This document shows, in pieces, positions 1 through 64,000 of a DNA stretch of 64,000 bases. The position numbers and the translations under genes are program-made. Under the pieces are notes generated by a model, which saw nothing but the letters and a program-made list of their open reading frames with translations, was not told the DNA's origin and did no database searches. The number at the start of each line of letters is the position of its first letter. Position 1 is the stretch's first letter. Source of the stretch: Sulfurovum sp. 16-42-52. GTDB taxonomy: Bacteria; Campylobacterota; Campylobacteria; Campylobacterales; Sulfurovaceae. The stretch covers positions 1 through 64,000 of the forward strand of contig NCHB01000004.1 in the NCBI GenBank assembly GCA_002281755.1, in the 5' to 3' direction.

Positions 1-95
1 AATATGCTGATTTATACTTGATGCTTTTTAGATTGTGGTAATATTGGTGGTATAAAATAGTTGGCTTGTTTGGAGAGTGGGTTTTTCAGGGGTGA

Positions 96-1022
96 CTAAG
101 TAGCATTATCAATAACATTCACAAAAACAGGGTAGATAGAGGAGGGAATCGTCTTTAAAATCGATTGTCTAAAAGCTTTCGAACTTTTGATTTCAATGTT
201 ATGTCTTTTGAATCGTTCTCCGAAAAGTTTAAAAATGAACTCTTCGATTTCATGCCCTTGTATATCCGTAGCTTTTCTTTGTAGTCTTCGGTTAAGTGGT
301 GTAAATAGAGTCAAATAACTATCTAAATGATCAAAACTATCTTTTATGCCGGAATATATCCCACCTAATCCTTGATTTACATCTGCCCATGCCTTAAGAC
401 GTCTAAGATTATCTCTGACCATCTTAATGCTTGCATCAAATTCATGATTAATAACGTGAATCGCCATACCTAACTGCGCTAAGTCTGAATCTAATTCTGC
501 TTTTTCGGTCAATTCATAAAGCTTTGAATCATTGGCTTCTAACACATCCATATAAGAGGCAATATTACCTTCTTCATCTTTTTGCCATTTCACCGTATCT
601 AATAGTGATTGAATTGTTTCAAGCTCTCTTTTTTCGTTTTCCATGACAGAGATAATCTGATTTTCTACATTCATACGCCATGTAAAAATATCATTTTCAT
701 TCATATCTTGAAAATCTGTTTGTGCCAATGAAAAATTTATATCCCGAATCACTTTTTCGACGGTTTTTAAACTTTCTTTGGTACTTTTTTCTACATTTTC
801 TTTAACATCAAACAATGTTTCATCAGTATTTTTTACCTGTTCTTGTATCTGTTTTTTGGCATCCTTAGAAAGCCTTATTAAACTTTCTTCAATCCGTCGT
901 CGTCTGTCTAACTCTAGTTGAGCATTTTTACTTTTTTCCCCAATTAATAACTCAATATTTCTATATGTCTCTTGAAAAGTATCCGTATCAATGTGACTCA
1001 TTACATTTTTATAAAAATACAT
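96..1022 (-). pseudogene. GHKL histidine-kinase-like ATPase, truncated in its ATP-binding domain
   Basis: The N-terminal two thirds is charged and helical and probably coiled coil. It leads into a kinase-like helical segment (LGMAIHVINHEFDASI, about residue 185). The reading frame then stops inside the N box of the GHKL ATPase fold, at the motif NVIDNA followed by T and stop. The rest of the nucleotide-binding domain (G1 and G2 boxes) is absent, and bases 1-95 do not encode it in another frame. The start overlaps the next upstream gene by 14 nt, so the two were translationally coupled. Known MutL-homologue restriction systems carry such a second ATPase. I infer a 3'-truncated, probably inactive gene; a natural short form is less likely. 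Confidence 0.7.
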
Positions 1023-2802
1023 AGTCTTGTTCTACTTTTTTCCCCATCGATACACCACGAGGTTTTGAAAGAGCAAAATTACTCTTGATTCTATATAAGT
1101 CATCAAAGGCTTTTCGTTCTGCGTCAATTAACTTCAATGCTGCTATTTCTTTATCTTCAGTTGCATCAACTTCCAAGAGTACATGATTTAAATTGTCTAC
1201 AATACGAGTACAATCTTGTTCATGTTCTTTATTCTCAATAGAATCTAAAATTTCATAAAGTTGTTTAGAAAATTCATCTTTTTTCGCTTTCTTTTTTTTC
1301 TCTTCTTTTTTTATCAATTCATCACGTTTCATATTATCGGACTTAACTTTGACATAGTAATCGGAATATTCGCCCTTATCATTGAAAAAATCTTTTGCAG
1401 TTTGAATAAAAAAATTCATAAGAATATCTCGCATTTCACGAAATGCTTTACTTTCTTGAAATCCTTCTCTTCCTGCCTTTTCTTTTAAATTATCGTTTAT
1501 ACCCGATTCTAATCTTATCGCGCCAAGCAGTCTTCGATAAGACCAATAATAATTTCCGGCATGTTTACTTCTTCGATACTCAATATCCAAAAAGTCATGC
1601 TTATTATTACCGTAAGGAAGAATTCGAATACCGTCTTTATAAACGTACATCCCACCATATTTATAAAACTTATCATTAATTTTATTATGCGTTTCCTTAT
1701 CTAAAAGGGACTCACTAAAATTTCCCTGAGTAGTCATTACGACCATTTCGAACGGACCACAACTTGTTAATTTGCCTTTGCTTTGCACCCAAGGTATTAC
1801 ATAGTCTTGAGCTTGCTCAACTCCAAATATTTTTACTTTTCCGATAAATTGCCCAAATTCATTAAATTTTCCTGCAAATAGATGCTCTCCTTTTTCAAAT
1901 TCTTCTTCAGTAAAAAAGTTTGTATCAGAAATCACATCTTCATAATATTCAGGATATTTATAATCTCTAAAATGAGTTTTAATTGGAATTTTTTTATGCC
2001 CAGGAATAACATCATCTGTAAAACCAATAAGCATTTTTTTAAGATTAGAAGCGTCATCATCAATAGTACTATCTTCCAAATCATCAAGGATAAGCGGATT
2101 AGATGGAAAAACATAAAATCGTGTTCCCGTCAAATCATTTGTAAATTTACACGGTTCCTGTAAATTTCGTTCTCGTTTTTCAATATTGAAGTTTTCAAAC
2201 GTATTAAAATCTTCAAGAATTGCATCCAGTGCATCTTTTTCAATTTTAGAGGCTAACTTCTCAATATGAGTTCTTGTTTCAAGAATAATTTTTTGAATTT
2301 GATCATGTGTCGGAAATGTTTCAAACTCTTCAATCGGAATATGAATATCTTCAAGATTTAACCCCGGTAACTCAAACAACCGCCAATTTATAAAACTCAC
2401 AACATAATTATGACTTTTATCCCCTCTTTGTGCTTTAGTTAGAATTAACACCTGACTTCCCAACATTGCAATCGCAAGTCTGCCGATACCTTTTTCTCCC
2501 ATTACAGGACGTAAGGTTTTTCCTTCTGGAATTTTTATATCTTTTAATCCACCAAATTCACTTTTGACTTTACTTTCCGTACCTATTGTAAGCCATCGAT
2601 TTTCAAATTCATCTTTAGTCATTCCAAAACCGTCATCACGGAGAATAAGCAACCCATCAGACCTAAAATAATCTACTATTACATTGTCGGCATACGCATC
2701 ATAAGCATTTTTAAATAACTCACTTATAGCTGTCGGTATACCGGATATTTGTTGGCGTCCCAACATATCCAATGCTCTTGCTCTCGCCTTAAAACCTGCC
2801 AT
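1009..2802 (-). CDS. MutL/Hsp90/MORC-like GHKL ATPase of a restriction-type system
   Basis: 597 aa. The N-terminal GHKL ATPase domain is intact: N box ELFKNAYDA (about residue 28), G1 box DDGFGM (about 56) and G2 box GEKGIGRLA (about 102). The N-terminal GRQQISGIPTAISE also resembles MutL/MORC proteins. The C-terminal third is Lys/Glu-rich with a probable coiled coil near residues 490-520. It lies 3 nt after a Vsr-like nuclease gene and overlaps the second ATPase gene, the arrangement described for MutL homologues in restriction-modification loci. ATP-driven conformational change on DNA is the expected role. No methyltransferase or helicase partner is present, so the module is probably not functional as a whole. 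Confidence 0.75.
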   Translation of the reverse strand: MAGFKARARALDMLGRQQISGIPTAISELFKNAYDAYADNVIVDYFRSDGLLILRDDGFGMTKDEFENRWLTIGTESKVKSEFGGLKDIKIPEGKTLRPVMGEKGIGRLAIAMLGSQVLILTKAQRGDKSHNYVVSFINWRLFELPGLNLEDIHIPIEEFETFPTHDQIQKIILETRTHIEKLASKIEKDALDAILEDFNTFENFNIEKRERNLQEPCKFTNDLTGTRFYVFPSNPLILDDLEDSTIDDDASNLKKMLIGFTDDVIPGHKKIPIKTHFRDYKYPEYYEDVISDTNFFTEEEFEKGEHLFAGKFNEFGQFIGKVKIFGVEQAQDYVIPWVQSKGKLTSCGPFEMVVMTTQGNFSESLLDKETHNKINDKFYKYGGMYVYKDGIRILPYGNNKHDFLDIEYRRSKHAGNYYWSYRRLLGAIRLESGINDNLKEKAGREGFQESKAFREMRDILMNFFIQTAKDFFNDKGEYSDYYVKVKSDNMKRDELIKKEEKKKKAKKDEFSKQLYEILDSIENKEHEQDCTRIVDNLNHVLLEVDATEDKEIAALKLIDAERKAFDDLYRIKSNFALSKPRGVSMGKKVEQDYVFL

Positions 2803-2805
2803 TTA

Positions 2806-3090
2806 CTACCCTAATATCATTCTAATTTGTTCAATAACCGAACTTATATCTTTTTTTATTTCTTGACCCAAAAACCTAAGCACTATCCACTCCTCAGATT
2901 TTAGCTTTTCGTTCACTTCTTTATCACGCTCAATATTACGCTTGATCTTTGTTTCCCAAAAGTCAGCATTCGCCTTAAAACGCTCACCTTCGAGATACTT
3001 TTTCCCGTGCCAAAATTCACTATCACAGAATATAACAATTTTTTGCTTACGGAACACAATATCGGGTTTTCTGAAAATAGTTATTACTTA
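2806..3090 (-). pseudogene. Vsr-like DNA endonuclease, N-terminally truncated
   Basis: The longest ORF with a start codon begins at GTG 3057 and gives 83 aa with the Vsr-family core: a DSEFWHGK motif, then ADFWETKIKRNIERD and a WIVLRFLGQEI strand. The frame stays open upstream to a stop at 3088-3090 and there encodes RKPDIVF, the Vsr motif holding the catalytic Asp. That motif lies before the only start codon, and the usual N-terminal 40-50 residues are missing. I read this as a Vsr-type nuclease gene whose 5' end was deleted. Family members nick at mismatches or act as the nuclease of MutL-homologue restriction loci. Confidence 0.7.
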
Positions 3091-3128
3091 CTGATAAATA
3101 AAGCCTCGTTTTCATTAGTCTTAACGTA

Positions 3129-3161
3129 TTAAAAAACACTCAACAAACCATAGGTTGTTGA
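3129..3161 (-). terminator. Rho-independent terminator after bcp
   Basis: Inverted repeat CAACAAACC (3141-3149) with GGTTGTTG (3153-3160), one bulged base and a 3-nt loop. It is followed on the minus strand by T6 (3131-3136). It sits about 35 nt beyond the bcp stop codon. Confidence 0.65.
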
Positions 3162-3194
3162 AGGGCACCATATTGTATGCTCTATTTTGCATAT

Positions 3195-3662
3195 CTATAT
3201 TTGCAGGAGTTCGAGTTTGGCTTTGACTTCTTCTGCGTGAGCTTTTACTTTGACATTTTGCCACACTGCAGCAACTTTGCCTTGGGGGTCGATGATGAAG
3301 GTGCTGCGCACCACTCCCATGTACTCTTTGCCCATAAATTTTTTAAGCTGCCATACACCAAAAGTGTGACACAAAGCTTTATCTTCATCAGCTAAAAGTG
3401 TAATCTTCAACGCTTTTTTCTCGATGAAGTTTCTGTGCATCTTGGCAGAATCGGGACTCACGCCCAACACAATGGCATTAAGATTTTCAAACTCTGGCAG
3501 GGCTTGGGTAAAATCACACGCTTCGGTGGTGCACCCAGGGGTGTTGTCTTTGGGGTAAAAGTACAGCACAATCCACTTGCCTTTTATATCTCTTAAACAA
3601 ATCTCTTCTTCATCCTGATTGGCACAACAAAAATCGGGCACCTGTGTTCCAACTTCTAGCAT
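3195..3662 (-). CDS. bcp: Thioredoxin-dependent peroxiredoxin, Bcp/PrxQ type
   Basis: 155 aa when started at ATG 3662, which has an AAGGAGA ribosome binding site; the frame extends 30 codons upstream but that part looks non-coding. The protein reduces H2O2 and organic hydroperoxides with electrons from thioredoxin. The motif TPGCTTEACDF holds the peroxidatic Cys44 and the resolving Cys49 five residues later, the PrxQ/Bcp arrangement. The fold continues with GVSPDS and a C-terminal RSTFIIDPQGKV strand. Thioredoxin and its reductase are encoded at about 30 kb. Divergent from the small gene at 3704. Confidence 0.93.
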   Translation of the reverse strand: MLEVGTQVPDFCCANQDEEEICLRDIKGKWIVLYFYPKDNTPGCTTEACDFTQALPEFENLNAIVLGVSPDSAKMHRNFIEKKALKITLLADEDKALCHTFGVWQLKKFMGKEYMGVVRSTFIIDPQGKVAAVWQNVKVKAHAEEVKAKLELLQI

Positions 3663-3703
3663 CTCTTTCTCCTTTGTAACTACTTTTTGGGTAGTATAAC
3701 AGA

Positions 3704-3934
3704 ATGCATACAGAAAATACACAAACCAAAGAAACAGATTTAAAAGAAACACTTTTGGCAGACATCGAAAAACTCATCGCCTATGGCAGGGAAGAACCGA
3801 CCATCAATCCTGCACTTTTAGCTTACTTGGACATGGACGACCTCATCTCAACTAAAAGAACGCTTCTGGAGCGTGTCGGAGAACTGAGCGAAGAAGACAA
3901 AGTCTGGCTGGAACAGTTTAAAAAGTACGAATAA
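3704..3934 (+). CDS. Small acidic hypothetical protein
   Basis: 76 aa, not recognised. Highly charged and predicted helical, with no membrane segment or Cys. It contains INPALLAYLDMDDLIST and ends in EEDKVWLEQFKKYE. It diverges from bcp with only 41 nt between start codons, so the two share a promoter region. The upstream ribosome binding site is weak, which lowers confidence in the exact start. Confidence 0.6.
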   Translation: MHTENTQTKETDLKETLLADIEKLIAYGREEPTINPALLAYLDMDDLISTKRTLLERVGELSEEDKVWLEQFKKYE

Positions 3935-3984
3935 TTAAGCTGGTTATGTTAAGCTGACAAAACAAAAAAACAAAAGAGGTTACT

Positions 3985-4464
3985 ATGGATAGCTTGTTTG
4001 AAACGGGATTTTTAGGTACAAGAGCGCCACTTTTTATGGATATAGTATCGGTGATTGTCTTAGCGTTACCGTTTTTGATTTACGGAGCGATACTGCTTGC
4101 CAAAAACAAACAGTATCAGGCTCATGAGCGTGTGCAGATATTGCTTTTTGTTGTCTCTGTCATCGTTGTGGGTTTTTTTGAATATGGCGTGCGCATGGAA
4201 GGCGGCTATAAAAATCTGATGGAAGGCAGCTCAGTCTCACATGATTATCTCTTGTATGTCCTTATCTTTCATATCATTATTTCAGTGACAACGCTGCTGG
4301 TGTGGATCAAAACTCTGTACGGTGCCAGAGGGTCCAAAAAACTATCAGCCCTTCCAGGTTCTTCAAGTCGCGCCCACAAAAAAGACGGGCAGCGTACCTT
4401 TGTCGGTATTGTTTTGACGATGCTCACGGGTGCATGGGTCTATGCCCTGCTTTTTGTCTATTAG
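3985..4464 (+). CDS. DUF420-like integral membrane protein
   Basis: 159 aa with four predicted membrane helices (about residues 17-38, 50-66, 87-108, 138-157). Two histidines in the motifs SHDYLLYVLIFHI and RAHKKDG fit the DUF420 family, whose members are often linked to haem-copper oxidase assembly. An AAGAGGTTACT sequence precedes the ATG. The next gene starts 3 nt after the stop, so they are probably cotranscribed. The family assignment rests on topology and motifs read by eye; the function is unproven. Confidence 0.65.
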   Translation: MDSLFETGFLGTRAPLFMDIVSVIVLALPFLIYGAILLAKNKQYQAHERVQILLFVVSVIVVGFFEYGVRMEGGYKNLMEGSSVSHDYLLYVLIFHIIISVTTLLVWIKTLYGARGSKKLSALPGSSSRAHKKDGQRTFVGIVLTMLTGAWVYALLFVY

Positions 4465-4467
4465 CAG

Positions 4468-4911
4468 ATGAAAAAGGTAGCGATCTCAGCATGCCTTTTG
4501 GGCGAAAAATGTCGTTATGATGCCTCAGACAATAAAAATGAACTACTCTTAGAGAAGCTTAAGGGTTTCCAACTCGTACCATTTTGCCCTGAAGACTACG
4601 CCTTTGGTACACCGCGACCCACGATGGATCTCATCCAAACGCAAGAGGGATGCATCGCGCGTTGCAACGCCACATACACCAATCTATCTACACCCATCCA
4701 AGATTATGCCAAAACATTTTTTGATACACATCCAGACGTCAATCTACTCATCGGCAAAGACAGAAGCCCCAGTTGTGGTGTCTGCTCGGCACGACTCTAT
4801 GATGAAGATAAAAATCTGCTCTCTTCACACCACGCGGGGCTGATGGTGCAAGAGGCTCAAAAACGACACATTGCCTGCATCGATGCAGAGGCATTCCAAG
4901 GTTTTAACTAA
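4468..4911 (+). CDS. DUF523 family protein, TudS-like desulfidase
   Basis: 147 aa. DUF523 members include TudS, a [4Fe-4S] enzyme that removes sulfur from thiouracil. Conserved features are visible: ISACLLGEKCRYD at the N terminus, VPFCPED near residue 38, and GKDRSPSCGVCSARLYD near residue 92. Cysteines in these three places could ligate the cluster. The substrate here is unknown. It follows the DUF420-like gene by 3 nt and converges on the sirohaem genes. Confidence 0.75.
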   Translation: MKKVAISACLLGEKCRYDASDNKNELLLEKLKGFQLVPFCPEDYAFGTPRPTMDLIQTQEGCIARCNATYTNLSTPIQDYAKTFFDTHPDVNLLIGKDRSPSCGVCSARLYDEDKNLLSSHHAGLMVQEAQKRHIACIDAEAFQGFN

Positions 4912-4916
4912 AAGGT

Positions 4917-5483
4917 TTAATTGAAATTTTTTTTAAAATACGCTTCGACCAAAGTTTCAAAATAGCGCATACGCTCTTTCCCCTTGGGTATCTGGTGACG
5001 CAATGCTTTCATCTGCTGTAAAAAATCACCCACGGAGTCCGGTATCTTCTTTTCAAAATAGGCTCGAATCTGTTTTGAAAAAGCAGGTGATATCCCACCT
5101 GTAGAAAATGCGACGCTCAACTCTCCTTTTTGCACCAAAGAGGGGAAGATAAAATCACAATACGCTGTATTGTCCACTGAATTAACCAATGTTCTGCTCC
5201 CACGTGACTCTTCAAAAATCGCCTGATGCAGCGCCACATCATCGGTTGCTACTATCACGATATCAAAACCTGCTATATCTGTCTTTTCATACGCGCGTTG
5301 ATGCAATACCAAACCATACGCTGCAATCATCTGAGCAGACTCTGATGACACATTGGGGGCTATCACGGTAATCTCCTCTGTAAAACAAAGCAGTTTTTCA
5401 AGTTTCTCCGCCCCGATAGCCCCACCACCCACAACCAATACCTTGAGTCCGTCCATCTTCATATAAAATGGAAAATAGCCCAT
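4917..5483 (-). CDS. Precorrin-2 dehydrogenase / sirohydrochlorin ferrochelatase, CysG N-terminal type
   Basis: 188 aa. It oxidises precorrin-2 to sirohydrochlorin with NAD and may insert iron to form sirohaem. The N terminus holds a Rossmann motif (VLVVGGGAIGAEKLEKLL, about residues 14-31). NSVDNTAYCDFIFPS and FSTGGISPAFSKQIR are typical of the Met8/CysG N-domain. The start overlaps the cobA stop in TAATG, so translation is coupled and both sirohaem steps are made together. The methyltransferase half of CysG is a separate gene here. Confidence 0.9.
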   Translation of the reverse strand: MGYFPFYMKMDGLKVLVVGGGAIGAEKLEKLLCFTEEITVIAPNVSSESAQMIAAYGLVLHQRAYEKTDIAGFDIVIVATDDVALHQAIFEESRGSRTLVNSVDNTAYCDFIFPSLVQKGELSVAFSTGGISPAFSKQIRAYFEKKIPDSVGDFLQQMKALRHQIPKGKERMRYFETLVEAYFKKNFN

Positions 5484-6217
5484 TATGCCATCCTCTCAAG
5501 CTGGGCTTTCAGTTCCACCACCTTGCCCACGATAATCAATGCCGGCGTAGGCAGGTCTTTGGCTTTTTCATAAATATCTTCAAGTGTACCAACCAGCACC
5601 TGTTCATCGGGCAATGTTCCCCTGCTGATCACCGCCACAGGATAGGTTTTGGGCTTACCTATAGAAATGAGCTGTGTGCAAATATGCCCAAGCTGATGCA
5701 GACCCATCAAAAAGACAATCGTCTCATCTTGCCTAAAAGATGCCCAATCAAGCTGTGCATAGCCTTTTTGGGGGGCTTCATAGCCTGTCACCACACGAAA
5801 TGAAACTGCTGTGCCCCGATGGGTAATAGGAATGTTTGCCATCTCAGGTACAGCGATAGCGGAAGTCACACCAGGGATAAACTCAAACACGATGCCTTTG
5901 GATGCCAAAAAAAGTGCCTCCTCAGCACCTCGCCCAAAGACAACAGAGTCACCTCCTTTGAGCCGCACAACCACATCATGCACCAAGGCTTTTTCGTACA
6001 ATAGCATGTTAATCTGCTCTTGGGGCAAGGTGTGATGCTTGTCTTCTTTACCCACATAGACACACTCACATCCGGCTTTTAACTCTTCAAGTATCTCGGG
6101 ATTGACCAGTCTGTCATAGACTACAACATCCGCTTGACGCAGAACACGCAAAGCCTTCAGTGTCAGAAGTTCGACATCCCCCGGCCCTGCACCCGTCAAA
6201 TATACTTTACCCATCAT
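5483..6217 (-). CDS. cobA: Uroporphyrinogen-III C-methyltransferase
   Basis: 244 aa. It methylates uroporphyrinogen III at C2 and C7 using S-adenosylmethionine to give precorrin-2. Family signatures are VYLTGAGPGDVELLTLKALR at the N terminus, VVYDRLVNPEIL, VRLKGGDSVVFGRGAEE near residue 85 and EFIPGVTSAIAVPEMANIPITHR. First gene of a two-gene sirohaem operon with the dehydrogenase. Sirohaem would serve sulfite or nitrite reductase; neither is in the window. Confidence 0.93.
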   Translation of the reverse strand: MMGKVYLTGAGPGDVELLTLKALRVLRQADVVVYDRLVNPEILEELKAGCECVYVGKEDKHHTLPQEQINMLLYEKALVHDVVVRLKGGDSVVFGRGAEEALFLASKGIVFEFIPGVTSAIAVPEMANIPITHRGTAVSFRVVTGYEAPQKGYAQLDWASFRQDETIVFLMGLHQLGHICTQLISIGKPKTYPVAVISRGTLPDEQVLVGTLEDIYEKAKDLPTPALIIVGKVVELKAQLERMA

Positions 6218-6396
6218 TTCTGCCTTGCATTTTTTTGCGTATTTTATCTATATTAACCACTTTTTACTTGATTAAAAAATAAGCTTATAGACCGTAGAGC
6301 ATGATTTTGACAGCAGCCCAAAATACAACATCCTCAAGCGACTCAAGAAACACTATGCTATAATCGCGCCCAATCAATATCCAATAAAGGCGAAAC

Positions 6397-7122
6397 ATGG
6401 ATTTAAGTATAAGTTACCACCCTATGACCAAGGAACAAATGCAAACGTGGTATTTTGATGCGTTTGAAGATATCGGTGTAGCCGATACACTCAAAGTCAA
6501 GATACCGGATGAACAGCTAAGACACCACAAACTTGAAGAGGTAGAAGCATTTTACCAAGAGAAATACAAAACGATGATCAAGCGTTCCAGAGCGCTTGAC
6601 TATGACAATTTCAACAAATGGCATGCGTATTTTCTTGCCATCACACAGGGTTTCTTTGAAAAGTTTTATTTTATCCACGGAAGCGCACTCTCAGCCATAC
6701 TCGATAAAGCATTTCACGATACCTACGTGACGGCGTGGGAAGAAGTGGTGCCGAGCGAATATCTTGAAGATATGATTGTGAGCAAAAAACTTGAAGGTCC
6801 TTTCAGTGGTGGTGCATATCTCTCGCCTGAGCAGGTCAAACAACTGCTTCACGACTACAAGAATGACAAAGATATCAAAGAGATACTGGACGAACAATTC
6901 CCCGGTAGAAAAATAGATGTCTTGCTGGCGGCACTCAACTACGCAAGCGACAATAACCAGGGTCTGCTTGAAGCTGCCAAAGTGATTGAACAGAGTGGAG
7001 AGCTGTTTGAAGAGCCTTCTTGCTACAGCAATCTCTTTAACTGTGATGTCATCAGCGCAGCGGTCTATACCTCAGATTTGGCAGCGCACTTTGATGAAAT
7101 CTATAAAGGTACGGGAGATTGA
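6397..7122 (+). CDS. Conserved hypothetical protein next to truncated haemoglobin
   Basis: 241 aa, soluble, not recognised. It is acidic with many aromatic residues (WYFDAFEDIGV, FNKWHAYFLAITQGFFEKFYFIHGSALS). A C-terminal EEPSCYSNLFNCDVISAAVY segment has two cysteines. No signal peptide or membrane helix. The haemoglobin gene starts 7 nt after its stop, so the two are very likely cotranscribed and may act together in nitrosative or oxygen stress. That link is inference from position only. Confidence 0.65.
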   Translation: MDLSISYHPMTKEQMQTWYFDAFEDIGVADTLKVKIPDEQLRHHKLEEVEAFYQEKYKTMIKRSRALDYDNFNKWHAYFLAITQGFFEKFYFIHGSALSAILDKAFHDTYVTAWEEVVPSEYLEDMIVSKKLEGPFSGGAYLSPEQVKQLLHDYKNDKDIKEILDEQFPGRKIDVLLAALNYASDNNQGLLEAAKVIEQSGELFEEPSCYSNLFNCDVISAAVYTSDLAAHFDEIYKGTGD

Positions 7123-7129
7123 TATCCCG

Positions 7130-7534
7130 ATGAGCCAAATGTTATTTACCACCATCAACGAAGAGAATATTGAAATACTCGTACGGACATTTTACCCTGA
7201 AGTACTCAAAGATGCTCTGTTGGCTCCTTTTTTTATAGCAAAACTGGGTGATGACATACAAAGCCAAGAATGGGAAGAACACTTGGTTTTGCTCACGGAG
7301 TTTTGGAAATTTGTATCTTTAGGTTACGATAACTACACCGGTAATCCCCTGCAGCCGCACTTTCATATCGCAGACCTCAGTGCTGAAGCATTTGCGCGTT
7401 GGCTCAGCGTTTTTCATCAGACCGTTGATAGGCTCTATACGCCGTCCGTTGGTGAATACTTCAAACAAAAAAGCACCAATATCGCTGAGAACTTCATGCG
7501 AAAACTAGGTATTTCACGACCAAATCCCCATTGA
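7130..7534 (+). CDS. Group III truncated haemoglobin
   Basis: 134 aa from ATG 7130; the frame is open further upstream but overlaps the preceding gene. The sequence follows group III truncated globins such as Campylobacter Ctb: an N-terminal FTTINEENIEILVRTFYPEV, a WEEHLVLLTEFWKFV helix, GNPLQPHFHI near the proximal His, then AFARWLSVFHQTVDRLY with the Trp characteristic of the group. It binds O2, NO or peroxide at haem and is thought to modulate respiration or detoxify. Expected second gene of a two-gene operon. Confidence 0.88.
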   Translation: MSQMLFTTINEENIEILVRTFYPEVLKDALLAPFFIAKLGDDIQSQEWEEHLVLLTEFWKFVSLGYDNYTGNPLQPHFHIADLSAEAFARWLSVFHQTVDRLYTPSVGEYFKQKSTNIAENFMRKLGISRPNPH

Positions 7535-7832
7535 TTATTAAAATCGGATAAATTTTGTGTGTTTCATTTTATCTCAAATACACCCCAATCTAAGGTTTCC
7601 TTCTCTACACACTAAGTAACTCTGCACTAATTTGGTTATGATGCTTATGTATTTGAGACGTTATGCTACACATAAGTGCCTCTTATGGTTTGTACTACAA
7701 ACAAAACCACCCATATATGCACATCCTCTGCTAATATATGAAGCAGCATTATAGAAATCGAGAGACTTTGTCTATAACTTAAGTCTCCATTTATTATAAG
7801 TATATATAATTAATATTTTAGGGAGTTTTACT
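7535..7832. promoter_or_regulatory. Intergenic region upstream of the dab operon
   Basis: 298 bp with no credible gene. It must hold the promoter of the dab operon. An inverted repeat CTTATGT (7644-7650) / ACATAAG (7670-7676) lies about 180 nt before dabB, and AT-rich runs (TATATATAATTAATATT) precede the GGGAG ribosome binding site. No regulator gene is adjacent. A promoter is inferred; no specific box could be assigned. Confidence 0.4.
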
Positions 7833-9443
7833 ATGGAAAAACTAGTGTTACTGATACCATTTCTACCTATTGTGATAGCTACCATGATAGGCTTTTTAAA
7901 CAAAAAAGAGCATATGCCCAAAGTGGCTATCTTTTTTTCCTCTATGGTTGCACTTTTGGCGCTGTATGGCACCTATTATGTGATGAGCACCGATCAAGAC
8001 ATTGATGGTTTCGGCGGCTATCTTATCTACAATGAACTCTCTGCCATACTTGTACCGTATGTTGCCATACTGGGGCTAGTCATTCGCAAATACTCTACCA
8101 AATATATGTGGGATGAACCGGGATACAAACGATTTTTTGTCCTCTTGAACTTCATCTTCTCTGCCATTTATCTGCTTGTGATGAGTAACAATCTGATTAT
8201 CCTGACCATCGCGTGGCAACTGATGAGTATCAGTCTGTATCTGCTTATCTCCTTTAACGTTGAATCCAAATCTGCCATCAAAAACGGGGGCTGGACGATG
8301 CTTGTACACAAGCTTGCAGACCTCTTTTTTATTATCGCTGTGATTCTTACTTACAAAACATTTGGCAGTTTTGAGTTGACCGAACTGAGTCAAAAATGGT
8401 TGGCACTTTTCCAAAGCGGGCCTGTTGATGATGCGATGATTTACCTTATCGGTTTTCTTTTCCTGTTTGCTGCAATGATGAAATCAGCCATCATGCCCTT
8501 TCACCTTTGGCTTCCCTATACTTCAGAAGCACCCACACCCGTCTCAGCTCTCATGCACGCCGGGGTTGTAAATGTTGGCGGGATTCTTTTGAACAAAATG
8601 GCATTTTTGCTTCTTTTAACCCCGGCTGTACTCAATGTAGCCTTTGTCATGGGTTTGATCACCGCTGTTTTTGCTTCCATCCTGATGCTAGCCGTATCCG
8701 ATATCAAACGTTCGCTGGGCTACTCAACAGTGGGTCAAATGGGATACATGATCATGGAAGTGGGACTTGGTGCCTTTAGCCTTGCTATCTATCATCTTAT
8801 GGTGCACGGTATCTTTAAAGCCTCTTTATTTTTAGAATCAGGCAGTCTCATTCACCAGGCAAGAAAAGAGCCCAACGTGCCAAGAAGGCTTTCACATGAA
8901 ATTTTTTGGGAAGAGAAACCGCAGTACAACAGCATCAATATGTTCCGTATGATTGCATTTTTTGCGGTATTTCCTGTCATCGTATTTACAGGCGTGAAGT
9001 TTTTACTCGGAGAAGACCTGTTCCATTTTAACGCAGCAACACTCATCATCGCTTTTGCCTGGCTGACCGGGACACAACTCTTTTTATCTTTTTTTGAGGT
9101 CTCTAAAGCCAATTCACCCAAGGTGATTCTTGCGCTCATAAGCTCTTTTATCGTGGTACTGTTTACCTACGAATTTGTAGGGCTCGCGCTGGAGCATTTC
9201 CTCTATGGCAAAAATGGGGAATTGTTTTATGAAGTGGCTACCCTGCACGTATCAGGCACCATGACGATACTGATGCTCATAGCTATCATGTTGGTCGGTT
9301 GGTATTTCACCTATAGACAACATTTTGTCGGTGTGCCACTAGGTGAACACAAACCCAATAAATCAAAATGGCGTATCTATAAGATGCTGGCAAAAGAAGG
9401 CTACATCTCCGATTTGTATGTCAAATATTTTAAAATATTTTAA
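7833..9443 (+). CDS. dabB: DabB-type inorganic carbon transporter subunit (NuoL/ND5-like)
   Basis: 536 aa, about 13-14 membrane helices. It belongs to the ND5/MrpA proton-channel superfamily: the motif MMKSAIMPFHLWLPYTSEAPTP is followed by VSALMHAGVVNVGG and SDIKRSLGYSTVGQMGYM. In Dab systems this subunit couples ion flux to bicarbonate production by DabA. No other complex I genes are nearby, and dabA lies downstream in the same operon, which decides the call against NuoL. GGGAG precedes the ATG. It is followed 12 nt later by the extra membrane gene. Confidence 0.9.
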   Translation: MEKLVLLIPFLPIVIATMIGFLNKKEHMPKVAIFFSSMVALLALYGTYYVMSTDQDIDGFGGYLIYNELSAILVPYVAILGLVIRKYSTKYMWDEPGYKRFFVLLNFIFSAIYLLVMSNNLIILTIAWQLMSISLYLLISFNVESKSAIKNGGWTMLVHKLADLFFIIAVILTYKTFGSFELTELSQKWLALFQSGPVDDAMIYLIGFLFLFAAMMKSAIMPFHLWLPYTSEAPTPVSALMHAGVVNVGGILLNKMAFLLLLTPAVLNVAFVMGLITAVFASILMLAVSDIKRSLGYSTVGQMGYMIMEVGLGAFSLAIYHLMVHGIFKASLFLESGSLIHQARKEPNVPRRLSHEIFWEEKPQYNSINMFRMIAFFAVFPVIVFTGVKFLLGEDLFHFNAATLIIAFAWLTGTQLFLSFFEVSKANSPKVILALISSFIVVLFTYEFVGLALEHFLYGKNGELFYEVATLHVSGTMTILMLIAIMLVGWYFTYRQHFVGVPLGEHKPNKSKWRIYKMLAKEGYISDLYVKYFKIF

Positions 9444-9455
9444 AGGGGAGAATGA

Positions 9456-10190
9456 ATGCTTATAGATTTTATACTCTTATTTTTATTTGCGGGAGTACCC
9501 TATTATCTGGTTTTTGAAAAAATACCTGTCATGAGAAAAGACAAAATTTTTCCTCTTGCAGCGCTGCTTGTCATTGCCGGAATGGTTATCTCTTACCAAT
9601 TTCCGCACGAGACGTCTATGCCTTTTGTGATGGTTGCCTTTCTTGCATCTTTGTTTTCGCTTCACAAGGCAAACCAGACAAACAACCTGTGCAAACTGAC
9701 CTATTATATCCTGTTCTTTAACGCACCTTTACTTATCATGTTCAAGACAAAAGAGAGTATCTTGTACGGTGTATCGCTTATTGTGGCGCTGATGGGTGTT
9801 TATCTGATGGGCAAATATTATGCACGAAGTTATGGCAGCCCGAACTATCAGTCAGTCAGCGGTATTACCTTGGTGACTCCTTATGCCGGGCTCATTTTAA
9901 CCGTCTACTTTACTGCATTGGCGCTCTATCCGCCGTTTCCCAATGCCTTGCTCTTTCTTAATGGTATTTTGAAGTCAGAAATCAGCATCCTGTGGTACCT
10001 GATTGTCATTGTTATCTTTTTTGGAAATTTTTTGATTGCGGTACGCGTCATGGCAAAAACCGTATTTGGTAAACCCAATGACAATGTGCATTACATTGAT
10101 ATCTCACCAACAGAAAGAGTACTGCATCTGCTCATCATAGCAGCGTTACTGCTTCTAAGCGTTATAGGACTACAGGAGGTACTTTCATGA
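9456..10190 (+). CDS. Extra membrane subunit of the Dab operon, ND4/ND5-derived
   Basis: 244 aa, about seven hydrophobic helices. It lies between dabB and dabA, with a GGGGAG ribosome binding site and a 4-nt ATGA overlap with dabA, so it is firmly part of the operon. The motif ALYPPFPNALLFLNGIL resembles the conserved PPF loop of late helices in NuoM/NuoN/MrpA antiporter-like proteins, suggesting a partial antiporter-like fold. The described minimal Dab pump needs only DabA and DabB. This could be a dedicated third subunit; function not established. Confidence 0.65.
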   Translation: MLIDFILLFLFAGVPYYLVFEKIPVMRKDKIFPLAALLVIAGMVISYQFPHETSMPFVMVAFLASLFSLHKANQTNNLCKLTYYILFFNAPLLIMFKTKESILYGVSLIVALMGVYLMGKYYARSYGSPNYQSVSGITLVTPYAGLILTVYFTALALYPPFPNALLFLNGILKSEISILWYLIVIVIFFGNFLIAVRVMAKTVFGKPNDNVHYIDISPTERVLHLLIIAALLLLSVIGLQEVLS

Positions 10191-13060
10191 GTATACTTGA
10201 AAAATTAAATGCAATTAAAGACACAGTGCCGCACTATTGGCCAATCGGTGCTTTTATCCACCACAATCCGCTCAAGGGGTTTGAACATCTCAATTTTAAA
10301 GAAGCGCTCACCAAAGCACAACAGACATTCGGTGGCAAAGTCTATATGGATTCAGACTACTATATCGGGCTCTTTAAAGAGGGTAAAATTAGCCCTGAAG
10401 TGTTAGAAAAAAACCTGCTTAGGGTGCTTAAAGAAGCAAAACTTGAACGTTATTTAGAGCAGGCTAAGACCTTTATGCTTGAAGTAAGCCCGCTATGGAA
10501 CAGCTACAGAAGCTATGAAGCCTTAAAAATAAACGAGATAGATGAAACCCTGCATAGCTATCTTGAAGAAAACGCTATCTACAAAGATGAAGAAGCATGG
10601 ATTGCTTCACTCACGAAAAATATGACACTCTACGAGATCCATGATGCCTTGTTTGGCACCAGTAAAAAAGAGCTCATAGAAAAAGATGTCATAGAGTTTG
10701 TCGCACGTTTTCTTGATCAGCAACAAACCACACTGAGTATGACCGACAGAGATTTGGGTATGTTTGAAACCTTTAAACTGTATGAAAATATCGACTATAT
10801 CATTGATGTAGAAGAGTTTGTACAAGAAGCGCTTGATACGCTCAAAGTGCAAGATGTACAGACATACTTCCTCACACACATCCTCAAGCTGCACGGATGG
10901 GCAGGCTACATCAAATACCGCTCTGAAGCCAAAGAGTATTATGCCCAGCAGGAACACCCTTCAACACTGATGGACTATATGGCAATCCGCTTACATTTCG
11001 AAGTCAAATATTTAAGCAAAAAAAAGATTAATGATTTTGAAAAACTGCAAGCCTATATCAAAAGCAATACGCCTTACGCCATACTCAAACTCTTGCAGGC
11101 AAAAGGCAAACTGACCGGTACCTACAACGATGCCATGGAAGAGCATCACGACTATCAAGAGATTGTAGATGCTTATGCTAAAGATGAGATCAATCTCAAT
11201 TCGCTTCAGGTTCAGCTTGCACAAAAAGCCGTGCAAATGGACGATATGACTCCTATAGCCTTTTCCAATTTTGCCAATCTGCTTAAAAAAGAAGAAGGGT
11301 TTATCTGGCTAAAGTCTTTGGAAGACTCTTATATCGCAACCCATGTCGATGCATTTACTTCACTGCATACCTATGACAAAAAACCGCTTTCCTCGACCAT
11401 ATTTTGTCTGGATGTCAGATCAGAAGTGATACGACGAAAAGTAGAAGAATCAGGACCATACACGACCTATGGTGCTGGCGGTTTTTTGGGGATTCCCATC
11501 TCGTTTGTCGAGTTTGACAAAGCCCATGCACTCTCACTGGCTCCTGCAGTGATCAAACCCGAGAATATTGTTTTTGAAATACCCGTCGAATCACATGAAA
11601 CGTACAATTCCCAAAAAAGTGTCAACAAGACCACCAAAAAAGTACTCAGTGATCTTAAAAACAATCCTTATACTCCCTACGTCATGGTGGAAGCAATCGG
11701 ATGGCTTTTTGGCTTCAAACTTTTTGGCAAAACCTTTTTTCCCAAAAAAACACATATTATGTTTAGCAAGTCAAAACCCGTCAAACCCAAAACCACCTAT
11801 ACACTCGACAAGCTCTCAGAAGAAGAGATAGAGAAGTATGTCAAAAGACTGCATACCAATATCATCAATGAAGTCTTAACAACGCAATTTGGTACTGGAC
11901 TCAACTCTTCAGATATCATCCTGCTTTGGGAACATCTCGTGTTTGACAAACCGCTCAAGATAAGAATCTCATCAGACATCATAGACAATCTAAAACAAGC
12001 CTATCATATCACCAGCGAGGACTATGAGATTCAAAAAGTCAATCTCTCCAAAGTGGGCTTCACCATTGATGAGCAGGTGATGTACATCGAAAATCTTCTC
12101 AAGATGATTGGGCTTATCGATGCGTTTCCGAAATTTCTCATTATCTCTGGGCACGGAAGCTGCTCAGACAACAACCCGTTTGAGTCAGCCCTTGACTGCG
12201 GAGCGTGTGGTGGCAGCATTTCGCTTCCCAATGCACGTGCATTGAGCATGATAGCCAACAAGCCTGAAATACGCGAAAAACTCATAAGCAGAGGTATATC
12301 CATACCTGAAGAGACACGTTTTATTCCTGCTTTGCATATCACGACGACCGATGAGATGACTTTTTACGATACCGAGATACTCAACACCAAAGAGTTAGAA
12401 CTGTTTTCGGGTATGCAAGAAGACTTTAAAAAGGCGTCACTCGCTTCAAGAGAAGAAAGAGCCAAAGTTCTACCCAATGCAAAACATGAGAAAGATTTGT
12501 TTATTAAAACGATGGATTGGTCTGAGCCTAGACCGGAATGGGGACTAGCAGGCAATATGGGTGTATTTGCAGGGCCAAGAGACTCTTGCAGACATATGCC
12601 TCTGTACAATAGACTCTTTTTACACTCCTATGATGCCACTATTGATAACGAAAATGCCGATATACTCACCCGTATCTTTAACGGCCCTTTGGTTGTAGGT
12701 CAATGGATTAATCTTGAGCATTATTTCTCAACTGTAGATAATAAAGTCTACGGAGCAGGCTCAAAAGTCTATCACAATGTTGTCTCTAAAATCGGTGTGT
12801 ACAATGGGAACTACAGTGATTTAAAGATTGGTCTTCCTACCCAGAGCGTTTTAGAAGAGGGGAAAGCCTATCATGAGCCTGTTCGTCTGCTGACCTATAT
12901 GGAAGCACCGCTTGAAACAGTTGCCAAAGCCGTGGAAAATTCCGTAGCAAAAGAGTTTATCCTCAACGAATGGATACGACCCATTATCATAGACAAAGCA
13001 GCCAAAAAAGTCTATTCTTACGAGTTTGGAGAATTTATTGTCATCAAAGAACTTGCTTAG
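10187..13060 (+). CDS. dabA: DabA inorganic carbon uptake protein (DUF2309/UPF0753)
   Basis: 957 aa. DabA is a zinc-dependent, beta-carbonic-anhydrase-like protein that works with DabB to trap CO2 as bicarbonate in the cytoplasm. The expected zinc/active-site residues are present: Cys407 and Asp409 in FCLDVRSE, His656 in SGHGSCSDN and Cys671 in ALDCGACGGS. The C-x-D pair and the 15-residue His-to-Cys spacing match the Halothiobacillus enzyme. Strong AGGAGG site, start coupled to the previous gene by ATGA. Genes for small Cys-rich proteins and a COG0523 GTPase follow. Confidence 0.95.
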   Translation: MSILEKLNAIKDTVPHYWPIGAFIHHNPLKGFEHLNFKEALTKAQQTFGGKVYMDSDYYIGLFKEGKISPEVLEKNLLRVLKEAKLERYLEQAKTFMLEVSPLWNSYRSYEALKINEIDETLHSYLEENAIYKDEEAWIASLTKNMTLYEIHDALFGTSKKELIEKDVIEFVARFLDQQQTTLSMTDRDLGMFETFKLYENIDYIIDVEEFVQEALDTLKVQDVQTYFLTHILKLHGWAGYIKYRSEAKEYYAQQEHPSTLMDYMAIRLHFEVKYLSKKKINDFEKLQAYIKSNTPYAILKLLQAKGKLTGTYNDAMEEHHDYQEIVDAYAKDEINLNSLQVQLAQKAVQMDDMTPIAFSNFANLLKKEEGFIWLKSLEDSYIATHVDAFTSLHTYDKKPLSSTIFCLDVRSEVIRRKVEESGPYTTYGAGGFLGIPISFVEFDKAHALSLAPAVIKPENIVFEIPVESHETYNSQKSVNKTTKKVLSDLKNNPYTPYVMVEAIGWLFGFKLFGKTFFPKKTHIMFSKSKPVKPKTTYTLDKLSEEEIEKYVKRLHTNIINEVLTTQFGTGLNSSDIILLWEHLVFDKPLKIRISSDIIDNLKQAYHITSEDYEIQKVNLSKVGFTIDEQVMYIENLLKMIGLIDAFPKFLIISGHGSCSDNNPFESALDCGACGGSISLPNARALSMIANKPEIREKLISRGISIPEETRFIPALHITTTDEMTFYDTEILNTKELELFSGMQEDFKKASLASREERAKVLPNAKHEKDLFIKTMDWSEPRPEWGLAGNMGVFAGPRDSCRHMPLYNRLFLHSYDATIDNENADILTRIFNGPLVVGQWINLEHYFSTVDNKVYGAGSKVYHNVVSKIGVYNGNYSDLKIGLPTQSVLEEGKAYHEPVRLLTYMEAPLETVAKAVENSVAKEFILNEWIRPIIIDKAAKKVYSYEFGEFIVIKELA

Positions 13061-13123
13061 CATAGTGATGCTATAACTTACTGTCAAAAGCAGTGAATGC
13101 TTTACACCATTTAAAGGAAAAAA

Positions 13124-13351
13124 ATGTACAAAATTCATATTGAAAACGAATGTAGCTGTTTCAAAAAAAGCACATTTGAAAATGACATGACGTTCAAAAA
13201 TAAACCTGATGCGCTGATGCAAGCCAAAATTATGGAGTGTCGGATGAATCAGGAGTTCTGCCATACTCACTTTTTTGAGGCAGAGGACATGGGGGAAGAT
13301 ATTATTATAAGAAGTATTGTTCGCCCCATAGATGATGAGGATGAAGACTAA
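13124..13351 (+). CDS. Small Cys-rich protein, paralogue A (lacks the CCGGGHC tail)
   Basis: 75 aa. It shares a framework with the proteins at 13446 and 35138: ECxCFxxSxxE at the N terminus, then FxNxxxA and MNxxFCxxHxF near residues 41-50. The C terminus is acidic (PIDDEDED) and lacks the Cys/His-rich tail of the other two. An AAAGGA site precedes the ATG and the gene lies 63 nt after dabA. Not a family I can name. The conserved Cys and His suggest metal binding or redox activity, an inference only. Confidence 0.75.
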   Translation: MYKIHIENECSCFKKSTFENDMTFKNKPDALMQAKIMECRMNQEFCHTHFFEAEDMGEDIIIRSIVRPIDDEDED

Positions 13352-13356
13352 ATAAA

Positions 13357-13377
13357 GCAGAAAAATTCTGCGTTTTT
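13357..13377 (+). terminator. Terminator after small protein A
   Basis: GCAGAA (13357-13362), 3-nt loop, TTCTGC (13366-13371), then GTTTTT. It lies 6 nt beyond the stop codon of the upstream small gene and would end the dab transcript or attenuate it before paralogue B. Confidence 0.75.
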
Positions 13378-13445
13378 ATCTTTAATCTTTATTTAAGCTC
13401 TTGATGCTATTATCGCTCATTAATTTATTTATAAAAGGATACTAT

Positions 13446-13688
13446 ATGTTCACAGTACAAGTTGAAAGAGAGTGCGGATGTTTCCGTAGAAGTGAAATCG
13501 AAAAAGAGAAGACGTTTCAAAACAGAGAAGATGCTATCTCTTACTCAAAAGCCATAGCAGAAATCATGAATGAAGACTTCTGTAAAAAACATCATTTTAC
13601 AGCCAAAGCAAGTGCTGGAAATGACTTTGTAATTGGTGTAGGTGAAGGCTCAGGTGGCGGTTGCTGCGGTGGTGGGCACTGCGGCTAA
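13446..13688 (+). CDS. Small Cys-rich protein, paralogue B with CCGGGHC tail
   Basis: 80 aa from ATG 13446 with an AAAAGGA site; an upstream in-frame start at 13401 is less likely. N-terminal half: ECGCFRRSEIE, FQNREDA, then IMNEDFCKKHHF. A glycine-rich linker leads to the C-terminal CCGGGHCG, a compact Cys3-His motif fit for Zn, Ni or Cu. Paralogous to the genes at 13124 and 35138. Its position between dabA and a COG0523 GTPase suggests a role in metal storage or delivery to the zinc protein DabA; untested. Confidence 0.75.
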   Translation: MFTVQVERECGCFRRSEIEKEKTFQNREDAISYSKAIAEIMNEDFCKKHHFTAKASAGNDFVIGVGEGSGGGCCGGGHCG

Positions 13689-13694
13689 AAAGTC

Positions 13695-13726
13695 GTATAC
13701 ACGATACAAAAATGTATCGTGTATAC
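13695..13726. terminator. Perfect 14-bp hairpin between convergent genes
   Basis: GTATACACGATACA (13695-13708), loop AAAA, then its exact complement (13713-13726). It lies between small protein B and the convergent GTPase gene and probably ends transcription from both sides. T runs are short, so it may also act as an mRNA-stabilising hairpin. Confidence 0.65.
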
Positions 13727-13738
13727 ACCCTCTTCTAC

Positions 13739-14710
13739 CTAGCTTTTTAAGGTGAATCTTGGTAAAGAGAGAATCTCAAATTTTCGGCACAATTCTTGAA
13801 CATCTGCTTCAATATTCTCACCGATTAAAATAAGCAACGATTTCCCCTCATAAACATCAAGCTCTTCAAATGTTACATCGCCAAATGCATAGTTCACAAC
13901 GATAGCCTGAGGTACATCTTTCACTTTTACCACACCCTTAACCCGATAAATAGACAGAGGCATATTTTGTAATACCGCATCCACATCGGCAAAATAACTA
14001 TCATTTTTCAGGTAGACAACTTTTTGACCGAGAGAGTCTTTTGACGTATGGTCATGGTGACTGAAATCTTCTGCAAATTTCAGTACTTCTTCAAGCCTGT
14101 AAACGCCCTCAAAAACCTCTTTATTGACCAATCCATGCTGTGCTCTATGTATAACGTAATGATTGAAAATTGGCTTACCAGTCATCGTATTTTTGATATT
14201 GTATTTATCTTTTATTTCTCTAATCTCGTTTTCAACCGCTAAAGCTTCAGTTTCATCCACAAGATCGGTTTTATTGAGCACTATAATGTTCGAACCGCCA
14301 AGTTGATACTTCGCCGTAGAATTTTCTTTATAGGCAGAAAAATGTTTTGCATCTACCACACAAATCACACCCTCAACAGTGACACCCAGATTTTGCAAAG
14401 ACATATAAATTGGGAAAGGCTCAGATGCGCCGGAAGTTTCCACAAAAATAAGTTCAGGATTATAGTTAGCAATAATCTCCGTGACCCCTTTTTCAAACTC
14501 TTCAGAGAGTTGGCAACAGATACACCCCTCTGATATCTCAAGCACCTCACTATAGACATTTGTAAGGATTTTACTGTCTATACCTATGTCACCAAACTCA
14601 TTAACAATCACTGCAATTTTTTTATCCGGAAAATAGTGTTGTACACTGTTAGTCAGCATTGTCGTTTTACCGACACCCAAAAAACCTGTTATAACAAAAG
14701 AAGAAATCAT
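13739..14710 (-). CDS. COG0523/CobW-family GTPase, putative metallochaperone
   Basis: 323 aa. G3E-family GTPases load metals into client proteins. Walker A is GFLGVGKTT (residues 9-17). The family metal motif is EGCICCQL (Cys63, Cys65, Cys66 around residues 62-66), with an ETSGASEP switch and NKTDLVD specificity motif. A His-rich stretch FSHHDHTSK near residue 220 could bind metal. The C-terminal CobW-C domain is present. It converges on the dab operon and its small Cys-rich proteins. Zinc supply to DabA is the natural hypothesis; the metal is not determined by sequence. Confidence 0.88.
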   Translation of the reverse strand: MISSFVITGFLGVGKTTMLTNSVQHYFPDKKIAVIVNEFGDIGIDSKILTNVYSEVLEISEGCICCQLSEEFEKGVTEIIANYNPELIFVETSGASEPFPIYMSLQNLGVTVEGVICVVDAKHFSAYKENSTAKYQLGGSNIIVLNKTDLVDETEALAVENEIREIKDKYNIKNTMTGKPIFNHYVIHRAQHGLVNKEVFEGVYRLEEVLKFAEDFSHHDHTSKDSLGQKVVYLKNDSYFADVDAVLQNMPLSIYRVKGVVKVKDVPQAIVVNYAFGDVTFEELDVYEGKSLLILIGENIEADVQELCRKFEILSLPRFTLKS

Positions 14711-14828
14711 AAGAATACCTCGAAAAGATAGATGAAAGAATGAAGATACTCTCTATAAAAGTATACGATATAGTTTTATGAAGAGTATGAAGTACCATCT
14801 GTGTAAAACACACAGATAGTAAAAATTA

Positions 14829-15527
14829 TTAAGCTATTGGATCAAGAATTGGAGCCAATCCAACTTCTTTTGCCCAAGCTGCAGTTAAATCATACGCTGC
14901 TGATGCAGTGTCTAGGTTACTCTGAATTAAATCAAGTTTTTTCTTAAACTTTTTTTCGATAACAGAGTCAAGTGAAGCAGTACCACCTGAAGCAACATAT
15001 TTTTTAAGGAATCTGTCTTTGATACCTTCTTCAATCGCTGACTTACCAATAGTTCCCAAAGCACCAAACAGTGCACCCAACATTGCCATGTTTGTAGCAA
15101 GTTCAGTTCCTGCAATTTCGACGGCAAATTTTGTAAAGTCTCTTGTAAGAACTTTAACATTCTTTGATTCCAAGAATTTTCTATCAGAATCTGTTACAAG
15201 CTCATGATCACTATTGATAAGAACCAAACCATTCTCTTTAATACCAGAGTAAAAAGGCATCGTATATGATTTACCCATCGTGATAACCTGTGGATGATAC
15301 ACCATAATAATATCAGGATAAATAACCTCTCCTCTGTCATATATAGGCACTGTTCCTATTCTTGTATAACTTTCAGAAGGTGCCATTCTTTTCTCAGCAC
15401 CAAAAAATGGATTTGAAACGGCATAGTACCCTTCTGTATCAGCAGCCGTAGCTGCAATGTGTGCAGCAGTAACTGCACCTTGTCCGCCTAGAGCAGGCAT
15501 TCTGATTTTAATTGAATCTTTTGACAT
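14829..15527 (-). CDS. 2-oxoacid:ferredoxin oxidoreductase gamma subunit (set 2)
   Basis: 232 aa. The gamma subunit binds the CoA-side domain; MPALGGQGAVTAAHI is the glycine-rich signature, followed by NPFFGAEKRMAPSESYTRIG. It is longer than the usual ~185-residue gamma subunit, having a C-terminal helical extension as in the five-subunit enzymes of Hydrogenobacter. Last gene of the nine-gene cluster, its start sharing one base with the stop of the beta gene. Very similar to the gamma subunit at 18606. Substrate (pyruvate or 2-oxoglutarate) not assigned. Confidence 0.9.
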   Translation of the reverse strand: MSKDSIKIRMPALGGQGAVTAAHIAATAADTEGYYAVSNPFFGAEKRMAPSESYTRIGTVPIYDRGEVIYPDIIMVYHPQVITMGKSYTMPFYSGIKENGLVLINSDHELVTDSDRKFLESKNVKVLTRDFTKFAVEIAGTELATNMAMLGALFGALGTIGKSAIEEGIKDRFLKKYVASGGTASLDSVIEKKFKKKLDLIQSNLDTASAAYDLTAAWAKEVGLAPILDPIA

Positions 15528-16387
15528 TAAAGAATTCCCTCCTTCTTACAGTTTTTCAAGTACTCTTCAGCTTCAGGAGAAACATATTTAAACGAAACAA
15601 ATCTATCTTTATCTTGCTCTTTCATTTCCCATAGTCCTTCATTGGCATCCAAACCAATTTCAAGAATACATGGTGTATAGAGGTGGATATAGCTAGGTCC
15701 CATTTCTCTTGCAATTAAAATCGCTTCTCTTACAACTTTTGCAACTGATTTTGGCGCAGAAGCAGTCAATTTAACTGAATACTGACAACCTGAAGTAACA
15801 GCCAATTCCCACATTGGTACTTTATCAAATACCTTACCTTTAGGTGCCATTTTAAAGACTTGACCTTTAGGTGTGGAACCACTTTCTTGACCACCTGTGT
15901 TAGCATACACTTCGTTGTCAAAACAAATTGTTGTAATTTTTTCTTGTCTAAAGAATGACTGCAAAGTATAGTCAAGACCGATATCGATAGTCGCACCGTC
16001 ACCCGCTAGAACAACAACATCTTTTGTTTTATCTGGGAATCTCCAGTCTAAAACTCTTTTGATACCAGAAGCAACAGCATTTTGGTTACCAAACAAAGAG
16101 TGCACTGTGTGCAACGCAATATGTGGGAACATCAAAGAAGTACACCCTGTGGAGTTAACAATAACAGTCTCAGACGGTGTTGGCAATGAAGCCAAAATGT
16201 ATCTCAAAGCAGCTGCTTCAGGACATCCTGCACACAAAGAGTGTTCTTCAAGAATCTCTTTTTTATCTGTTAGGTCATTGATACCGCGTTTTTCGCCATC
16301 CCAAGTTGCATTGTCCTCAAGATCAAGAATCTCTTTTGGCATGATGTCTCTGAACTCTGGGTTAATTTTGTAAATATCTACTGACAT
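15527..16387 (-). CDS. 2-oxoacid:ferredoxin oxidoreductase beta subunit (set 2)
   Basis: 286 aa. The beta subunit binds thiamine diphosphate and a [4Fe-4S] cluster. CAGCPEAAALRY near residue 52 gives two cluster cysteines. The ThDP motif starts at GDGATIDIG and ends with DNEVYANTGGQ. SGSTPKGQVFKMAPKGK is typical of this subunit. One of two paralogous beta genes in the cluster (the other at 19312), so the cell has two enzymes of different 2-oxoacid specificity. It lies 1 nt after the alpha gene. Confidence 0.92.
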   Translation of the reverse strand: MSVDIYKINPEFRDIMPKEILDLEDNATWDGEKRGINDLTDKKEILEEHSLCAGCPEAAALRYILASLPTPSETVIVNSTGCTSLMFPHIALHTVHSLFGNQNAVASGIKRVLDWRFPDKTKDVVVLAGDGATIDIGLDYTLQSFFRQEKITTICFDNEVYANTGGQESGSTPKGQVFKMAPKGKVFDKVPMWELAVTSGCQYSVKLTASAPKSVAKVVREAILIAREMGPSYIHLYTPCILEIGLDANEGLWEMKEQDKDRFVSFKYVSPEAEEYLKNCKKEGIL

Positions 16388-16388
16388 A

Positions 16389-17582
16389 TTATGCCCCTTT
16401 CTCTACATTTTCTAAAACTTCTTTTAGAATAGCCTCTACTGGCATACTCATACCACCAGCAACTCTAGGTCTACCAATAACTTTCGCTTCAGATTTACCA
16501 TAAAGTGATTGTGTCACTTCTTTTTCTAGCCAGCCAACAATGTTAAACTCAGGTACAAAGATATATTTTGCACTTTTTGTTGCTTCAAGCAATTCAGCAT
16601 GTGGGAATGGTCTAATTGTTCTTAATTTAACCACTTTTGACTTGATACCCATTTTTGTCAATTCTCTATTGGCTTCTTTTGCCTGGTGAGACGCTGTTCC
16701 ACACGCAACAAATACGATTTCAGCATCTTGGTCACCCGTTACGTGTGCCAAACCATTTAAGAAATGTTTTGCATACGGTCTAGATCTGTCTACAGCAGAT
16801 CGTACTTCCCACTGCCAACTTGCATGGGTTGCATAAGAGATATAGTTTGATTTCATTACGAAAGGATCTCTTAAAAATCTTCCCGGAGGCATCTCTGAAT
16901 CAATTGGAGGCAGTGGTGCTTTATACGGGTTGTATGGGAACAACGCGATATCATCAGCAGGAAGCATAACTGATTCTCTTGTATGAGATACAAAGAATCC
17001 ATCAACCGCTGTAATAATCGGCACGTGTACATCCGGCATTTCAGCCACAGTAAATGCTGCGATACTCATATCAAAAAGTTCTTGAACATTCTCAGCATAC
17101 CAAATCATACAACCTGTCTCTAGAAGGAAAGACACTTCAAGGTTATCCGGTTGAATTGTAAGTGGTGAGTTAATACCTCTAGCCATCAAAACAAGCTGAC
17201 ATGGGATTCTTGTACCTGACCACATTGGGAAGTTTTCCATCGCTCTAAGTGTACCAGGTCCAGAAGTAGTGGTAACTGTTCTAGCACCTGCCATAGCACA
17301 TCCTGCAACTTCAGACATAACACCAAATTCGTTTTCACCTCTAAAGTATGTACCTACATATCCTTCTGCCCACAATTCACCAATAAGGTGAGCTGCTTCA
17401 GATTGAGGTGTAATAGGATACGATACCGATGCATCTACTGTACATCTTTTCATGGCCTCTTTGAGTACTTCTGAACCTGTCATAAAGTGTTTTTCTCTAG
17501 GTGCCTCAAAAAGTAAATAATCAGTCGAAACCATAGTTTGACCTGACCAGTTTTTTTCTTTTGTCATATTTTTTATACTCAT
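16389..17582 (-). CDS. 2-oxoacid:ferredoxin oxidoreductase alpha subunit (set 2)
   Basis: 397 aa. The alpha subunit contributes the pyrimidine-binding domain: SYPITPQSEAAHLIGELWAEG near residue 58, GENEFGVMSEVAGCAMAGAR and TTTSGPGTLRAMENFP. The C-terminal domain has PEFNIVGWLEKEV. Catalyses reversible oxidative decarboxylation; in reductive TCA bacteria it runs as a carboxylase. Similar throughout to the alpha subunit at 20198. Start at ATG 17582 follows a GGAGG site (AGGAGGTTACT), 15 nt after the E gene. Confidence 0.92.
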   Translation of the reverse strand: MSIKNMTKEKNWSGQTMVSTDYLLFEAPREKHFMTGSEVLKEAMKRCTVDASVSYPITPQSEAAHLIGELWAEGYVGTYFRGENEFGVMSEVAGCAMAGARTVTTTSGPGTLRAMENFPMWSGTRIPCQLVLMARGINSPLTIQPDNLEVSFLLETGCMIWYAENVQELFDMSIAAFTVAEMPDVHVPIITAVDGFFVSHTRESVMLPADDIALFPYNPYKAPLPPIDSEMPPGRFLRDPFVMKSNYISYATHASWQWEVRSAVDRSRPYAKHFLNGLAHVTGDQDAEIVFVACGTASHQAKEANRELTKMGIKSKVVKLRTIRPFPHAELLEATKSAKYIFVPEFNIVGWLEKEVTQSLYGKSEAKVIGRPRVAGGMSMPVEAILKEVLENVEKGA

Positions 17583-17597
17583 AGTAACCTCCTAGCC

Positions 17598-18167
17598 CTA
17601 TTTTCCAAGCTCTTGCTTGACTTCTCTGGCAACTTTAATAAATCTTGCCAAATCTTCTGAGTGCTGATCTCTAATCGTTGCCATTGCATCCTCATGTCCT
17701 GAAAGTGCACACATTGCAGAGGTATAACAATCTGTTTCCGCTCTTACAATTTTTAATGCAACGTTTGCATAATGGCAGTGAACACCAATAAAGATACATG
17801 CTTTGATGTTATTGTGCCAAATCGTCAAGTTTGGATGGTTAGGGTTTATTTCAACCGCTGCATCAATCTTAGGATATTTTGGTCTGTAATCATACATCGG
17901 TATCATTCTAGCATTCAAAACTTCAGCCATTTCTTTAATCAGCGTTGCTTTTTTCTTTGCTTCTTCATTCCATGCATACAAAACTTGTGGTCCTGGAAAG
18001 ATAGTCGCATTTTCGCTTGTCAACATTACTCTAGCAATTTCTCTCATTGCCACTTCTTCATCAACGATATCAGTCAACAGTAAAGCTTTGCCTTCAGGTG
18101 GCGTTAGTATGCCATCATACGTAGCAACTGGATACGGTGAATAGTCAGCTGGGCCTAAATTAGCCAT
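17598..18167 (-). CDS. Fifth (E-type) subunit of five-subunit 2-oxoacid oxidoreductase (set 2)
   Basis: 189 aa. It resembles the small extra subunit of five-subunit oxidoreductases (PorE/ForE in Hydrogenobacter), often annotated as CO-dehydrogenase-beta-like. Visible landmarks are PEGKALLLTDIVDEEVAMREIAR, TIFPGPQVLYAW, YRPKYPKIDAAVEINPNHPN and FIGVHCHYANVALKIVRAETDCYT. About 48 residues shorter than its paralogue at 21383, lacking that protein's N- and C-terminal extensions. Function within the complex is not known. AAGGAG site before the ATG. Confidence 0.82.
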   Translation of the reverse strand: MANLGPADYSPYPVATYDGILTPPEGKALLLTDIVDEEVAMREIARVMLTSENATIFPGPQVLYAWNEEAKKKATLIKEMAEVLNARMIPMYDYRPKYPKIDAAVEINPNHPNLTIWHNNIKACIFIGVHCHYANVALKIVRAETDCYTSAMCALSGHEDAMATIRDQHSEDLARFIKVAREVKQELGK

Positions 18168-18346
18168 TATTTTCTCCTTAATTTTAACTTGTGTAGTCTT
18201 ATGCCGTATGTAGAGTGTTTACTTTTTGGATCTTTTATAGATATGGGAGTAAATCTTGTTTACAAGGCTTAATACCTTATCTTTTTGTTATTAACAAAAA
18301 GATGTCTAAATCGCTGAACGAAGGAATAAATTCCCTCCTTCAGAAT

Positions 18347-18592
18347 TTACGCTTCTTCTGTTGTAACCATTACCATTTCAATACAATTTCTGTCTAGTAA
18401 GTCTGAACATACATATACACAAATTGCACATCCTTTACATCTGTCTTCATCTACCCAAGATGTACCATTTGAATTACCGTGTTTTGGTTCTTTATCATAC
18501 ATCAAAGTGTTTGCCTCTGGACAGTAAAGTGTACACATGTTACATTTGTGTGTTGAACACATTTCTGAATTTACTTTTGCTACGTAATACAT
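18347..18592 (-). CDS. Ferredoxin-like delta subunit (2x[4Fe-4S]) of 2-oxoacid oxidoreductase
   Basis: 81 aa. Two cluster motifs are present: CSTHKCNMCTLYC (C-x4-C-x2-C-x3-C) and CKGCAICVYVC (C-x2-C-x2-C-x3-C). It passes electrons between ferredoxin and the core enzyme. The first motif is widened by two residues against the usual C-x2-C-x2-C-x3-C. It is the only D gene for two EABG sets, so it either serves both complexes or belongs to set 1, which it directly follows (13 nt). AAAGGA site. Confidence 0.9.
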   Translation of the reverse strand: MYYVAKVNSEMCSTHKCNMCTLYCPEANTLMYDKEPKHGNSNGTSWVDEDRCKGCAICVYVCSDLLDRNCIEMVMVTTEEA

Positions 18593-18605
18593 TATTTTTC
18601 CTTTA

Positions 18606-19310
18606 TTATGCGTCTAGTTTGATGATAAGTGCATCTGTGTTTAAATCAATAGAGTCTGCCAATTTGAAAGTCTCATTAATAACCTCCATGTTCTTCTGAA
18701 GCAACTCTTCTTTCTTCTTGAACTTTTTCTCAATAGCTGAGTCAAGAGAAGCTGTACCACCAGAAGCAACAAACGAATTACCCAAGAATCTTTCTCTTAC
18801 GGCTTTTTCAATGTTGTCTTTACTTACAAGTTTTGTGATTCCAAGTACCATACCCATCATTGCCATGTTTGTTGCAAGTTCAGTACCTGCAATTTTAATT
18901 GCCAATTCTGTTGCATTAAATTGAACGACTTTTGTGCCAAGATCTTTCAATACTTTTGTATCATCCGCATCAAGAATATCAACATCAGTGTTAATAATAA
19001 TCAAACTATTTCTTTTCAAACCCGTATAAAAAGGCATCGTATATGATTTTCCATGTGTTACAACCTGTGGGTGGTAAATCATAATAATATCTGGATATAC
19101 AACTTCACCTACTTCATAAATAGGCTGTGAAGATGCTCTTACATAAGCTTCAACCGGAGCCATTCTTTTTTCAGAACCGAAAAATGGTACCAAAGAAGCA
19201 AATTTACCGGCATTATCCATCGCAGATCCAAGAATGTGAGCAGAGGTAACAACCCCTTGCCCGCCAAGCCCGGAAATACGCATATTATATCTTTTTTTAT
19301 CTACTGCCAT
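18606..19310 (-). CDS. 2-oxoacid:ferredoxin oxidoreductase gamma subunit (set 1)
   Basis: 234 aa. Gamma signature MRISGLGGQGVVTSAHILG at the N terminus, VPFFGSEKRMAPVEAYVRA following, and IAGTELATNMAMMG, shared with the set 2 copy. Ends in a long helical extension typical of the five-subunit type. Set 1 order is E-A-B-G-D. Starts 1 nt after the beta gene stop, so expression is tightly coupled. Paralogous to the gene at 14829. Confidence 0.9.
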   Translation of the reverse strand: MAVDKKRYNMRISGLGGQGVVTSAHILGSAMDNAGKFASLVPFFGSEKRMAPVEAYVRASSQPIYEVGEVVYPDIIMIYHPQVVTHGKSYTMPFYTGLKRNSLIIINTDVDILDADDTKVLKDLGTKVVQFNATELAIKIAGTELATNMAMMGMVLGITKLVSKDNIEKAVRERFLGNSFVASGGTASLDSAIEKKFKKKEELLQKNMEVINETFKLADSIDLNTDALIIKLDA

Positions 19311-19311
19311 A

Positions 19312-20187
19312 TTAGCTTACCTCTCTTTTGTTTTTAGATTCAATTTGAGCAAACAACTCTTTTGCTTCATCTGTCATATATTCTTCATAAGCGAATCGAC
19401 CTTTTTCCATCTCTTTTGCATCTCTAAATACATCATTAGTTGGAATTGAGTACTCAATGTTACAAGATGTATACACATGAAGGAACGTTGGTCCAAGTGT
19501 TCTTGCTGCAAAGATTGCTCTTCTGATCGCTTTTGACGCTTTATTGATATTGGTTGGTGACATTTTAACAACATAGACACATCCAGCTGTAATAGCGAGT
19601 TGCATAGCTGGCATTTTACCAAACTTTTTACCCGTTGGAGACATCTTAAGAATAGCACCTTCCATACTCATACCACTCTCTTGACCACCTGTGTTACCAT
19701 AGACTTCGTTATCCAACATAATAGTAGTAAATCTTTCACGTCTAAACCAAGCATGCATCGTCATAGAGAAACCGATATCCATCATACCGCCATCACCTGC
19801 AATAGTAATAACATCTTTATGTCTATCTGGGAATCTTAGTCTAAATGCACGTGTAATACCAGATGCCATAGCATTTTGGTCTCCATAGTTACCATAAATG
19901 AACGGTACCGCTGCTTGTGAAATCGCAAGTCTTCCACACCCTGCTGTACCGATTGTTACTGTATCTTCTGGGTTTGGAAGTGATGCAAAAATTATTTTAA
20001 TATAATATGCCATCCAGCATCCAGAACACATTGGGTGCTCTTCAACCAGTTCTTTGTATGTACCCATGTTTTTTACGCCTACATCATTGTAGTCTTTACC
20101 AAATGGGCCGTAATCTACCAACTCGACATAGTCTTTTGGTAGATATTTCTTAAATTTTGACGCTGGAATCATATATCTTAAACTCAT
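19312..20187 (-). CDS. 2-oxoacid:ferredoxin oxidoreductase beta subunit (set 1)
   Basis: 291 aa. Cluster cysteines in EEHPMCSGCWMAYY, ThDP motif from GDGGMMDIGFSMT to DNEVYGNTGGQ, and MEGAILKMSPTGKKFGKMP. It differs from the set 2 beta subunit in the residues after the cluster pair (WMAYYIK against PEAAALRY), which may relate to substrate choice. Part of the E-A-B-G-D set; gap of 10 nt from the alpha gene. Confidence 0.92.
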   Translation of the reverse strand: MSLRYMIPASKFKKYLPKDYVELVDYGPFGKDYNDVGVKNMGTYKELVEEHPMCSGCWMAYYIKIIFASLPNPEDTVTIGTAGCGRLAISQAAVPFIYGNYGDQNAMASGITRAFRLRFPDRHKDVITIAGDGGMMDIGFSMTMHAWFRRERFTTIMLDNEVYGNTGGQESGMSMEGAILKMSPTGKKFGKMPAMQLAITAGCVYVVKMSPTNINKASKAIRRAIFAARTLGPTFLHVYTSCNIEYSIPTNDVFRDAKEMEKGRFAYEEYMTDEAKELFAQIESKNKREVS

Positions 20188-20197
20188 TGTAACTCCC

Positions 20198-21367
20198 TTA
20201 TGCTTGTAGTGTTTCGGATTTCATACCAAGAGCCATATAGACTTGCTCCATGATCAATTCCACAGGTAATGTCATACCACCATATACTCTTGGACCATCT
20301 ACGACAATACCACTGTTTGGAATAGCTGCTTTTACTTCTGTAGCCAACCAACCAATAATATTGTGTTCCGGAATAATTACTTTTTTAGCATTTTTCAATG
20401 CTGCACGAATTTCTTCTTTAGGGAAAGGTCTGATTGCTCTTACTTTAATAAAACCAACACTCAACTCTTCCTCTTGTGCATATCTGTGTGCTTCTCTTGC
20501 TTGTGCTGCTGCACAGCCTGATGCAAGAACAAATACATCTGCATCCGGATTTTGCACTTCAATTGGTCCACCAAGGTATTGATAGATATATTTCATTGCT
20601 CTTTTGTTAGAGTCCCAAATCTCTTGCTGCCATACTGAGTGAATCAAATAAGACATGAAGTTAGACTTTTGAACCGGTGCATCTCTTTGAATTCTTGCCG
20701 GTGGTACTTCGTTGTCCATTGCTGGAACTGGTGCTGCATACGGATCTGGCTCGTTAAATGCCAACTCTTCAGAAGTCATATCAACATAACCTTTTGCATG
20801 TGTTACAAAGAAACCTTCCGTTGCAACCGCTACAGGAATATACACATCTACTTTTTCAGTAATGGCAAATGCTGCCAAAGTCATATCAAATGTATCTTGC
20901 TGATTTTCTGCATGCAAGAGAACGACACCACTATGAAGAAGGTATGCCATCTCAATATTATCTGGTTGAATCGAAAGTGGTGCGTTAACAACTCTTGTAA
21001 GTACACCCAATACACATGGCACTCTGTGTCCTGGCCAAGAAACAATCGCCTCAAGTCCTCTTAACAGTCCTGGTCCTGATGTTGCCGTAAACAGACGTAC
21101 ACCTGCTCTTGCAGCACCAGCAATTGCTGACATCGTACCAAGCTCTTCTTCAGCTCTATAGTACTCTTTGATGTGCCCTTGTGCAAAAATATCACCGACA
21201 AGGTGCATTACTTCAGACTGTGGAGTAATAGGATAGGCAATAGCCATATCAACACTTGCTCTTTTAACAGCTTCAGCCATTGCCTGAGCACCAGTAATAA
21301 AATGCTTTTCTCTTGGAGCCTCTTTTAAGAGGTAATCCATACTTACTAATGTTTTATTTAAACTCAT
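20198..21367 (-). CDS. 2-oxoacid:ferredoxin oxidoreductase alpha subunit (set 1)
   Basis: 389 aa. AYPITPQSEVMHLVGDIFAQG near residue 39, RAEEELGTMSAIAGAARAGVR and TATSGPGLLRGLEAI define the alpha subunit; the C-terminal PEHNIIGWLATEV is shared with set 2. A GTPPARIQRDAP-like segment (EVPPARIQRDAP) parallels EMPPGRFLRDP in the paralogue. Reversible CO2-fixing enzyme of the reductive TCA cycle. Start preceded by AAGGAGAG. Confidence 0.92.
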   Translation of the reverse strand: MSLNKTLVSMDYLLKEAPREKHFITGAQAMAEAVKRASVDMAIAYPITPQSEVMHLVGDIFAQGHIKEYYRAEEELGTMSAIAGAARAGVRLFTATSGPGLLRGLEAIVSWPGHRVPCVLGVLTRVVNAPLSIQPDNIEMAYLLHSGVVLLHAENQQDTFDMTLAAFAITEKVDVYIPVAVATEGFFVTHAKGYVDMTSEELAFNEPDPYAAPVPAMDNEVPPARIQRDAPVQKSNFMSYLIHSVWQQEIWDSNKRAMKYIYQYLGGPIEVQNPDADVFVLASGCAAAQAREAHRYAQEEELSVGFIKVRAIRPFPKEEIRAALKNAKKVIIPEHNIIGWLATEVKAAIPNSGIVVDGPRVYGGMTLPVELIMEQVYMALGMKSETLQA

Positions 21368-21382
21368 TTATCTCTCCTTATC

Positions 21383-22096
21383 TTATTCAACATCTGCGAT
21401 GTGTTCGCCTTTTTTACTCATGAGGAGACTTCTGTACTCACCATAATCAGCCGGCGTAAGTGTTCCCCAATCCTCTTTTGGCAAAGATGGGTTTTCTGGT
21501 GGCATTTTTGCTGTCCACTCAATACCTAGTTCATTTCTTACTTGAACAAGGATGTCTCTAAATCTAAGTACATCTTCAGCATGAACATCTCTGATAGAAG
21601 CCATTGCTTCTTCGTGACCCATAAATGCACACATTGCTATCGTGTAACAATCTGTACCAGCTCTAATCATTCTTAATGAAAGGTTTGCATAATGACAGTG
21701 CACACCGATGAAAACAGCTGCTTTAATCTTGTTATGCAAAATTGTTAAGTTAGGGTGATTCGGGTTGATTTCCGCTTCTGCATCAATTTTTGGATACTTA
21801 GGTCTATAGTCTGGCATAGGGATGATTTTACAATTTGGAATCTCAGCTGCAAGATCCAAAATCGCTGCTGATTTTTCAGCTACGTCATCTTTCCAGTCCC
21901 ATAATACTTGTGGTCCAGGGAAGATAGTTGGGTTGGCCATCGTCAACAAAGCTTTTGCAGCATCTCTCATCGCCTCTTCTTCTTCTACAATGTTGCCATA
22001 TAGCAACGCCTTACCTTCGGGCGAAAGCTCAACTCCCATAGATGGTGCCGATTGTGGCATATAACCCACTGGACCAACTGTTATTTTCTTTGACAT
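21383..22096 (-). CDS. Fifth (E-type) subunit of five-subunit 2-oxoacid oxidoreductase (set 1)
   Basis: 237 aa, first gene of the nine-gene operon. Shares with the gene at 17598 the blocks TIFPGPQVLWDWKDD, YRPKYPKIDAEAEINPNHPN and FIGVHCHYANLSLRMIRAGTDCYT. It has a distinct C-terminal extension rich in Pro (MPPENPSLPKEDWGTLTPADYGEYR), absent from the second copy. TPADYGEYR echoes the N-terminal GPADYSPYP of that copy. AAGGAGAATC precedes the ATG. Function of this subunit in the complex is unknown. Confidence 0.82.
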   Translation of the reverse strand: MSKKITVGPVGYMPQSAPSMGVELSPEGKALLYGNIVEEEEAMRDAAKALLTMANPTIFPGPQVLWDWKDDVAEKSAAILDLAAEIPNCKIIPMPDYRPKYPKIDAEAEINPNHPNLTILHNKIKAAVFIGVHCHYANLSLRMIRAGTDCYTIAMCAFMGHEEAMASIRDVHAEDVLRFRDILVQVRNELGIEWTAKMPPENPSLPKEDWGTLTPADYGEYRSLLMSKKGEHIADVE

Positions 22097-22563
22097 ATTT
22101 GATTCTCCTTAGTAATTGTTATCAAAAATGATTTTGACTTCAGCCTTAAGCTAACGCATCCTATCTAAAATATATCTAAAACCTTACTAAGAAGATACTA
22201 TTTATATTTCAAATTCCAATAAGTGTGTAATATAGTAATTATATTTTAACTACCATCACATCTGATTCTAGATAAAACGTACAATAACATAAAATAACCC
22301 TTTGAAAGCAAACTAAATGAACCTTGAGTTGCCTCTAAAAATTATGTTAATTATTGATGTCTTTTTCTAATAATCCTTATACTACTTACTTTAATCACAT
22401 TATATTAATCTTAGATTAAATAGGAAGTCTTATGAAAGTGCATTTTTTTTGTTGTGTAGAATCTTCCCAGTAAACAGATGCTTCATTGCGACCTAAAAAA
22501 CGTCCAAAAAATTCTATAATTTTGTCTGTTTTATCACTCTATGCACACCCTCAGACTATTACT
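22097..22563. promoter_or_regulatory. 467-bp non-coding region upstream of the oxidoreductase operon
   Basis: A+T-rich region between the start of the oxidoreductase operon and the stop of the downstream-oriented PDC-like gene, both on the minus strand. It presumably carries the operon promoter and a long leader. It holds an inverted repeat TTAATCT/AGATTAA (22405-22411, 22413-22419). On the plus strand there is a possible micro-ORF at 22432-22473 after AGGAAG (13 codons, MKVHFFCCVESSQ). No recognisable gene or riboswitch. Confidence 0.45.
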
Positions 22564-23421
22564 TTATCTAATATGTTTTTTTGACAAATAACTGTAAATT
22601 CCCAAAGAGACAATAATGCAGGCGATACCTATAATAAGGTAAAGGGCATGTATCATTTGCGAATAGTCGTGCAGCGCAATCTTAAACACTACCATGAGTG
22701 CTTCAATAGAGAGTGCGATAATAATCGCGACTGAAAACTTTGTCAATACATTTGCATCTTCATTTTCTTTGCTGTAGTTTTTAAAAAAAACTTCTCGTTC
22801 CAATATTGTTTTGGCTAAGTCAAAGATGGCAAGTCCCAAAGTAAGGGCTACAATGGGCTTAAACAAGGTATCAAGAGAAAAATTTCTTTCAATAAATATA
22901 CTAGATATATACCCGAATATGGCATAGATAATGGCAAAAAATGCAAACATCATCAAAGAAAAACCTACTGCTTTATAAAAGAATGTTGTATATTCATTAA
23001 AAGTAGGATTTAGTTCAATAAGACCCAATCTTCCAAGCAATACAGAAAGCCTAAAATCTAGAAAAATATATTTATCTTCCTCTTTCTTCATTACGGTTAT
23101 GCAGGTGTGCCCTGTAGCAGAATTTATATAAGGTGTACTTATATAAAAATCCTCATCTTTTTGTATCATTTTTGTACTCATATAAACCCTGCTTTGCCCT
23201 TTAGCAGACTCTTCTATTTTATTTCTGAAAAAATTTGCTCCACATTGATTGAACGCCTGATCTGCAGCATAGGCTAGCTCCAATGAAGGGAAGGTTTTAA
23301 AAACTTTTTTAAAATGTTTAGATGCCTCGGCTAATAACGAACCATTATTCTTCAAAGTCATAATCACAAACTTTTCAATATTTTCCTGATTGTCTTCATA
23401 GACGGTAATAAATTCTTTCAT
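22564..23421 (-). CDS. Membrane protein with N-terminal PDC/Cache-like sensory domain
   Basis: 285 aa from ATG 23421 with an AAAAGAG site; an earlier in-frame start at 23457 is possible. The N-terminal ~160 residues are soluble. They contain a SRVYMSTKMIQKDEDFYISTPYINSATG-like stretch followed by CITVMKKEEDKYIFLDF, which resembles PDC sensor domains of Campylobacterota. The C-terminal half has four hydrophobic helices and no kinase or methyl-accepting domain. Ligand and output unknown. Stands alone on the minus strand. Confidence 0.6.
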   Translation of the reverse strand: MKEFITVYEDNQENIEKFVIMTLKNNGSLLAEASKHFKKVFKTFPSLELAYAADQAFNQCGANFFRNKIEESAKGQSRVYMSTKMIQKDEDFYISTPYINSATGHTCITVMKKEEDKYIFLDFRLSVLLGRLGLIELNPTFNEYTTFFYKAVGFSLMMFAFFAIIYAIFGYISSIFIERNFSLDTLFKPIVALTLGLAIFDLAKTILEREVFFKNYSKENEDANVLTKFSVAIIIALSIEALMVVFKIALHDYSQMIHALYLIIGIACIIVSLGIYSYLSKKHIR

Positions 23422-23672
23422 GTTTTTCTCTTTTAATTTTATTTGGACTTGGCGCAAATCGCACCAATCACTCTTTTAGGATTATAGCGTTTGGTTTAGA
23501 AAAATATAACTTGAGAGATGATTAGTTTTTCTACAATATCGCTAAAACTCCCACCATGCCTGCCTGATACCTTTATTCTTTTCTGTTTGATAACCAAGGA
23601 TTAACAACAGTTTGGCTAAAATAAATCCACTAATTTTGACTACCCTAAGGGTATGTTCTTGGAGCCTAAACA

Positions 23673-24593
23673 ATGGATAAAGCAAAATATATTTGGATGG
23701 ATGGTGAACTCACGCCTTGGGATGATGCAACAGTGCATGTACTTTCACATACCCTACATTACGGCAATGGTGCAATAGAAGGAACAAAAGCATACAAAAC
23801 AGTCGATGGGAGATGTGCTATCTTTAAGTTACATGAACACACAAAAAGACTGCTCAACTCATCAAAAATGACGCTGATGAATGTACCGTTTACTCTTGAA
23901 GAGCTCAAGGAGGCACAAGTGAAACTGTTGCAAGAGAATGCATTGTTTAATGGTGCGTATATCAGACCGCTGGTGTATCTAGGATATGGTGTTATGGGGC
24001 TTTATCACAAGGATGCACCGGTAAAAGTATCGATTTCATCGTGGGAATGGGGTGCCTACCTCGGCGAAGAAGGGCTAAAAAAAGGGATAAGACTCAAAAT
24101 ATCTTCATTTACAAGAACACCCAACACTTCAGGTATGGGCAAAGCAAAAGCCGTAGCAAACTACCTTAACTCTCAAATGGCAAAATATGAAGCAGTAGAA
24201 GCAGGATATGATGAAGCACTGCTAAGAGACGATCAAGGATATATCGCCGAAGCCTCGGGTGCTGCCTTTTTCATCGTAAGAGACGGTGTTCTCATCTCTC
24301 CACCTAGTGACAATACTCTAGAATCTATCACACAGCAAACCATCATCGATCTTGCTAAGGACATGGGCATAGAAGTACTCAGACGTCGCGTGACCAGAGA
24401 AGAAGTCTATATCGCAGATGAAGCCTTTTTGACAGGGACGGCTGCGGAAGTAACTCCTATACGCGAAGTGGATGCACGCATCGTGGGTGCAGGAGAAAGA
24501 GGTCCTATGACTGAACTGTTGCAAACAGCGTATTTTGATGTGGTTGCGGGTAAAAACCCGGCTTATATTCATCATTTAACCTATATTAACTAA
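23673..24593 (+). CDS. ilvE: Branched-chain amino acid aminotransferase
   Basis: 306 aa, class IV PLP aminotransferase. Final step in Val, Leu and Ile synthesis, using glutamate. N-terminal KYIWMDGELTPWDDATVHV, then HYGNGAIEGTKAYKT, YIRPLVYLGYG, the lysine-containing KAKAVANYLNSQMAKYEA near residue 155 and EASGAAFFIVRDG. TAAEVTPIREVD near the C terminus is diagnostic. Followed 8 nt later by the SPFH gene. Confidence 0.95.
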   Translation: MDKAKYIWMDGELTPWDDATVHVLSHTLHYGNGAIEGTKAYKTVDGRCAIFKLHEHTKRLLNSSKMTLMNVPFTLEELKEAQVKLLQENALFNGAYIRPLVYLGYGVMGLYHKDAPVKVSISSWEWGAYLGEEGLKKGIRLKISSFTRTPNTSGMGKAKAVANYLNSQMAKYEAVEAGYDEALLRDDQGYIAEASGAAFFIVRDGVLISPPSDNTLESITQQTIIDLAKDMGIEVLRRRVTREEVYIADEAFLTGTAAEVTPIREVDARIVGAGERGPMTELLQTAYFDVVAGKNPAYIHHLTYIN

Positions 24594-24601
24594 GGATATT
24601 T

Positions 24602-25717
24602 ATGCCAGCAGATATGAATGACTATTTCAAAAAGAAAAGACCAAATGCTACTTCAGGCAACTCCGGTGACACGAATCAAGGGGGTAACTTCAGCATGAAC
24701 AATCCTCTTAATGGAGCAGGAAAAGGTATGTCTTGGCTTATCATTGCCGGTGCTGTTGTTTTTGCTGTGATTGCATTTAAACCTTTTACGATTATCAATT
24801 CCGGTGAAGTGGGTATTAAAGTACGAACCGGTAAATTCAACGAAACACCACTTTACGCAGGACTTCATTTTTTTATCCCTGTATTTGAAAAAATCATTCC
24901 TGTCAATACCCGTATCAGACTAATTACCTACTCTGACACTGAGACCAGTACCATTGGAGATACCTACAACAAGGGTCTCTCTTCAGGAGATGGATTTGAA
25001 GGTGGTCTTAAACGAAATCCTGCCATTCAAGTACTTGACAAAAGAGGCTTGACTGTCAATATAGACATCGCGGTCCAATACAGCCTCAAAGCAGAGAGCG
25101 CACCTAGAACGATAGAAACATGGGGTTCAAGCTGGGAAGAGAAAATCATCAACTCCAAAGTCAGAGAGGTTGTGCGTGATGTGGTAGGACAATATACCGC
25201 TGAACAGCTCCCCGAAATGAGAAACGAAATTGCTTCGGCGATTCAAACCAAAGTAAGACAAAGCATAGACTCTCTTGAGAACCAACCGGTTGTTCTCTCT
25301 TCTGTTGAACTGAGAACGATTGTTTTACCTCCTAAAATAAAAGGTAAAATCGAAGAAGTACAAGCAGCAAAACAAGATGTAACCATCGCTGAACAACAAA
25401 AAGAAAGAGCAAAACAAGAAGCGTTTACAAGAGCTGAAGTCGCACGTGGTGAAGCAGAAAGAAACCGTATCGAAGCGCAAGGTCAAGCAGACAAAATTCG
25501 TATCGAGGCTGAAGAACAAGCCAAAGCCAATACACTCATTTCCCACTCACTCACAGCCGAACTGCTTCAACTGGAGCAGATAAAAACACAGGGGAAATTT
25601 AACGAAGCACTTCAAGTCAACAAAGATGCACGGATCTTTCTTACGCCTGGTGGTGCAGTGCCAAACATTTGGGTCGATGCCAAAGGTGACCAGCAGCGTT
25701 TAATGGGCAAACAATAA
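24602..25717 (+). CDS. SPFH/band-7 membrane protein (prohibitin/HflK-like)
   Basis: 371 aa. A Gly/Asn-rich cytoplasmic N terminus, one membrane helix (about residues 43-62) and an SPFH domain beginning INSGEVGIKVRTGKF. Then comes a long charged coiled coil (KQDVTIAEQQKERAKQEAFTRAE) and a C-terminal GKFNEALQVNKDARIFL segment. These proteins form ring-like membrane microdomains that regulate proteases such as FtsH or stabilise membrane complexes. AAGGATATTT precedes the ATG. Probably cotranscribed with ilvE. Confidence 0.88.
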   Translation: MPADMNDYFKKKRPNATSGNSGDTNQGGNFSMNNPLNGAGKGMSWLIIAGAVVFAVIAFKPFTIINSGEVGIKVRTGKFNETPLYAGLHFFIPVFEKIIPVNTRIRLITYSDTETSTIGDTYNKGLSSGDGFEGGLKRNPAIQVLDKRGLTVNIDIAVQYSLKAESAPRTIETWGSSWEEKIINSKVREVVRDVVGQYTAEQLPEMRNEIASAIQTKVRQSIDSLENQPVVLSSVELRTIVLPPKIKGKIEEVQAAKQDVTIAEQQKERAKQEAFTRAEVARGEAERNRIEAQGQADKIRIEAEEQAKANTLISHSLTAELLQLEQIKTQGKFNEALQVNKDARIFLTPGGAVPNIWVDAKGDQQRLMGKQ

Positions 25718-25727
25718 TTCCTCTTTC

Positions 25728-25758
25728 ATCTTCGTGCAATGTAGCACGAAGATTTTTC
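25728..25758 (+). terminator. Terminator after the SPFH gene
   Basis: ATCTTCGTGC (25728-25737), 6-nt loop, exact complement GCACGAAGAT (25744-25753), then TTTT. It lies 10 nt after the stop codon, between convergent genes. Confidence 0.85.
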
Positions 25759-26496
25759 CTAAATAGTATCATGCCATTGCACCAAAGTAAGCCTGTAACC
25801 CTCTTCAACCGGTAAAACCTCATGTGAAAAGTATGGATTACTTGGGAAAATAATCATATCTCCTGCCTCAGGCTTTATCATGACCGGTTCACCCTTGGCA
25901 CTGAACAGATAATTAAACAGTAATTCGCCCCCGCTAAAACTGTCGCTTTTGCTGGATGCCGTGATCTCATGGCTTGTAGCAAAAAGTACGGTAGATATTT
26001 TTCGTTGCGGTGCAACAAGCTTAAAACCTATCGTCTTTTTATCTTTATCAATGATTTCATTTGAATCATCTGCGTGTTTAATGTAGAAATATCCTTGTTT
26101 ATACTCTAGTACCTGCACTTCAGTAGAGAGTGTCAAGCCGACACTGAAATAGGCTTCTATGTCAGTTTTATATTTCATCCATTGTGTATCATAATAATTT
26201 CTATAAAAGGTATCCAGTGCATAACTATTGGTTTTACGATAGGCTTCGACGATATCTGCCTGAATGATACCTGTCATACTCTCTCTTTTGACCCGTGCTT
26301 TTTGTCTGCTTCTCTCATCTTTTTGAACCAAAGCAACAAGTCTCTGGCAGGATTGCTGCGAAAAAAAGTTTTTAATAATCAAATAAGGAAAGTCTTTATA
26401 TTGGCTGGCTAAAAGCTTATTTTCTAAGTCTATCGTTTCAAATAAAGAATCACAGTAAACATGTGTGCTGATCTGTATCATGAAGTTTGAGCTCAT
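25759..26496 (-). CDS. Fe(II)/2-oxoglutarate-dependent dioxygenase, prolyl-4-hydroxylase-like
   Basis: About 245 aa. Start uncertain: ATG at 26550, 26496 and 26481 are all in frame and none has a good ribosome binding site. The catalytic fold is visible: YLIIKNFFS early, an H-x-D iron motif in YIKHADDS, SGGELLFNYLF before the distal strand, and FSHEVLPVEEGYRLTLVQWH with the distal His and the Arg that binds 2-oxoglutarate. Likely oxidises a protein or small-molecule substrate, unknown. Divergent from hisIE. Confidence 0.72.
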   Translation of the reverse strand: MSSNFMIQISTHVYCDSLFETIDLENKLLASQYKDFPYLIIKNFFSQQSCQRLVALVQKDERSRQKARVKRESMTGIIQADIVEAYRKTNSYALDTFYRNYYDTQWMKYKTDIEAYFSVGLTLSTEVQVLEYKQGYFYIKHADDSNEIIDKDKKTIGFKLVAPQRKISTVLFATSHEITASSKSDSFSGGELLFNYLFSAKGEPVMIKPEAGDMIIFPSNPYFSHEVLPVEEGYRLTLVQWHDTI

Positions 26497-26643
26497 TCGC
26501 TTGGATTTTAAAGTAATACCATGCAGGAATGCCTCTAAGTGTTGGAACATTATAGTGCAAAGTAAAACGATTTATCCTAAAAGCTCCGATAATGCATACA
26601 ATCGCTATAATGACAGCACTATTTTCCTGATGGAGACTTTACT

Positions 26644-27309
26644 TTGCACATAGACTGGAACAAAACCCCTCTCATCCCTGCTATTGCCCAAGATCATGAA
26701 AGCGCTGAGATACTCATGCTGGCCTACATCAATGAAGAAGCATATAACCTTACGCTCTCTACCGGCTATGCGCACTACTTCAGCAGGAGTAAGCAACGTA
26801 TCTGGAAAAAAGGCGAAAGCTCCAATCACACACAAGAAGTAAAAGACATACTCCTTGACTGTGATGCCGATACGGTTATCTTCAAGATACATCAAAATGG
26901 CGTTGCCTGCCATACAGGTAGAAAAAGCTGTTTTTTCACCTCTGTCAAAGAAGACAAAATCATACTGGATAAAGAAGTCAACACTGATGCTATTTACGGT
27001 GTGGTAGATACGCTTTACCATACCATTTTAGAGCGTAAAAATGCCTCTGGCGAGGTAAAATCATGGACCAAAAAACTATTAGATGACAAAGCACTTCTCT
27101 TAAGCAAAATTCGTGAAGAAGCTGACGAAGTCTGTATTGCTATCAATGAAGAGAGTGATGAGCAGGTTATCTATGAATCTGCAGATTTGCTCTATCATAC
27201 TTTGGTAGGGTTGGGGTACAGAGAAATCTCCCCCGATAGAGTCAAGCAAGAACTATCAAGAAGATTTGGGCTAAGCGGCATTACTGAAAAAGAAAATCGA
27301 AAAAAATAA
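26644..27309 (+). CDS. hisIE: Bifunctional phosphoribosyl-AMP cyclohydrolase / phosphoribosyl-ATP pyrophosphatase
   Basis: 221 aa, histidine pathway steps 2 and 3. HisI domain (residues 1-110): AYINEEAYNLTLSTGYAHYFSRSKQRIWKKG and the metal-binding DCDADTV and GVACHTGRKSCFF segments. HisE domain (about 118-221): SWTKKLLDDKALLLSKIREEADEV and ADLLYHTLV. Fused in the usual order. The start is TTG at 26644, supported by GGAG about 12 nt upstream and by the conserved N terminus. Confidence 0.94.
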   Translation: MHIDWNKTPLIPAIAQDHESAEILMLAYINEEAYNLTLSTGYAHYFSRSKQRIWKKGESSNHTQEVKDILLDCDADTVIFKIHQNGVACHTGRKSCFFTSVKEDKIILDKEVNTDAIYGVVDTLYHTILERKNASGEVKSWTKKLLDDKALLLSKIREEADEVCIAINEESDEQVIYESADLLYHTLVGLGYREISPDRVKQELSRRFGLSGITEKENRKK

Positions 27310-27333
27310 TTCTTTTTCTCTTTCTACAAAGTC

Positions 27334-28704
27334 TCAGCAGCTACCGCTGCATCCCGGACTCTCTGCACTTCCCCCTGCAAAATAGTTTCCGTCAAAACTG
27401 ACCAAAGAGTAATTTTGCTCTTTTCCTAAAGACGCTTTTAAGCCATCAATAGAAAGAAAGCCCAGAGATGATGCACCAATCATATGGGCTATCTCATCTA
27501 CCCCATAGCTTGAAGAGATAAGTTCCATTTGCGTTGGGGTATCGATGCCGTAACGACAAGGAAACTTTATCTCAGGAGAGGCGATACGCATATGCACCTC
27601 TTTTGCACCTGCATCAAGCAGCATACGTACAATCTGCTTAGAAGTCGTGCCACGCACCAATGAATCATCGATGATTGCTACACGTTTTCCGGCAATAAGA
27701 TGTTTGACCGGTGAAAGTTTAAGCTTTACTTTTAAATCCCGTATTGCTTGTGTAGGTTCAATGAAGGTTCGACCCACATAGTGATTACGCACAATACCCA
27801 TCTCAAAAGGCACACCAAGCCCTTCAGCATATCCTCTTGCTGCTGCTACACCAGAATCGGGCACAGGAAGCACCAAATCAACCTCAGCAGGTACTTCCTG
27901 CGCCAATCTTCTTCCCATCTCTAAACGCATCTGATAGACATTTTTACTGTCTATGATAGAGTCGGGTCTTGCAAAATAGATGTATTCAAACGCACAAGGG
28001 TGAAAATCTGCTTCAAAAACCTGCTCAGAGAGTGGCTCCTTGCCCTCTTCAAAAATCAGCATCTCTCCCGGTGCAACATCACGGATAAACTCAGCCCCAA
28101 CCAAATCAAAAGCACAGGTCTCAGAAGCAACAATATACCCACCATCTTTAAACTTGCCCAGACTCAAAGGGCGTATACCAAAACGGTCACGGATGACAAA
28201 CATTTTCGAACGGCTTTGAATCGCCAAACAATAGGCACCTTCAATTCTACTCAGCATATCTTTAATTCTATCCACTAAAGAATCTTTTTGTGATTTTGCA
28301 ATCAGATGGATAATATTTTCCGTGTCCATATCGGTCTGGAAAATAGCCCCCTTGTCGATGAGCTGATTTCTCACTTCCTGTTTATTGATAAGATTACCGT
28401 TATGAACCACTGAAATCTCACCCAGTTTGTATTTGGCAAATACCGGTTGTGAATCGCCAACCGATGCACTGCCTGCTGTAGAATAACGGTTGTGTCCCAC
28501 TGCGCATTCTCCCTGAAGATCATCCAGTATATCTTGTGAAAAGACGTCAGCTACCATACCGCGTTTTTTATAGATTGAGATTTTCTCACCATCGGAGGCT
28601 GAGATACCTGTTGCTTCCTGTCCACGATGTTGCATCGAAAATAACGAATAATACGCAACCGTTGACGCTTTTTTTACACCAAATACACCTACTATTGCAC
28701 ACAT
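27334..28704 (-). CDS. purF: Amidophosphoribosyltransferase
   Basis: 456 aa. First committed step of purine synthesis (PRPP + glutamine to phosphoribosylamine). Cys2 after the initiator Met is the glutaminase nucleophile (MCAIVGVFG), so there is no propeptide. HNRYSTAG and NGNLINKQEVR belong to the glutaminase domain. The PRPP loop is VAIIDDSLVRGTTSKQIV. The C terminus ends in CSGSC, whereas Bacillus-type enzymes place their cluster cysteines elsewhere, so an Fe-S cluster is uncertain. It starts 1 nt after the dapB stop codon. Confidence 0.95.
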   Translation of the reverse strand: MCAIVGVFGVKKASTVAYYSLFSMQHRGQEATGISASDGEKISIYKKRGMVADVFSQDILDDLQGECAVGHNRYSTAGSASVGDSQPVFAKYKLGEISVVHNGNLINKQEVRNQLIDKGAIFQTDMDTENIIHLIAKSQKDSLVDRIKDMLSRIEGAYCLAIQSRSKMFVIRDRFGIRPLSLGKFKDGGYIVASETCAFDLVGAEFIRDVAPGEMLIFEEGKEPLSEQVFEADFHPCAFEYIYFARPDSIIDSKNVYQMRLEMGRRLAQEVPAEVDLVLPVPDSGVAAARGYAEGLGVPFEMGIVRNHYVGRTFIEPTQAIRDLKVKLKLSPVKHLIAGKRVAIIDDSLVRGTTSKQIVRMLLDAGAKEVHMRIASPEIKFPCRYGIDTPTQMELISSSYGVDEIAHMIGASSLGFLSIDGLKASLGKEQNYSLVSFDGNYFAGGSAESPGCSGSC

Positions 28705-28705
28705 A

Positions 28706-29473
28706 TTAAATTCCTAAACAATCGTTAATAGAGTAAAAACCACTCTCTTGATTTATAAGCCATTTGGCAGCCCTGATAGCACCTTTGGAAAATGTTTCTC
28801 TGCTGGTAGCCGTATGGTTAAGCTCCAAAAACTCTCCATCATTATAAAACCCAACCGTATGGCGACCGACGATATCACCCCCGCGAAGTGCCATCACGGC
28901 GATTTCATCTTTACTTCTAGCACCGATCTGTCCATCTCTGCCACTCACGCGTACCGCATCCAAATCCAACCCTCTACCCTTTGCGGCAAACTCACCCAAA
29001 GTCAATGCTGTCCCCGAAGGTGCATCCACCTTATGTCTATGATGCTGTTCTACAATCTCAATATCAAAATCTTTGAGTGTTGCAGCAACTTTTTCAACCA
29101 GCTGCTTAAGCAGTGCGATACCGGCTGACATATTGGAAGCGTAGAGTACAGGCATCTCTTGTGAAGCCTCTTTGAGAAGATTTTGTTGATGTGCTGTAAA
29201 TCCTGTCGTCGCAATCACCAATGCTGTAGGATTTTTCAGTGCGGCTTCACAAAGCTCCTGTGTTGCCTCTGGTGCAGAAAAGTCGATGACAACCTCACAG
29301 TTCTCAAGCAGTGCCTTCATACTGTTTGTCACCAATACATCTGAAGGCAACGCTCTTTTGAGTTCGCCATACACATGCACTGTACTCAAAGTCAACTCTG
29401 TATCCTCTAACAGACTGTCTATCAAAAGATTGCCTACTCTTCCTGTGCTGCCTACTATGCCTACTCTTGCCAC
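28706..29473 (-). CDS. dapB: 4-hydroxy-tetrahydrodipicolinate reductase
   Basis: 255 aa from GTG 29473, chosen because AAGGA lies upstream and RVGIVGSTGRVGNLL follows at once; the frame extends 37 codons further but that overlaps trxB. NAD(P)H-dependent step of lysine/diaminopimelate synthesis. VIDFSAPEATQELCEAAL, ATTGFT, the catalytic EIVEQHHRHKVDAPSGTAL and GRDGQIGARSKDEIAVMALRGG are diagnostic. It lies between trxB and purF on the minus strand. Confidence 0.94.
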   Translation of the reverse strand: MARVGIVGSTGRVGNLLIDSLLEDTELTLSTVHVYGELKRALPSDVLVTNSMKALLENCEVVIDFSAPEATQELCEAALKNPTALVIATTGFTAHQQNLLKEASQEMPVLYASNMSAGIALLKQLVEKVAATLKDFDIEIVEQHHRHKVDAPSGTALTLGEFAAKGRGLDLDAVRVSGRDGQIGARSKDEIAVMALRGGDIVGRHTVGFYNDGEFLELNHTATSRETFSKGAIRAAKWLINQESGFYSINDCLGI

Positions 29474-29483
29474 TATTGAATCC

Positions 29484-30422
29484 TTATGCTTTTTCTTGAA
29501 GATATGAAATAACCTGCAGTGCTGCAATCGAACCGTCACCTGCGGCTGAGACCACTTGTTTGGGTGCTTCAGTGCGTATGTCACCTGCAGCGAACAGACC
29601 AGGCACAGATGTTCTCATCGATAAATCGACAATCACCTGTCCCCGTTCGTTCATTTCACAGATAAATGTACCCTTTTCATCTTTGAGCACATCATTTTGT
29701 ACAGTCTGTCCGACAAATACAAACAGTCCTGTATTGTCCATATGTTCTATCGAGCCGTCTGCTTTTTTGATAGCTACACCGCTTAAACCTCTTGCATCGC
29801 CGATTGCTTCTTCAATAACTGCATTGGTCATCAGATGAATATTTTCTTTTCTTTTTGCACGATCGAGTGTCGGCGGTGCAGCCCTAAAGGTGTCACTTCG
29901 ATGCACCACATACACATCTGAACAGATATTTGAGAGATAATAGGCTTCTTCAAGCGCCGTGTCTCCTCCGCCCAGTACCGTCACCGGTTTATTTTTATAG
30001 AAAAATCCATCGCAGGTAGCACAGGTACTGACACCTTTTCCAAAATAGGTATCTTCGCCTTTAAATCCCGCTCTTTTGGGTACAGAGCCTGTACATACGA
30101 TGACTGTCATGGCTTCTACGGTTTGACCGCCTTCAAGCATGACAGTAAAATGCTCGCCTGTTTTGCTCACCTTTTCTACTTTTTTCATCTCATGTTTGAG
30201 CCCAAAATGAAAACACTGTTTTTGCCACAAATCCATAAAATCCATACCTGTTTTGGTATGGTCAAAAAAACCGGGGTAATTTTCTATCTCTGAACTCTGT
30301 GTAATCTGTCCACCTGGCAATCCCATCTCAAAAAGGCTTACGTTTTTTAAACCGCCGCGTGTAGCATAAAGTCCCGCTGTCAGTCCCGCTGGCCCACCAC
30401 CGATGATTGCACAATCCAACAT
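29484..30422 (-). CDS. trxB: Thioredoxin reductase
   Basis: 312 aa from ATG 30422 with an AAGGATG site. FAD motif [20 protein letters not shown] at the N terminus; redox pair CATC (near residue 134) in [19 protein letters not shown] motif [17 protein letters not shown]-terminal [11 protein letters not shown]. Reduces thioredoxin with NADPH. trxA lies 155 nt upstream on the same strand, and bcp (3195) is a likely downstream client. Confidence 0.95.
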
Positions 30423-30576
30423 ACTAAGGCATCCTTTGTGAAATATAAAAATTTTAAACAAATAAATTTAATTATACACTGAATATACTTGGTCAAAAAT
30501 TTTAAGAGATTGTATCTAAATGTAAGTGTAAAAAGGGTGCAGCAAAGGAGACCTTAGCCTCTTTTGTCCACAGTTA

Positions 30577-30894
30577 TTAAAGTATTGCGTTTAATTTATC
30601 TGCAAATGCATCTTTAGAAGCTGCACCGATCATTTGATCTACCACTTCGCCGTTTTTGAAGAAAAGAATCGCAGGGATAGATCTGATACCATACTGAACA
30701 GCGATTTCTTGTTGCTCGTCTGTATTTACCTTAGCGATAGTCGCTTTGCCTTCAAAGTCTTCTGCCAACTCTTCAATCACTGGAGCAATCATTCTACAAG
30801 GGCCACACCATGGAGCCCAAAAGTCTACCATTGTTACGCCTTCAGCGATTGTTGCATCAAAATTTTCTTTGCTTAACTCTACATATTTTGCCAT
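30577..30894 (-). CDS. trxA: Thioredoxin
   Basis: 105 aa. Redox motif WAPWCGPCRMIAPV near residue 30, then KVNTDEQQEIAVQYGIRSIPAILFFKNGE with the cis-Pro. Canonical length and fold, cytoplasmic. AAAGGAATAA precedes the ATG. Probably cotranscribed with trxB. Confidence 0.97.
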   Translation of the reverse strand: MAKYVELSKENFDATIAEGVTMVDFWAPWCGPCRMIAPVIEELAEDFEGKATIAKVNTDEQQEIAVQYGIRSIPAILFFKNGEVVDQMIGAASKDAFADKLNAIL

Positions 30895-31025
30895 ATTTAT
30901 TCCTTTATATTAGTATGAAAAGAGTATAACCTAATTTCTTATAAAACCTATTGTTATAATTTATATTTTTTAGACTGCCAATGAAATTGTCCCGATACTA
31001 TACATTTAGGACTAAATCGCTCTGA

Positions 31026-31814
31026 TTAAAGTCTCTCTAAAATAATCTCCGGATACACAGCTGACCGTGAGCCTTCAAGCGCCTTAGTTGATGCACCTTT
31101 GACTGTATACACAAACGATATCTTTGCTTTGTCTGTACTGTTTTGATTGGCACGATGAAGTAGCAGGGCATGAAAAATGACGATATCCCCTTTTTTCAAA
31201 TCCATCGATACTTTTTGTGTGATGAGTGTTTTATTTTGCTCTGTATCTTCTCTGAAATACTCTTTGTCATCAAACTGTTCAGGAGAAAATTTCATCGTGT
31301 GGCTTCCTGGGATAAACTCCAATACGCCGTTTTGACTATGCTCAGCATCTAAAGCCAACCATACACTGACCAGATTGTCGTCACTATAACGCCAATACCG
31401 TCTGTCTTGATGCCATGAAGTTGCTGTACCCTGATGGGGCATTTTTGTCATGATGGAGTTATGATGTGCTGTGGTAAGTACGACGGTATCATTTAGTATT
31501 TGCTGCAAAATGGGGCGTATATTGGCATCTTCCATCCAAGTTTTAAAAAGAATGTCCCTGCTGTAGACTTGACGTAATCTACGAACTGTGACAAAGGATT
31601 CTCTTGACTGACTTGTGTAGTCTTTTTCGTCCGTACGAAATGCTTTAGAACCTTCATGGTAGCCTATTTCCGTTTCGATGGGTTCTATCTTATGTTTTAA
31701 GTGAGCCTTGGCAACATCCAAAATAGCTTCACATTGTTCTGCCCCTGCAAACTGTTTGATGTGGATAAAACCATCTTGCCTAAATTGTTGAAGCTGCTCA
31801 TCCGAGAGTCTCAT
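31026..31814 (-). CDS. Phytanoyl-CoA dioxygenase (PhyH) family protein
   Basis: 262 aa. Fe(II)/2-oxoglutarate oxygenase: the iron motif is H-x-D in TSWHQDRRYWRYSDD (about residue 138), and the distal His is in HALLLHRANQNSTDKAKISFVY, followed by the 2-oxoglutarate-binding region. LVSVWLALD and NGVLEFIPGSH are typical of PhyH proteins. Substrate unknown. Second dioxygenase within 5 kb of the P4H-like one; the two are not closely similar. Confidence 0.82.
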   Translation of the reverse strand: MRLSDEQLQQFRQDGFIHIKQFAGAEQCEAILDVAKAHLKHKIEPIETEIGYHEGSKAFRTDEKDYTSQSRESFVTVRRLRQVYSRDILFKTWMEDANIRPILQQILNDTVVLTTAHHNSIMTKMPHQGTATSWHQDRRYWRYSDDNLVSVWLALDAEHSQNGVLEFIPGSHTMKFSPEQFDDKEYFREDTEQNKTLITQKVSMDLKKGDIVIFHALLLHRANQNSTDKAKISFVYTVKGASTKALEGSRSAVYPEIILERL

Positions 31815-31855
31815 AGTGATGCCCTTATGGTATAAATAATCTCAAATTATAGCAT

Positions 31856-32197
31856 TTAAAGTGTGACATTTTGTATAAACTCCACCTCATCATGGCGGAT
31901 AATCAATGCATCAATACTAAATGCCATATCAAGTTTTTTGCTTTTCATGTAGTACTGTGAAGAGTTGATGACTTTTCGCAGTTTGGCGGGTGTGAGATTG
32001 TAAATCGGGTCAAACTCGGTTTTACCGCTTTTGACTTCTATAAAATGCAGGACATCATCACGGCTGGCGATGATATCTATCTCTCCAAGCTTTCTTGCAA
32101 AATAGTTACGCTCCAAGATCACAAAACCACTTTGCTCCAAAAATGATGTTGCAAGAGTTTCACTCTTATCTCCGAATAATTTTGGAAGTTCCCTCAT
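31856..32197 (-). CDS. YraN/UPF0102 family endonuclease-like protein
   Basis: 113 aa, small PD-(D/E)XK-fold protein. The family core is LGEIDIIASRDDVLHFIEVKSG, where GEID and EVK fit nuclease metal ligands; NYFARKLGE precedes it. Function is unproven, possibly recombination. The start overlaps the ORF6N stop by 4 nt (ATGA), so the two are translationally coupled. Confidence 0.85.
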   Translation of the reverse strand: MRELPKLFGDKSETLATSFLEQSGFVILERNYFARKLGEIDIIASRDDVLHFIEVKSGKTEFDPIYNLTPAKLRKVINSSQYYMKSKKLDMAFSIDALIIRHDEVEFIQNVTL

Positions 32198-32703
32198 GGC
32201 TTCAAAAAGCCCATTACTTTTTCATCTGTTTGCCTAGTTTCAAATACCAATGTATCAAGTATTTTAAAAATCTCTTTGAACCTTTTGTCATTTTTACGTT
32301 CAACTTCTAGTAATTGTTTACTCAAAGCATTATAGTGTAAAGTAAACTCTCGTAGTTTTGTAAAAGTTCGCATGATCTCTATACTCACCTCTATGGCAAT
32401 ACTGCTTTTGAGCACTGCTGAGAGCATATATACCCCATTTTCTGTGAAAGCATAGGGCATATAACGTCTACCTCCATGTTGTCCTAAACTTGAGGTCACA
32501 ATTTGTGACCTCAAGTTTTCATACTCTTCTTCTGTAAGTTGAAACATAAAGTCTTCAGGAAATCTCTCACTATTTCTTTTAACTGCCTGATTAAAGACTT
32601 TTGTCTCTACTTGATAGAATTCTGCCAAATCACTATCAAGCATTATCTGCTTACCGCGCAATGTATATATTTTGTGATGTATGGGTGTAATCATTTCATG
32701 CAT
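32194..32703 (-). CDS. ORF6N domain protein (phage-regulator-like)
   Basis: 169 aa. The N-terminal ORF6N DNA-binding domain runs to about residue 95: IYTLRGKQIMLDSDLAEFYQVETKVFNQAVKRN, RFPEDFMFQLTEEEYENL, and RRYMPYAFTENGVYMLSAVL. The rest is a helical coiled coil. ORF6N proteins are found in phages and as chromosomal regulators, sometimes with toxin-like genes. The coding sequence contains a perfect 33-nt palindrome (32486-32518). No other phage gene is near. Confidence 0.85.
   Translation of the reverse strand: MHEMITPIHHKIYTLRGKQIMLDSDLAEFYQVETKVFNQAVKRNSERFPEDFMFQLTEEEYENLRSQIVTSSLGQHGGRRYMPYAFTENGVYMLSAVLKSSIAIEVSIEIMRTFTKLREFTLHYNALSKQLLEVERKNDKRFKEIFKILDTLVFETRQTDEKVMGFLKP
32486..32518. 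repeat. Perfect palindrome inside the ORF6N gene
   Basis: 16-nt arms AAACTTGAGGTCACAA and its exact complement with 1 nt between. It encodes the LRSQIVTSS stretch. Its 11-nt core recurs at 32889-32911 with one compensated base pair. Confidence 0.9.
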
Positions 32704-32930
32704 AGTTACTCCTAATAATTAGGAGTATAAAATAAAAAATATAGGGGAGTACAAAAGCATGTCATATTGACAGTTTTTTTATCAAACTCTTCCACAAATT
32801 CTTAGAACAGAAAACTTTATAAAATGAAGGTTTTCTAATGAAATCGTTAAAAAAATGTAATGGAGACAAAAAAGAATGAGAGAGTCTCTGAGGTCGCAAA
32901 TTGCGACCTCAAAATTTAATCCAGAGCAAT
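32704..32930. other. Intergenic region with second palindrome
   Basis: 227 bp between ORF6N and the formate dehydrogenase gene. It holds the ORF6N promoter and a perfect palindrome TGAGGTCGCAA / TTGCGACCTCA (32889-32911) just past the fdh stop. The minus strand can be read through the palindrome as ILRSQFATSE, matching the ORF6N motif, so it may be a scrap of a second ORF6N gene or a terminator. Confidence 0.55.
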
Positions 32931-35027
32931 CTACGCACCTACAGGAATAACATCAACCTGAATTGATTTAAATGCAGCTGTCATAATCAGTTCATCGCTT
33001 TTATCTCCAAAGATATGATTGAGCTTAGAATTTGCATGATGAAAAGTCGTATAGAGTGTTTTGGGGCGCACTTTATCTGTGAACTTTACCCTGAGTGGAT
33101 TGGTCTGCCCATACTCTGTTTTTAAGATCACTGTTTGTGTCACAAAATCATGGGCGTCATCTTCATGAACCAACAAAACATCTTCGGTGTGCTTTTTGAT
33201 CAATTTCTCGGTGTATTTTGTTTGTGCCGAGTTATTATAATGCGCCATAATTCTACCCGTTGTCAGATGATACCCTTTAAGCTTTTTGTTTACAATCTCT
33301 TCAACCATACCAGAAAGCTTATAGCCATGGTATCTAAAGGCACCGATGCCATCTTGTGTTCTGAAGTCTTCTCTGTGCAGAACCGGTGTACCGCTTCCGT
33401 CATCATTGATCGGCCACGAAATACCTTTCTTCTCGTTGTCTCGGAGTACCTTGTATGATGCACCGCTAAATCTATTGGTGGCTGTTTTTCTCACATCTTC
33501 CCAAATGTCTTCAGAGGAATTAAACGCATACCCTCCTCCCATTTTCTCATCAAGAAGTTTGATAACTTCCCAGTCATCAGGCAAATCAGACTCAACCAAC
33601 GGTGTTGAGAGGTGTACTTTTCTCATCGCGTTGATGTAGATACCCGTTTTTTCGTAAGCTGATTTGACACCCACTACAATATCTGCGCGCTTGGCGATAT
33701 CGGTCATGAATAACTCTTGAACAAAAATAAGTTCTAGATTTTCAAACGCTTTGATGACCTTGTTTAAATTTGGATGGATATGTGTTAAATCCTCTCCGAT
33801 GTTGAGCACCCCACGAATCGTACCCTCTATCATACCGTCCACAAGTTGTGGCGTCATAAGACCCACCTCTTTTGGTGCCTGATAGTCTGGTGCATAATAC
33901 GGCAGCATCCCCATATCACAGACGCCTTGGACATTTGTTTGTCCCCGAAGTGGCATAACGCCTGCACCATCTTTGCCGATATTCCCCGTCATTAGTGCCA
34001 AATGAACAATGGCCATTACCGCGTACGAGCCATCCACATGTTCCGTGATACCAAGCCCCCACAAAATAAGCGATTTTTTACTTGCATACTCACGCGCAAT
34101 TTGCGGAAGCATATCTGCTAAATACTCATACCCTGCAACATCTCTAAAAAATTCTGGATTTGCATACGGGTCATTTAAGATGCCTTCTTTAAAGTTTTCA
34201 AAGTTTTTTGTTCTTTTGCTTATAAAATCTTTGTGATACAACTCTTCGGTGATAATGGTGTACGCCATCATATTGAGCACAAGCAAGTTTGATTCGTGTG
34301 GTGTCACTGCTTTATATTTTGAAAACTTATGCAGCGTGATCTCACGCACATCAAAACAGGCGATAGGAGTACCGTTTTGTGCTGCCTTTATCATACGATT
34401 ACCCACGATTGGGTGGGCTTCAGTGGTGTTTGATCCCATCACTATCATAAACTCTGTTTTATAGATATCATCAAATGGATTGGAAGCCGCTCCTTCCCCA
34501 ATAGTCAGTCTCATCCCTTTAAGCGAAGGAGAGTGACATACTCTTGCACAGTTATCAACATGCGGAGAGTTTAGCGTATAGCGTGTGAATTTCTGAAAGT
34601 AGTAGGCACTCTCACAAGAGCTTCTTGCTCCACCCAGCGAACAGATTGATTTCTCACCGTATTTTGCCTGGATGTCTTTTAGCTTCATGGCTGCTGCAGT
34701 GGTTGCCGCATCCAAATCGGTCTCATACCATGTATCGTCCAAATCGGTTAAAGTATGTGCTATCGCTTCTTTGATAGCTGGATTTTTTTCTAAGAAAGTT
34801 TTTCGGATACGCGGTACTCTGAGCCTCTCTTTGGCATCAACAAAATCAAACCCGTGCGTTCCTTTAATGCACAACTTTCCTTCAGAGGTCGCACCATCGG
34901 GATGTGCAAAAATTTTTTTAATTTTATTTTCTTTCACATCAACCTGCGCAGCGATATCGCAGCCTACGCCACAGTATGCACATACGCTGTCGATTATCTT
35001 ATAGTCGGTATCTGTTTTTATTGTCAT
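32931..35027 (-). CDS. Cytoplasmic formate dehydrogenase catalytic subunit (molybdopterin, Cys type)
   Basis: 698 aa. Interconverts formate and CO2 at a Mo- or W-bis-MGD centre. An N-terminal [4Fe-4S] motif (CAYCGVGCDIAAQ then KLCIKG) is followed by the active-site segment NCARVCHSPSLKGM, where Cys replaces the selenocysteine of E. coli FdhF; this segment separates it from NapA/NasA. No Tat signal, so cytoplasmic. C-terminal dinucleotide-binding domain has TTGRIMAHYNNSAQTKYT. No beta or gamma subunit or maturation gene is adjacent. Divergent from small protein C. Confidence 0.87.
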   Translation of the reverse strand: MTIKTDTDYKIIDSVCAYCGVGCDIAAQVDVKENKIKKIFAHPDGATSEGKLCIKGTHGFDFVDAKERLRVPRIRKTFLEKNPAIKEAIAHTLTDLDDTWYETDLDAATTAAAMKLKDIQAKYGEKSICSLGGARSSCESAYYFQKFTRYTLNSPHVDNCARVCHSPSLKGMRLTIGEGAASNPFDDIYKTEFMIVMGSNTTEAHPIVGNRMIKAAQNGTPIACFDVREITLHKFSKYKAVTPHESNLLVLNMMAYTIITEELYHKDFISKRTKNFENFKEGILNDPYANPEFFRDVAGYEYLADMLPQIAREYASKKSLILWGLGITEHVDGSYAVMAIVHLALMTGNIGKDGAGVMPLRGQTNVQGVCDMGMLPYYAPDYQAPKEVGLMTPQLVDGMIEGTIRGVLNIGEDLTHIHPNLNKVIKAFENLELIFVQELFMTDIAKRADIVVGVKSAYEKTGIYINAMRKVHLSTPLVESDLPDDWEVIKLLDEKMGGGYAFNSSEDIWEDVRKTATNRFSGASYKVLRDNEKKGISWPINDDGSGTPVLHREDFRTQDGIGAFRYHGYKLSGMVEEIVNKKLKGYHLTTGRIMAHYNNSAQTKYTEKLIKKHTEDVLLVHEDDAHDFVTQTVILKTEYGQTNPLRVKFTDKVRPKTLYTTFHHANSKLNHIFGDKSDELIMTAAFKSIQVDVIPVGA

Positions 35028-35137
35028 TTCTGCACCTTTTTCACTAATAAGAGTAATTTTATCCTATTTCCCGTTAAATTCAAGTTTCTTTAATAGTATT
35101 TGGTTAGTATCGGAAAAATTATACCAAAAGGATTACC

Positions 35138-35383
35138 ATGTCAACAATAACTATCGTTCAAGAATGCGGATGCTTCAAAAGAAGTGACCTAGAAAACAAT
35201 ACCTCTTTTGAGAACAATGATGAGGCGATGATAAAAGCACAAGAGATGCTCAATCACATGAACACGAAATTTTGTGGAAAACATGGCTTTGAACTCAGTG
35301 AGAACGGTCAAGACTTCAGCATCGCGATGAAAGCACCACAAGCTGCATCCGGCGGTTGCTGTGGAGGCGGTCACTGTAGCTAA
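35138..35383 (+). CDS. Small Cys-rich protein, paralogue C with CCGGGHC tail
   Basis: 81 aa. Same framework as the proteins after dabA: QECGCFKRSDLE, FENNDEA, HMNTKFCGKHGF, and a C-terminal GGCCGGGHCS. AAAAGGA site. Divergent from the formate dehydrogenase gene with 110 nt between, so both may use one control region. Metal binding is likely from the Cys/His tail; the metal and partner are unknown. No named family recognised. Confidence 0.78.
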   Translation: MSTITIVQECGCFKRSDLENNTSFENNDEAMIKAQEMLNHMNTKFCGKHGFELSENGQDFSIAMKAPQAASGGCCGGGHCS

Positions 35384-35390
35384 TGCTACA

Positions 35391-35417
35391 CTTATGACAA
35401 GTCAAACTTGTCGTAAG
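35391..35417. terminator. Hairpin between small protein C and yajQ
   Basis: CTTATGACAAGT (35391-35402), 3-nt loop, ACTTGTCGTAAG (35406-35417): 12-bp stem with one G-U pair. Lies between convergent genes. Confidence 0.65.
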
Positions 35418-35428
35418 GCACGCTTCTT

Positions 35429-35926
35429 TTATTTAAAATTACCAAACACCAACGGCGCTTTAAGATCCAAAGTCTTCACTTCAGCCATAACAGCCTGCAA
35501 ATCATCAATACTTTTAGCACTCACACGCACTTCATCACCCTGTATGGATGGTGTCACTTTTAGCTTTAAGTCTTTGATGGCTTTGACTATCTGCTTGGCT
35601 TCATCTTTGTCTATGGTATCTACAATGCGGTAAATCACTTTAGTGTTACCACCGCTAATCCCTTCTGTTTTGACCTCTTCAAGCGCCTTGCCTGCGATGC
35701 CGCGTTTGATGAGCTTAGAGATGAGGATGTCTTTAAGGGCATCTATCTTTGTGTCTGTTGAAGCACTCAAACTAAGGGTTTTTCCTGCTTCGTTGAGCTT
35801 AAACTCAGCGACTAATCCCTTAAAGTCAAAACGAGTCGCCACCTCTTTTTCCGCCATAATCAGCGCATTTTTAAACTCCATCATATCCAGCTTCGCCGTA
35901 ATATCAAAATAGTGCTCTTTTGCCAT
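35429..35926 (-). CDS. yajQ: YajQ family nucleotide-binding protein
   Basis: 165 aa, two ferredoxin-like subdomains. HYFDITAKLDMMEFKNALIMAEKEVATRFDFKG at the N terminus (written in two pieces here: HYFDITAKLDMMEFKN and ATRFDFKG) and VTPSIQGDEVRVSAKSIDDLQ near residue 125 are conserved. Some members bind cyclic di-GMP. It begins 3 nt after the stop of a broken toxin remnant, and AAAGGATAAAAC gives the ribosome binding site. Confidence 0.93.
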   Translation of the reverse strand: MAKEHYFDITAKLDMMEFKNALIMAEKEVATRFDFKGLVAEFKLNEAGKTLSLSASTDTKIDALKDILISKLIKRGIAGKALEEVKTEGISGGNTKVIYRIVDTIDKDEAKQIVKAIKDLKLKVTPSIQGDEVRVSAKSIDDLQAVMAEVKTLDLKAPLVFGNFK

Positions 35927-35929
35927 GTT

Positions 35930-36106
35930 TTATCCTTTTATATATTCGTTAACTATCATATCTATTGCTTCATCTGCAATATTTTCCATCTCACTTTTGG
36001 AGTATATATCTACCAACAAAATCTCATCCTCAATAATAGAATAGGTAATAATCCTATATCCAGCACTTTTTTTAAAAGTTGTTGAGTGCAGTATCTCCGC
36101 TACAGT
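35930..36106 (-). pseudogene. RelE/ParE-like toxin remnant lacking its start
   Basis: An open frame of 58 codons without a usable start. It encodes FKKSAGYRIITYSIIED and LLVDIYSKSEMENI, the C-terminal half of a RelE/HigB-type mRNA interferase, which normally has 85-110 residues. The N-terminal half is gone. It overlaps the stop of the antitoxin-like ORF. Inactive as read. Confidence 0.6.
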
Positions 36107-36267
36107 TCATCCCATAGTGTATCTATAGGGTATGCTTTCTTTTTGTCCGCCTTTATAAGTTCCATTTCGTCCAGTGAAGCTGCAATACGGCTCTTCAGTT
36201 CAGAATACTCTTGAAATGCTACAACATCCTTTATTTTCTCATACTCATCGTTTTCACACACTATCAT
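36100..36267 (-). CDS. Short antitoxin-like protein of a degraded toxin-antitoxin pair
   Basis: 55 aa, MIVCENDEYEKIKDVV at the start and YPIDTLWDEL at the end. The tail resembles the toxin-neutralising C terminus of small type II antitoxins (short helix plus LWDEL). It overlaps the downstream toxin remnant by a few bases, as in real pairs. Weak ribosome binding site. May be a remnant itself. Confidence 0.5.
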   Translation of the reverse strand: MIVCENDEYEKIKDVVAFQEYSELKSRIAASLDEMELIKADKKKAYPIDTLWDEL

Positions 36268-36348
36268 ACACACTCATTTTGCGGGATATATTCCGTCTTT
36301 TTTGTGTATTTTAGCATAATCTTATTGTTCTAAAGACTGAACTACCTC

Positions 36349-37416
36349 TCAGCATTTTTTAAACACAAACAAATGCTCATGCATGATTAATAAAAAGTTT
36401 GCTTCTTTGCTTTTATTTACCCAAAAACCCGTGGCTTTGCAATTGTGCTGATGTTTTATTATGTCTTCTTTCAGTTCAAAGCCTGCTTTTAAAAATCGTT
36501 GCATAACCATAAATGCCATCGGCTGATACATCTTGTTTCTTCGTGTATCGCCTATCAAGATGGCACAATATTTATCCTTTTTTAAAACCCTATATAATTC
36601 ATTCGCTACTTTTTCCATCTCATCACAAAATTTCTCCAAATCATGTATATTGGACAAATCTTGTTCAATCTGTTTTTCACTATATTTAATAATGTCGGCA
36701 TACGGTGGGTGATTTAAAATAAAATCAATACTTTCATCTTTCAAGAGTGACAAATCTCTTGCATCATTGAGTTCAACTCTTATTTTAGGGCTATATTCAC
36801 TCTCAAATTCAAGTGCTTTTTTCGTTAACTCTATTGCATTTGGATTTATATCCAAAGCCAAAAGATGTCGATTTAAAAGCTTACACTCTACAGCAGTCGT
36901 GCCCCCACCAATCATAGGATCTAAAATGCAATCTTTCTCTTTTGAATATCTCAAGAGTAAATTTCTAACCACCTCTGGTGCCCAGTTGCCACGGTATTTT
37001 GAATTATGTGTTGCCCAATTACCACGACGCCTAAAACTCCAGACTGTTGTACACTCTTGTTCAAATTCTTCAGGTTGTAATTTTTTTATCTTAGTTTTCT
37101 TCTTTTGTTCAATCATATCCGTCAATATATAATATTCGTTTACACCTTCTTCTTTATAATGTTCATATGAATAGTCAATAACATTATCTTTTGGCATACT
37201 AGTTAGTGTCTTTTCAAATTGGTTTTTATCTTTAAATGAAAGTAAAAATACATTATTTATTTCATCGGCATTGTCATTTTTATCTACATTTGAAAAGTAC
37301 ATATCCCAGTTACTACTTCCTTGAAACACGAAGTTAAGATTATTGGTATCATCGCCAAGAGCATCAAAATCATCTACACTCATAGTATAAAGCTTGTCAA
37401 ATCTTTGAACATTCAT
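36349..37416 (-). CDS. DNA methyltransferase with NHPPY motif
   Basis: 355 aa. The SAM motif DPMIGGGT (residues 166-173) precedes the catalytic NHPPY (235-239). Upstream is VWSFRRRGNWATH and KYRGNWAPEVVRNLLLRYS, common to a group of N4-cytosine/N6-adenine methyltransferases. The first 100 residues match nothing I recognise and could be a specificity region. Last gene of the four-gene defence cassette, separated from the nuclease gene by 72 nt with a hairpin, so it may be expressed separately. Low G+C. Confidence 0.8.
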   Translation of the reverse strand: MNVQRFDKLYTMSVDDFDALGDDTNNLNFVFQGSSNWDMYFSNVDKNDNADEINNVFLLSFKDKNQFEKTLTSMPKDNVIDYSYEHYKEEGVNEYYILTDMIEQKKKTKIKKLQPEEFEQECTTVWSFRRRGNWATHNSKYRGNWAPEVVRNLLLRYSKEKDCILDPMIGGGTTAVECKLLNRHLLALDINPNAIELTKKALEFESEYSPKIRVELNDARDLSLLKDESIDFILNHPPYADIIKYSEKQIEQDLSNIHDLEKFCDEMEKVANELYRVLKKDKYCAILIGDTRRNKMYQPMAFMVMQRFLKAGFELKEDIIKHQHNCKATGFWVNKSKEANFLLIMHEHLFVFKKC

Positions 37417-37465
37417 AATGCATCCTTTTTTCTATTATTATAGAAAATTAGAAGAAATGAAGTCA

Positions 37466-37490
37466 AAAATATGGCAAAATGTCATATTTT
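37466..37490. other. Hairpin at the 3' end of the nuclease gene
   Basis: AAAATATGGCA (37466-37476), loop AAA, TGTCATATTTT (37480-37490), one G-U pair. It overlaps the stop of the restriction nuclease gene and lies about 50 nt before the methyltransferase start. Could be a terminator or an operator for the methyltransferase. Confidence 0.5.
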
Positions 37491-38046
37491 ATGATGGTAC
37501 CGGTAATCCCAATCTATCTAAAGGTAAATATTCAAAATAATAACCACATCCTTGTGAAATGACATAAGTTAAAGTATCTCTATATTGTTGATGTCTAAAC
37601 CAATCATTCAAGATATAAATATATTGTACTTCATAATTTAATGTTGAAAATAATCTTCTATATTGCCATAATTTAAATCCACAAGTCTGGAGTTTTTCAT
37701 CAACAGAACCTGCTACTTCTTGATATTTTACTTCTATTATAAAAATTGTATTGTTAATAGTAACATAAATTGCATCATCAGGTAATAATTTTTTTGATAA
37801 AATTGAATTCCAATCAATACCTTGTTCATCTAAAAATCTATATAATTCATGTTTCTTAAAAGATTCTGCTACGAAAATACCATTAAAATATATATTAAAC
37901 CCCATTGTTTGATTATTTCTATTCAATGGTTTCTGGCTACAAGAATACCCTTCAACTTGATTATTTAAATAAGTTATAATATCTACTCTACCTTCAAAAT
38001 GTATACCAGTTTGTGTATTGCCTCCGCCAATTCCACCTCTAATCAT
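37489..38046 (-). CDS. PD-(D/E)XK restriction endonuclease-like protein
   Basis: 185 aa. The nuclease motif is PDDA (residues 89-92), then a short strand pair and EVKYQ (105-109), giving PD-x14-ExK. The N terminus is RGGIGGGNTQTGIHFEGRVDI, a pattern found in some type II restriction enzymes. No helicase or specificity domain. It lies between the OLD gene (11 nt away) and a DNA methyltransferase, which supports a type II role. Recognition site not predictable. Confidence 0.75.
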   Translation of the reverse strand: MIRGGIGGGNTQTGIHFEGRVDIITYLNNQVEGYSCSQKPLNRNNQTMGFNIYFNGIFVAESFKKHELYRFLDEQGIDWNSILSKKLLPDDAIYVTINNTIFIIEVKYQEVAGSVDEKLQTCGFKLWQYRRLFSTLNYEVQYIYILNDWFRHQQYRDTLTYVISQGCGYYFEYLPLDRLGLPVPS

Positions 38047-38057
38047 ATTTTATTCCT

Positions 38058-39815
38058 TTATGCATTATGATATTCAGAAATTTTTATAATAAACTCTTTC
38101 ATTTCTTTAATTTGTCCACTTATATTCATCATATCAATTATTTTTTTATTTCCCTCAATAGTAAAATGTTCTGCCAAATTCTTTTTAAACTTTTCAGTTT
38201 CAATACTAATATTTGTTCCATCACTATTAGCCTCACTTTTTGCAATTTCCAATAATGATAAAATACCCCTTTTTTTTAATTCTTTATTTTTTAATTTTTT
38301 AGTTAAATCTTTTTCTGATATTTTTTTATAACCTGCTTTAAATAGGATTTCATTTGTTAAATACAATAAAATTTTATAGTCAACAAAATCTTCAATTTCA
38401 TAATTTTCATATTCCGTATATTCATTTTTTCCTGTTATGAATAAAACTTTAATTGATAAATTATTATATATTAGTAGTTTTTTATTTATTTTAGAAAAAA
38501 CTTCTTTACCTTTAGTATCATTATCTAAAAGAACTAAAATTTTAGGTTTTTTGTCAGGAATAGTTTTATATATGGAGTTATAAAAATTTAGATATTTTTC
38601 TATATTATCTGCTCCGTCAGCTGATTCTATTCTAGGTAATTTAATATTTAAATATTTTGAGATTTCCCATAAATATTTTTTATCTGATTCTCCTTCTACT
38701 AAAACAGTATAACTTGCCAATAAATCATAATTATCTTCTTCTATTCCTAAATATTCTTTAATTTTTATTGAACCTTCATCTTTATTTAAATCAACAAGTT
38801 TTGTAGTAGTTTGTATGATTTCTTTACCTTGCATTCTTACATAAGATTTTTCACTATAATCAACATCATACAAAAAAACATTTTTAAGGGTATATGTATC
38901 AATTAATGTTTTTGAATGTGTAGTAATAAAAATTTGTGCTTTACTCAATAAAGTATTTAATTTATCTCTCAATAAAATTTGTAGTTTATTGTGTAAAAAA
39001 GTATCTGGTTCATCCATTAATAGTATTATATTTTTATCTTTTCTTGTTTCTATTATTCTTGATATAAGTAAAAAATATGCCAACTTTTGTAGTCCCGACC
39101 CTTTTGAGTCTATATATTTGTTAGAATGATCTTTTATTAAAAATTCAATATCATCATTTATTAAATCTGTAAACTTTCTAATATCAGTTTTTGATCCAAA
39201 TTCAACTCCCCAATTCATATTAAAAAGTTCAAAATCTGATGAAATATCTTTTGCCAAGGAATTTAGTTTTGCCAAAACACCATCAATATATTTGCTAAAT
39301 GCTGTTCTAAGATTCTTGCTAATTCTACTTTTTGAGAATTCAATTTCATACACATCATTAATAATTTTACTTATTAGTTCTGGAAAATTAACATTAATTG
39401 TTTCTATAGAATAAATATCAAAATGCTTCAAAATATTTTCCACAGATTCAACAGTCATATCTTCTTTATTTTTAGATAACTCTAAATTATATTTTTTACC
39501 CAACAATGAAATAAAATTACCGTCTTCCATCCCAAAATTTCTTGTAATTTCATATACTTCATTATTATGTTTTAAAATTAACGTTATTTCAGGATATTGA
39601 GAAGCTCCTCTTGATCCTTCTAGTTTATGAAAAGGAACATCCTTCTTTCTTTCATATAAATGAGGATTAAAAAAAACATTAATAGCTCTTAGTGTATTGG
39701 TTTTACCACTATTATTTGCTCCGCAAATAGTTACTATACTATTGTTTTCAATATCTAATTTTAAATCAAAATTAGATCTAAATCTTTTAATTATAATTCT
39801 TGAAATTATATACAT
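38058..39815 (-). CDS. OLD-family ATPase/TOPRIM nuclease
   Basis: 585 aa. ABC-type ATPase: Walker A GANNSGKT (residues 32-39), signature SKGSGLQKL (237-245), Walker B LLMDEPD (265-271), switch His in TTH (298-300). A C-terminal TOPRIM nuclease domain follows: VLVEGESDKK (371-380, catalytic Glu) and DNDTKGK (431-437). OLD proteins cut DNA and act in anti-phage defence, for example with a UvrD-like helicase in Gabija; no helicase is here. It follows the Dam-class gene with no gap. G+C is strikingly low. Confidence 0.88.
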   Translation of the reverse strand: MYIISRIIIKRFRSNFDLKLDIENNSIVTICGANNSGKTNTLRAINVFFNPHLYERKKDVPFHKLEGSRGASQYPEITLILKHNNEVYEITRNFGMEDGNFISLLGKKYNLELSKNKEDMTVESVENILKHFDIYSIETINVNFPELISKIINDVYEIEFSKSRISKNLRTAFSKYIDGVLAKLNSLAKDISSDFELFNMNWGVEFGSKTDIRKFTDLINDDIEFLIKDHSNKYIDSKGSGLQKLAYFLLISRIIETRKDKNIILLMDEPDTFLHNKLQILLRDKLNTLLSKAQIFITTHSKTLIDTYTLKNVFLYDVDYSEKSYVRMQGKEIIQTTTKLVDLNKDEGSIKIKEYLGIEEDNYDLLASYTVLVEGESDKKYLWEISKYLNIKLPRIESADGADNIEKYLNFYNSIYKTIPDKKPKILVLLDNDTKGKEVFSKINKKLLIYNNLSIKVLFITGKNEYTEYENYEIEDFVDYKILLYLTNEILFKAGYKKISEKDLTKKLKNKELKKRGILSLLEIAKSEANSDGTNISIETEKFKKNLAEHFTIEGNKKIIDMMNISGQIKEMKEFIIKISEYHNA

Positions 39816-40679
39816 TTAATTCCTCACCAAAATTTCTTTTATCTTGCCTCTGCCATCGCTTTTGCTATTGATAAATCTATTCATCATAACTGTATTTATA
39901 TCAAAATCTTTGTATAAGTTTTTTATAAATTCAGTGTCCGAATTACTTTGTGAAACCTTGCAGCCGATAGCACTCAGTTCTTTGAAGACTTCAAAGAGTT
40001 CTATTTGTTCAGTCTCTAAAAATCCATCTTTACTATACGCTGTAAAACTTGCTGTTGCAGTCAGAGGATAATACGGAGGATCAAAATAAACAAAATCGCC
40101 ACTTTTTGCATCATGTAAAACATTTGTAAAACTTTGACATTTTATAGTTGCATTTTGCAAAGCTTCACTTGCGTTAAAAATAGCTTCTTCATCTGCTATA
40201 TTTGGATTTTTATAACTTCCCATAGGTACATTAAAATATCCATTAGAATTTACACGATAAAGTCCATTAAAGCAAGTTTTATTGAGATAGATAAATCGTG
40301 TGGCACGTTCAATATCACTTCTTTGTAAAAAGTTTTCTTCACGATCCCAAGCTCTTATGTCATAATAAAACTCTTTGGAGTGTTTTTCTTGAAATTTTTT
40401 TAGGCTTTTAATAAGTTCAGTTGGATTGTTTCTTACGGTATTATAAGCATTAATAAGTTCTGCATTTATGTCAAACAAATAAACTTTTTTATCTCTCAAA
40501 AGCCCAAGTGAGTAAAGCTCAAAAAATAAAGCTCCACCACCGACAAAAGGCTCGAAATAGTTGTTAAATTCTTTTGGAATAAGTGGAATTATTTGAGACA
40601 ATAGACCTCGTTTACCGCCTACCCATTTAATAAAAGGTTTGGCACTTATGGCATCATTGCTAATCATTAGTTTTGTCAT
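39816..40679 (-). CDS. Dam-class (D12) DNA adenine methyltransferase
   Basis: 287 aa. KPFIKWVGGKRG (residues 14-25, motif X), FEPFVGGGALFFEL (motif I, about 42-55) and DPPY (200-203, motif IV), the alpha order of Dam and DpnM. RFIYLNKTCFNGLYRVN is highly conserved in D12 enzymes. Methylates adenine N6; the site is probably GATC-like but not certain. First gene of the cassette, giving self-protection. Ribosome binding site AAGGAAGATGGC. Confidence 0.9.
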   Translation of the reverse strand: MTKLMISNDAISAKPFIKWVGGKRGLLSQIIPLIPKEFNNYFEPFVGGGALFFELYSLGLLRDKKVYLFDINAELINAYNTVRNNPTELIKSLKKFQEKHSKEFYYDIRAWDREENFLQRSDIERATRFIYLNKTCFNGLYRVNSNGYFNVPMGSYKNPNIADEEAIFNASEALQNATIKCQSFTNVLHDAKSGDFVYFDPPYYPLTATASFTAYSKDGFLETEQIELFEVFKELSAIGCKVSQSNSDTEFIKNLYKDFDINTVMMNRFINSKSDGRGKIKEILVRN

Positions 40680-40732
40680 GCCATCTTCCTTTTTTTAGAA
40701 CTATATCTTTTGCATAAACTATTAAATCAAAA

Positions 40733-40749
40733 TATTTCAAATTGAAATA
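40733..40749. other. Inverted repeat between hom and the defence cassette
   Basis: TATTTCAA / TTGAAATA with 1 nt between, at the end of hom and 54 nt before the Dam-class start. It is either a weak terminator for hom or an operator for the cassette. Confidence 0.4.
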
Positions 40750-40751
40750 CT

Positions 40752-42032
40752 CTACTGCTCAATCCTTATCATCGCAACACTTCCATAGATGACTTCCAGT
40801 CTCTCAAGCGCTTGGATGGCTTCTTGTATCATCTTTTCTTGGCATTCGTGGGTGATAAAGAGAAGTTCTACGCGTTCGTCGTGGTCGTTGTCAGGGTTTT
40901 GCATCATGGCTTCTATGGAGATGTCGTGTTCGCTGAAGAGTTGTGTCACGGTTGCCAGTACCCCTTTTTTGTCATCGACGCTCATGCGCAGATAGTAGTG
41001 TGAGCATATCTCTTCTTTGGGAAGCAGTTTGAGTCCAAACTCTAAGCCTTTTTTGTAACCCAACATCGGTCCTTGGTTGCCTCTGACAATATCGATGATG
41101 TCAGAGATGACGGCTGATGCCGTCGCATCGCCTCCTGCACCTGCACCGTAGTAAAGTGTTTCGCCTACTCTGTCGCCCACTACGGCTACGGCATTCATCA
41201 CGCCGTCTACTTTGGCTATCATGCTCTCTTGGGGTATCATGGTGGCATGAACGCGCAGTTCTACACCCTCGCCGTAGGTTTTGTTATGCACTTTTTTGGC
41301 GATGCCCAACAGTTTGATGGCATAACCGAAATCTTTTGCAAACGCCACATCAGTTTGGTTGATGTTTTGTATGCCTTCGATGAGGATATCTTCTGGTTTT
41401 GCATCGATACCAAACGCGATACTTGCCAAGATGAGCAGCTTATGGGATGCATCAAAACCTCCCACATCAAAAGTAGGGTCGGCTTCTGCATACCCCAACG
41501 TTTGTGCTTCTTTGAGTATGGCATCATACTGTGCACCTTCGTTTATCATCTTGGTCAGCATGTAGTTGCAGGTACCGTTCATGATGCCTTGAATGGATTC
41601 GATGTGATTGGCAGAGAGTCCATTGCGTAGTGCGCCTATAATGGGGATGCCTCCAGCCGTACTGGCTTCATACATCAAAGGGATATCGCCTGCAAGTTCT
41701 TGCAACTCATAACGATGGTAAGCAAGCAGTGCTTTGTTTGCCGTGACAACAGCTTTTCCGTTTTTCAATGCTCTTTTGACAAGCATATAAGGCTCTTCCA
41801 CCCCGCCCATCAGTTCAACGACGATGTCTATCTCGGGGTCATCCACGATGTCCAAAGGATTGTCGCTGAGTTTGATGTCAAGTCCGCGCTCTTTGGCGAG
41901 GTTTTTGACTACACCTGATGTGACAACGATCTTTTGACCTGCTCTGGCTTCGATGATGTCAGCATTTTGTTCAAGTATCTTGACAACACTTGCGCCAACG
42001 GTTCCTACGCCCAATATCCCTATCTTCACCAT
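40752..42032 (-). CDS. hom: Homoserine dehydrogenase
   Basis: 426 aa from ATG 42032, 1 nt after the aminotransferase stop; the longer frame overlaps that gene. N-terminal Rossmann motif VKIGILGVGTVGASVV, catalytic region NGTCNYMLTKM and GYAEADPTFDVGGFDASHK, and a C-terminal ACT domain (HYYLRMSVDDKKGVLATVTQLF in part). Makes homoserine for Thr and Met; the ACT domain allows feedback inhibition. Confidence 0.95.
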   Translation of the reverse strand: MVKIGILGVGTVGASVVKILEQNADIIEARAGQKIVVTSGVVKNLAKERGLDIKLSDNPLDIVDDPEIDIVVELMGGVEEPYMLVKRALKNGKAVVTANKALLAYHRYELQELAGDIPLMYEASTAGGIPIIGALRNGLSANHIESIQGIMNGTCNYMLTKMINEGAQYDAILKEAQTLGYAEADPTFDVGGFDASHKLLILASIAFGIDAKPEDILIEGIQNINQTDVAFAKDFGYAIKLLGIAKKVHNKTYGEGVELRVHATMIPQESMIAKVDGVMNAVAVVGDRVGETLYYGAGAGGDATASAVISDIIDIVRGNQGPMLGYKKGLEFGLKLLPKEEICSHYYLRMSVDDKKGVLATVTQLFSEHDISIEAMMQNPDNDHDERVELLFITHECQEKMIQEAIQALERLEVIYGSVAMIRIEQ

Positions 42033-42033
42033 C

Positions 42034-43260
42034 TTATTTTTTCGCTTCTTCCAAGTCCTTGAGGAACTTTTTGATGTTGCGTGCTGCCTGTCTGATGCGG
42101 TTTTCATTTTCGATGAGGGCGATACGCACATACTCATCGCCATACTTTCCAAATCCTATCCCCGGACTCACGGCTACACCTGCATGGAGCAAAAGCTGTT
42201 TTGCAAACTCCAAAGAACCCATATCTCTGGCTATCTCAGGAATCTTTGCCCAGATAAACATCGAAGCATTGGGCTTGGCTAATCGCCACCCTGCATTGGT
42301 AAACGCTTCTATCATCACGTCACGTCTTTTTTCATACCGCGGGATAATCTGCTCTTCAGGGATGTAGCCATATTCGTCCAGTGCAACCGTAGCTGCTACC
42401 TGAATCGGCGTAAACATACCGTAATCCAACCATGATTTGATGCTTTGAAGCGCGCCGATCAGTCTTTTATTGCCCACGATGAAACCGACTCTCCAACCCG
42501 CCATATTGTAAGACTTAGAAAGGGTGTAACACTCGACTGCGACGTCTTTGGCACCCTCTACACTCATGATAGAAGGCGTTTTGTAGCCATCAAAAGTGAT
42601 GTCCGCATAAGCAATGTCTGAGATAATGTAAAAACGTTTTTCTCTAGCCAATGCAACCAATCTTTCATAAAACTGCGGTGTTACCGTTGCCGTAGTTGGG
42701 TTGTGAGGGAAGTTGACAACCAAAAACTTGGCTTGAGGCATTGAGTTGTTGAGTGAATCTTCCACATCAGCCAAAAATCTGTCTTCATCCACCACAAAGG
42801 TCTCTTCATCAAAAATGAGCTGCATTTTTTCTACATTAGCCCCTGCCAAAATAAAGGCCTGAGAGTGAATAGGATACGTAGGGTCTGGTACGATAGCCAC
42901 ATCACCCGGGTTTGAAATCGCCTGCACCAAGTGCACATAGCCCTCTTTACTTCCCATGGTTGCAACGATCTCGGTATCGGGGTCTAAATCCACATCATAT
43001 TTACGTTTATACCATTTTGCCATTGCCAGTCTGAGTTTGTAGATCCCTTTACTGGCTGAGTAGCCGTGCGTTTTTGGCTTTTGTGCTGTCTCGCAGAGCT
43101 TATCGATAATCGGCTGTGGGGTAGATGCATCAGGGTTTCCCATCGAAAAATCGATGATATCGATGCCGTCTCGTCTGAGTTGCATTTTAATCTCATTGAT
43201 CTCTGCAAACAAATACTTCGGTAAGCGGTTTATTTTCTCAAATTGAATTTCATCAAACAT
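42034..43260 (-). CDS. Class I PLP aminotransferase (alanine/diaminopimelate aminotransferase-like)
   Basis: 408 aa. IDFSMGNPDASTPQPIIDKL, PTYPIHSQAFILAGA, FPHNPTTATVTPQFY and the PLP lysine in CYTLSKSYNMAGWRVGF mark the fold-type I family of AlaT/LL-DAP-type enzymes. The exact amino-donor pair is not determined; common annotation in Campylobacterota is LL-diaminopimelate aminotransferase or alanine transaminase. Its start overlaps the stop of the upstream gene by 1 nt. Confidence 0.88.
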   Translation of the reverse strand: MFDEIQFEKINRLPKYLFAEINEIKMQLRRDGIDIIDFSMGNPDASTPQPIIDKLCETAQKPKTHGYSASKGIYKLRLAMAKWYKRKYDVDLDPDTEIVATMGSKEGYVHLVQAISNPGDVAIVPDPTYPIHSQAFILAGANVEKMQLIFDEETFVVDEDRFLADVEDSLNNSMPQAKFLVVNFPHNPTTATVTPQFYERLVALAREKRFYIISDIAYADITFDGYKTPSIMSVEGAKDVAVECYTLSKSYNMAGWRVGFIVGNKRLIGALQSIKSWLDYGMFTPIQVAATVALDEYGYIPEEQIIPRYEKRRDVMIEAFTNAGWRLAKPNASMFIWAKIPEIARDMGSLEFAKQLLLHAGVAVSPGIGFGKYGDEYVRIALIENENRIRQAARNIKKFLKDLEEAKK

Positions 43261-43832
43261 TATTCTCTCTCTTTACTGTAATTTTCATCTTTAGATTGTA
43301 GCTGCTCTAAGGCATCATCCTGAAGCACTGCACCCGCATTGGCATCATCAATCACCGTCTCGTCACTGCTTAACTCTATGCTTATCACTTCTGGTTGCGT
43401 CTGTATTTTTTGACCTTCAACTTCCGGTACCGGCATACTTTCTATCTGCTCGGTTAGGGAAAAAGGGATCATTTTATTGAAATGTTTTTTATCAAACTGG
43501 GTAAAAAAATACCAAGAAGCATACGCCAAAATAGCTAAAACAATCAATACAGATACCCAAGATTTACTCTTTTTCTCTTCTGTCATCGCTAAAGAGGCGG
43601 AAAATCCCTTTTGCTCTTCGTGCTGAGCATAATACTCCGATGCCTGCTGTCTCAGTGCATTTAATTTGGTATCGTATTCACGCTCCAAAATAGAGATAAA
43701 CCCAAAAGTTTTAACTTTTTTGAACCTGCCAAATTTTCCCTCAATAAGGGCTTGAAGATCCTCTTGCGATATTTTGGTTTTTTGGCTAATGCCTTTGATG
43801 CTATGTTCTTCAAGAATATCATTGAACGGCAT
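43260..43832 (-). CDS. RodZ-like membrane protein, hypothetical
   Basis: 190 aa. N-terminal ~45 residues form a helix-turn-helix-like segment (HSIKGISQKTKISQEDLQALIEGKFGRF), then a coiled region, a single membrane helix (about 91-111: SWVSVLIVLAILAYASWYFF) and an acidic periplasmic tail. The layout matches short RodZ-like proteins of Campylobacterota. Overlaps rlmB by 14 nt. Confidence 0.65.
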   Translation of the reverse strand: MPFNDILEEHSIKGISQKTKISQEDLQALIEGKFGRFKKVKTFGFISILEREYDTKLNALRQQASEYYAQHEEQKGFSASLAMTEEKKSKSWVSVLIVLAILAYASWYFFTQFDKKHFNKMIPFSLTEQIESMPVPEVEGQKIQTQPEVISIELSSDETVIDDANAGAVLQDDALEQLQSKDENYSKERE

Positions 43833-44520
43833 GACTCATCCTGTGTATTAAGATTGCTGCTGCTGCACTTACATTGAGCGAATCAAATGCATGTTTCATC
43901 TGTATCGAAACCTTATGATTGAGTTTAGGTATCACCCTTTTGGACAGTCCTTTGCCTTCGCTTCCCATAATAAGAACGCGTCTTGGTGCAAAGGTCATAT
44001 CCTGCACATTTTCACCTTCCATCGAAGCCCCGTACAACACAAACCCGAGCTGCCCCAGTTCATTGAGCGTGTCGAGGATAGTAGGGATAATCATAAAAGG
44101 CATATCAAGCAACGCCCCTGAACTGCTTCGTGTGATGGCTTCGATATTAAGCTGATTGACTCCTGTAGCAATGACGGCATCTGCACCCAACGCATAGGCA
44201 GAACGTATCACTGCACCGATATTTCCGACATCGGTCAACCCATCAAGCACGACGATAAAATCATAGGTTTTTATCTGTGCCGTAGTAGCAAACACCAAGT
44301 CATCCATCTCAACCAGCAGACCCTGATGATTGCCACCTTTGCTCATCGACTGCGCCCATTTCTCTTCGAGAAATTTGATTTTGTCATGAAAATGGTGAAA
44401 CAACTCTTTGGGGAGCAGACCTTTTGCATGAGCACCCGACTTCGCGACATAAACCGTTTTTATTTTCTCTGCGTGGTGCTGCAATGCATGCAAACAGACT
44501 TGTTTTCCATATAGTATCAT
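43819..44520 (-). CDS. rlmB: 23S rRNA (guanosine-2'-O)-methyltransferase RlmB-type
   Basis: 233 aa SPOUT methyltransferase. Motifs: VVLDGLTDVGNIGAVIRSAYALGAD (motif 1), VLIMGSEGKGLSKRV (motif 2) and VSIQMKHAFDSLNVSAAAAI (motif 3; knot). N-terminal substrate domain begins MILYGKQVCLHAL. Modifies G2251 in E. coli. Lies 34 nt downstream of rsmI. Confidence 0.9.
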   Translation of the reverse strand: MILYGKQVCLHALQHHAEKIKTVYVAKSGAHAKGLLPKELFHHFHDKIKFLEEKWAQSMSKGGNHQGLLVEMDDLVFATTAQIKTYDFIVVLDGLTDVGNIGAVIRSAYALGADAVIATGVNQLNIEAITRSSSGALLDMPFMIIPTILDTLNELGQLGFVLYGASMEGENVQDMTFAPRRVLIMGSEGKGLSKRVIPKLNHKVSIQMKHAFDSLNVSAAAAILIHRMSHAVQ

Positions 44521-44554
44521 AGAGTGATTTTACCTTTTTTTTGCTTGTACTGCG

Positions 44555-45370
44555 TTAAGAAGATGCTATAAGCTCACTGTACCACTCTTTGACACTTTTG
44601 TCACTCAGATGTGCAAGAAGTTTGGCTTTTATCTTGGGGGGGAGTTCCAGTCCAAGTAGCTCTGTAAAGCTCAGGTTTTTCTCGATTTTTTGCTGTGCTT
44701 TGATGATGACGACCCACTCTCCACGTATGGTCAGTGACTGCAGCTGTATCTGAACTGATTTGGCTGTACCCCTAAAGTATCTTTGGTACTTTTTGCTAAT
44801 CTCTTTAGCCAAAAAAAGCTCTCTGTTTTCATCCAGCGCTACTATCTCTTCTAAAAGTTTTTCTAAGCGGTGAGGAGACTCATACAAGACCGTATTAAAC
44901 CCATTGCTCATCGCTTCGCTGAGTGCCGTTACTCTCTCTTTTCCCTTGTGGGGCAAAAATGCATAAAAGAGAAATTTTCCCTCTTCAAAACCACTCGCAG
45001 CATACGCGGTAGTCACAGCTGATGCACCAGGTAAGACATCATAAGAGATCTGATGCTCTTGTGCGTAAGCAACCAACAGCTGTCCCGGGTCTGAGATGAC
45101 AGGCATACCCGCATCACTCACATACACCACCTCTTTTTCACCCAACAGCACGCCAAACTCTGCCAAACGCTCGGCGCCATTGTGCTCGTTAAATGAATAA
45201 AACTGGGCATCAGGGTATACCATCTCAAAACGCTCTTCCAAAAGCCGTAAAAGCCGCTTGGTTTCACGGGTATCTTCACAGAAAAAAATCTCTGCTTTTT
45301 CAAACAGTCTCATCGCACGAATTGTAATATCTTGGGGGTTGCCAATAGGCGTAGGAATAAAAGTAATCAT
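44555..45370 (-). CDS. rsmI: 16S rRNA (cytidine1402-2'-O)-methyltransferase
   Basis: 271 aa, tetrapyrrole-methylase fold. FIPTPIGNPQDITIRAMRLF, FFCEDTRETKRLL, VYVSDAGMPVISDPGQLLV, DVLPGASAVTTAYAASG and LYESPHRLEKLLEEI are the standard signatures. Acts on the ribosomal P site. Next upstream gene on the strand is rpmE. Confidence 0.94.
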   Translation of the reverse strand: MITFIPTPIGNPQDITIRAMRLFEKAEIFFCEDTRETKRLLRLLEERFEMVYPDAQFYSFNEHNGAERLAEFGVLLGEKEVVYVSDAGMPVISDPGQLLVAYAQEHQISYDVLPGASAVTTAYAASGFEEGKFLFYAFLPHKGKERVTALSEAMSNGFNTVLYESPHRLEKLLEEIVALDENRELFLAKEISKKYQRYFRGTAKSVQIQLQSLTIRGEWVVIIKAQQKIEKNLSFTELLGLELPPKIKAKLLAHLSDKSVKEWYSELIASS

Positions 45371-45444
45371 CGTATGCCTTTAGGCAATTTTGTAAAAAAG
45401 TGGTGCAGTGGTTATGCAAGAAGTAACACTTCTTGCAGGTTTAT

Positions 45445-45645
45445 TTAGCTCAATTTGTACTTGTTTTTGAACTTCTCTACTCTACCGGCAGCATCAACAA
45501 TTTTCTCAGAACCTGTAAAGAATGGGTGACATTCATTACAAATATCAATACTTAACGTTTCTTTGTTCGTTTTTGTTTCAAATGTGTTTCCACATGCACA
45601 AGTTACTTTGCATAACTTATAGTCTGGGTGAATCTCTTTTTTCAT
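45445..45645 (-). CDS. rpmE: 50S ribosomal protein L31
   Basis: 66 aa from ATG 45645 (AAAGGATAG site). [20 protein letters not shown] at the N terminus with CACG and later [10 protein letters not shown], the four-Cys zinc form of L31. Short C-terminal basic tail. Zinc-free L31 paralogue not seen. Confidence 0.96.
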
Positions 45646-45792
45646 TTTTCTATCCTTTAGTTTATGTTGTGTGTCAGGCAACTAACCTGCTCTAGTCTGT
45701 GACTCTTCTTTGATACAAAGGGTATTGCAACGCTCTTGGCGAGACAATAAAGAACGGTATTTTACCCGAATAGATTTAAAAAAACATAAAAT

Positions 45793-46527
45793 CTATTCGT
45801 CTTCATCCTCTCCAAAAAACGCTTCAGCCTCTTTGTCGGCTGCTTCATTTTTCTCTTTTTGAAGCTGTGCATCTGTCAACACTGCTTCATGCAAAAACTC
45901 ACCAAAAAAGGTTTGCGGCTTAGTATGTGCCAAAAAGAGATAGGTACCTACCACAATCCCTGTCATGGTTAAGAGTGCTATCACTTTTTGTATAGGATTG
46001 AAAAGTTGTATCGGCTCTTTGGTGCGCACTTCACATACTCCGCCAGGACAATGCATAGGGTCTTCTTTGGTGAAAAATTTATAAATCATACAGCCTACAC
46101 AGATTGAAAATGCACTTTCAAAAAATACGAGTGTCAGACACAGGACGCAGATAAGGACTTTATAAAAGTTGATATCCCAGTTAATGACAAACCACCACAT
46201 CATCGGAAGCGCAATAAACCAACCCATTATCCATGCGAACCGTTTTTGTGCCGCACCGACATACTCAGGCTTTTGGTTTCGTACAAAAAATTTGCCCATC
46301 AGCATCGAGGGTGCATAAGTCGGAGTGATGATACGTATCGTAAAATCAAGAAATAAAAAAGCCAAATAAACCCGTGCGACTATCGTATGGTTAAAGCCGA
46401 TACCCACAAAAATAACAATCATCCCCAGCATACCAAGTATCCCTGCAGCTGCTCTTGCCTCTCTTTCGTTGATGACACCGATGTCATAACCGGGGACTTT
46501 TGCCCCATAATCCGATATAAAATTCAT
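45793..46527 (-). CDS. DUF4395-like membrane protein
   Basis: 244 aa, about five to six membrane helices. The pattern VINEREARAAAGILGML, then LAFLFLDFTIRI, CVGCMIYKFF and a Cys pair in HCPGGVCEV fits DUF4395. C-terminal tail is acidic and charged. A CVGC plus HCPGGVC combination could bind metal or be redox active. Function unknown. Confidence 0.65.
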   Translation of the reverse strand: MNFISDYGAKVPGYDIGVINEREARAAAGILGMLGMIVIFVGIGFNHTIVARVYLAFLFLDFTIRIITPTYAPSMLMGKFFVRNQKPEYVGAAQKRFAWIMGWFIALPMMWWFVINWDINFYKVLICVLCLTLVFFESAFSICVGCMIYKFFTKEDPMHCPGGVCEVRTKEPIQLFNPIQKVIALLTMTGIVVGTYLFLAHTKPQTFFGEFLHEAVLTDAQLQKEKNEAADKEAEAFFGEDEDE

Positions 46528-46560
46528 CCAAATCTCCTTATTTGATTATTCTCTGCCTAA

Positions 46561-47229
46561 CTATAGCAGCAGTTTTGCAGCAACCGCGCAGACTGCACTC
46601 TCACTTTTAAGCACCAAAGGGGTATCTAATCCTATGACCTTATGCGCTTCAAACAGTGCTGTCTCCCCTTCACTCAATCCGCCTTCACACCCTACTACAA
46701 TCGTATCGATTGAGAGTGTACTGCTCAGTTTCTCTTTTGAAAAATTAAGTAGATAACTGTGAGGATTTTGGCTTAGAAATGCCTGAAGGGTATCTGCTGT
46801 CTCTAAACGCATCATGGTGCTTCTTCCCGACTGCTGTGAAGAGTTCAACAGTATCTTCTCCAAGCGTTTAAAGTCTAGGGTAAAACTTTTTTGAGACCGT
46901 TTACAGTAGATAAACGTAATCCGTTCAACACCCATTTCATTTAAAGAAGGAAGTACCTTTTCGATATTTTTAGGATCAATCACACACCAGCCGATATGAA
47001 GTGGGGATTTAGCCTGCACTTCATGTATCTGGCTCTCCTGTAAAACAAGAAAAACGGACTGTTTGTCAATGGCTGCAATGTGGTAACGATGTAGAAGCCC
47101 ATCTTCAAGATTGCGCAGGTACAAGGTGTCGTTTGCTTTGTGTCTGCGTACTTTGAAGATATAGCGATGCTCATCTCCAAGCAATGTAAGCTGAGGCTTA
47201 CCTGCCTCTTTGTGAAAAAGATACACCAT
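46561..47229 (-). CDS. rsmE: 16S rRNA (uracil1498-N3)-methyltransferase
   Basis: 222 aa SPOUT enzyme. HRYIFKVRRHKANDTLYLRN in the N-terminal PUA-like domain; WCVIDPKNIEKVLPSLNEMGVERI, FIYCKRSQKS and LLNSSQQSGRSTM; SAM loop VVGCEGGLSEGE. The start lies 2 nt after the upstream membrane gene stop. Confidence 0.9.
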   Translation of the reverse strand: MVYLFHKEAGKPQLTLLGDEHRYIFKVRRHKANDTLYLRNLEDGLLHRYHIAAIDKQSVFLVLQESQIHEVQAKSPLHIGWCVIDPKNIEKVLPSLNEMGVERITFIYCKRSQKSFTLDFKRLEKILLNSSQQSGRSTMMRLETADTLQAFLSQNPHSYLLNFSKEKLSSTLSIDTIVVGCEGGLSEGETALFEAHKVIGLDTPLVLKSESAVCAVAAKLLL

Positions 47230-47231
47230 GA

Positions 47232-47672
47232 CTACAGCGCAATCATCCCTTTGGCTTTAAACACCATCAATACGACCATCCCGGCTACCAGTGCAATCTG
47301 CACAATGGAAATCTTCAAAAATGCACCTTTGAGCATCTGATGGGTTTGTGCATTTTCCAGGTTTGCCAGCTTAATCGTTTTGTGTTTTTTGATCTCAATC
47401 GCCATCAATGCTGCCCAAACCACCACCATGATAATCGTCGTAACCGACCAGCCCAAATCACCCGTAAATATAGCAACAATCCCTGCAAAAGCGATCATCG
47501 TTGCGAGTGCTTGAAATATCATCGTGTAGATAAAACTTGCTTTTTTAAAACCCAATGGATTTTTAGCTGTCATCATAGGAATCACCAGTCCACCCACTAA
47601 AAAACCTAAAAAAACTTTCACCAAAATACTGTGTGCTACCAACATCTCTTCTACCATATTTTGTCCTTGCAT
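47232..47672 (-). CDS. Conserved hypothetical membrane protein
   Basis: 146 aa with four predicted helices (about 12-32, 52-70, 75-91, 117-140). No recognised motif or Cys. Cotranscribed with rsmE, 2 nt apart. Divergent from moeA. Confidence 0.6.
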   Translation of the reverse strand: MQGQNMVEEMLVAHSILVKVFLGFLVGGLVIPMMTAKNPLGFKKASFIYTMIFQALATMIAFAGIVAIFTGDLGWSVTTIIMVVVWAALMAIEIKKHKTIKLANLENAQTHQMLKGAFLKISIVQIALVAGMVVLMVFKAKGMIAL

Positions 47673-47741
47673 CTGTATGTTTAAAAGGGGATTATACCCT
47701 ATTTAGCTATAATCAACCTAAGAAAAATGTGAAGGCGGATT

Positions 47742-48959
47742 ATGGCTATTTCGATTACCAAAGCACTGGAAATGATCTATGAACATACCCCGACGGTAGG
47801 CTTTGAACTCTTACCTATAGAGATGAGTGTAGGACGTATTTTGCATGAAGATGCTGTTGCCAGTTTTAATCTGCCGCGTTTTGACAATTCGGCGATGGAC
47901 GGTTATGCAGTCAAATGTGCAGACGCTGGAAAACGTGTATCTTGTACAGAGGTAATCTACGCCGGTGACAACCCGCAGATGAAACTGAAAGCCGGAAAAG
48001 CCATCAAAATCATGACCGGTGCACCGCTTCCAAAAGGGTGTGAAGCGATTGTACCCGTGGAAAGGGTAACCCCCAATGAGGGACATATCACCCTGCCTGA
48101 GGAGATACATAAAACAGCACACATGAGATTTGCAGGCGAAGACGTCAGATGCGGTGAAGTGTATCTGCACAAAGGAGAAAAAGTCACTGCCTACAGTATC
48201 GCTTTGCTTGCGAGCCAAGGAGTCACCCATATCTATGTCACTCGGAACATCAAAGTCGCCGTCTTTGGGACGGGTGATGAACTCCGTCCGCACTTTGAAA
48301 AAATAGCCCCGCATCAGCTCTACAACTCCAATACCCCCATGTTTTTGGCTCGTGCCCAAGCATTAGGGTGTGAAGCCTCTTACATAGGAAGTTCTGCAGA
48401 TACCCTAGACTCCTTAACTAATTCCATTAAAATGGCGTTGGATGCAGATATCATCATTACCTCAGGCGGGATCAGTATGGGAGACAAAGATTTTACGAAA
48501 GATGCGTTTACTGCACTAGGAATGCAACTGCACTTTGACAAAGTAGATATAAAACCCGGTAAACCGACATCCTTTGGTACTCTAGGCAAAACGGCGGTTA
48601 TCAATCTACCCGGTAACCCATTGGCATCGATGGTCAACTTTGAACTTTTTGTAAGAGCTGTCATACGTAAAAAGTCTGGGATGAATGCGTATCGTCATGC
48701 TGCACTCATGACATCTATCAAAGAAGATCTGACCTTGCAAGAAGGTAAATACAGTGTGCGGCTGGGGCGATTTGACGGTGAAAGTTTTATGCCTTTTACA
48801 AAGCAGCTTCCCGGCATGATTTCACCCCTAAGAGATGCCAATGCACTGATGATCACTGCACCCCAGAGCAAACATCTCAAAAAAGGTGAAAGTGTAAAAA
48901 TAATACCTATCAACTGGGAATTTACAAGTCAATACGAAGAAGACTTTTTCACCTACTAA
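47742..48959 (+). CDS. moeA: Molybdopterin molybdenumtransferase
   Basis: 405 aa. Inserts molybdate into adenylated molybdopterin. LPRFDNSAMDGYAV near residue 48, GEDVRCGEVYLHKG, the GTGDELRPHFEKIAPHQLYNSN domain (GTGDELR) and TSGGISMGDKDF, followed by INLPGNPLASMVNFELF. Supports the formate dehydrogenase at 33 kb. Divergent from rsmE; convergent with queD 10 nt away. Confidence 0.94.
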   Translation: MAISITKALEMIYEHTPTVGFELLPIEMSVGRILHEDAVASFNLPRFDNSAMDGYAVKCADAGKRVSCTEVIYAGDNPQMKLKAGKAIKIMTGAPLPKGCEAIVPVERVTPNEGHITLPEEIHKTAHMRFAGEDVRCGEVYLHKGEKVTAYSIALLASQGVTHIYVTRNIKVAVFGTGDELRPHFEKIAPHQLYNSNTPMFLARAQALGCEASYIGSSADTLDSLTNSIKMALDADIIITSGGISMGDKDFTKDAFTALGMQLHFDKVDIKPGKPTSFGTLGKTAVINLPGNPLASMVNFELFVRAVIRKKSGMNAYRHAALMTSIKEDLTLQEGKYSVRLGRFDGESFMPFTKQLPGMISPLRDANALMITAPQSKHLKKGESVKIIPINWEFTSQYEEDFFTY

Positions 48960-48968
48960 CTGTTATTC

Positions 48969-49553
48969 TTAAACCTTTGCAGGGTTTTGGATGCACTCCT
49001 GAGCCAAAAGTTTCTTCCATAGCTCGGGGTCAGTCCATTCGCTTTGTACTTGAGGTGAAAAGACGATCTCTTCAAGCCTTATGCTTCCCATCAATTCACT
49101 GTGCGCATCCTCTTTAAACCCCTGAGCATATCCCGTTTCTGTCTCATGCACGATAATACTGTGAAGGCTGACGTTTTTCTCACCATTTTGCATACCAGTA
49201 CACGCCAATATCCGCTCCACAATCAGATAAATCACGCGTGAAAACTGTTCAGCCGAAGGAGAAACGGGAAGTTCTATCCATCTGTTGCTGTAGGTTTTCA
49301 TCGCAGTCACATAGGCTGTATCGTCTTTTGACCACAGGGTGATGGCATGGTCAAAAGAGTCTATCATCTCTTTGATGGAACGTTTAGTGAGTCCAAAATC
49401 ATACACCATCTGTCCGTTGTCCAGATAATTTGACTCCAAAAGCACTTCGATTTTATAAGAGTGTCCGTGGATATTTTCGCTACAGCGTCTGGTTGTGCAG
49501 TCGCGTACGATATGTGCATTTTCAAATTTAAAGAGTTTACGTATGAGCATCAT
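48969..49553 (-). CDS. queD: 6-carboxytetrahydropterin synthase
   Basis: 194 aa. Queuosine/7-deazaguanine pathway. Zinc-binding His residues in FENAHIVRDCT, NIHGHSYKIEV; catalytic FDHAITLW segment and VHETETGYAQG with the conserved Glu. Longer than the ~120-residue E. coli enzyme, as in other Campylobacterota. Clustered with queE. Confidence 0.9.
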   Translation of the reverse strand: MMLIRKLFKFENAHIVRDCTTRRCSENIHGHSYKIEVLLESNYLDNGQMVYDFGLTKRSIKEMIDSFDHAITLWSKDDTAYVTAMKTYSNRWIELPVSPSAEQFSRVIYLIVERILACTGMQNGEKNVSLHSIIVHETETGYAQGFKEDAHSELMGSIRLEEIVFSPQVQSEWTDPELWKKLLAQECIQNPAKV

Positions 49554-49610
49554 AGTCCTTGCTTGGGTGCATAGTATGTTTGATTGTAACCAAGCTAGCT
49601 AAAATTTAGA

Positions 49611-50369
49611 TTATACGCCCTGTGTGGTGTCAAAAACACGGATATGCAGTCTGTCGCTGTAGTAAAAATTGTGCTGCATACAAAAGGAAAATACCGCTTT
49701 GTCATTTTTCCAAATGGCATCCCTGCTCTCACCTACAGGCATACAATACACATTTAAGTCGGGCAAAATATCTCTGATGATCTGTATCTCATCTTTGGCT
49801 GTAGTTTCTACCAGCTGTCTATCGATGGTAAACTTCAAAAAAGCCTCTTTGGCATTTTTTTGGATACCTAAAAGTGCGGGGACAACGAAACGTTTTTCTG
49901 TGCTTTCACCTGAGTTAGAAAGCTTCAAAGAAAGTGCAAAGATACACGCTTTATAGGCAGGATAGGCTTCAAAATCGATTGCTACAGTGCCATTGGTCTC
50001 AAAGGTAATGGCACTGCCCGAAGAGATAAGCCACTCAATGACGGCGTAAAAAACCTTGTCTTGATGATACAACAAAGGCTCACCTCCCGTGATGACCACA
50101 TGCGGCAGATATCCTATGGTACTAAACTCTGCCTGCAGCATATCAATAAAGGCTTGAGCCTCCTCTACTTTTGTCCATGATTTGGCAAAGGTACTGTCAA
50201 CAGAAAAATAAGTATCACATCCATAACGTACTTCACCTTCTACCTCGTACGACACTGCAAAGCCAGGGCAGGAAAGATTACACCCTCCTGTACGCAAAAA
50301 ATATGAGGGTGTACCCGCATACCTGCCTTCACCTTGTATGGAGAAAAATTGTTCACTAAGGTAAAACAT
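49611..50369 (-). CDS. queE: 7-carboxy-7-deazaguanine synthase, radical SAM
   Basis: 252 aa. FFSIQGEGRYAGTPSYFLRTGGCNLSC at the N terminus (given here in parts: SIQGEGRYAGTPS and TGGCNLSC) with a further Cys in YGCDTYF, so the cluster motif reads C-x3-C-x16-C, unlike the standard C-x3-C-x2-C. VVITGGEPLLYHQ and FETNGTVAID follow. Overlaps the moaA stop by 1 nt, coupling Moco and queuosine radical SAM genes. Confidence 0.85.
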   Translation of the reverse strand: MFYLSEQFFSIQGEGRYAGTPSYFLRTGGCNLSCPGFAVSYEVEGEVRYGCDTYFSVDSTFAKSWTKVEEAQAFIDMLQAEFSTIGYLPHVVITGGEPLLYHQDKVFYAVIEWLISSGSAITFETNGTVAIDFEAYPAYKACIFALSLKLSNSGESTEKRFVVPALLGIQKNAKEAFLKFTIDRQLVETTAKDEIQIIRDILPDLNVYCMPVGESRDAIWKNDKAVFSFCMQHNFYYSDRLHIRVFDTTQGV

Positions 50370-51346
50370 CAGCCGCCTGTCTCATAAAAAGCTCTGTTAG
50401 AGATCTCTTTTACTTCATTGGGGTTCTCTTCGCTCCAACGGTTCTCTTTGGGTTTATCTTTAAGCACTTGTGCCAAAACATTCGCTGCACCCTGAATGTC
50501 GCCCTTTTTAACGGACTCTGCGATACTCATCGCTTCATCAAAATACAGACAGGGAATCAGATTGCCTTCAGCGGTGAGGCGTATGCGGTTACAGTTTTCG
50601 CAAAAATCATGTTTATGCGGGTCGATGAGTCCAAACTCGGTACCGTCTTCAAGTGCGTAATTGAAAGAGGGGCTTGCACCCTCTCTTCCCAGTGCGCGGA
50701 TGGTGTGTCCCTCTTTTACTTTTTCAAGTATCTCTTTACCGTGCATCCCTTTAAGTGACTGGTCAGCGTGTCTGTTTTCCATATACTCTATGAAACGGAT
50801 TTTGATACTACGAGCCTTGCAGTACTCCAGCAGATCCAAAATCTCACCATCATTGATGCCTTTAAGCGGTACCATGTTGATTTTGACTTTCAAGCCGACT
50901 TCCAACGCTTTGTCAATACCCTGAAGTACTTTACTGAGGACATCTTTGCCTGCTATCTTTGCGGCTACGTCAGCTTTGAGTGAGTCAAGTGAGATGTTGA
51001 GTCTTTTAAGCCCTGCATCTTTGAGTCTCTGCGCTGCTTCGGGGAGCAGATAAGCGTTAGTAGTGAGTGCCAAATCGATATCGGGTTTATAGTCTGAAAT
51101 CATTTTGATGAAGGTATCAAGGTCTTCTCTAAGAAGCGGCTCGCCTCCTGTAAGGCGTATTTTCGTTACCCCGCCGTCTATGGCTACCTTGACAAATAAA
51201 AACAGCTCTTCAAAGGTCAGCAGATTTTCTTTGGGTACCCATGAAAATGGTTTTTCGGGCATACAGTACTGACATCTAAAATTACAACGCTCAGTCACTG
51301 AGATACGAAGATAATTAACAGTGCGTCCATGTCCATCTATAAGCAT
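50369..51346 (-). CDS. moaA: GTP 3',8-cyclase
   Basis: 325 aa radical SAM protein. First step of molybdopterin synthesis. [17 protein letters not shown] (C-x3-C-x2-C), [13 protein letters not shown], and the second cluster motif [21 protein letters not shown] near residue 240. No Moco riboswitch signature found upstream. Confidence 0.95.
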
Positions 51347-51475
51347 GCAATATCCAATATATAAGTTTTTTAATCATCGTTTCAATAATTTTTCTTAGGG
51401 TAGCAGAATGTAGATAAAAAAGCGATGATATAGTTCAAGAAGAAAAAAAGAGGGGAAAACGAGACCAGTAAAGTG

Positions 51476-51530
51476 ACTCATCACGTGAGATGAGTGCCAA
51501 AATTGGCTTACCGCTGGAGCTTTGCCCTAG
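51476..51530 (-). terminator. Hairpins after petC
   Basis: Two stems follow the petC stop on the minus strand: ACCGCT/AGCGGT across about 51510-51534 and ACTCATC (51476-51482) / GATGAGT (51489-51495). Tail T runs are short, so the exact termination point is uncertain. Confidence 0.5.
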
Positions 51531-51537
51531 CGGTGTA

Positions 51538-52524
51538 TCAATGTAATTCTCTCCACTGATACTTTTTCCATAAGAATGCCAACAATGCAAAGAGGACAAA
51601 GAAACCTATGACCCATGGTCCTAAATTCTCTCTTGCTTTTTTACTCGGATCACCCACTTCAGTGAGGTATTCTTTGACTTTTTCATACCCTTCATGGTTG
51701 AGTCCGACCCTAGGCATGGATGTACCTGCAAGTTGTGATTGCGGATTTTCTATGAATGTCTCCATAAAGTGTTCCCCTCTGGCTCTAATGATCATCGAAA
51801 GATCCGGAGGCAGTTTACCCATGTACGCCTTGATGGCATCTTGCTCATCCAGCACTTTTATCTTATATGCCAGTGCCTCTTTTTCCTGTTTAAATGCAGG
51901 TGTCTCACCCAGCTGTGTCATGTTGGCATAACGCAACGCATGACAGCGCATACACGCTTCAGTATAGGCTTCTTTAGGTGTCACTTCAGCGGCTTTTTTC
52001 TCAAGCATATAGGCTACTACATCGGCAATTTGCTGATTATCACTCATCATCGATTTGATTGAACCCATAGGGTGCATCATCGTATCAGCGTATTTGTGAT
52101 CCACATTGGATGCCATTGCAGGGTCTTTAAGCAAAGCGATCAGATAATTTTTGTCATAAATCTTCCCTGCATGGTCAAGACTTGGGGGAACGACCCCACC
52201 CATATTGGTACCTGTACCGGTGTGACAGCCTAAACAAAGAGCAAATCCTGCTTCGCCTGCAGCCGCATCACCTTTAAGTTTTGAGACTTCAGCGACTTCA
52301 GCCCAAAATGCTTTTTTCTTCTGTGCAAGTGCCGCATCGCCTTTGCGCTCTGCTTCTAGCACATCATCGCTTCCGTCATAGGTAAAACCGTGACTCTCAA
52401 CCTTTATCTCAACACCTTGTGCATCTACTTTTTTATGCATCTCATGATGCGCATACGGCTCTACCAAATAATATGTCAACAATGAAAAGGCGACAACAAC
52501 TGCTGCTATTTTTAATTCTCTCAC
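51538..52524 (-). CDS. petC: Di-haem cytochrome c subunit of the bc1 complex
   Basis: 328 aa. N-terminal membrane helix (about 5-20) and C-terminal helix (WVIGFFVLFALLAFLW) bracket two c-haem motifs CLGCH (97-101) and CMRCH (191-195). The di-haem c4-like form replaces mono-haem cytochrome c1 in Campylobacterota. Passes electrons from the Rieske protein to a soluble cytochrome. Last gene of petABC; starts 1 nt after petB stop. Confidence 0.93.
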   Translation of the reverse strand: MRELKIAAVVVAFSLLTYYLVEPYAHHEMHKKVDAQGVEIKVESHGFTYDGSDDVLEAERKGDAALAQKKKAFWAEVAEVSKLKGDAAAGEAGFALCLGCHTGTGTNMGGVVPPSLDHAGKIYDKNYLIALLKDPAMASNVDHKYADTMMHPMGSIKSMMSDNQQIADVVAYMLEKKAAEVTPKEAYTEACMRCHALRYANMTQLGETPAFKQEKEALAYKIKVLDEQDAIKAYMGKLPPDLSMIIRARGEHFMETFIENPQSQLAGTSMPRVGLNHEGYEKVKEYLTEVGDPSKKARENLGPWVIGFFVLFALLAFLWKKYQWRELH

Positions 52525-52525
52525 C

Positions 52526-53755
52526 TTACGCTCCTTTGCCTATTTTTTTCTCAAACATGGTAATGAGCACCAACACAGGCCCTAACGCCAAAAATGTCCA
52601 TGCAGCAATCTCACCTATCAATGCAAAGGTAGGATCTGTCGGTGGCAGTTTACCCATAGCAGTGAGCACAATCATATCGATGACCAATACCCAGAACCAT
52701 ACGACAAAAAGTCCTCTTTTATGCGCAGGTGCTACATTGGGGCTTCTGTCGATAAACGGCAGGAAGAACAGAGCAATCTGAGCGATACCAAAAGCAATCA
52801 ATCCCGCATCTTTACCAAAAGGACGCAAAATCTCATACGACCACAAAAAATACCACTCAGGGTAAATATGCGCAGGAGTTTTCAAACCGTCTGCAGGGTC
52901 AAAGTTTACCGGATCCATCGCAAAATCAAAGTTATAAAATACCAAATAAAAGAAGAGGATAAAATAAACCCCCATCACAAAGACATCTTTACTCAAAAAC
53001 ACCGGAGAGAAAGGAATCACTTTAGATTCTTTTTTCTTTCCTGCTTTGTACAGTTCTGCGGCTTCTTTAAAGTCGATATCTGCACCTTCTTGGTTGTTGA
53101 CGTGCGGCAGTCTAAGTGTACCAAAATGCAATACAATCAAACCGATAATCACCAAAGGAATCAGTAAAACATGCAACATAAAAAATCGCGTCAAAAACGC
53201 ATCTCCTGGAACATAATCGCCTCGTATCCACTCTACAAGCCCGTATGCTTCAAGTGAACCCCCAGAGAAGAGATTGGTGATAACCATCCCTGCCCAGTAA
53301 GACATCTGTCCCCACGGCAACATATAGCCAGAGAACGCTTCAGCGGAGAACGCCACAAAAAGTGCCATACCCGAGAGCCAAATCAACTCTCTGCCTCTTT
53401 TGTATGAACCATAATAGATACCCGTAAACATATGAATATAGATGATCAAAAAGACTATCGATGCACCCACACCATGAATATGTCTCCAAAGCCAGCCGTA
53501 CCCTACTTCAGACATGATCGTATAATTGACCGAATCAAATGCCAAATTGGTATCAGGCTTATAATACATTAGCAGAAAAATACCCGAGATAACCAAAAGA
53601 CCAAAGGTGGCAGCCAGTACCATGCCCATCGCCCACAAAAAATTGATATCTTTTGGTATCCAATACTCGGTATTGAGCACTTTTTTTAGCGTATTAAGAC
53701 CGATACGCTGGTCTAACCATTCGTTTAAACTGTTTGCTTTTTCAAAATGTGCCAT
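52526..53755 (-). CDS. petB: Cytochrome b of the bc1 complex
   Basis: 409 aa, eight to nine helices in a single polypeptide. Haem-binding His residues lie in WLWRHIHGVGASIVFLIIYIHMF (part) and in RFFMLHVLLIPLVIIGLIVLH. WGQMSYWAGMVITN and PEWYFLWSYEILRPF mark the quinol sites. Generates proton motive force from menaquinol. Confidence 0.96.
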   Translation of the reverse strand: MAHFEKANSLNEWLDQRIGLNTLKKVLNTEYWIPKDINFLWAMGMVLAATFGLLVISGIFLLMYYKPDTNLAFDSVNYTIMSEVGYGWLWRHIHGVGASIVFLIIYIHMFTGIYYGSYKRGRELIWLSGMALFVAFSAEAFSGYMLPWGQMSYWAGMVITNLFSGGSLEAYGLVEWIRGDYVPGDAFLTRFFMLHVLLIPLVIIGLIVLHFGTLRLPHVNNQEGADIDFKEAAELYKAGKKKESKVIPFSPVFLSKDVFVMGVYFILFFYLVFYNFDFAMDPVNFDPADGLKTPAHIYPEWYFLWSYEILRPFGKDAGLIAFGIAQIALFFLPFIDRSPNVAPAHKRGLFVVWFWVLVIDMIVLTAMGKLPPTDPTFALIGEIAAWTFLALGPVLVLITMFEKKIGKGA

Positions 53756-53764
53756 ACTCTCCCC

Positions 53765-54280
53765 TTATACCGTGATGCCAGCAGCTAACATTGCTTTGTA
53801 TTCCGGCCCTTCTTCACCCAATACCAGCTTCGTACCGTCTATCTTAAATGGCGGTATCTCAAGCGGGCTTGGCGGCGGCAATCCGGGTTCATTGATACCT
53901 GAAGTGTCAAACTTTCCACCATGACAGGCACAGAAAAAGAGAAGATTGTCTTTTTGGTACGCAGGGATACAGCCCAAATGCGTACAAAGCCCTATAGTGA
54001 CCAAAAATCTATCTGAACCTATCACGATATCTCTGGGGTTTTCTTTCATTTGGGGTGTTTTTTTCAACACAAAGATAGGCTTGCCTCTCCATTTTTCTAC
54101 CACCAGCTCATTGGGCTGCGCTGCACTCAAATCAATAGTTGTAAAACCTGCAGCCTTGACTGAAGGCAACGGATCCCATGTACGCTTGGCTGCATACAGT
54201 GCACCTACGCCACCCACTGCAGCACAGGCACCCAATGCCATACCCAAAAAGTCTCTACGCCCTTTTTTTTCCTCTTCCAT
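53765..54280 (-). CDS. petA: Rieske iron-sulfur protein
   Basis: 171 aa. Tat-type N terminus (GRRDFLGMALGACAAVGG) serves as anchor. The [2Fe-2S] ligands lie in CTHLGC (99-104) and CACHGGKFD (117-125), the classical Cys-His pairs; the disulfide cysteines are present. First gene of the operon, upstream of petB by 9 nt. Confidence 0.96.
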   Translation of the reverse strand: MEEEKKGRRDFLGMALGACAAVGGVGALYAAKRTWDPLPSVKAAGFTTIDLSAAQPNELVVEKWRGKPIFVLKKTPQMKENPRDIVIGSDRFLVTIGLCTHLGCIPAYQKDNLLFFCACHGGKFDTSGINEPGLPPPSPLEIPPFKIDGTKLVLGEEGPEYKAMLAAGITV

Positions 54281-54459
54281 CTTTCTTCCCTTCTATGATA
54301 GTTATAATGCAATATTATACTATAAACAAAATTGCATTAACACGTCATTAAGAGATACTGAAAATAATGCTTTGCAAAAGAGATTTTTCGGGGATGTTAC
54401 GATGCGTAAATTAAGACTGGTATAGTCTTAATTTATCATTTTCATTATTTTTTATAATT

Positions 54460-55254
54460 TTATTGAACTTTGGTATTTTCTTCCAATTTGATCGCTTCAG
54501 GATCAAGAAAGGCTTCAAGGTCTGCATTGGTAAGTACCTGTTGCATTAGATAACTTTTTTCAAGGTCCAGCGGTTTGAAGGTCGATTCTTCCACAAGTTC
54601 GGCAAATTCAAAGATCTCGTTTGTGAGGGCAAACTCACCTTGTGTGACACGCAGTGTTTTAAAATGCTTTAAAATAGTCTGTGTCGTTTGATTGGGGCTC
54701 TCTTCTATACTTTGGTTACCAAAAGCGATCACATACACGCCTGCTTTGGCAGCTGATTCGACAAAATTCTGTATCCGCCGCAGCTCAACTTCCTGAGTAG
54801 GAAAGTTTTCAAGATTGATCAGTACCAGTTGATACGGCTGTTTGTGTTTTGATTTTTGGTTATGGTCATTGATGGTGGGTCTGTTGCAGCAGATAAGCTC
54901 ATCGTAGCGGGAGATAATCGTATGCTCAATCTCACCAAATAACTCCAACATCATCTGAGGTTTGTGGGCTATTTTATAGAGTTGCAGATACTGCAAAGGG
55001 GAGAGATGATAAAACTTTTTTCTGCCAAAATCAAACATCGCGATGCTCAAACTCTCATGTGGCATCGTAGTCAACAGTTCCAAACAGAGGCTTTCAAGCA
55101 TCACATCGGCTTTGGCTTCAGAGTCTTTATCATACAGCAGACAAAATCCACCCTCTTCACTACTGGTGTACAAAGGGATGATTTGATTCTCTTTGTGCAA
55201 ATCTCCCAGATGAAATCCCCAAGGGAAAGTATAGTTTTCGTTGTTCTCAAGCAT
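54460..55254 (-). CDS. FtsK/SpoIIIE-like protein lacking a P-loop, hypothetical
   Basis: 264 aa. The order of strands (GFCLLYDKDSEAKADVML, then SLSIAMFDFGRKKFYHLS, then QPYQLVLINLENFP) recalls the FtsK-type ATPase core, but no Walker A motif (GxxxxGKS/T) is visible. Soluble, with acidic C-terminal tail. Stands alone between petA and a HAD phosphatase gene. Recognition is weak; may be a structural or regulatory homologue. Confidence 0.45.
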   Translation of the reverse strand: MLENNENYTFPWGFHLGDLHKENQIIPLYTSSEEGGFCLLYDKDSEAKADVMLESLCLELLTTMPHESLSIAMFDFGRKKFYHLSPLQYLQLYKIAHKPQMMLELFGEIEHTIISRYDELICCNRPTINDHNQKSKHKQPYQLVLINLENFPTQEVELRRIQNFVESAAKAGVYVIAFGNQSIEESPNQTTQTILKHFKTLRVTQGEFALTNEIFEFAELVEESTFKPLDLEKSYLMQQVLTNADLEAFLDPEAIKLEENTKVQ

Positions 55255-55302
55255 GGCATTATCTCATTTTTTGCCGCATTATAGCATTTTACACCCGTAG
55301 GC

Positions 55303-55986
55303 TTACAACTTTTCGATGAGTCTGGAGGCTTCAAAGGCATCTGAGACAACAAAGTCTGCAACTTCATCCAGTGCCTCTTCGTCCATATAGCCTGTCAATA
55401 CCCCGATACTTCCTATCCCTGCTTCTTGTGCTGCGAGCATATCTATAGTGGTGTCACCGACAAAATAGGTCACCTTTCCAAATCGATATCCCAGCTGTCC
55501 CAAAGCCTTATAGACAGGTTCAGGGTGCGGTTTTGGATGCTCCACATCTTCTCGTCCGATAAGCACATCAAAGTATTGCATCAAATCAAAATGTTCAAGC
55601 AGTATACGCGAATACTCACTGGTCTTTGTCGTCACCACACCCAGTCTTGCATAGGCATGCGCAAACTCTACCGCTTCTTTTGCACGCGGCAGCAGTGTTG
55701 TTTTTTGTGTATGTACGCTCTGATAGTGTGCTTTGTAGACTTTGACATACGCCATCGCATCATCTTGCGCCACACCCAGCTTCTCAAACATCACATCAAG
55801 GGGCAAACCTATAAGGTCTTTGATGGTTTGTGCAGGGGGAACCGCCACACCAAAAGAGTCAAATGCCGTTGCAAAACTCTCCAGTATCGCTTCGGTTGAG
55901 TCTATGATTGTACCATCAAGATCAAAAAGAACGATCTTGCTTCGTGTAGTGCCTTCTTTCATCTGATATATTGTATTTGAGGACAT
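55303..55986 (-). CDS. HAD-family phosphatase (phosphoglycolate phosphatase-like)
   Basis: 227 aa. Motif I LFDLDGTIIDSTEAIL, cap domain 17-85, motif II VVTTKTS, motif III KPHPEP and motif IV FVGDTTIDMLAAQEAG. Similar to PpaX/Gph proteins. Substrate is not certain. Confidence 0.85.
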   Translation of the reverse strand: MSSNTIYQMKEGTTRSKIVLFDLDGTIIDSTEAILESFATAFDSFGVAVPPAQTIKDLIGLPLDVMFEKLGVAQDDAMAYVKVYKAHYQSVHTQKTTLLPRAKEAVEFAHAYARLGVVTTKTSEYSRILLEHFDLMQYFDVLIGREDVEHPKPHPEPVYKALGQLGYRFGKVTYFVGDTTIDMLAAQEAGIGSIGVLTGYMDEEALDEVADFVVSDAFEASRLIEKL

Positions 55987-56095
55987 TGTTTACCCTTGTA
56001 TTGAAATTTAAACCCTTAAAGAAAAAGGCTCATTGATAAACCGCATCATACCCAGTCAAAGATAAAATTTTGTGATGGGTATCGCATTTCTCAAA

Positions 56096-56470
56096 TTACT
56101 CCAAAAACAGCTCTTGCTCCTGCACAGAAATCATATGACACTGCTGCGGCTTAAAAAACCTGTAACGGTATTTGGCTACGACATCATAAGCAGCATCTCT
56201 GATAAAACGCGGGATAACATAAAAGAGAGTAACCATGTTCCAAAAGCCACCTAAAGAACGAAGTATTTTTAAGATGGCAGAAGATTTGTAGTAGAGTGTA
56301 CCCTCATCATAAAAGACGATAGAGTCAATATCTGTATTGAGTGGCAATGTTTTAACAAACTTGCCTTGAAGTGAGGTGTACCTGAATGTTTTGTGCGTAT
56401 CAAGTTTTATGAGTAGTCTAAGGCTGCGGCTACAGAGTCCGCAAGTACCGTCATAGATGACAATCTTCAT
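56096..56470 (-). CDS. DCC family thiol-disulfide oxidoreductase (DUF393)
   Basis: 124 aa from ATG 56470 (earlier in-frame start at 56485). IVIYDGTCGLCSRSLRLLI contains the D-G-x-C-x-x-C motif of DUF393/DCC proteins. FYDEGTLYYKSSAIL and FWNMVTLFYVIPRFIRDAAYDVVAKYRY fit the family (the latter split here as IPRFIRDAAYDVVAKYRY). Redox role assumed. Lies 23 nt downstream of mnmG. Confidence 0.8.
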   Translation of the reverse strand: MKIVIYDGTCGLCSRSLRLLIKLDTHKTFRYTSLQGKFVKTLPLNTDIDSIVFYDEGTLYYKSSAILKILRSLGGFWNMVTLFYVIPRFIRDAAYDVVAKYRYRFFKPQQCHMISVQEQELFLE

Positions 56471-56493
56471 TTTAGACTCCCCCAATTTTAGTC

Positions 56494-58368
56494 TTACCCT
56501 CTTTTACTCTTTTGCGCCAATCTAATATGTACATGAATAATCTCCAACGCAGCAGGTGTCACACCCGATATCTGTGAAGCAGCAAAGAGCGTAGGTGGTG
56601 TGGCGGTGCTTAGTTTTTCCACGATTTCATTGCTCAGGCCTGAGATATTTTTGTAGGCAAATGCTTCTGGTATTTTGATTTTGAGCATATCATCCATGTG
56701 CAAGATCTGTTGCTGTTGTTTTTCGATGTAACGGCTATATTTGGCTTCTACGAGTATCTGCTCCATCACCTCATCATCGTACTTGTCAAACTCTGGCAAA
56801 AGGGTGATGAGTTTTGCTCTGTCGAACTCCCCGCGCCCTATGACATCCATCCAACAGGTTCTGTCGTTTATCTTCACGGCACCGATAGAGTCTAGTTTGG
56901 CTAAAAACTCTTTGGTTGGTGTGGCATGATTGACGCGTAAAAAGTCCAGTGCCTCCTCGAGTGCTGCTTTTTTGGCTTCAAATTTTGCCATATAGACATC
57001 ATCTAAAAGTCCCAAGGCTTTTGCATGGTGCGAAAGCCTCATGTCAGCATTGTCTTCACGCAAGAGCAGTCTATACTCGGCACGGCTTGTAAACATACGG
57101 TACGGCTCTTTGGTTCCTTTGGTCACCAAATCATCGATGAGTACCCCAATGTAGGCTTCATCACGTCTGAGCACAAAAGGCTCTTTACCCTGTACGCTAA
57201 GCGCCGCGTTGATGCCTGCCATCAGTCCCTGCGCAGCGGCTTCTTCATAGCCTGTCGTGCCGTTAATCTGCCCCGCGGTGTAGAGTCCTTTTATTTTTTT
57301 GGTCTCTAGCGTATGTTTGAGGTCTGTTGGCTGCACATAGTCATACTCAATAGCGTAGCCGTAACGCACGATTTTGGCGTTTTCCATGCCTGCAACCGAA
57401 CGTATCATCTCCAGCTGTACATCGATGGGCAAAGAAGTACTCATACCGTTGATGTAGTACTCTGTCTCATCCATAGTTTGGGGTTCTACAAAGATTTGAT
57501 GGCGCGGTCTGTCTCTAAAACGGTTGATTTTATCTTCGATGCTGGGGCAGTAACGCGGGCCTATGCCTTCTATCTGTCCTGAAAACATCGGTGCACGGTA
57601 AAAGTTGCTTTCGATGATCTCATGGGTTGTCTCATTCGTATAGGTGACATAACAAGGCAGCTGTTTGGGGTTAAAGGTTTTTTTGTCTGTTCTAAACGAA
57701 AAAGGCGGTGGTGGAGTATCACCAGGTTGGACTTCCATCACAGAGGTATCGACCGATTTGGCATCGATGCGTGCACAGGTCCCTGTCTTGAGACGACCGA
57801 TGTTGAGTCCCAAACTACGAAGATACTCTGCCAACTCCACAGAAGCAAACTCACCCTGTCTGCCAGCGGTTTGTTTTTTCTCTCCGATATGGATCAGCCC
57901 GTTGAGAAATGTCCCTGCGGTGATGATGACCTTGGCTGCAGTGTACCGGTTGCCTAGTTGCGTTGTCACGCCTTTGACTTCGCCTTCTTCTATGATGAGA
58001 CCATCGGCTATCTCCTGCTTGACATCCAGATTGTCTGTATTTAGCACCACCGTTCGCATATAGATACGGTACTGATCCATATCGATCTGAGCGCGGCTGC
58101 CTCTTACAGCTGGGCCTTTGGAAGCGTTGAGTGTGCGAAACTGTATGCCTGTTTTGTCTGTACACAGACCCATCTCACCCCCCAGTGCGTCGATCTCACG
58201 TACCAAGTGCCCCTTTGCCAATCCACCGATGGCAGGGTTGCACGAAGATGCCCCTATCTGTTCAGCCAGTATGGTAATCATCAGTGTTTTAACACCCATA
58301 CGCGCACTCGCCAAAGCAGCTTCTATGCCTGCATGACCTCCGCCGATGACGATGACATCATAATTCAT
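56494..58368 (-). CDS. mnmG: tRNA uridine-5-carboxymethylaminomethyl modification enzyme
   Basis: 624 aa FAD protein. [21 protein letters not shown], then [36 protein letters not shown], and the long [13 protein letters not shown] and [15 protein letters not shown] motifs; C-terminal MnmE-interacting helical domain ends with SKRG. With MnmE makes cmnm5U34 or nm5U34 in tRNA. An MnmC-like methyltransferase lies 1.1 kb away. Confidence 0.96.
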
Positions 58369-58465
58369 GGTAAACCCTTACTATCTGCACCTGCGCCAAA
58401 GCAAAGAACAGGAAAAATATATATTTTGCTATAATATTCGCATTATATCGAAAAAAAGAGAGTCC

Positions 58466-59083
58466 ATGTTTACAGGTCTGATTCGCGAAATTGCTACCGT
58501 CAAAAGCTATCAAAACAACATCTTGAGTATCCAATCCAAACACAAAGCAAAACTGGGTGACTCGATCGCAATCAATGGCGTGTGTCTAACGGTCATCAAA
58601 ACCCATAGTGACGGTTTTGACTTGGAGTTAGCCGATGAGACCCGTTCCATCATCGATGAAAGCAAACTCAAAGGAGAGGTACACATGGAGCCTGCCATGA
58701 TGATGACCGATCGTTTTGAAGGGCATATCGTGCAAGGGCATGTAGACTGCGTGGGGGTTGTAGCAAAGATTACACCTAGAGAAAATGCGACTGATTTCAT
58801 CATCACAGTTGACTCGCGCTACATCGTACACATTGTACCCAAAGGTTCGATTACGATTGACGGCATCTCACTCACCGTCAATGATGTCGGCACCAACAGT
58901 TTTAGGCTCACCATCATCCCCCACACCCTAGAAAATACCCTCATGAGACACTACAAAGTAGGCACAAAACTCAACATCGAAACCGATGTATTTGCCCGCT
59001 ACATAGACCACATCCTCACCCACAAAAAGAGTACAAAAAGTATGGGCTGGAGTGAGGTGGATGCAATACAGATGTCGTACTGA
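58466..59083 (+). CDS. ribE: Riboflavin synthase, alpha chain
   Basis: 205 aa from ATG 58466; the longer frame overlaps mnmG. Two repeated lumazine-binding domains: MFTGLIREIATVKSY with SIAINGVCLTV, and GHIVQGHVDCVGVVAKI with DGISLTVNDV. Dismutates 6,7-dimethyl-8-ribityllumazine. Divergent from mnmG. No FMN riboswitch found in the 97-nt gap. Confidence 0.94.
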   Translation: MFTGLIREIATVKSYQNNILSIQSKHKAKLGDSIAINGVCLTVIKTHSDGFDLELADETRSIIDESKLKGEVHMEPAMMMTDRFEGHIVQGHVDCVGVVAKITPRENATDFIITVDSRYIVHIVPKGSITIDGISLTVNDVGTNSFRLTIIPHTLENTLMRHYKVGTKLNIETDVFARYIDHILTHKKSTKSMGWSEVDAIQMSY

Positions 59084-59114
59084 TCAAGTCGATTTTTAAA
59101 ACTTTATATCTGCT

Positions 59115-59465
59115 CTAAAGCGTATATTCGACTACATGAGGTTTTTGAATGGTATAAAAATAGAAAAGATAAAGCAAAAGCCCAACAATATATAATCCAA
59201 AACCAATCATCATCAGCCCTAAGCTTAAATATTTTTTCTCACCTCTGACACTTTTTTCAGTGGTATGCACAATGGTGTATCCATTTTTTATTAACATTTC
59301 CTTATACAGCTTCATTTTTTCATTGTCTGATAAAGAACTGTTTTCATAAACATTTTTGTAAAAATCATCAAATGTATGTTGATACTCCATCTTATGTCTC
59401 TTCTCTACCACAAAATACGTATAGAGTCCAATAGGCAGTAAAAACCACAAAAGAACCTGACTCAT
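59115..59465 (-). CDS. Small hypothetical membrane protein
   Basis: 116 aa. Two helices (about 3-18, 86-110) around a soluble loop with many Tyr/Lys (KMEYQHTFDDFYKNVYENS). Not recognised. Lies between ribE (convergent) and the MnmC-like gene. Confidence 0.55.
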   Translation of the reverse strand: MSQVLLWFLLPIGLYTYFVVEKRHKMEYQHTFDDFYKNVYENSSLSDNEKMKLYKEMLIKNGYTIVHTTEKSVRGEKKYLSLGLMMIGFGLYIVGLLLYLFYFYTIQKPHVVEYTL

Positions 59466-59490
59466 AGCCTTTCCTCGAAATTACGATATT

Positions 59491-60276
59491 TTATAAACGA
59501 GACATTATACTAAAATCTGTATCCCTCAAACTCCTAGCCTCCGTGTTTCGGCTCTTTTTGAGTTCCATGTCGATGTACTCTAACCCTTCAAGCATCTTTA
59601 AACTCGCCACGGTAGAGTAGCGCATCATCTCAGCTCTATGCACAAAGATGAAAAAACCGTTTTCATAGAGTCCTAGGCGTATGGCTGCCGCGGTGGAGTA
59701 GGTCGTCAAGATGGCATCGTCAAGGCACTTAGTCCGAAGGTCTGCAAACCATTCTCGTGTCCACAGTAGTGGGTTGTGTGCTGGACTGAAGGCATCTTGG
59801 TAGATGATGTCTATCTTTTCTTGCAGGTTTGGGATGCTTTTTCTGGCATCGCCCAGCAGAATCTCTATCTTGAACTGTTCATCTTCGTAGTAGAGGTTTT
59901 GACTGATGGCGTGTATGATGGGTCTGATGCCGTCAAATGCTGAAGGAAAATCAAAAGTATCGAGTGAGCGTACAAGTCCCTCATCAAATTCGGGAGAAAG
60001 TATGTGTACTTTGGTTGAGAGATTCAGTTTTTTAATGGTGTACAGGGTTGCAAAGGTGTTGTATCCTAAACCGAAACAGATATCCAATATCGTCAGTTTT
60101 TGCTTCTCTTGGCTCAAAGCCAAAGCGGGTTTGACATGCTTTTCTAAGCTTTCATGCAAAGCGCCGTCTTTGGTGGAGTGGTAAGGCTCATCAAACTCTT
60201 GTGAAAAAAGGGTGTGACTGCCGTCTTCACACCGTATGAGCGTTTTTTGGGGTCTTAGTGTTTCATTGTACATCAA
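59491..60276 (-). CDS. MnmC-like tRNA (mnm5s2U34)-methyltransferase
   Basis: 261 aa. KTLIRCEDGSHTLFSQEFDEPYHSTKDGAL (split here: DGSHTLFSQEFDEPYHS) is the conserved MnmC/MnmD start. ILDICFGLGYNTFATLYTI is the SAM motif, and IIYQDAFSPAHNPLLWT the catalytic segment. No FAD oxidoreductase half, so it is the methyltransferase-only form. Coupled to luxS: 3 nt gap. Confidence 0.85.
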   Translation of the reverse strand: MMYNETLRPQKTLIRCEDGSHTLFSQEFDEPYHSTKDGALHESLEKHVKPALALSQEKQKLTILDICFGLGYNTFATLYTIKKLNLSTKVHILSPEFDEGLVRSLDTFDFPSAFDGIRPIIHAISQNLYYEDEQFKIEILLGDARKSIPNLQEKIDIIYQDAFSPAHNPLLWTREWFADLRTKCLDDAILTTYSTAAAIRLGLYENGFFIFVHRAEMMRYSTVASLKMLEGLEYIDMELKKSRNTEARSLRDTDFSIMSRL

Positions 60277-60279
60277 AAA

Positions 60280-60798
60280 TTAATGTTTGTTGGCTTCTTT
60301 GAGTTGTTTTTTGCTCATCTTCAATGCTTTGTTGTCCATCTCCCCCACCCCTCTTTGGATGACGGTTTGGGCGATCTCTTTTGCTTCAGAGAGTGAATGC
60401 ATATTGCAGGTTCCGCACTGATAGAGATTGAGCTCGGGTATTTGGTCTTCACTTTTGACACCCAGTACATCTTCCATCGATTTTTGCCATGCTTTGGCTA
60501 CTTTTTTAGCCTTGGGATGACCCAACAGTGACATATAAAACCCTGTTCGGCACCCCATAGGAGAGATATCGATGATCTCCACCTTGTCACTGTTGAGATG
60601 GTCTCTCATAAAACCTGCAAACAGATGTTCAAGCGTATGGATACCTTTTTCAGGGAGTATCTCTTGGTTAGGCACACAAAAACGCAAGTCAAATACGGTG
60701 ATGGCATCGCCGCTTGGGCTTTTCATCTTCTTAGCAACACGTACAGCAGGTGCTATCATCTTCGTGTGGTCTACGGTAAAACTGTCTAATAATGGCAT
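60280..60798 (-). CDS. luxS: S-ribosylhomocysteine lyase
   Basis: 172 aa. Detoxifies S-ribosylhomocysteine, giving DPD/AI-2. [17 protein letters not shown] at the start; metal site [15 protein letters not shown] (HxxEH) plus the later Cys in [10 protein letters not shown]; catalytic Cys in [13 protein letters not shown]. Standard length. Confidence 0.96.
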
Positions 60799-60852
60799 GG
60801 GATTTCCTTAAATGTTTTATGGATTATAGCAAGATTTGAGGCACAAAACTTG

Positions 60853-62325
60853 CTATTTTTTGATGCTTGGGTCAGGATTGAATTTAAGTATGGTTACAAT
60901 AGGTACAACAAACCCTACAATAATCACTGTCCACAACAACAATCCCAAATCATCATAGTTTGCCGGTGTGATGATCGCACCATCTTTGGTCGTCTCTCTT
61001 GTGATGACAAAAAGTTTATTGAGATAGGTGCTGAAAATACCGCTTGCACTGATGGCTATATTCATCAAACTCGCCATCAAGGCAAACCATGTTCCCTTGT
61101 GTCCAGTCGGTGCATAGATAGCCACCAAAGTCAACATAAGTACTTGAGCAATGTAGTCAAAGGGTGAAGAGATAGCCGTATCAACCAGCGCAACCGTTCT
61201 GGCATCAAGACCCAGAAAGGTATGCACATCATAGTACATCCCCAGTACGGGCAAGGAGAGTGTCGTACCGATAATGGTCATCCAGATAAGCACTTTGCCT
61301 ATGGATTGATTGATGATATACTTAGAACTGATCCACATCCCAAATAGTGCCAATGCAGCACCCAACTGTCCCAAATCACCAAAAAAATCTTTATCAAATC
61401 CCAGATGGTCTATCTCCCACCACGTCAGCGCTGGTCCTACGGTAGGCATCGCCCTGTAGACAAAGATGACGATCATCGCCATCTTGATATGATGCACCAT
61501 GGCAGGATCCAGATCTACAACCAGTGTGCGCAGCATATACAGTACTACACCCAGAGACACGAAAAAAACGATGAGCTGGGAATGGGGTACTTCATTGTAA
61601 CCGATAATGACAACAAAAGCGGCAAATAAAAACCCTCCAAAAAAGATCTCTTTGTTAAGCGGAGAACTTTCGACAGGATTGAGCTTCACCAACGTAACAC
61701 CGATGATAGAAAGCACAGGAATAAATAAAGAGAGCGTAAACATCGTCTCATACGAATAGATCTGCGCCAGCCACCCCTTAATGCCTGCTACGGCAAACAC
61801 AGCGATACCCAGCGAGAGGCGCGCAAGCACCTGAATCATCGCCAACTCTTTGCATTTCTCTTCTTCACTCTGCATCTGGTCGATGACTTCCGTGCTCATG
61901 GTGTCGGCTACTACATCCTGTATCACAAAACCCACTACCGTTATGACCGATGCCAAAATATAGATTTTTTCTTTAGGATAACCTGCAAGCCACTGCGCAT
62001 CTGAGACCAAGCCAATCATCATCAGTGTACCCAACACGATAAGCAGCGCACCGATATAGACATAGATTTTCCGGTTTGAGCCAAAAAGTGTAAACGAGTC
62101 CACCATTTGCCCAAATATCATCTTAATCGTCCATGGCACAGTCAGCCAAACACCCAAAGCTATGAGATTTTCTGCACTCAAATGCAGATGTTCTTTCACC
62201 CAAAATGTTTCAGCGATAGCAGAAAAACCACTTGCGCCATAAGCAAAATAGATTAGAAGAAGAGGTACATACCGCATTTTTATGGCTTTAATGGGAACCA
62301 TAATCATGTCAAGAAAGTTTTGCAT
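60853..62325 (-). CDS. Major facilitator superfamily transporter (BT1-like)
   Basis: 490 aa, about 12 hydrophobic helices. LIYFAYGASGFSAIAETFWVKEHL, then GVWLTVPWTIKMIFGQMVDSF (loop 2-3 motif GQMVDS) and VIQDVVADTMSTEVI resemble BT1/folate-biopterin carriers. Substrate unknown. Ends about 50 nt downstream of luxS start region. Confidence 0.75.
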   Translation of the reverse strand: MQNFLDMIMVPIKAIKMRYVPLLLIYFAYGASGFSAIAETFWVKEHLHLSAENLIALGVWLTVPWTIKMIFGQMVDSFTLFGSNRKIYVYIGALLIVLGTLMMIGLVSDAQWLAGYPKEKIYILASVITVVGFVIQDVVADTMSTEVIDQMQSEEEKCKELAMIQVLARLSLGIAVFAVAGIKGWLAQIYSYETMFTLSLFIPVLSIIGVTLVKLNPVESSPLNKEIFFGGFLFAAFVVIIGYNEVPHSQLIVFFVSLGVVLYMLRTLVVDLDPAMVHHIKMAMIVIFVYRAMPTVGPALTWWEIDHLGFDKDFFGDLGQLGAALALFGMWISSKYIINQSIGKVLIWMTIIGTTLSLPVLGMYYDVHTFLGLDARTVALVDTAISSPFDYIAQVLMLTLVAIYAPTGHKGTWFALMASLMNIAISASGIFSTYLNKLFVITRETTKDGAIITPANYDDLGLLLWTVIIVGFVVPIVTILKFNPDPSIKK

Positions 62326-62451
62326 TTGCTGTCTTTATCGTGTGAATTTGGGGCATTTTAACATAGTATTGATTGATAGTGTTTGAAAATAAAGGGAGGA
62401 TATCTCCCAAGAAAACTCTTGAGAGATATAAAAAGAACGATAAAGTATCGA

Positions 62452-62841
62452 TTATCTTTTTGAGAACTGTGGAGATCTTCTTGCTTTTTTCTTTCCTGGC
62501 TTCTTTCTTTCAACAACTCTTGAGTCTCTGGTTAAAAGTCCCATTGGTTTAAGGATAGCTCTGAAAGTTGGTTCAAACTCTACCAATGCTTTAGTAATGC
62601 CGTGTTTCATTGCATCTGCTTGTGCAGAGTAACCGCCACCAAGTGTCGTTGCTTTGATGTTCATAGAATCAAGTTGTTTTGTAAGTTCAAGTGGAAGTCT
62701 TACTTTCATTTTGAGTGTTTCGTGTCCACCCAACCATTGATCAAGCGTCTTACCGTTAATAAGCATTTCGCCATTACCCGGAGTCATCCACACTTTAGCG
62801 ATAGCCGCTTTTCTTTTTCCTGTTGCATAAATTGTTGCCAT
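62452..62841 (-). CDS. rpsI: 30S ribosomal protein S9
   Basis: 129 aa. [18 protein letters not shown] at the start, [43 protein letters not shown] at the end (last part [12 protein letters not shown] is the tRNA-contacting tail). Operon with rplM, 2 nt apart. Confidence 0.97.
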
Positions 62842-62843
62842 GC

Positions 62844-63269
62844 TTACGCTCCCTTGTTGATTTGTGCTGTATGTGGATGTTCGCTTCCTGCATACACTTT
62901 AAGTTTTTTCAGCATCGCTCTACCGAGTGTAGTCTTAGGAAGCATACCTCTTACTGCAAGTCTAAAAAGTTTTTCAGTATGGTTTTCTAGCATATCACCC
63001 AATTTTTTACTTTTAGTTGAACCAAAATAGCCAGAGTGCGTGAAGTACTCTTTATCTTCGAGTTTTACACCTGTAAATTTTGCTTTTTCTGCATTGATAA
63101 TCACCACATAGTCACCACAATCTACATTGGGTGTAAAAGATGGTTTGTGTTTACCTCTAAGAAGGGTTGCTACTTCAGTCAAAATACGACCAAAAGTTTT
63201 ACCTTCAGCATCGATCAAAACCCAGTCACGCTGTACTTCAGCAGGTTTTAGTACCTTTGTCATTTTCAT
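62844..63269 (-). CDS. rplM: 50S ribosomal protein L13
   Basis: 141 aa. [40 protein letters not shown], and [19 protein letters not shown] are conserved L13 blocks. Followed directly by rpsI. Confidence 0.97.
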
Positions 63270-63422
63270 GATATTTCCTTGTTTAATGTTTCACCTACAC
63301 GGCTTCGCTATGCTACGACCGTTTCAGTTCCAAAGCTAAAAACGCAAAGCAGTTTGCCTTTTTTCACGCTTTTCATCTTTTGTGGGCGAATTATAGTGAG
63401 TTAAACTTAATATTTATTTAAT

Positions 63423-64000
63423 TTAAGATACTGTTAAGTTTACAAGTTCGATCTGCTCTTCTTCCAGATAGACAATCACCCCTTGGCTTTGTTTGCCCGT
63501 AATGCTCTCTATGGCTCTTTGGTACAGCCTTACCTGTTCTTGGTGTTTGTGTGCAAATTTTTTGGAACTTTTATAATCCACAATGACATACCCATCCTCA
63601 TACGCCAAAAGCAGATCAATCTGCTTGAGTTCCCCTTCAAAACTGATAGCCTGCTCTTTACGTATTTGTGCACCTCTAAGCATAGCTTGAAAACCCTCAT
63701 GCTGGATAAGTGTGCTAATACGATTTTGAATCTGCTGGATGTTTTGAGGTAGCAGTTCACCTCCGTAACGGTTTTTTACCGCGGTGATAGCATCTTCTAT
63801 GCTCTCTTCATCAAAGCGGTTTAACATCTCTAAGCCATAATGCAAAGCTGTACCAAAAAGCAGAGCATGATACTCTTTTTCTTTCTCTTCTTTTACGCTA
63901 GGTGTCTCTTGCATACCATAATGACTGATAGTCTCAGGCAATATTTCTACATTGCGTTCTTGTTCTTTGTTTTGACCTTCTTTGGGCTGCAAGACACCCA
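63423..64000 (-). CDS. C-terminal nuclease domain of a RecB/AddA-like helicase-nuclease (partial)
   Basis: The reading frame continues beyond the window edge; only the last ~190 residues are seen. The RecB-family nuclease motif is present: LFGTALHYGLEML (the GxxxH element), QIDLLLAYEDGYVIVDYKSSK (D...DYK) and HQEQVRLYQRAIE (QxxxY). Likely the end of a UvrD-like recombination enzyme. Confidence 0.82.
   Translation of the reverse strand, partial: GVLQPKEGQNKEQERNVEILPETISHYGMQETPSVKEEKEKEYHALLFGTALHYGLEMLNRFDEESIEDAITAVKNRYGGELLPQNIQQIQNRISTLIQHEGFQAMLRGAQIRKEQAISFEGELKQIDLLLAYEDGYVIVDYKSSKKFAHKHQEQVRLYQRAIESITGKQSQGVIVYLEEEQIELVNLTVS

Follow-up and report, generated by a model that had tools for sequence, protein, structure and literature searches.

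The DAB inorganic-carbon transporter predicted for Sulfurovum sp. 16-42-52 is encoded directly upstream of two small cysteine-rich proteins, termed S1 and S2, and these are followed by a convergent COG0523 GTPase gene that adjoins a five-subunit pyruvate:ferredoxin oxidoreductase (POR) operon. The dab genes, S1/S2, the GTPase and POR are one co-inherited "aerobic rTCA" set. From sequence, there is about an even chance that S1 and S2 hold zinc and, together with the GTPase, fill the zinc site of DabA.

Organization of the dab locus

The window is the whole stretch of 64,000 nt that was analysed. The features considered are as follows.

7833 to 9443, plus strand: dabB, 536 aa, antiporter/NuoL-like DAB membrane subunit (PF00361, E 2.2e-45; PF00662)
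9456 to 10190, plus strand: third DAB membrane subunit, 244 aa, between dabB and dabA
10187 to 13060, plus strand: dabA, 957 aa, beta-carbonic-anhydrase-like zinc subunit (PF10070, E 7e-207)
13124 to 13351, plus strand: S1, 75 aa, CxC...CxxH core and acidic tail, 63 bp after dabA
13446 to 13688, plus strand: S2, 80 aa, paralogue of S1 with the same core and a GGGCCGGGHCG tail
13694 to 13727, no strand assigned: strong hairpin, a probable terminator, in the gap that separates S2 from the convergent GTPase gene
13739 to 14710, minus strand: COG0523 GTPase, CobW-like, 323 aa (PF02492, E 5e-46; PF07683, E 4e-7)
14829 to 18167, minus strand: first 2-oxoacid:ferredoxin oxidoreductase set, ending 118 bp before the GTPase gene
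14829 to 15527, minus strand: gamma subunit of the first set (PF01558, E 3e-38)
15527 to 16387, 16389 to 17582 and 17598 to 18167, minus strand: beta, alpha and delta subunits of the first set, as read from the sequence
18347 to 18592, minus strand: ferredoxin-like subunit (open reading frame)
18606 to 22096, minus strand: second 2-oxoacid:ferredoxin oxidoreductase set (open reading frames), gamma subunit 53% identical
35138 to 35383, plus strand: S3, a third paralogue with a GGCCGGGHCS tail, divergent from a molybdopterin oxidoreductase of the formate-dehydrogenase type

The start of S2 is placed at 13446, and the open reading frame listed from 13401 is an upstream extension of it. The original prediction had named dabB, an extra subunit, dabA, two small paralogues and the convergent GTPase gene, and each of these is in its place. 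S3 had gone unnoticed there, as had a fourth S paralogue of this genome on another contig (C35), the porG gene that adjoins the GTPase gene, and the standing of the GTPase as the only COG0523 protein of its genome.

Three families of Campylobacterota (f1, f6 and f16) share the order dabB, middle subunit, dabA, S1 and, where present, S2, and the block is thus not a chance arrangement. A promoter scan of positions 7500-15000 gave 20 sites against 19.8 expected in shuffled sequences; with no excess over shuffles, transcription units were not inferred from it.

The DabA zinc site and the DAB subunits

Residues C407, H656 and C671 of this DabA align with C351, H524 and C539 of DabA2 (PDB 9rd0), and D409 and R411 align with DabA2 D353 and R355. 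Thus every residue reported for the DabA2 zinc site is present; these residues, and the zinc detected by ICP-MS, are taken from PMC13144422. The earlier statement that DabA is a zinc protein agrees with this complete DabA2-type site. Neither the Cys nor the His ligands vary among 23 relatives or among four members of another DabA class. A search for an extra metal site specific to the present class found none, as the other class conserves Cys 407, 671 and 674 just as well. A PF10070 DabA with the Cys2His site and the Asp-Arg dyad, next to a PF00361 DabB gene, marks dabB, the middle gene and dabA as a probable DAB inorganic-carbon transporter, and carbon accumulation is its predicted function.

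In every locus the middle subunit keeps its place between dabB and dabA. It matched no Pfam family and shows a weak match to the C-terminal part of hydrogenase-4 subunit F (E 6e-6). The AF2 model (pLDDT 79) has NuoM/MrpD-type antiporter-like subunits as its nearest folds (Foldseek E about 5e-3, probability 1.0). Judged by its gene order, the system is of the three-subunit DAB1 type.

The S1/S2 family

S1 and S2 are paralogues with 38% identity (E 2e-16). C10, C12, C46 and H49 are invariant in 29 aligned family members, and the CxC...CxxH pattern is found in 145 of 146 non-identical copies. S2 and many other members end in a Cys/His tail, for example GGCCGGGHC, that varies in sequence, and the tail of S1 is acidic and has no Cys. 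In the AF2 model of S2 (pLDDT 80) the tail is disordered. A fold search with this model against the PDB and viral structures gave nothing better than E about 0.2, S1 and S2 had no match in Pfam, NCBIfam, or PDB sequences and folds, and family profile and Pfam searches returned chance-level matches only. S1 and S2 thus belong to a large, unannotated family, widespread in Campylobacterota, that has a near-invariant CxC...CxxH core and is without a known fold.

Members of the S family are present in 137 of 299 Campylobacterales genomes, with up to six copies each, and mostly without dabA. Their surroundings are varied and include genes for formate dehydrogenase, superoxide dismutase, trigger factor and GroES, among others. 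Divergent pairs of an S gene and znuA occur in four loci; most copies have no zinc genes nearby. Such varied neighbourhoods make it less likely that the S family as a whole is devoted to zinc.

The copies at dab loci are placed with more regularity. S1 lies directly after dabA in every locus of this class with a readable 3′ flank (f1, f6 and f16). Such constancy, with a spacing of 63 bp here, is what would be expected of a stoichiometric subunit, and an alternative to metal delivery is that S1 and S2 are structural or regulatory DAB accessory subunits in which CxC...CxxH forms a structural zinc knuckle, with no metal transfer. The near-invariant core is typical of structural sites, the S1 tail is acidic and lacks Cys, and the other DabA class has a PII-like protein, a plausible regulator, encoded downstream in their stead. 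However, S2 and most family members carry disordered, variable Cys/His tails, and one S copy is paired with znuA under the zinc-type box described below. This explanation is second among the rivals and is considered improbable.

Linkage and distribution of dabA, S1/S2 and the GTPase

Eleven loci found in a first scan retain the dab-S-GTPase block to the extent that their contigs cover it. Since these loci had been found by way of S2, whole genomes were then searched separately with DabA and with the GTPase. Any DabA was found in 7 of the 299 Campylobacterales genomes. Four of them, G000, G107, G197 and G248, carry DabA of the present class (59-67% identity or more), and the GTPase at 65% identity or more is in exactly these four of the 299. 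A family sample of 175 genomes gave 25 genomes with dabA and 23 with a GTPase match; 21 of the 25 dabA-positive genomes also carry the GTPase. The four that do not have dabA on contig scraps of 3.2-3.7 kb. In G375 the GTPase is present and the dabA end is at a contig edge, and the GTPase of G357 is of the zinc-regulon type. It should be noted that genomes sharing ancestry are not independent, and these co-occurrence counts were not treated as probabilities.

S2 is absent in G346, G370, G380 and G197. The single S1 of G197 has a CCGGGKC tail of its own, and the GTPases of G370 and G380 lack the H-x-D-H loop and are on a long branch. The pairing of S2 loss with the tail of the G197 S1 and with GTPase divergence in G370 and G380 hints that S2 and the GTPase work together. 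An independent recruitment of the GTPase in G370 and G380 was considered and is unsupported, as the branch is long and has no firm place in the tree.

Members of the other DabA class (G071, G223, G277, and contig C19 of G197) are encoded with the middle subunit and a PII-like protein and have no S gene or GTPase gene with them. The genomes G071, G223 and G277 lack S-family matches, an ortholog of the GTPase and PorG of the five-subunit type. The module is thus not a general requirement of DabA; under the zinc-supply proposal it would be an addition specific to one class.

Co-occurrence of these genes with dabA in Campylobacterota had been put forward as a check, and the outcome is divided: the GTPase co-occurs with this dabA class and the S1/S2 copies are dab-linked, and the other DabA class is without them. 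The original prediction also held that small genes lying mostly away from dabA would speak against it. That is the case for the S family as a whole and is not the case for S1 and S2.

The COG0523 GTPase and the identity of the metal

The GTPase has the CobW N- and C-terminal domains, GKTT at residue 14, CxCC at 63 (CICC, within GCxCC) and NKxD at 146 (NKTD), as is characteristic of COG0523 (G3E) proteins. The other PF02492 match in its genome is weak and looks HypB-like. A plasmid search for the GTPase gave only relatives near 30% identity.

In a tree of uncharacterised COG0523 proteins, 24 dab/POR-linked and 7 zinc-regulon GTPases group together, and the zinc-regulon sequences form one clade with 100/100 support, sister to the dab/POR-linked clade. 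The zinc-regulon GTPases are encoded alongside ZnuABC, a Zur-like regulator, HisI, DksA and TonB receptors, and a gene set of the ZnuABC/HisI/DksA type has been reported for Zur-regulated COG0523 proteins (PMC2770081). Their promoters share the palindrome AAATGCAAnTTArTTGCATTT. The same box separates the S gene from znuA in three of the four loci with that divergent pair, and the present genome has it close to znuA and to a TonB receptor gene. It is probably the site of a zinc-starvation regulator, whose binding is inferred. Zinc is therefore the likely metal of the GTPase/S module, because the sister GTPase clade is in a zinc regulon and S copies are divergent from znuA.

COG0523 members differ in the metal that they handle (PMC2770081). 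One S copy is beside a superoxide dismutase gene and others are beside chaperonin, trigger-factor and formate-dehydrogenase genes, so that the S proteins and the GTPase could be thought to handle iron, copper or nickel, helping the set to tolerate oxygen and having nothing to do with the DabA site. The nearest sister COG0523 proteins found are, however, encoded in gene sets of the zinc type, and this explanation is judged very improbable.

The palindromic box is found nowhere in the 64,000-nt window or in the dab loci scanned. No Zur-type site is present upstream of the dab-linked GTPase, although its znu-linked sisters and the znuA of its own genome have the box. His-rich tails, present in most zinc-regulon GTPases, are found in none of the dab/POR-linked ones. 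Since the starvation box is absent from the tested dab loci and the His-rich tail is lacking, the dab-linked GTPase is regarded as an in-house supplier and not as part of a response to starvation. The suggestion that the module is important at limiting metal is thus not borne out, as no dab locus tested has a Zur-like box.

The five-subunit POR operon

The GTPase gene lies directly after porG of the five-subunit POR operon, about 100-150 bp from it in every readable locus. The position of dab is variable: it may be beyond the GTPase gene, as here, or at the opposite end of the POR operon, and in G248 it is on a different contig. The gamma, beta, alpha and delta genes and that of the ferredoxin-like subunit are all present, as in a five-subunit 2-oxoacid:ferredoxin oxidoreductase, and this five-gene arrangement, including the small ferredoxin-like gene, is conserved across loci. 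Among the 299 Campylobacterales genomes, PorG of the five-subunit type is confined to the four that have dabA of the present class and the GTPase. Within the family sample it is in 25 of 175 genomes, which are the dabA set except for G375 and G394. G394 is a contaminated, scrap-bearing genome.

Since the four parts are inherited together, co-occurrence by itself cannot name the client of the GTPase. Co-occurrence of the GTPase with dabA was first taken as strong functional evidence and was downgraded, as PorG shares that distribution. PorG has 83-84% identity across three families, and many relatives lack the set. This suggests horizontal transfer of the set; multiple loss is the alternative.

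The main rival explanation, which is held to be unlikely, is island hitch-hiking in which the GTPase has another client: it would help to assemble the five-subunit POR/OOR or supply them with metal, and only S1 and S2 would belong to DAB. The adjacency of porG and the GTPase gene persists where dab lies across the operon from them or on a separate contig, and PorG and the GTPase are in the same genomes. Yet the GTPase clade is sister to the zinc-regulon clade, the set has DabA as its known zinc enzyme, and the two genomes with a divergent GTPase, G370 and G380, have also lost S2. POR/OOR, as thiamine and iron-sulfur enzymes, are not known to have a zinc site.

The proposal that the small proteins and the GTPase handle zinc for DabA accordingly stands in part. 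It gains from the complete zinc site of DabA, from the linkage of S1 to dabA, which is without exception where the flank is readable, from the presence of the GTPase in essentially every genome with this dabA class, and from the zinc-regulon sister clade. It loses from the attachment of the GTPase gene to the POR operon and its equally good co-occurrence with POR, and other clients are possible.

A possible zinc supply for DAB

In the zinc-delivery proposal, which is the best supported of the explanations considered, the three-subunit carbon pump (DabB, the third membrane subunit and DabA) would carry its own zinc supply. S1 and S2 would be cytosolic zinc-binding helpers that hold the metal at the CxC...CxxH site, with S2 contributing an additional flexible Cys/His tail, and the COG0523 GTPase would load zinc into the buried Cys2His site of DabA or gate its transfer, in a step driven by GTP. 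Zinc may be needed in large amounts where CO2 is fixed in oxygenated, CO2-poor water by an oxygen-tolerant five-subunit POR/OOR, and an island with this enzyme could let Campylobacterota run the reductive TCA cycle in such water. The fuller form of the proposal, a dedicated DAB zinc-insertion pathway made up of a new CxC...CxxH carrier family and a non-starvation COG0523 GTPase in one island with POR/OOR, is put forward tentatively, as somewhat less than an even bet.

Several observations run against zinc delivery. The GTPase gene always adjoins porG and not always dabA, and POR co-occurs equally. The other DabA class has neither S proteins nor the GTPase, S2 is dispensable in several loci, most S copies are away from zinc genes, and S1 has no Cys tail.

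COG0523 GTPases are widespread and few have a known client. A dedicated GTPase partner for a carbonic-anhydrase-like carbon pump would give this family a client with a clear assay. A literature search of incomplete coverage found no paper that names both DabA and COG0523. Joint inheritance of DAB, its accessories and the oxygen-tolerant POR/OOR suggests a ready-made genetic package with which CO2 could be fixed aerobically through the reductive TCA cycle.

Comparison with known systems

The POR/OOR sets resemble those of Sulfurimonas pluma and Aquificales, which are also five-gene sets and are proposed to be oxygen-tolerant (PMC10066037, PMC10052474). Those of S. pluma are closest to Aquificales (PMC10066037). 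Sulfurovum has been named as a carrier of the five-subunit enzyme, and DabAB is abundant in Aquifex (PMC10052474). The DAB part of the package is not discussed in PMC10066037, which described the five-subunit enzymes in oxic-plume Sulfurimonas: bicarbonate and inorganic carbon are absent from its text, and the association of dab, S genes and the GTPase is not discussed there.

The GTPase shares the CobW domains and CxCC with Zur-regulated COG0523 proteins of the YciC/ZigA type (PMC2770081), and its sister clade is in ZnuABC/HisI/DksA clusters. The dab/POR-linked clade differs from them: its dab loci lack the starvation box and its members the His-rich tail.

DAB2 of Halothiobacillus neapolitanus (DabA2-DabB2, PDB 9rd0) is of the same PF10070 family and has identical zinc-site residues. 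Unlike the three-subunit system described here, it has two subunits and no middle subunit, and the available part of PMC13144422 mentions no accessory metal protein for it. The closer likeness in arrangement is to DAB1 of H. neapolitanus (hneap_0907-0909), in which a small membrane protein is encoded between the large DabA and DabB (PMC13144422), a likeness that is one of gene order. The Sulfurovum locus differs from DAB1 in having S1 and S2 downstream, together with a linked COG0523 GTPase and a five-subunit POR/OOR.

Co-inheritance of the POR and dab gene sets

The five-subunit 2-oxoacid:ferredoxin oxidoreductase genes (POR/OOR), the dab carbon-uptake operon, the small CxC...CxxH paralogues S1 and S2 and the COG0523 GTPase gene are found only in the same genomes (window 14829-22096; relatives G107, G197 and G248; 25 of the 175 family genomes). 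The set is probably a mobile "aerobic rTCA" package that spans Campylobacterota families.

S1 of G197 displays a CCGGGKC tail and S2 is missing there (L068). S2 is also missing in G370 and G380 (L197 and L200), and the GTPase of these two genomes is fast-evolving and without the H-x-D-H loop. In G364, S1 and S2 are separated by a hemerythrin-like open reading frame (L194:4600-5010). The G405 dabA is split into several frames (L205, C15) in an incomplete genome (69% complete), with assembly indels as the probable cause.

A truncated-globin-like gene is situated 5′ of dabB (window 7130-7534; PF01152, E 0.009, below Pfam's cut-off). Campylobacterota also have a second DabA class, with a conserved gene for a PII-like protein (~102 aa) next after dabA (L094-L097), and in L097 a beta-carbonic-anhydrase-like gene immediately precedes dabB.

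Further S paralogues

Two additional copies are present:
window 35138-35383, S3, with a GGCCGGGHCS tail
own genome C35:14850-15062 (L223), fourth paralogue, with a longer, Cys-containing tail

A formate-dehydrogenase-type molybdopterin oxidoreductase gene is divergent from S3 in ~26 Sulfurovum loci. Divergent from the fourth paralogue is groES-groEL.

Palindromic box near zinc genes

The palindrome AAATGCAAnTTArTTGCATTT is found 5′ of znuA, of znu-linked COG0523 genes and of a TonB receptor gene, at the following sites:
own genome, C8:9714-9728 and C24:5835-5849
relatives, L052, L057, L058, L102, L103 and L215-L219

It is likely a Campylobacterota Zur operator.
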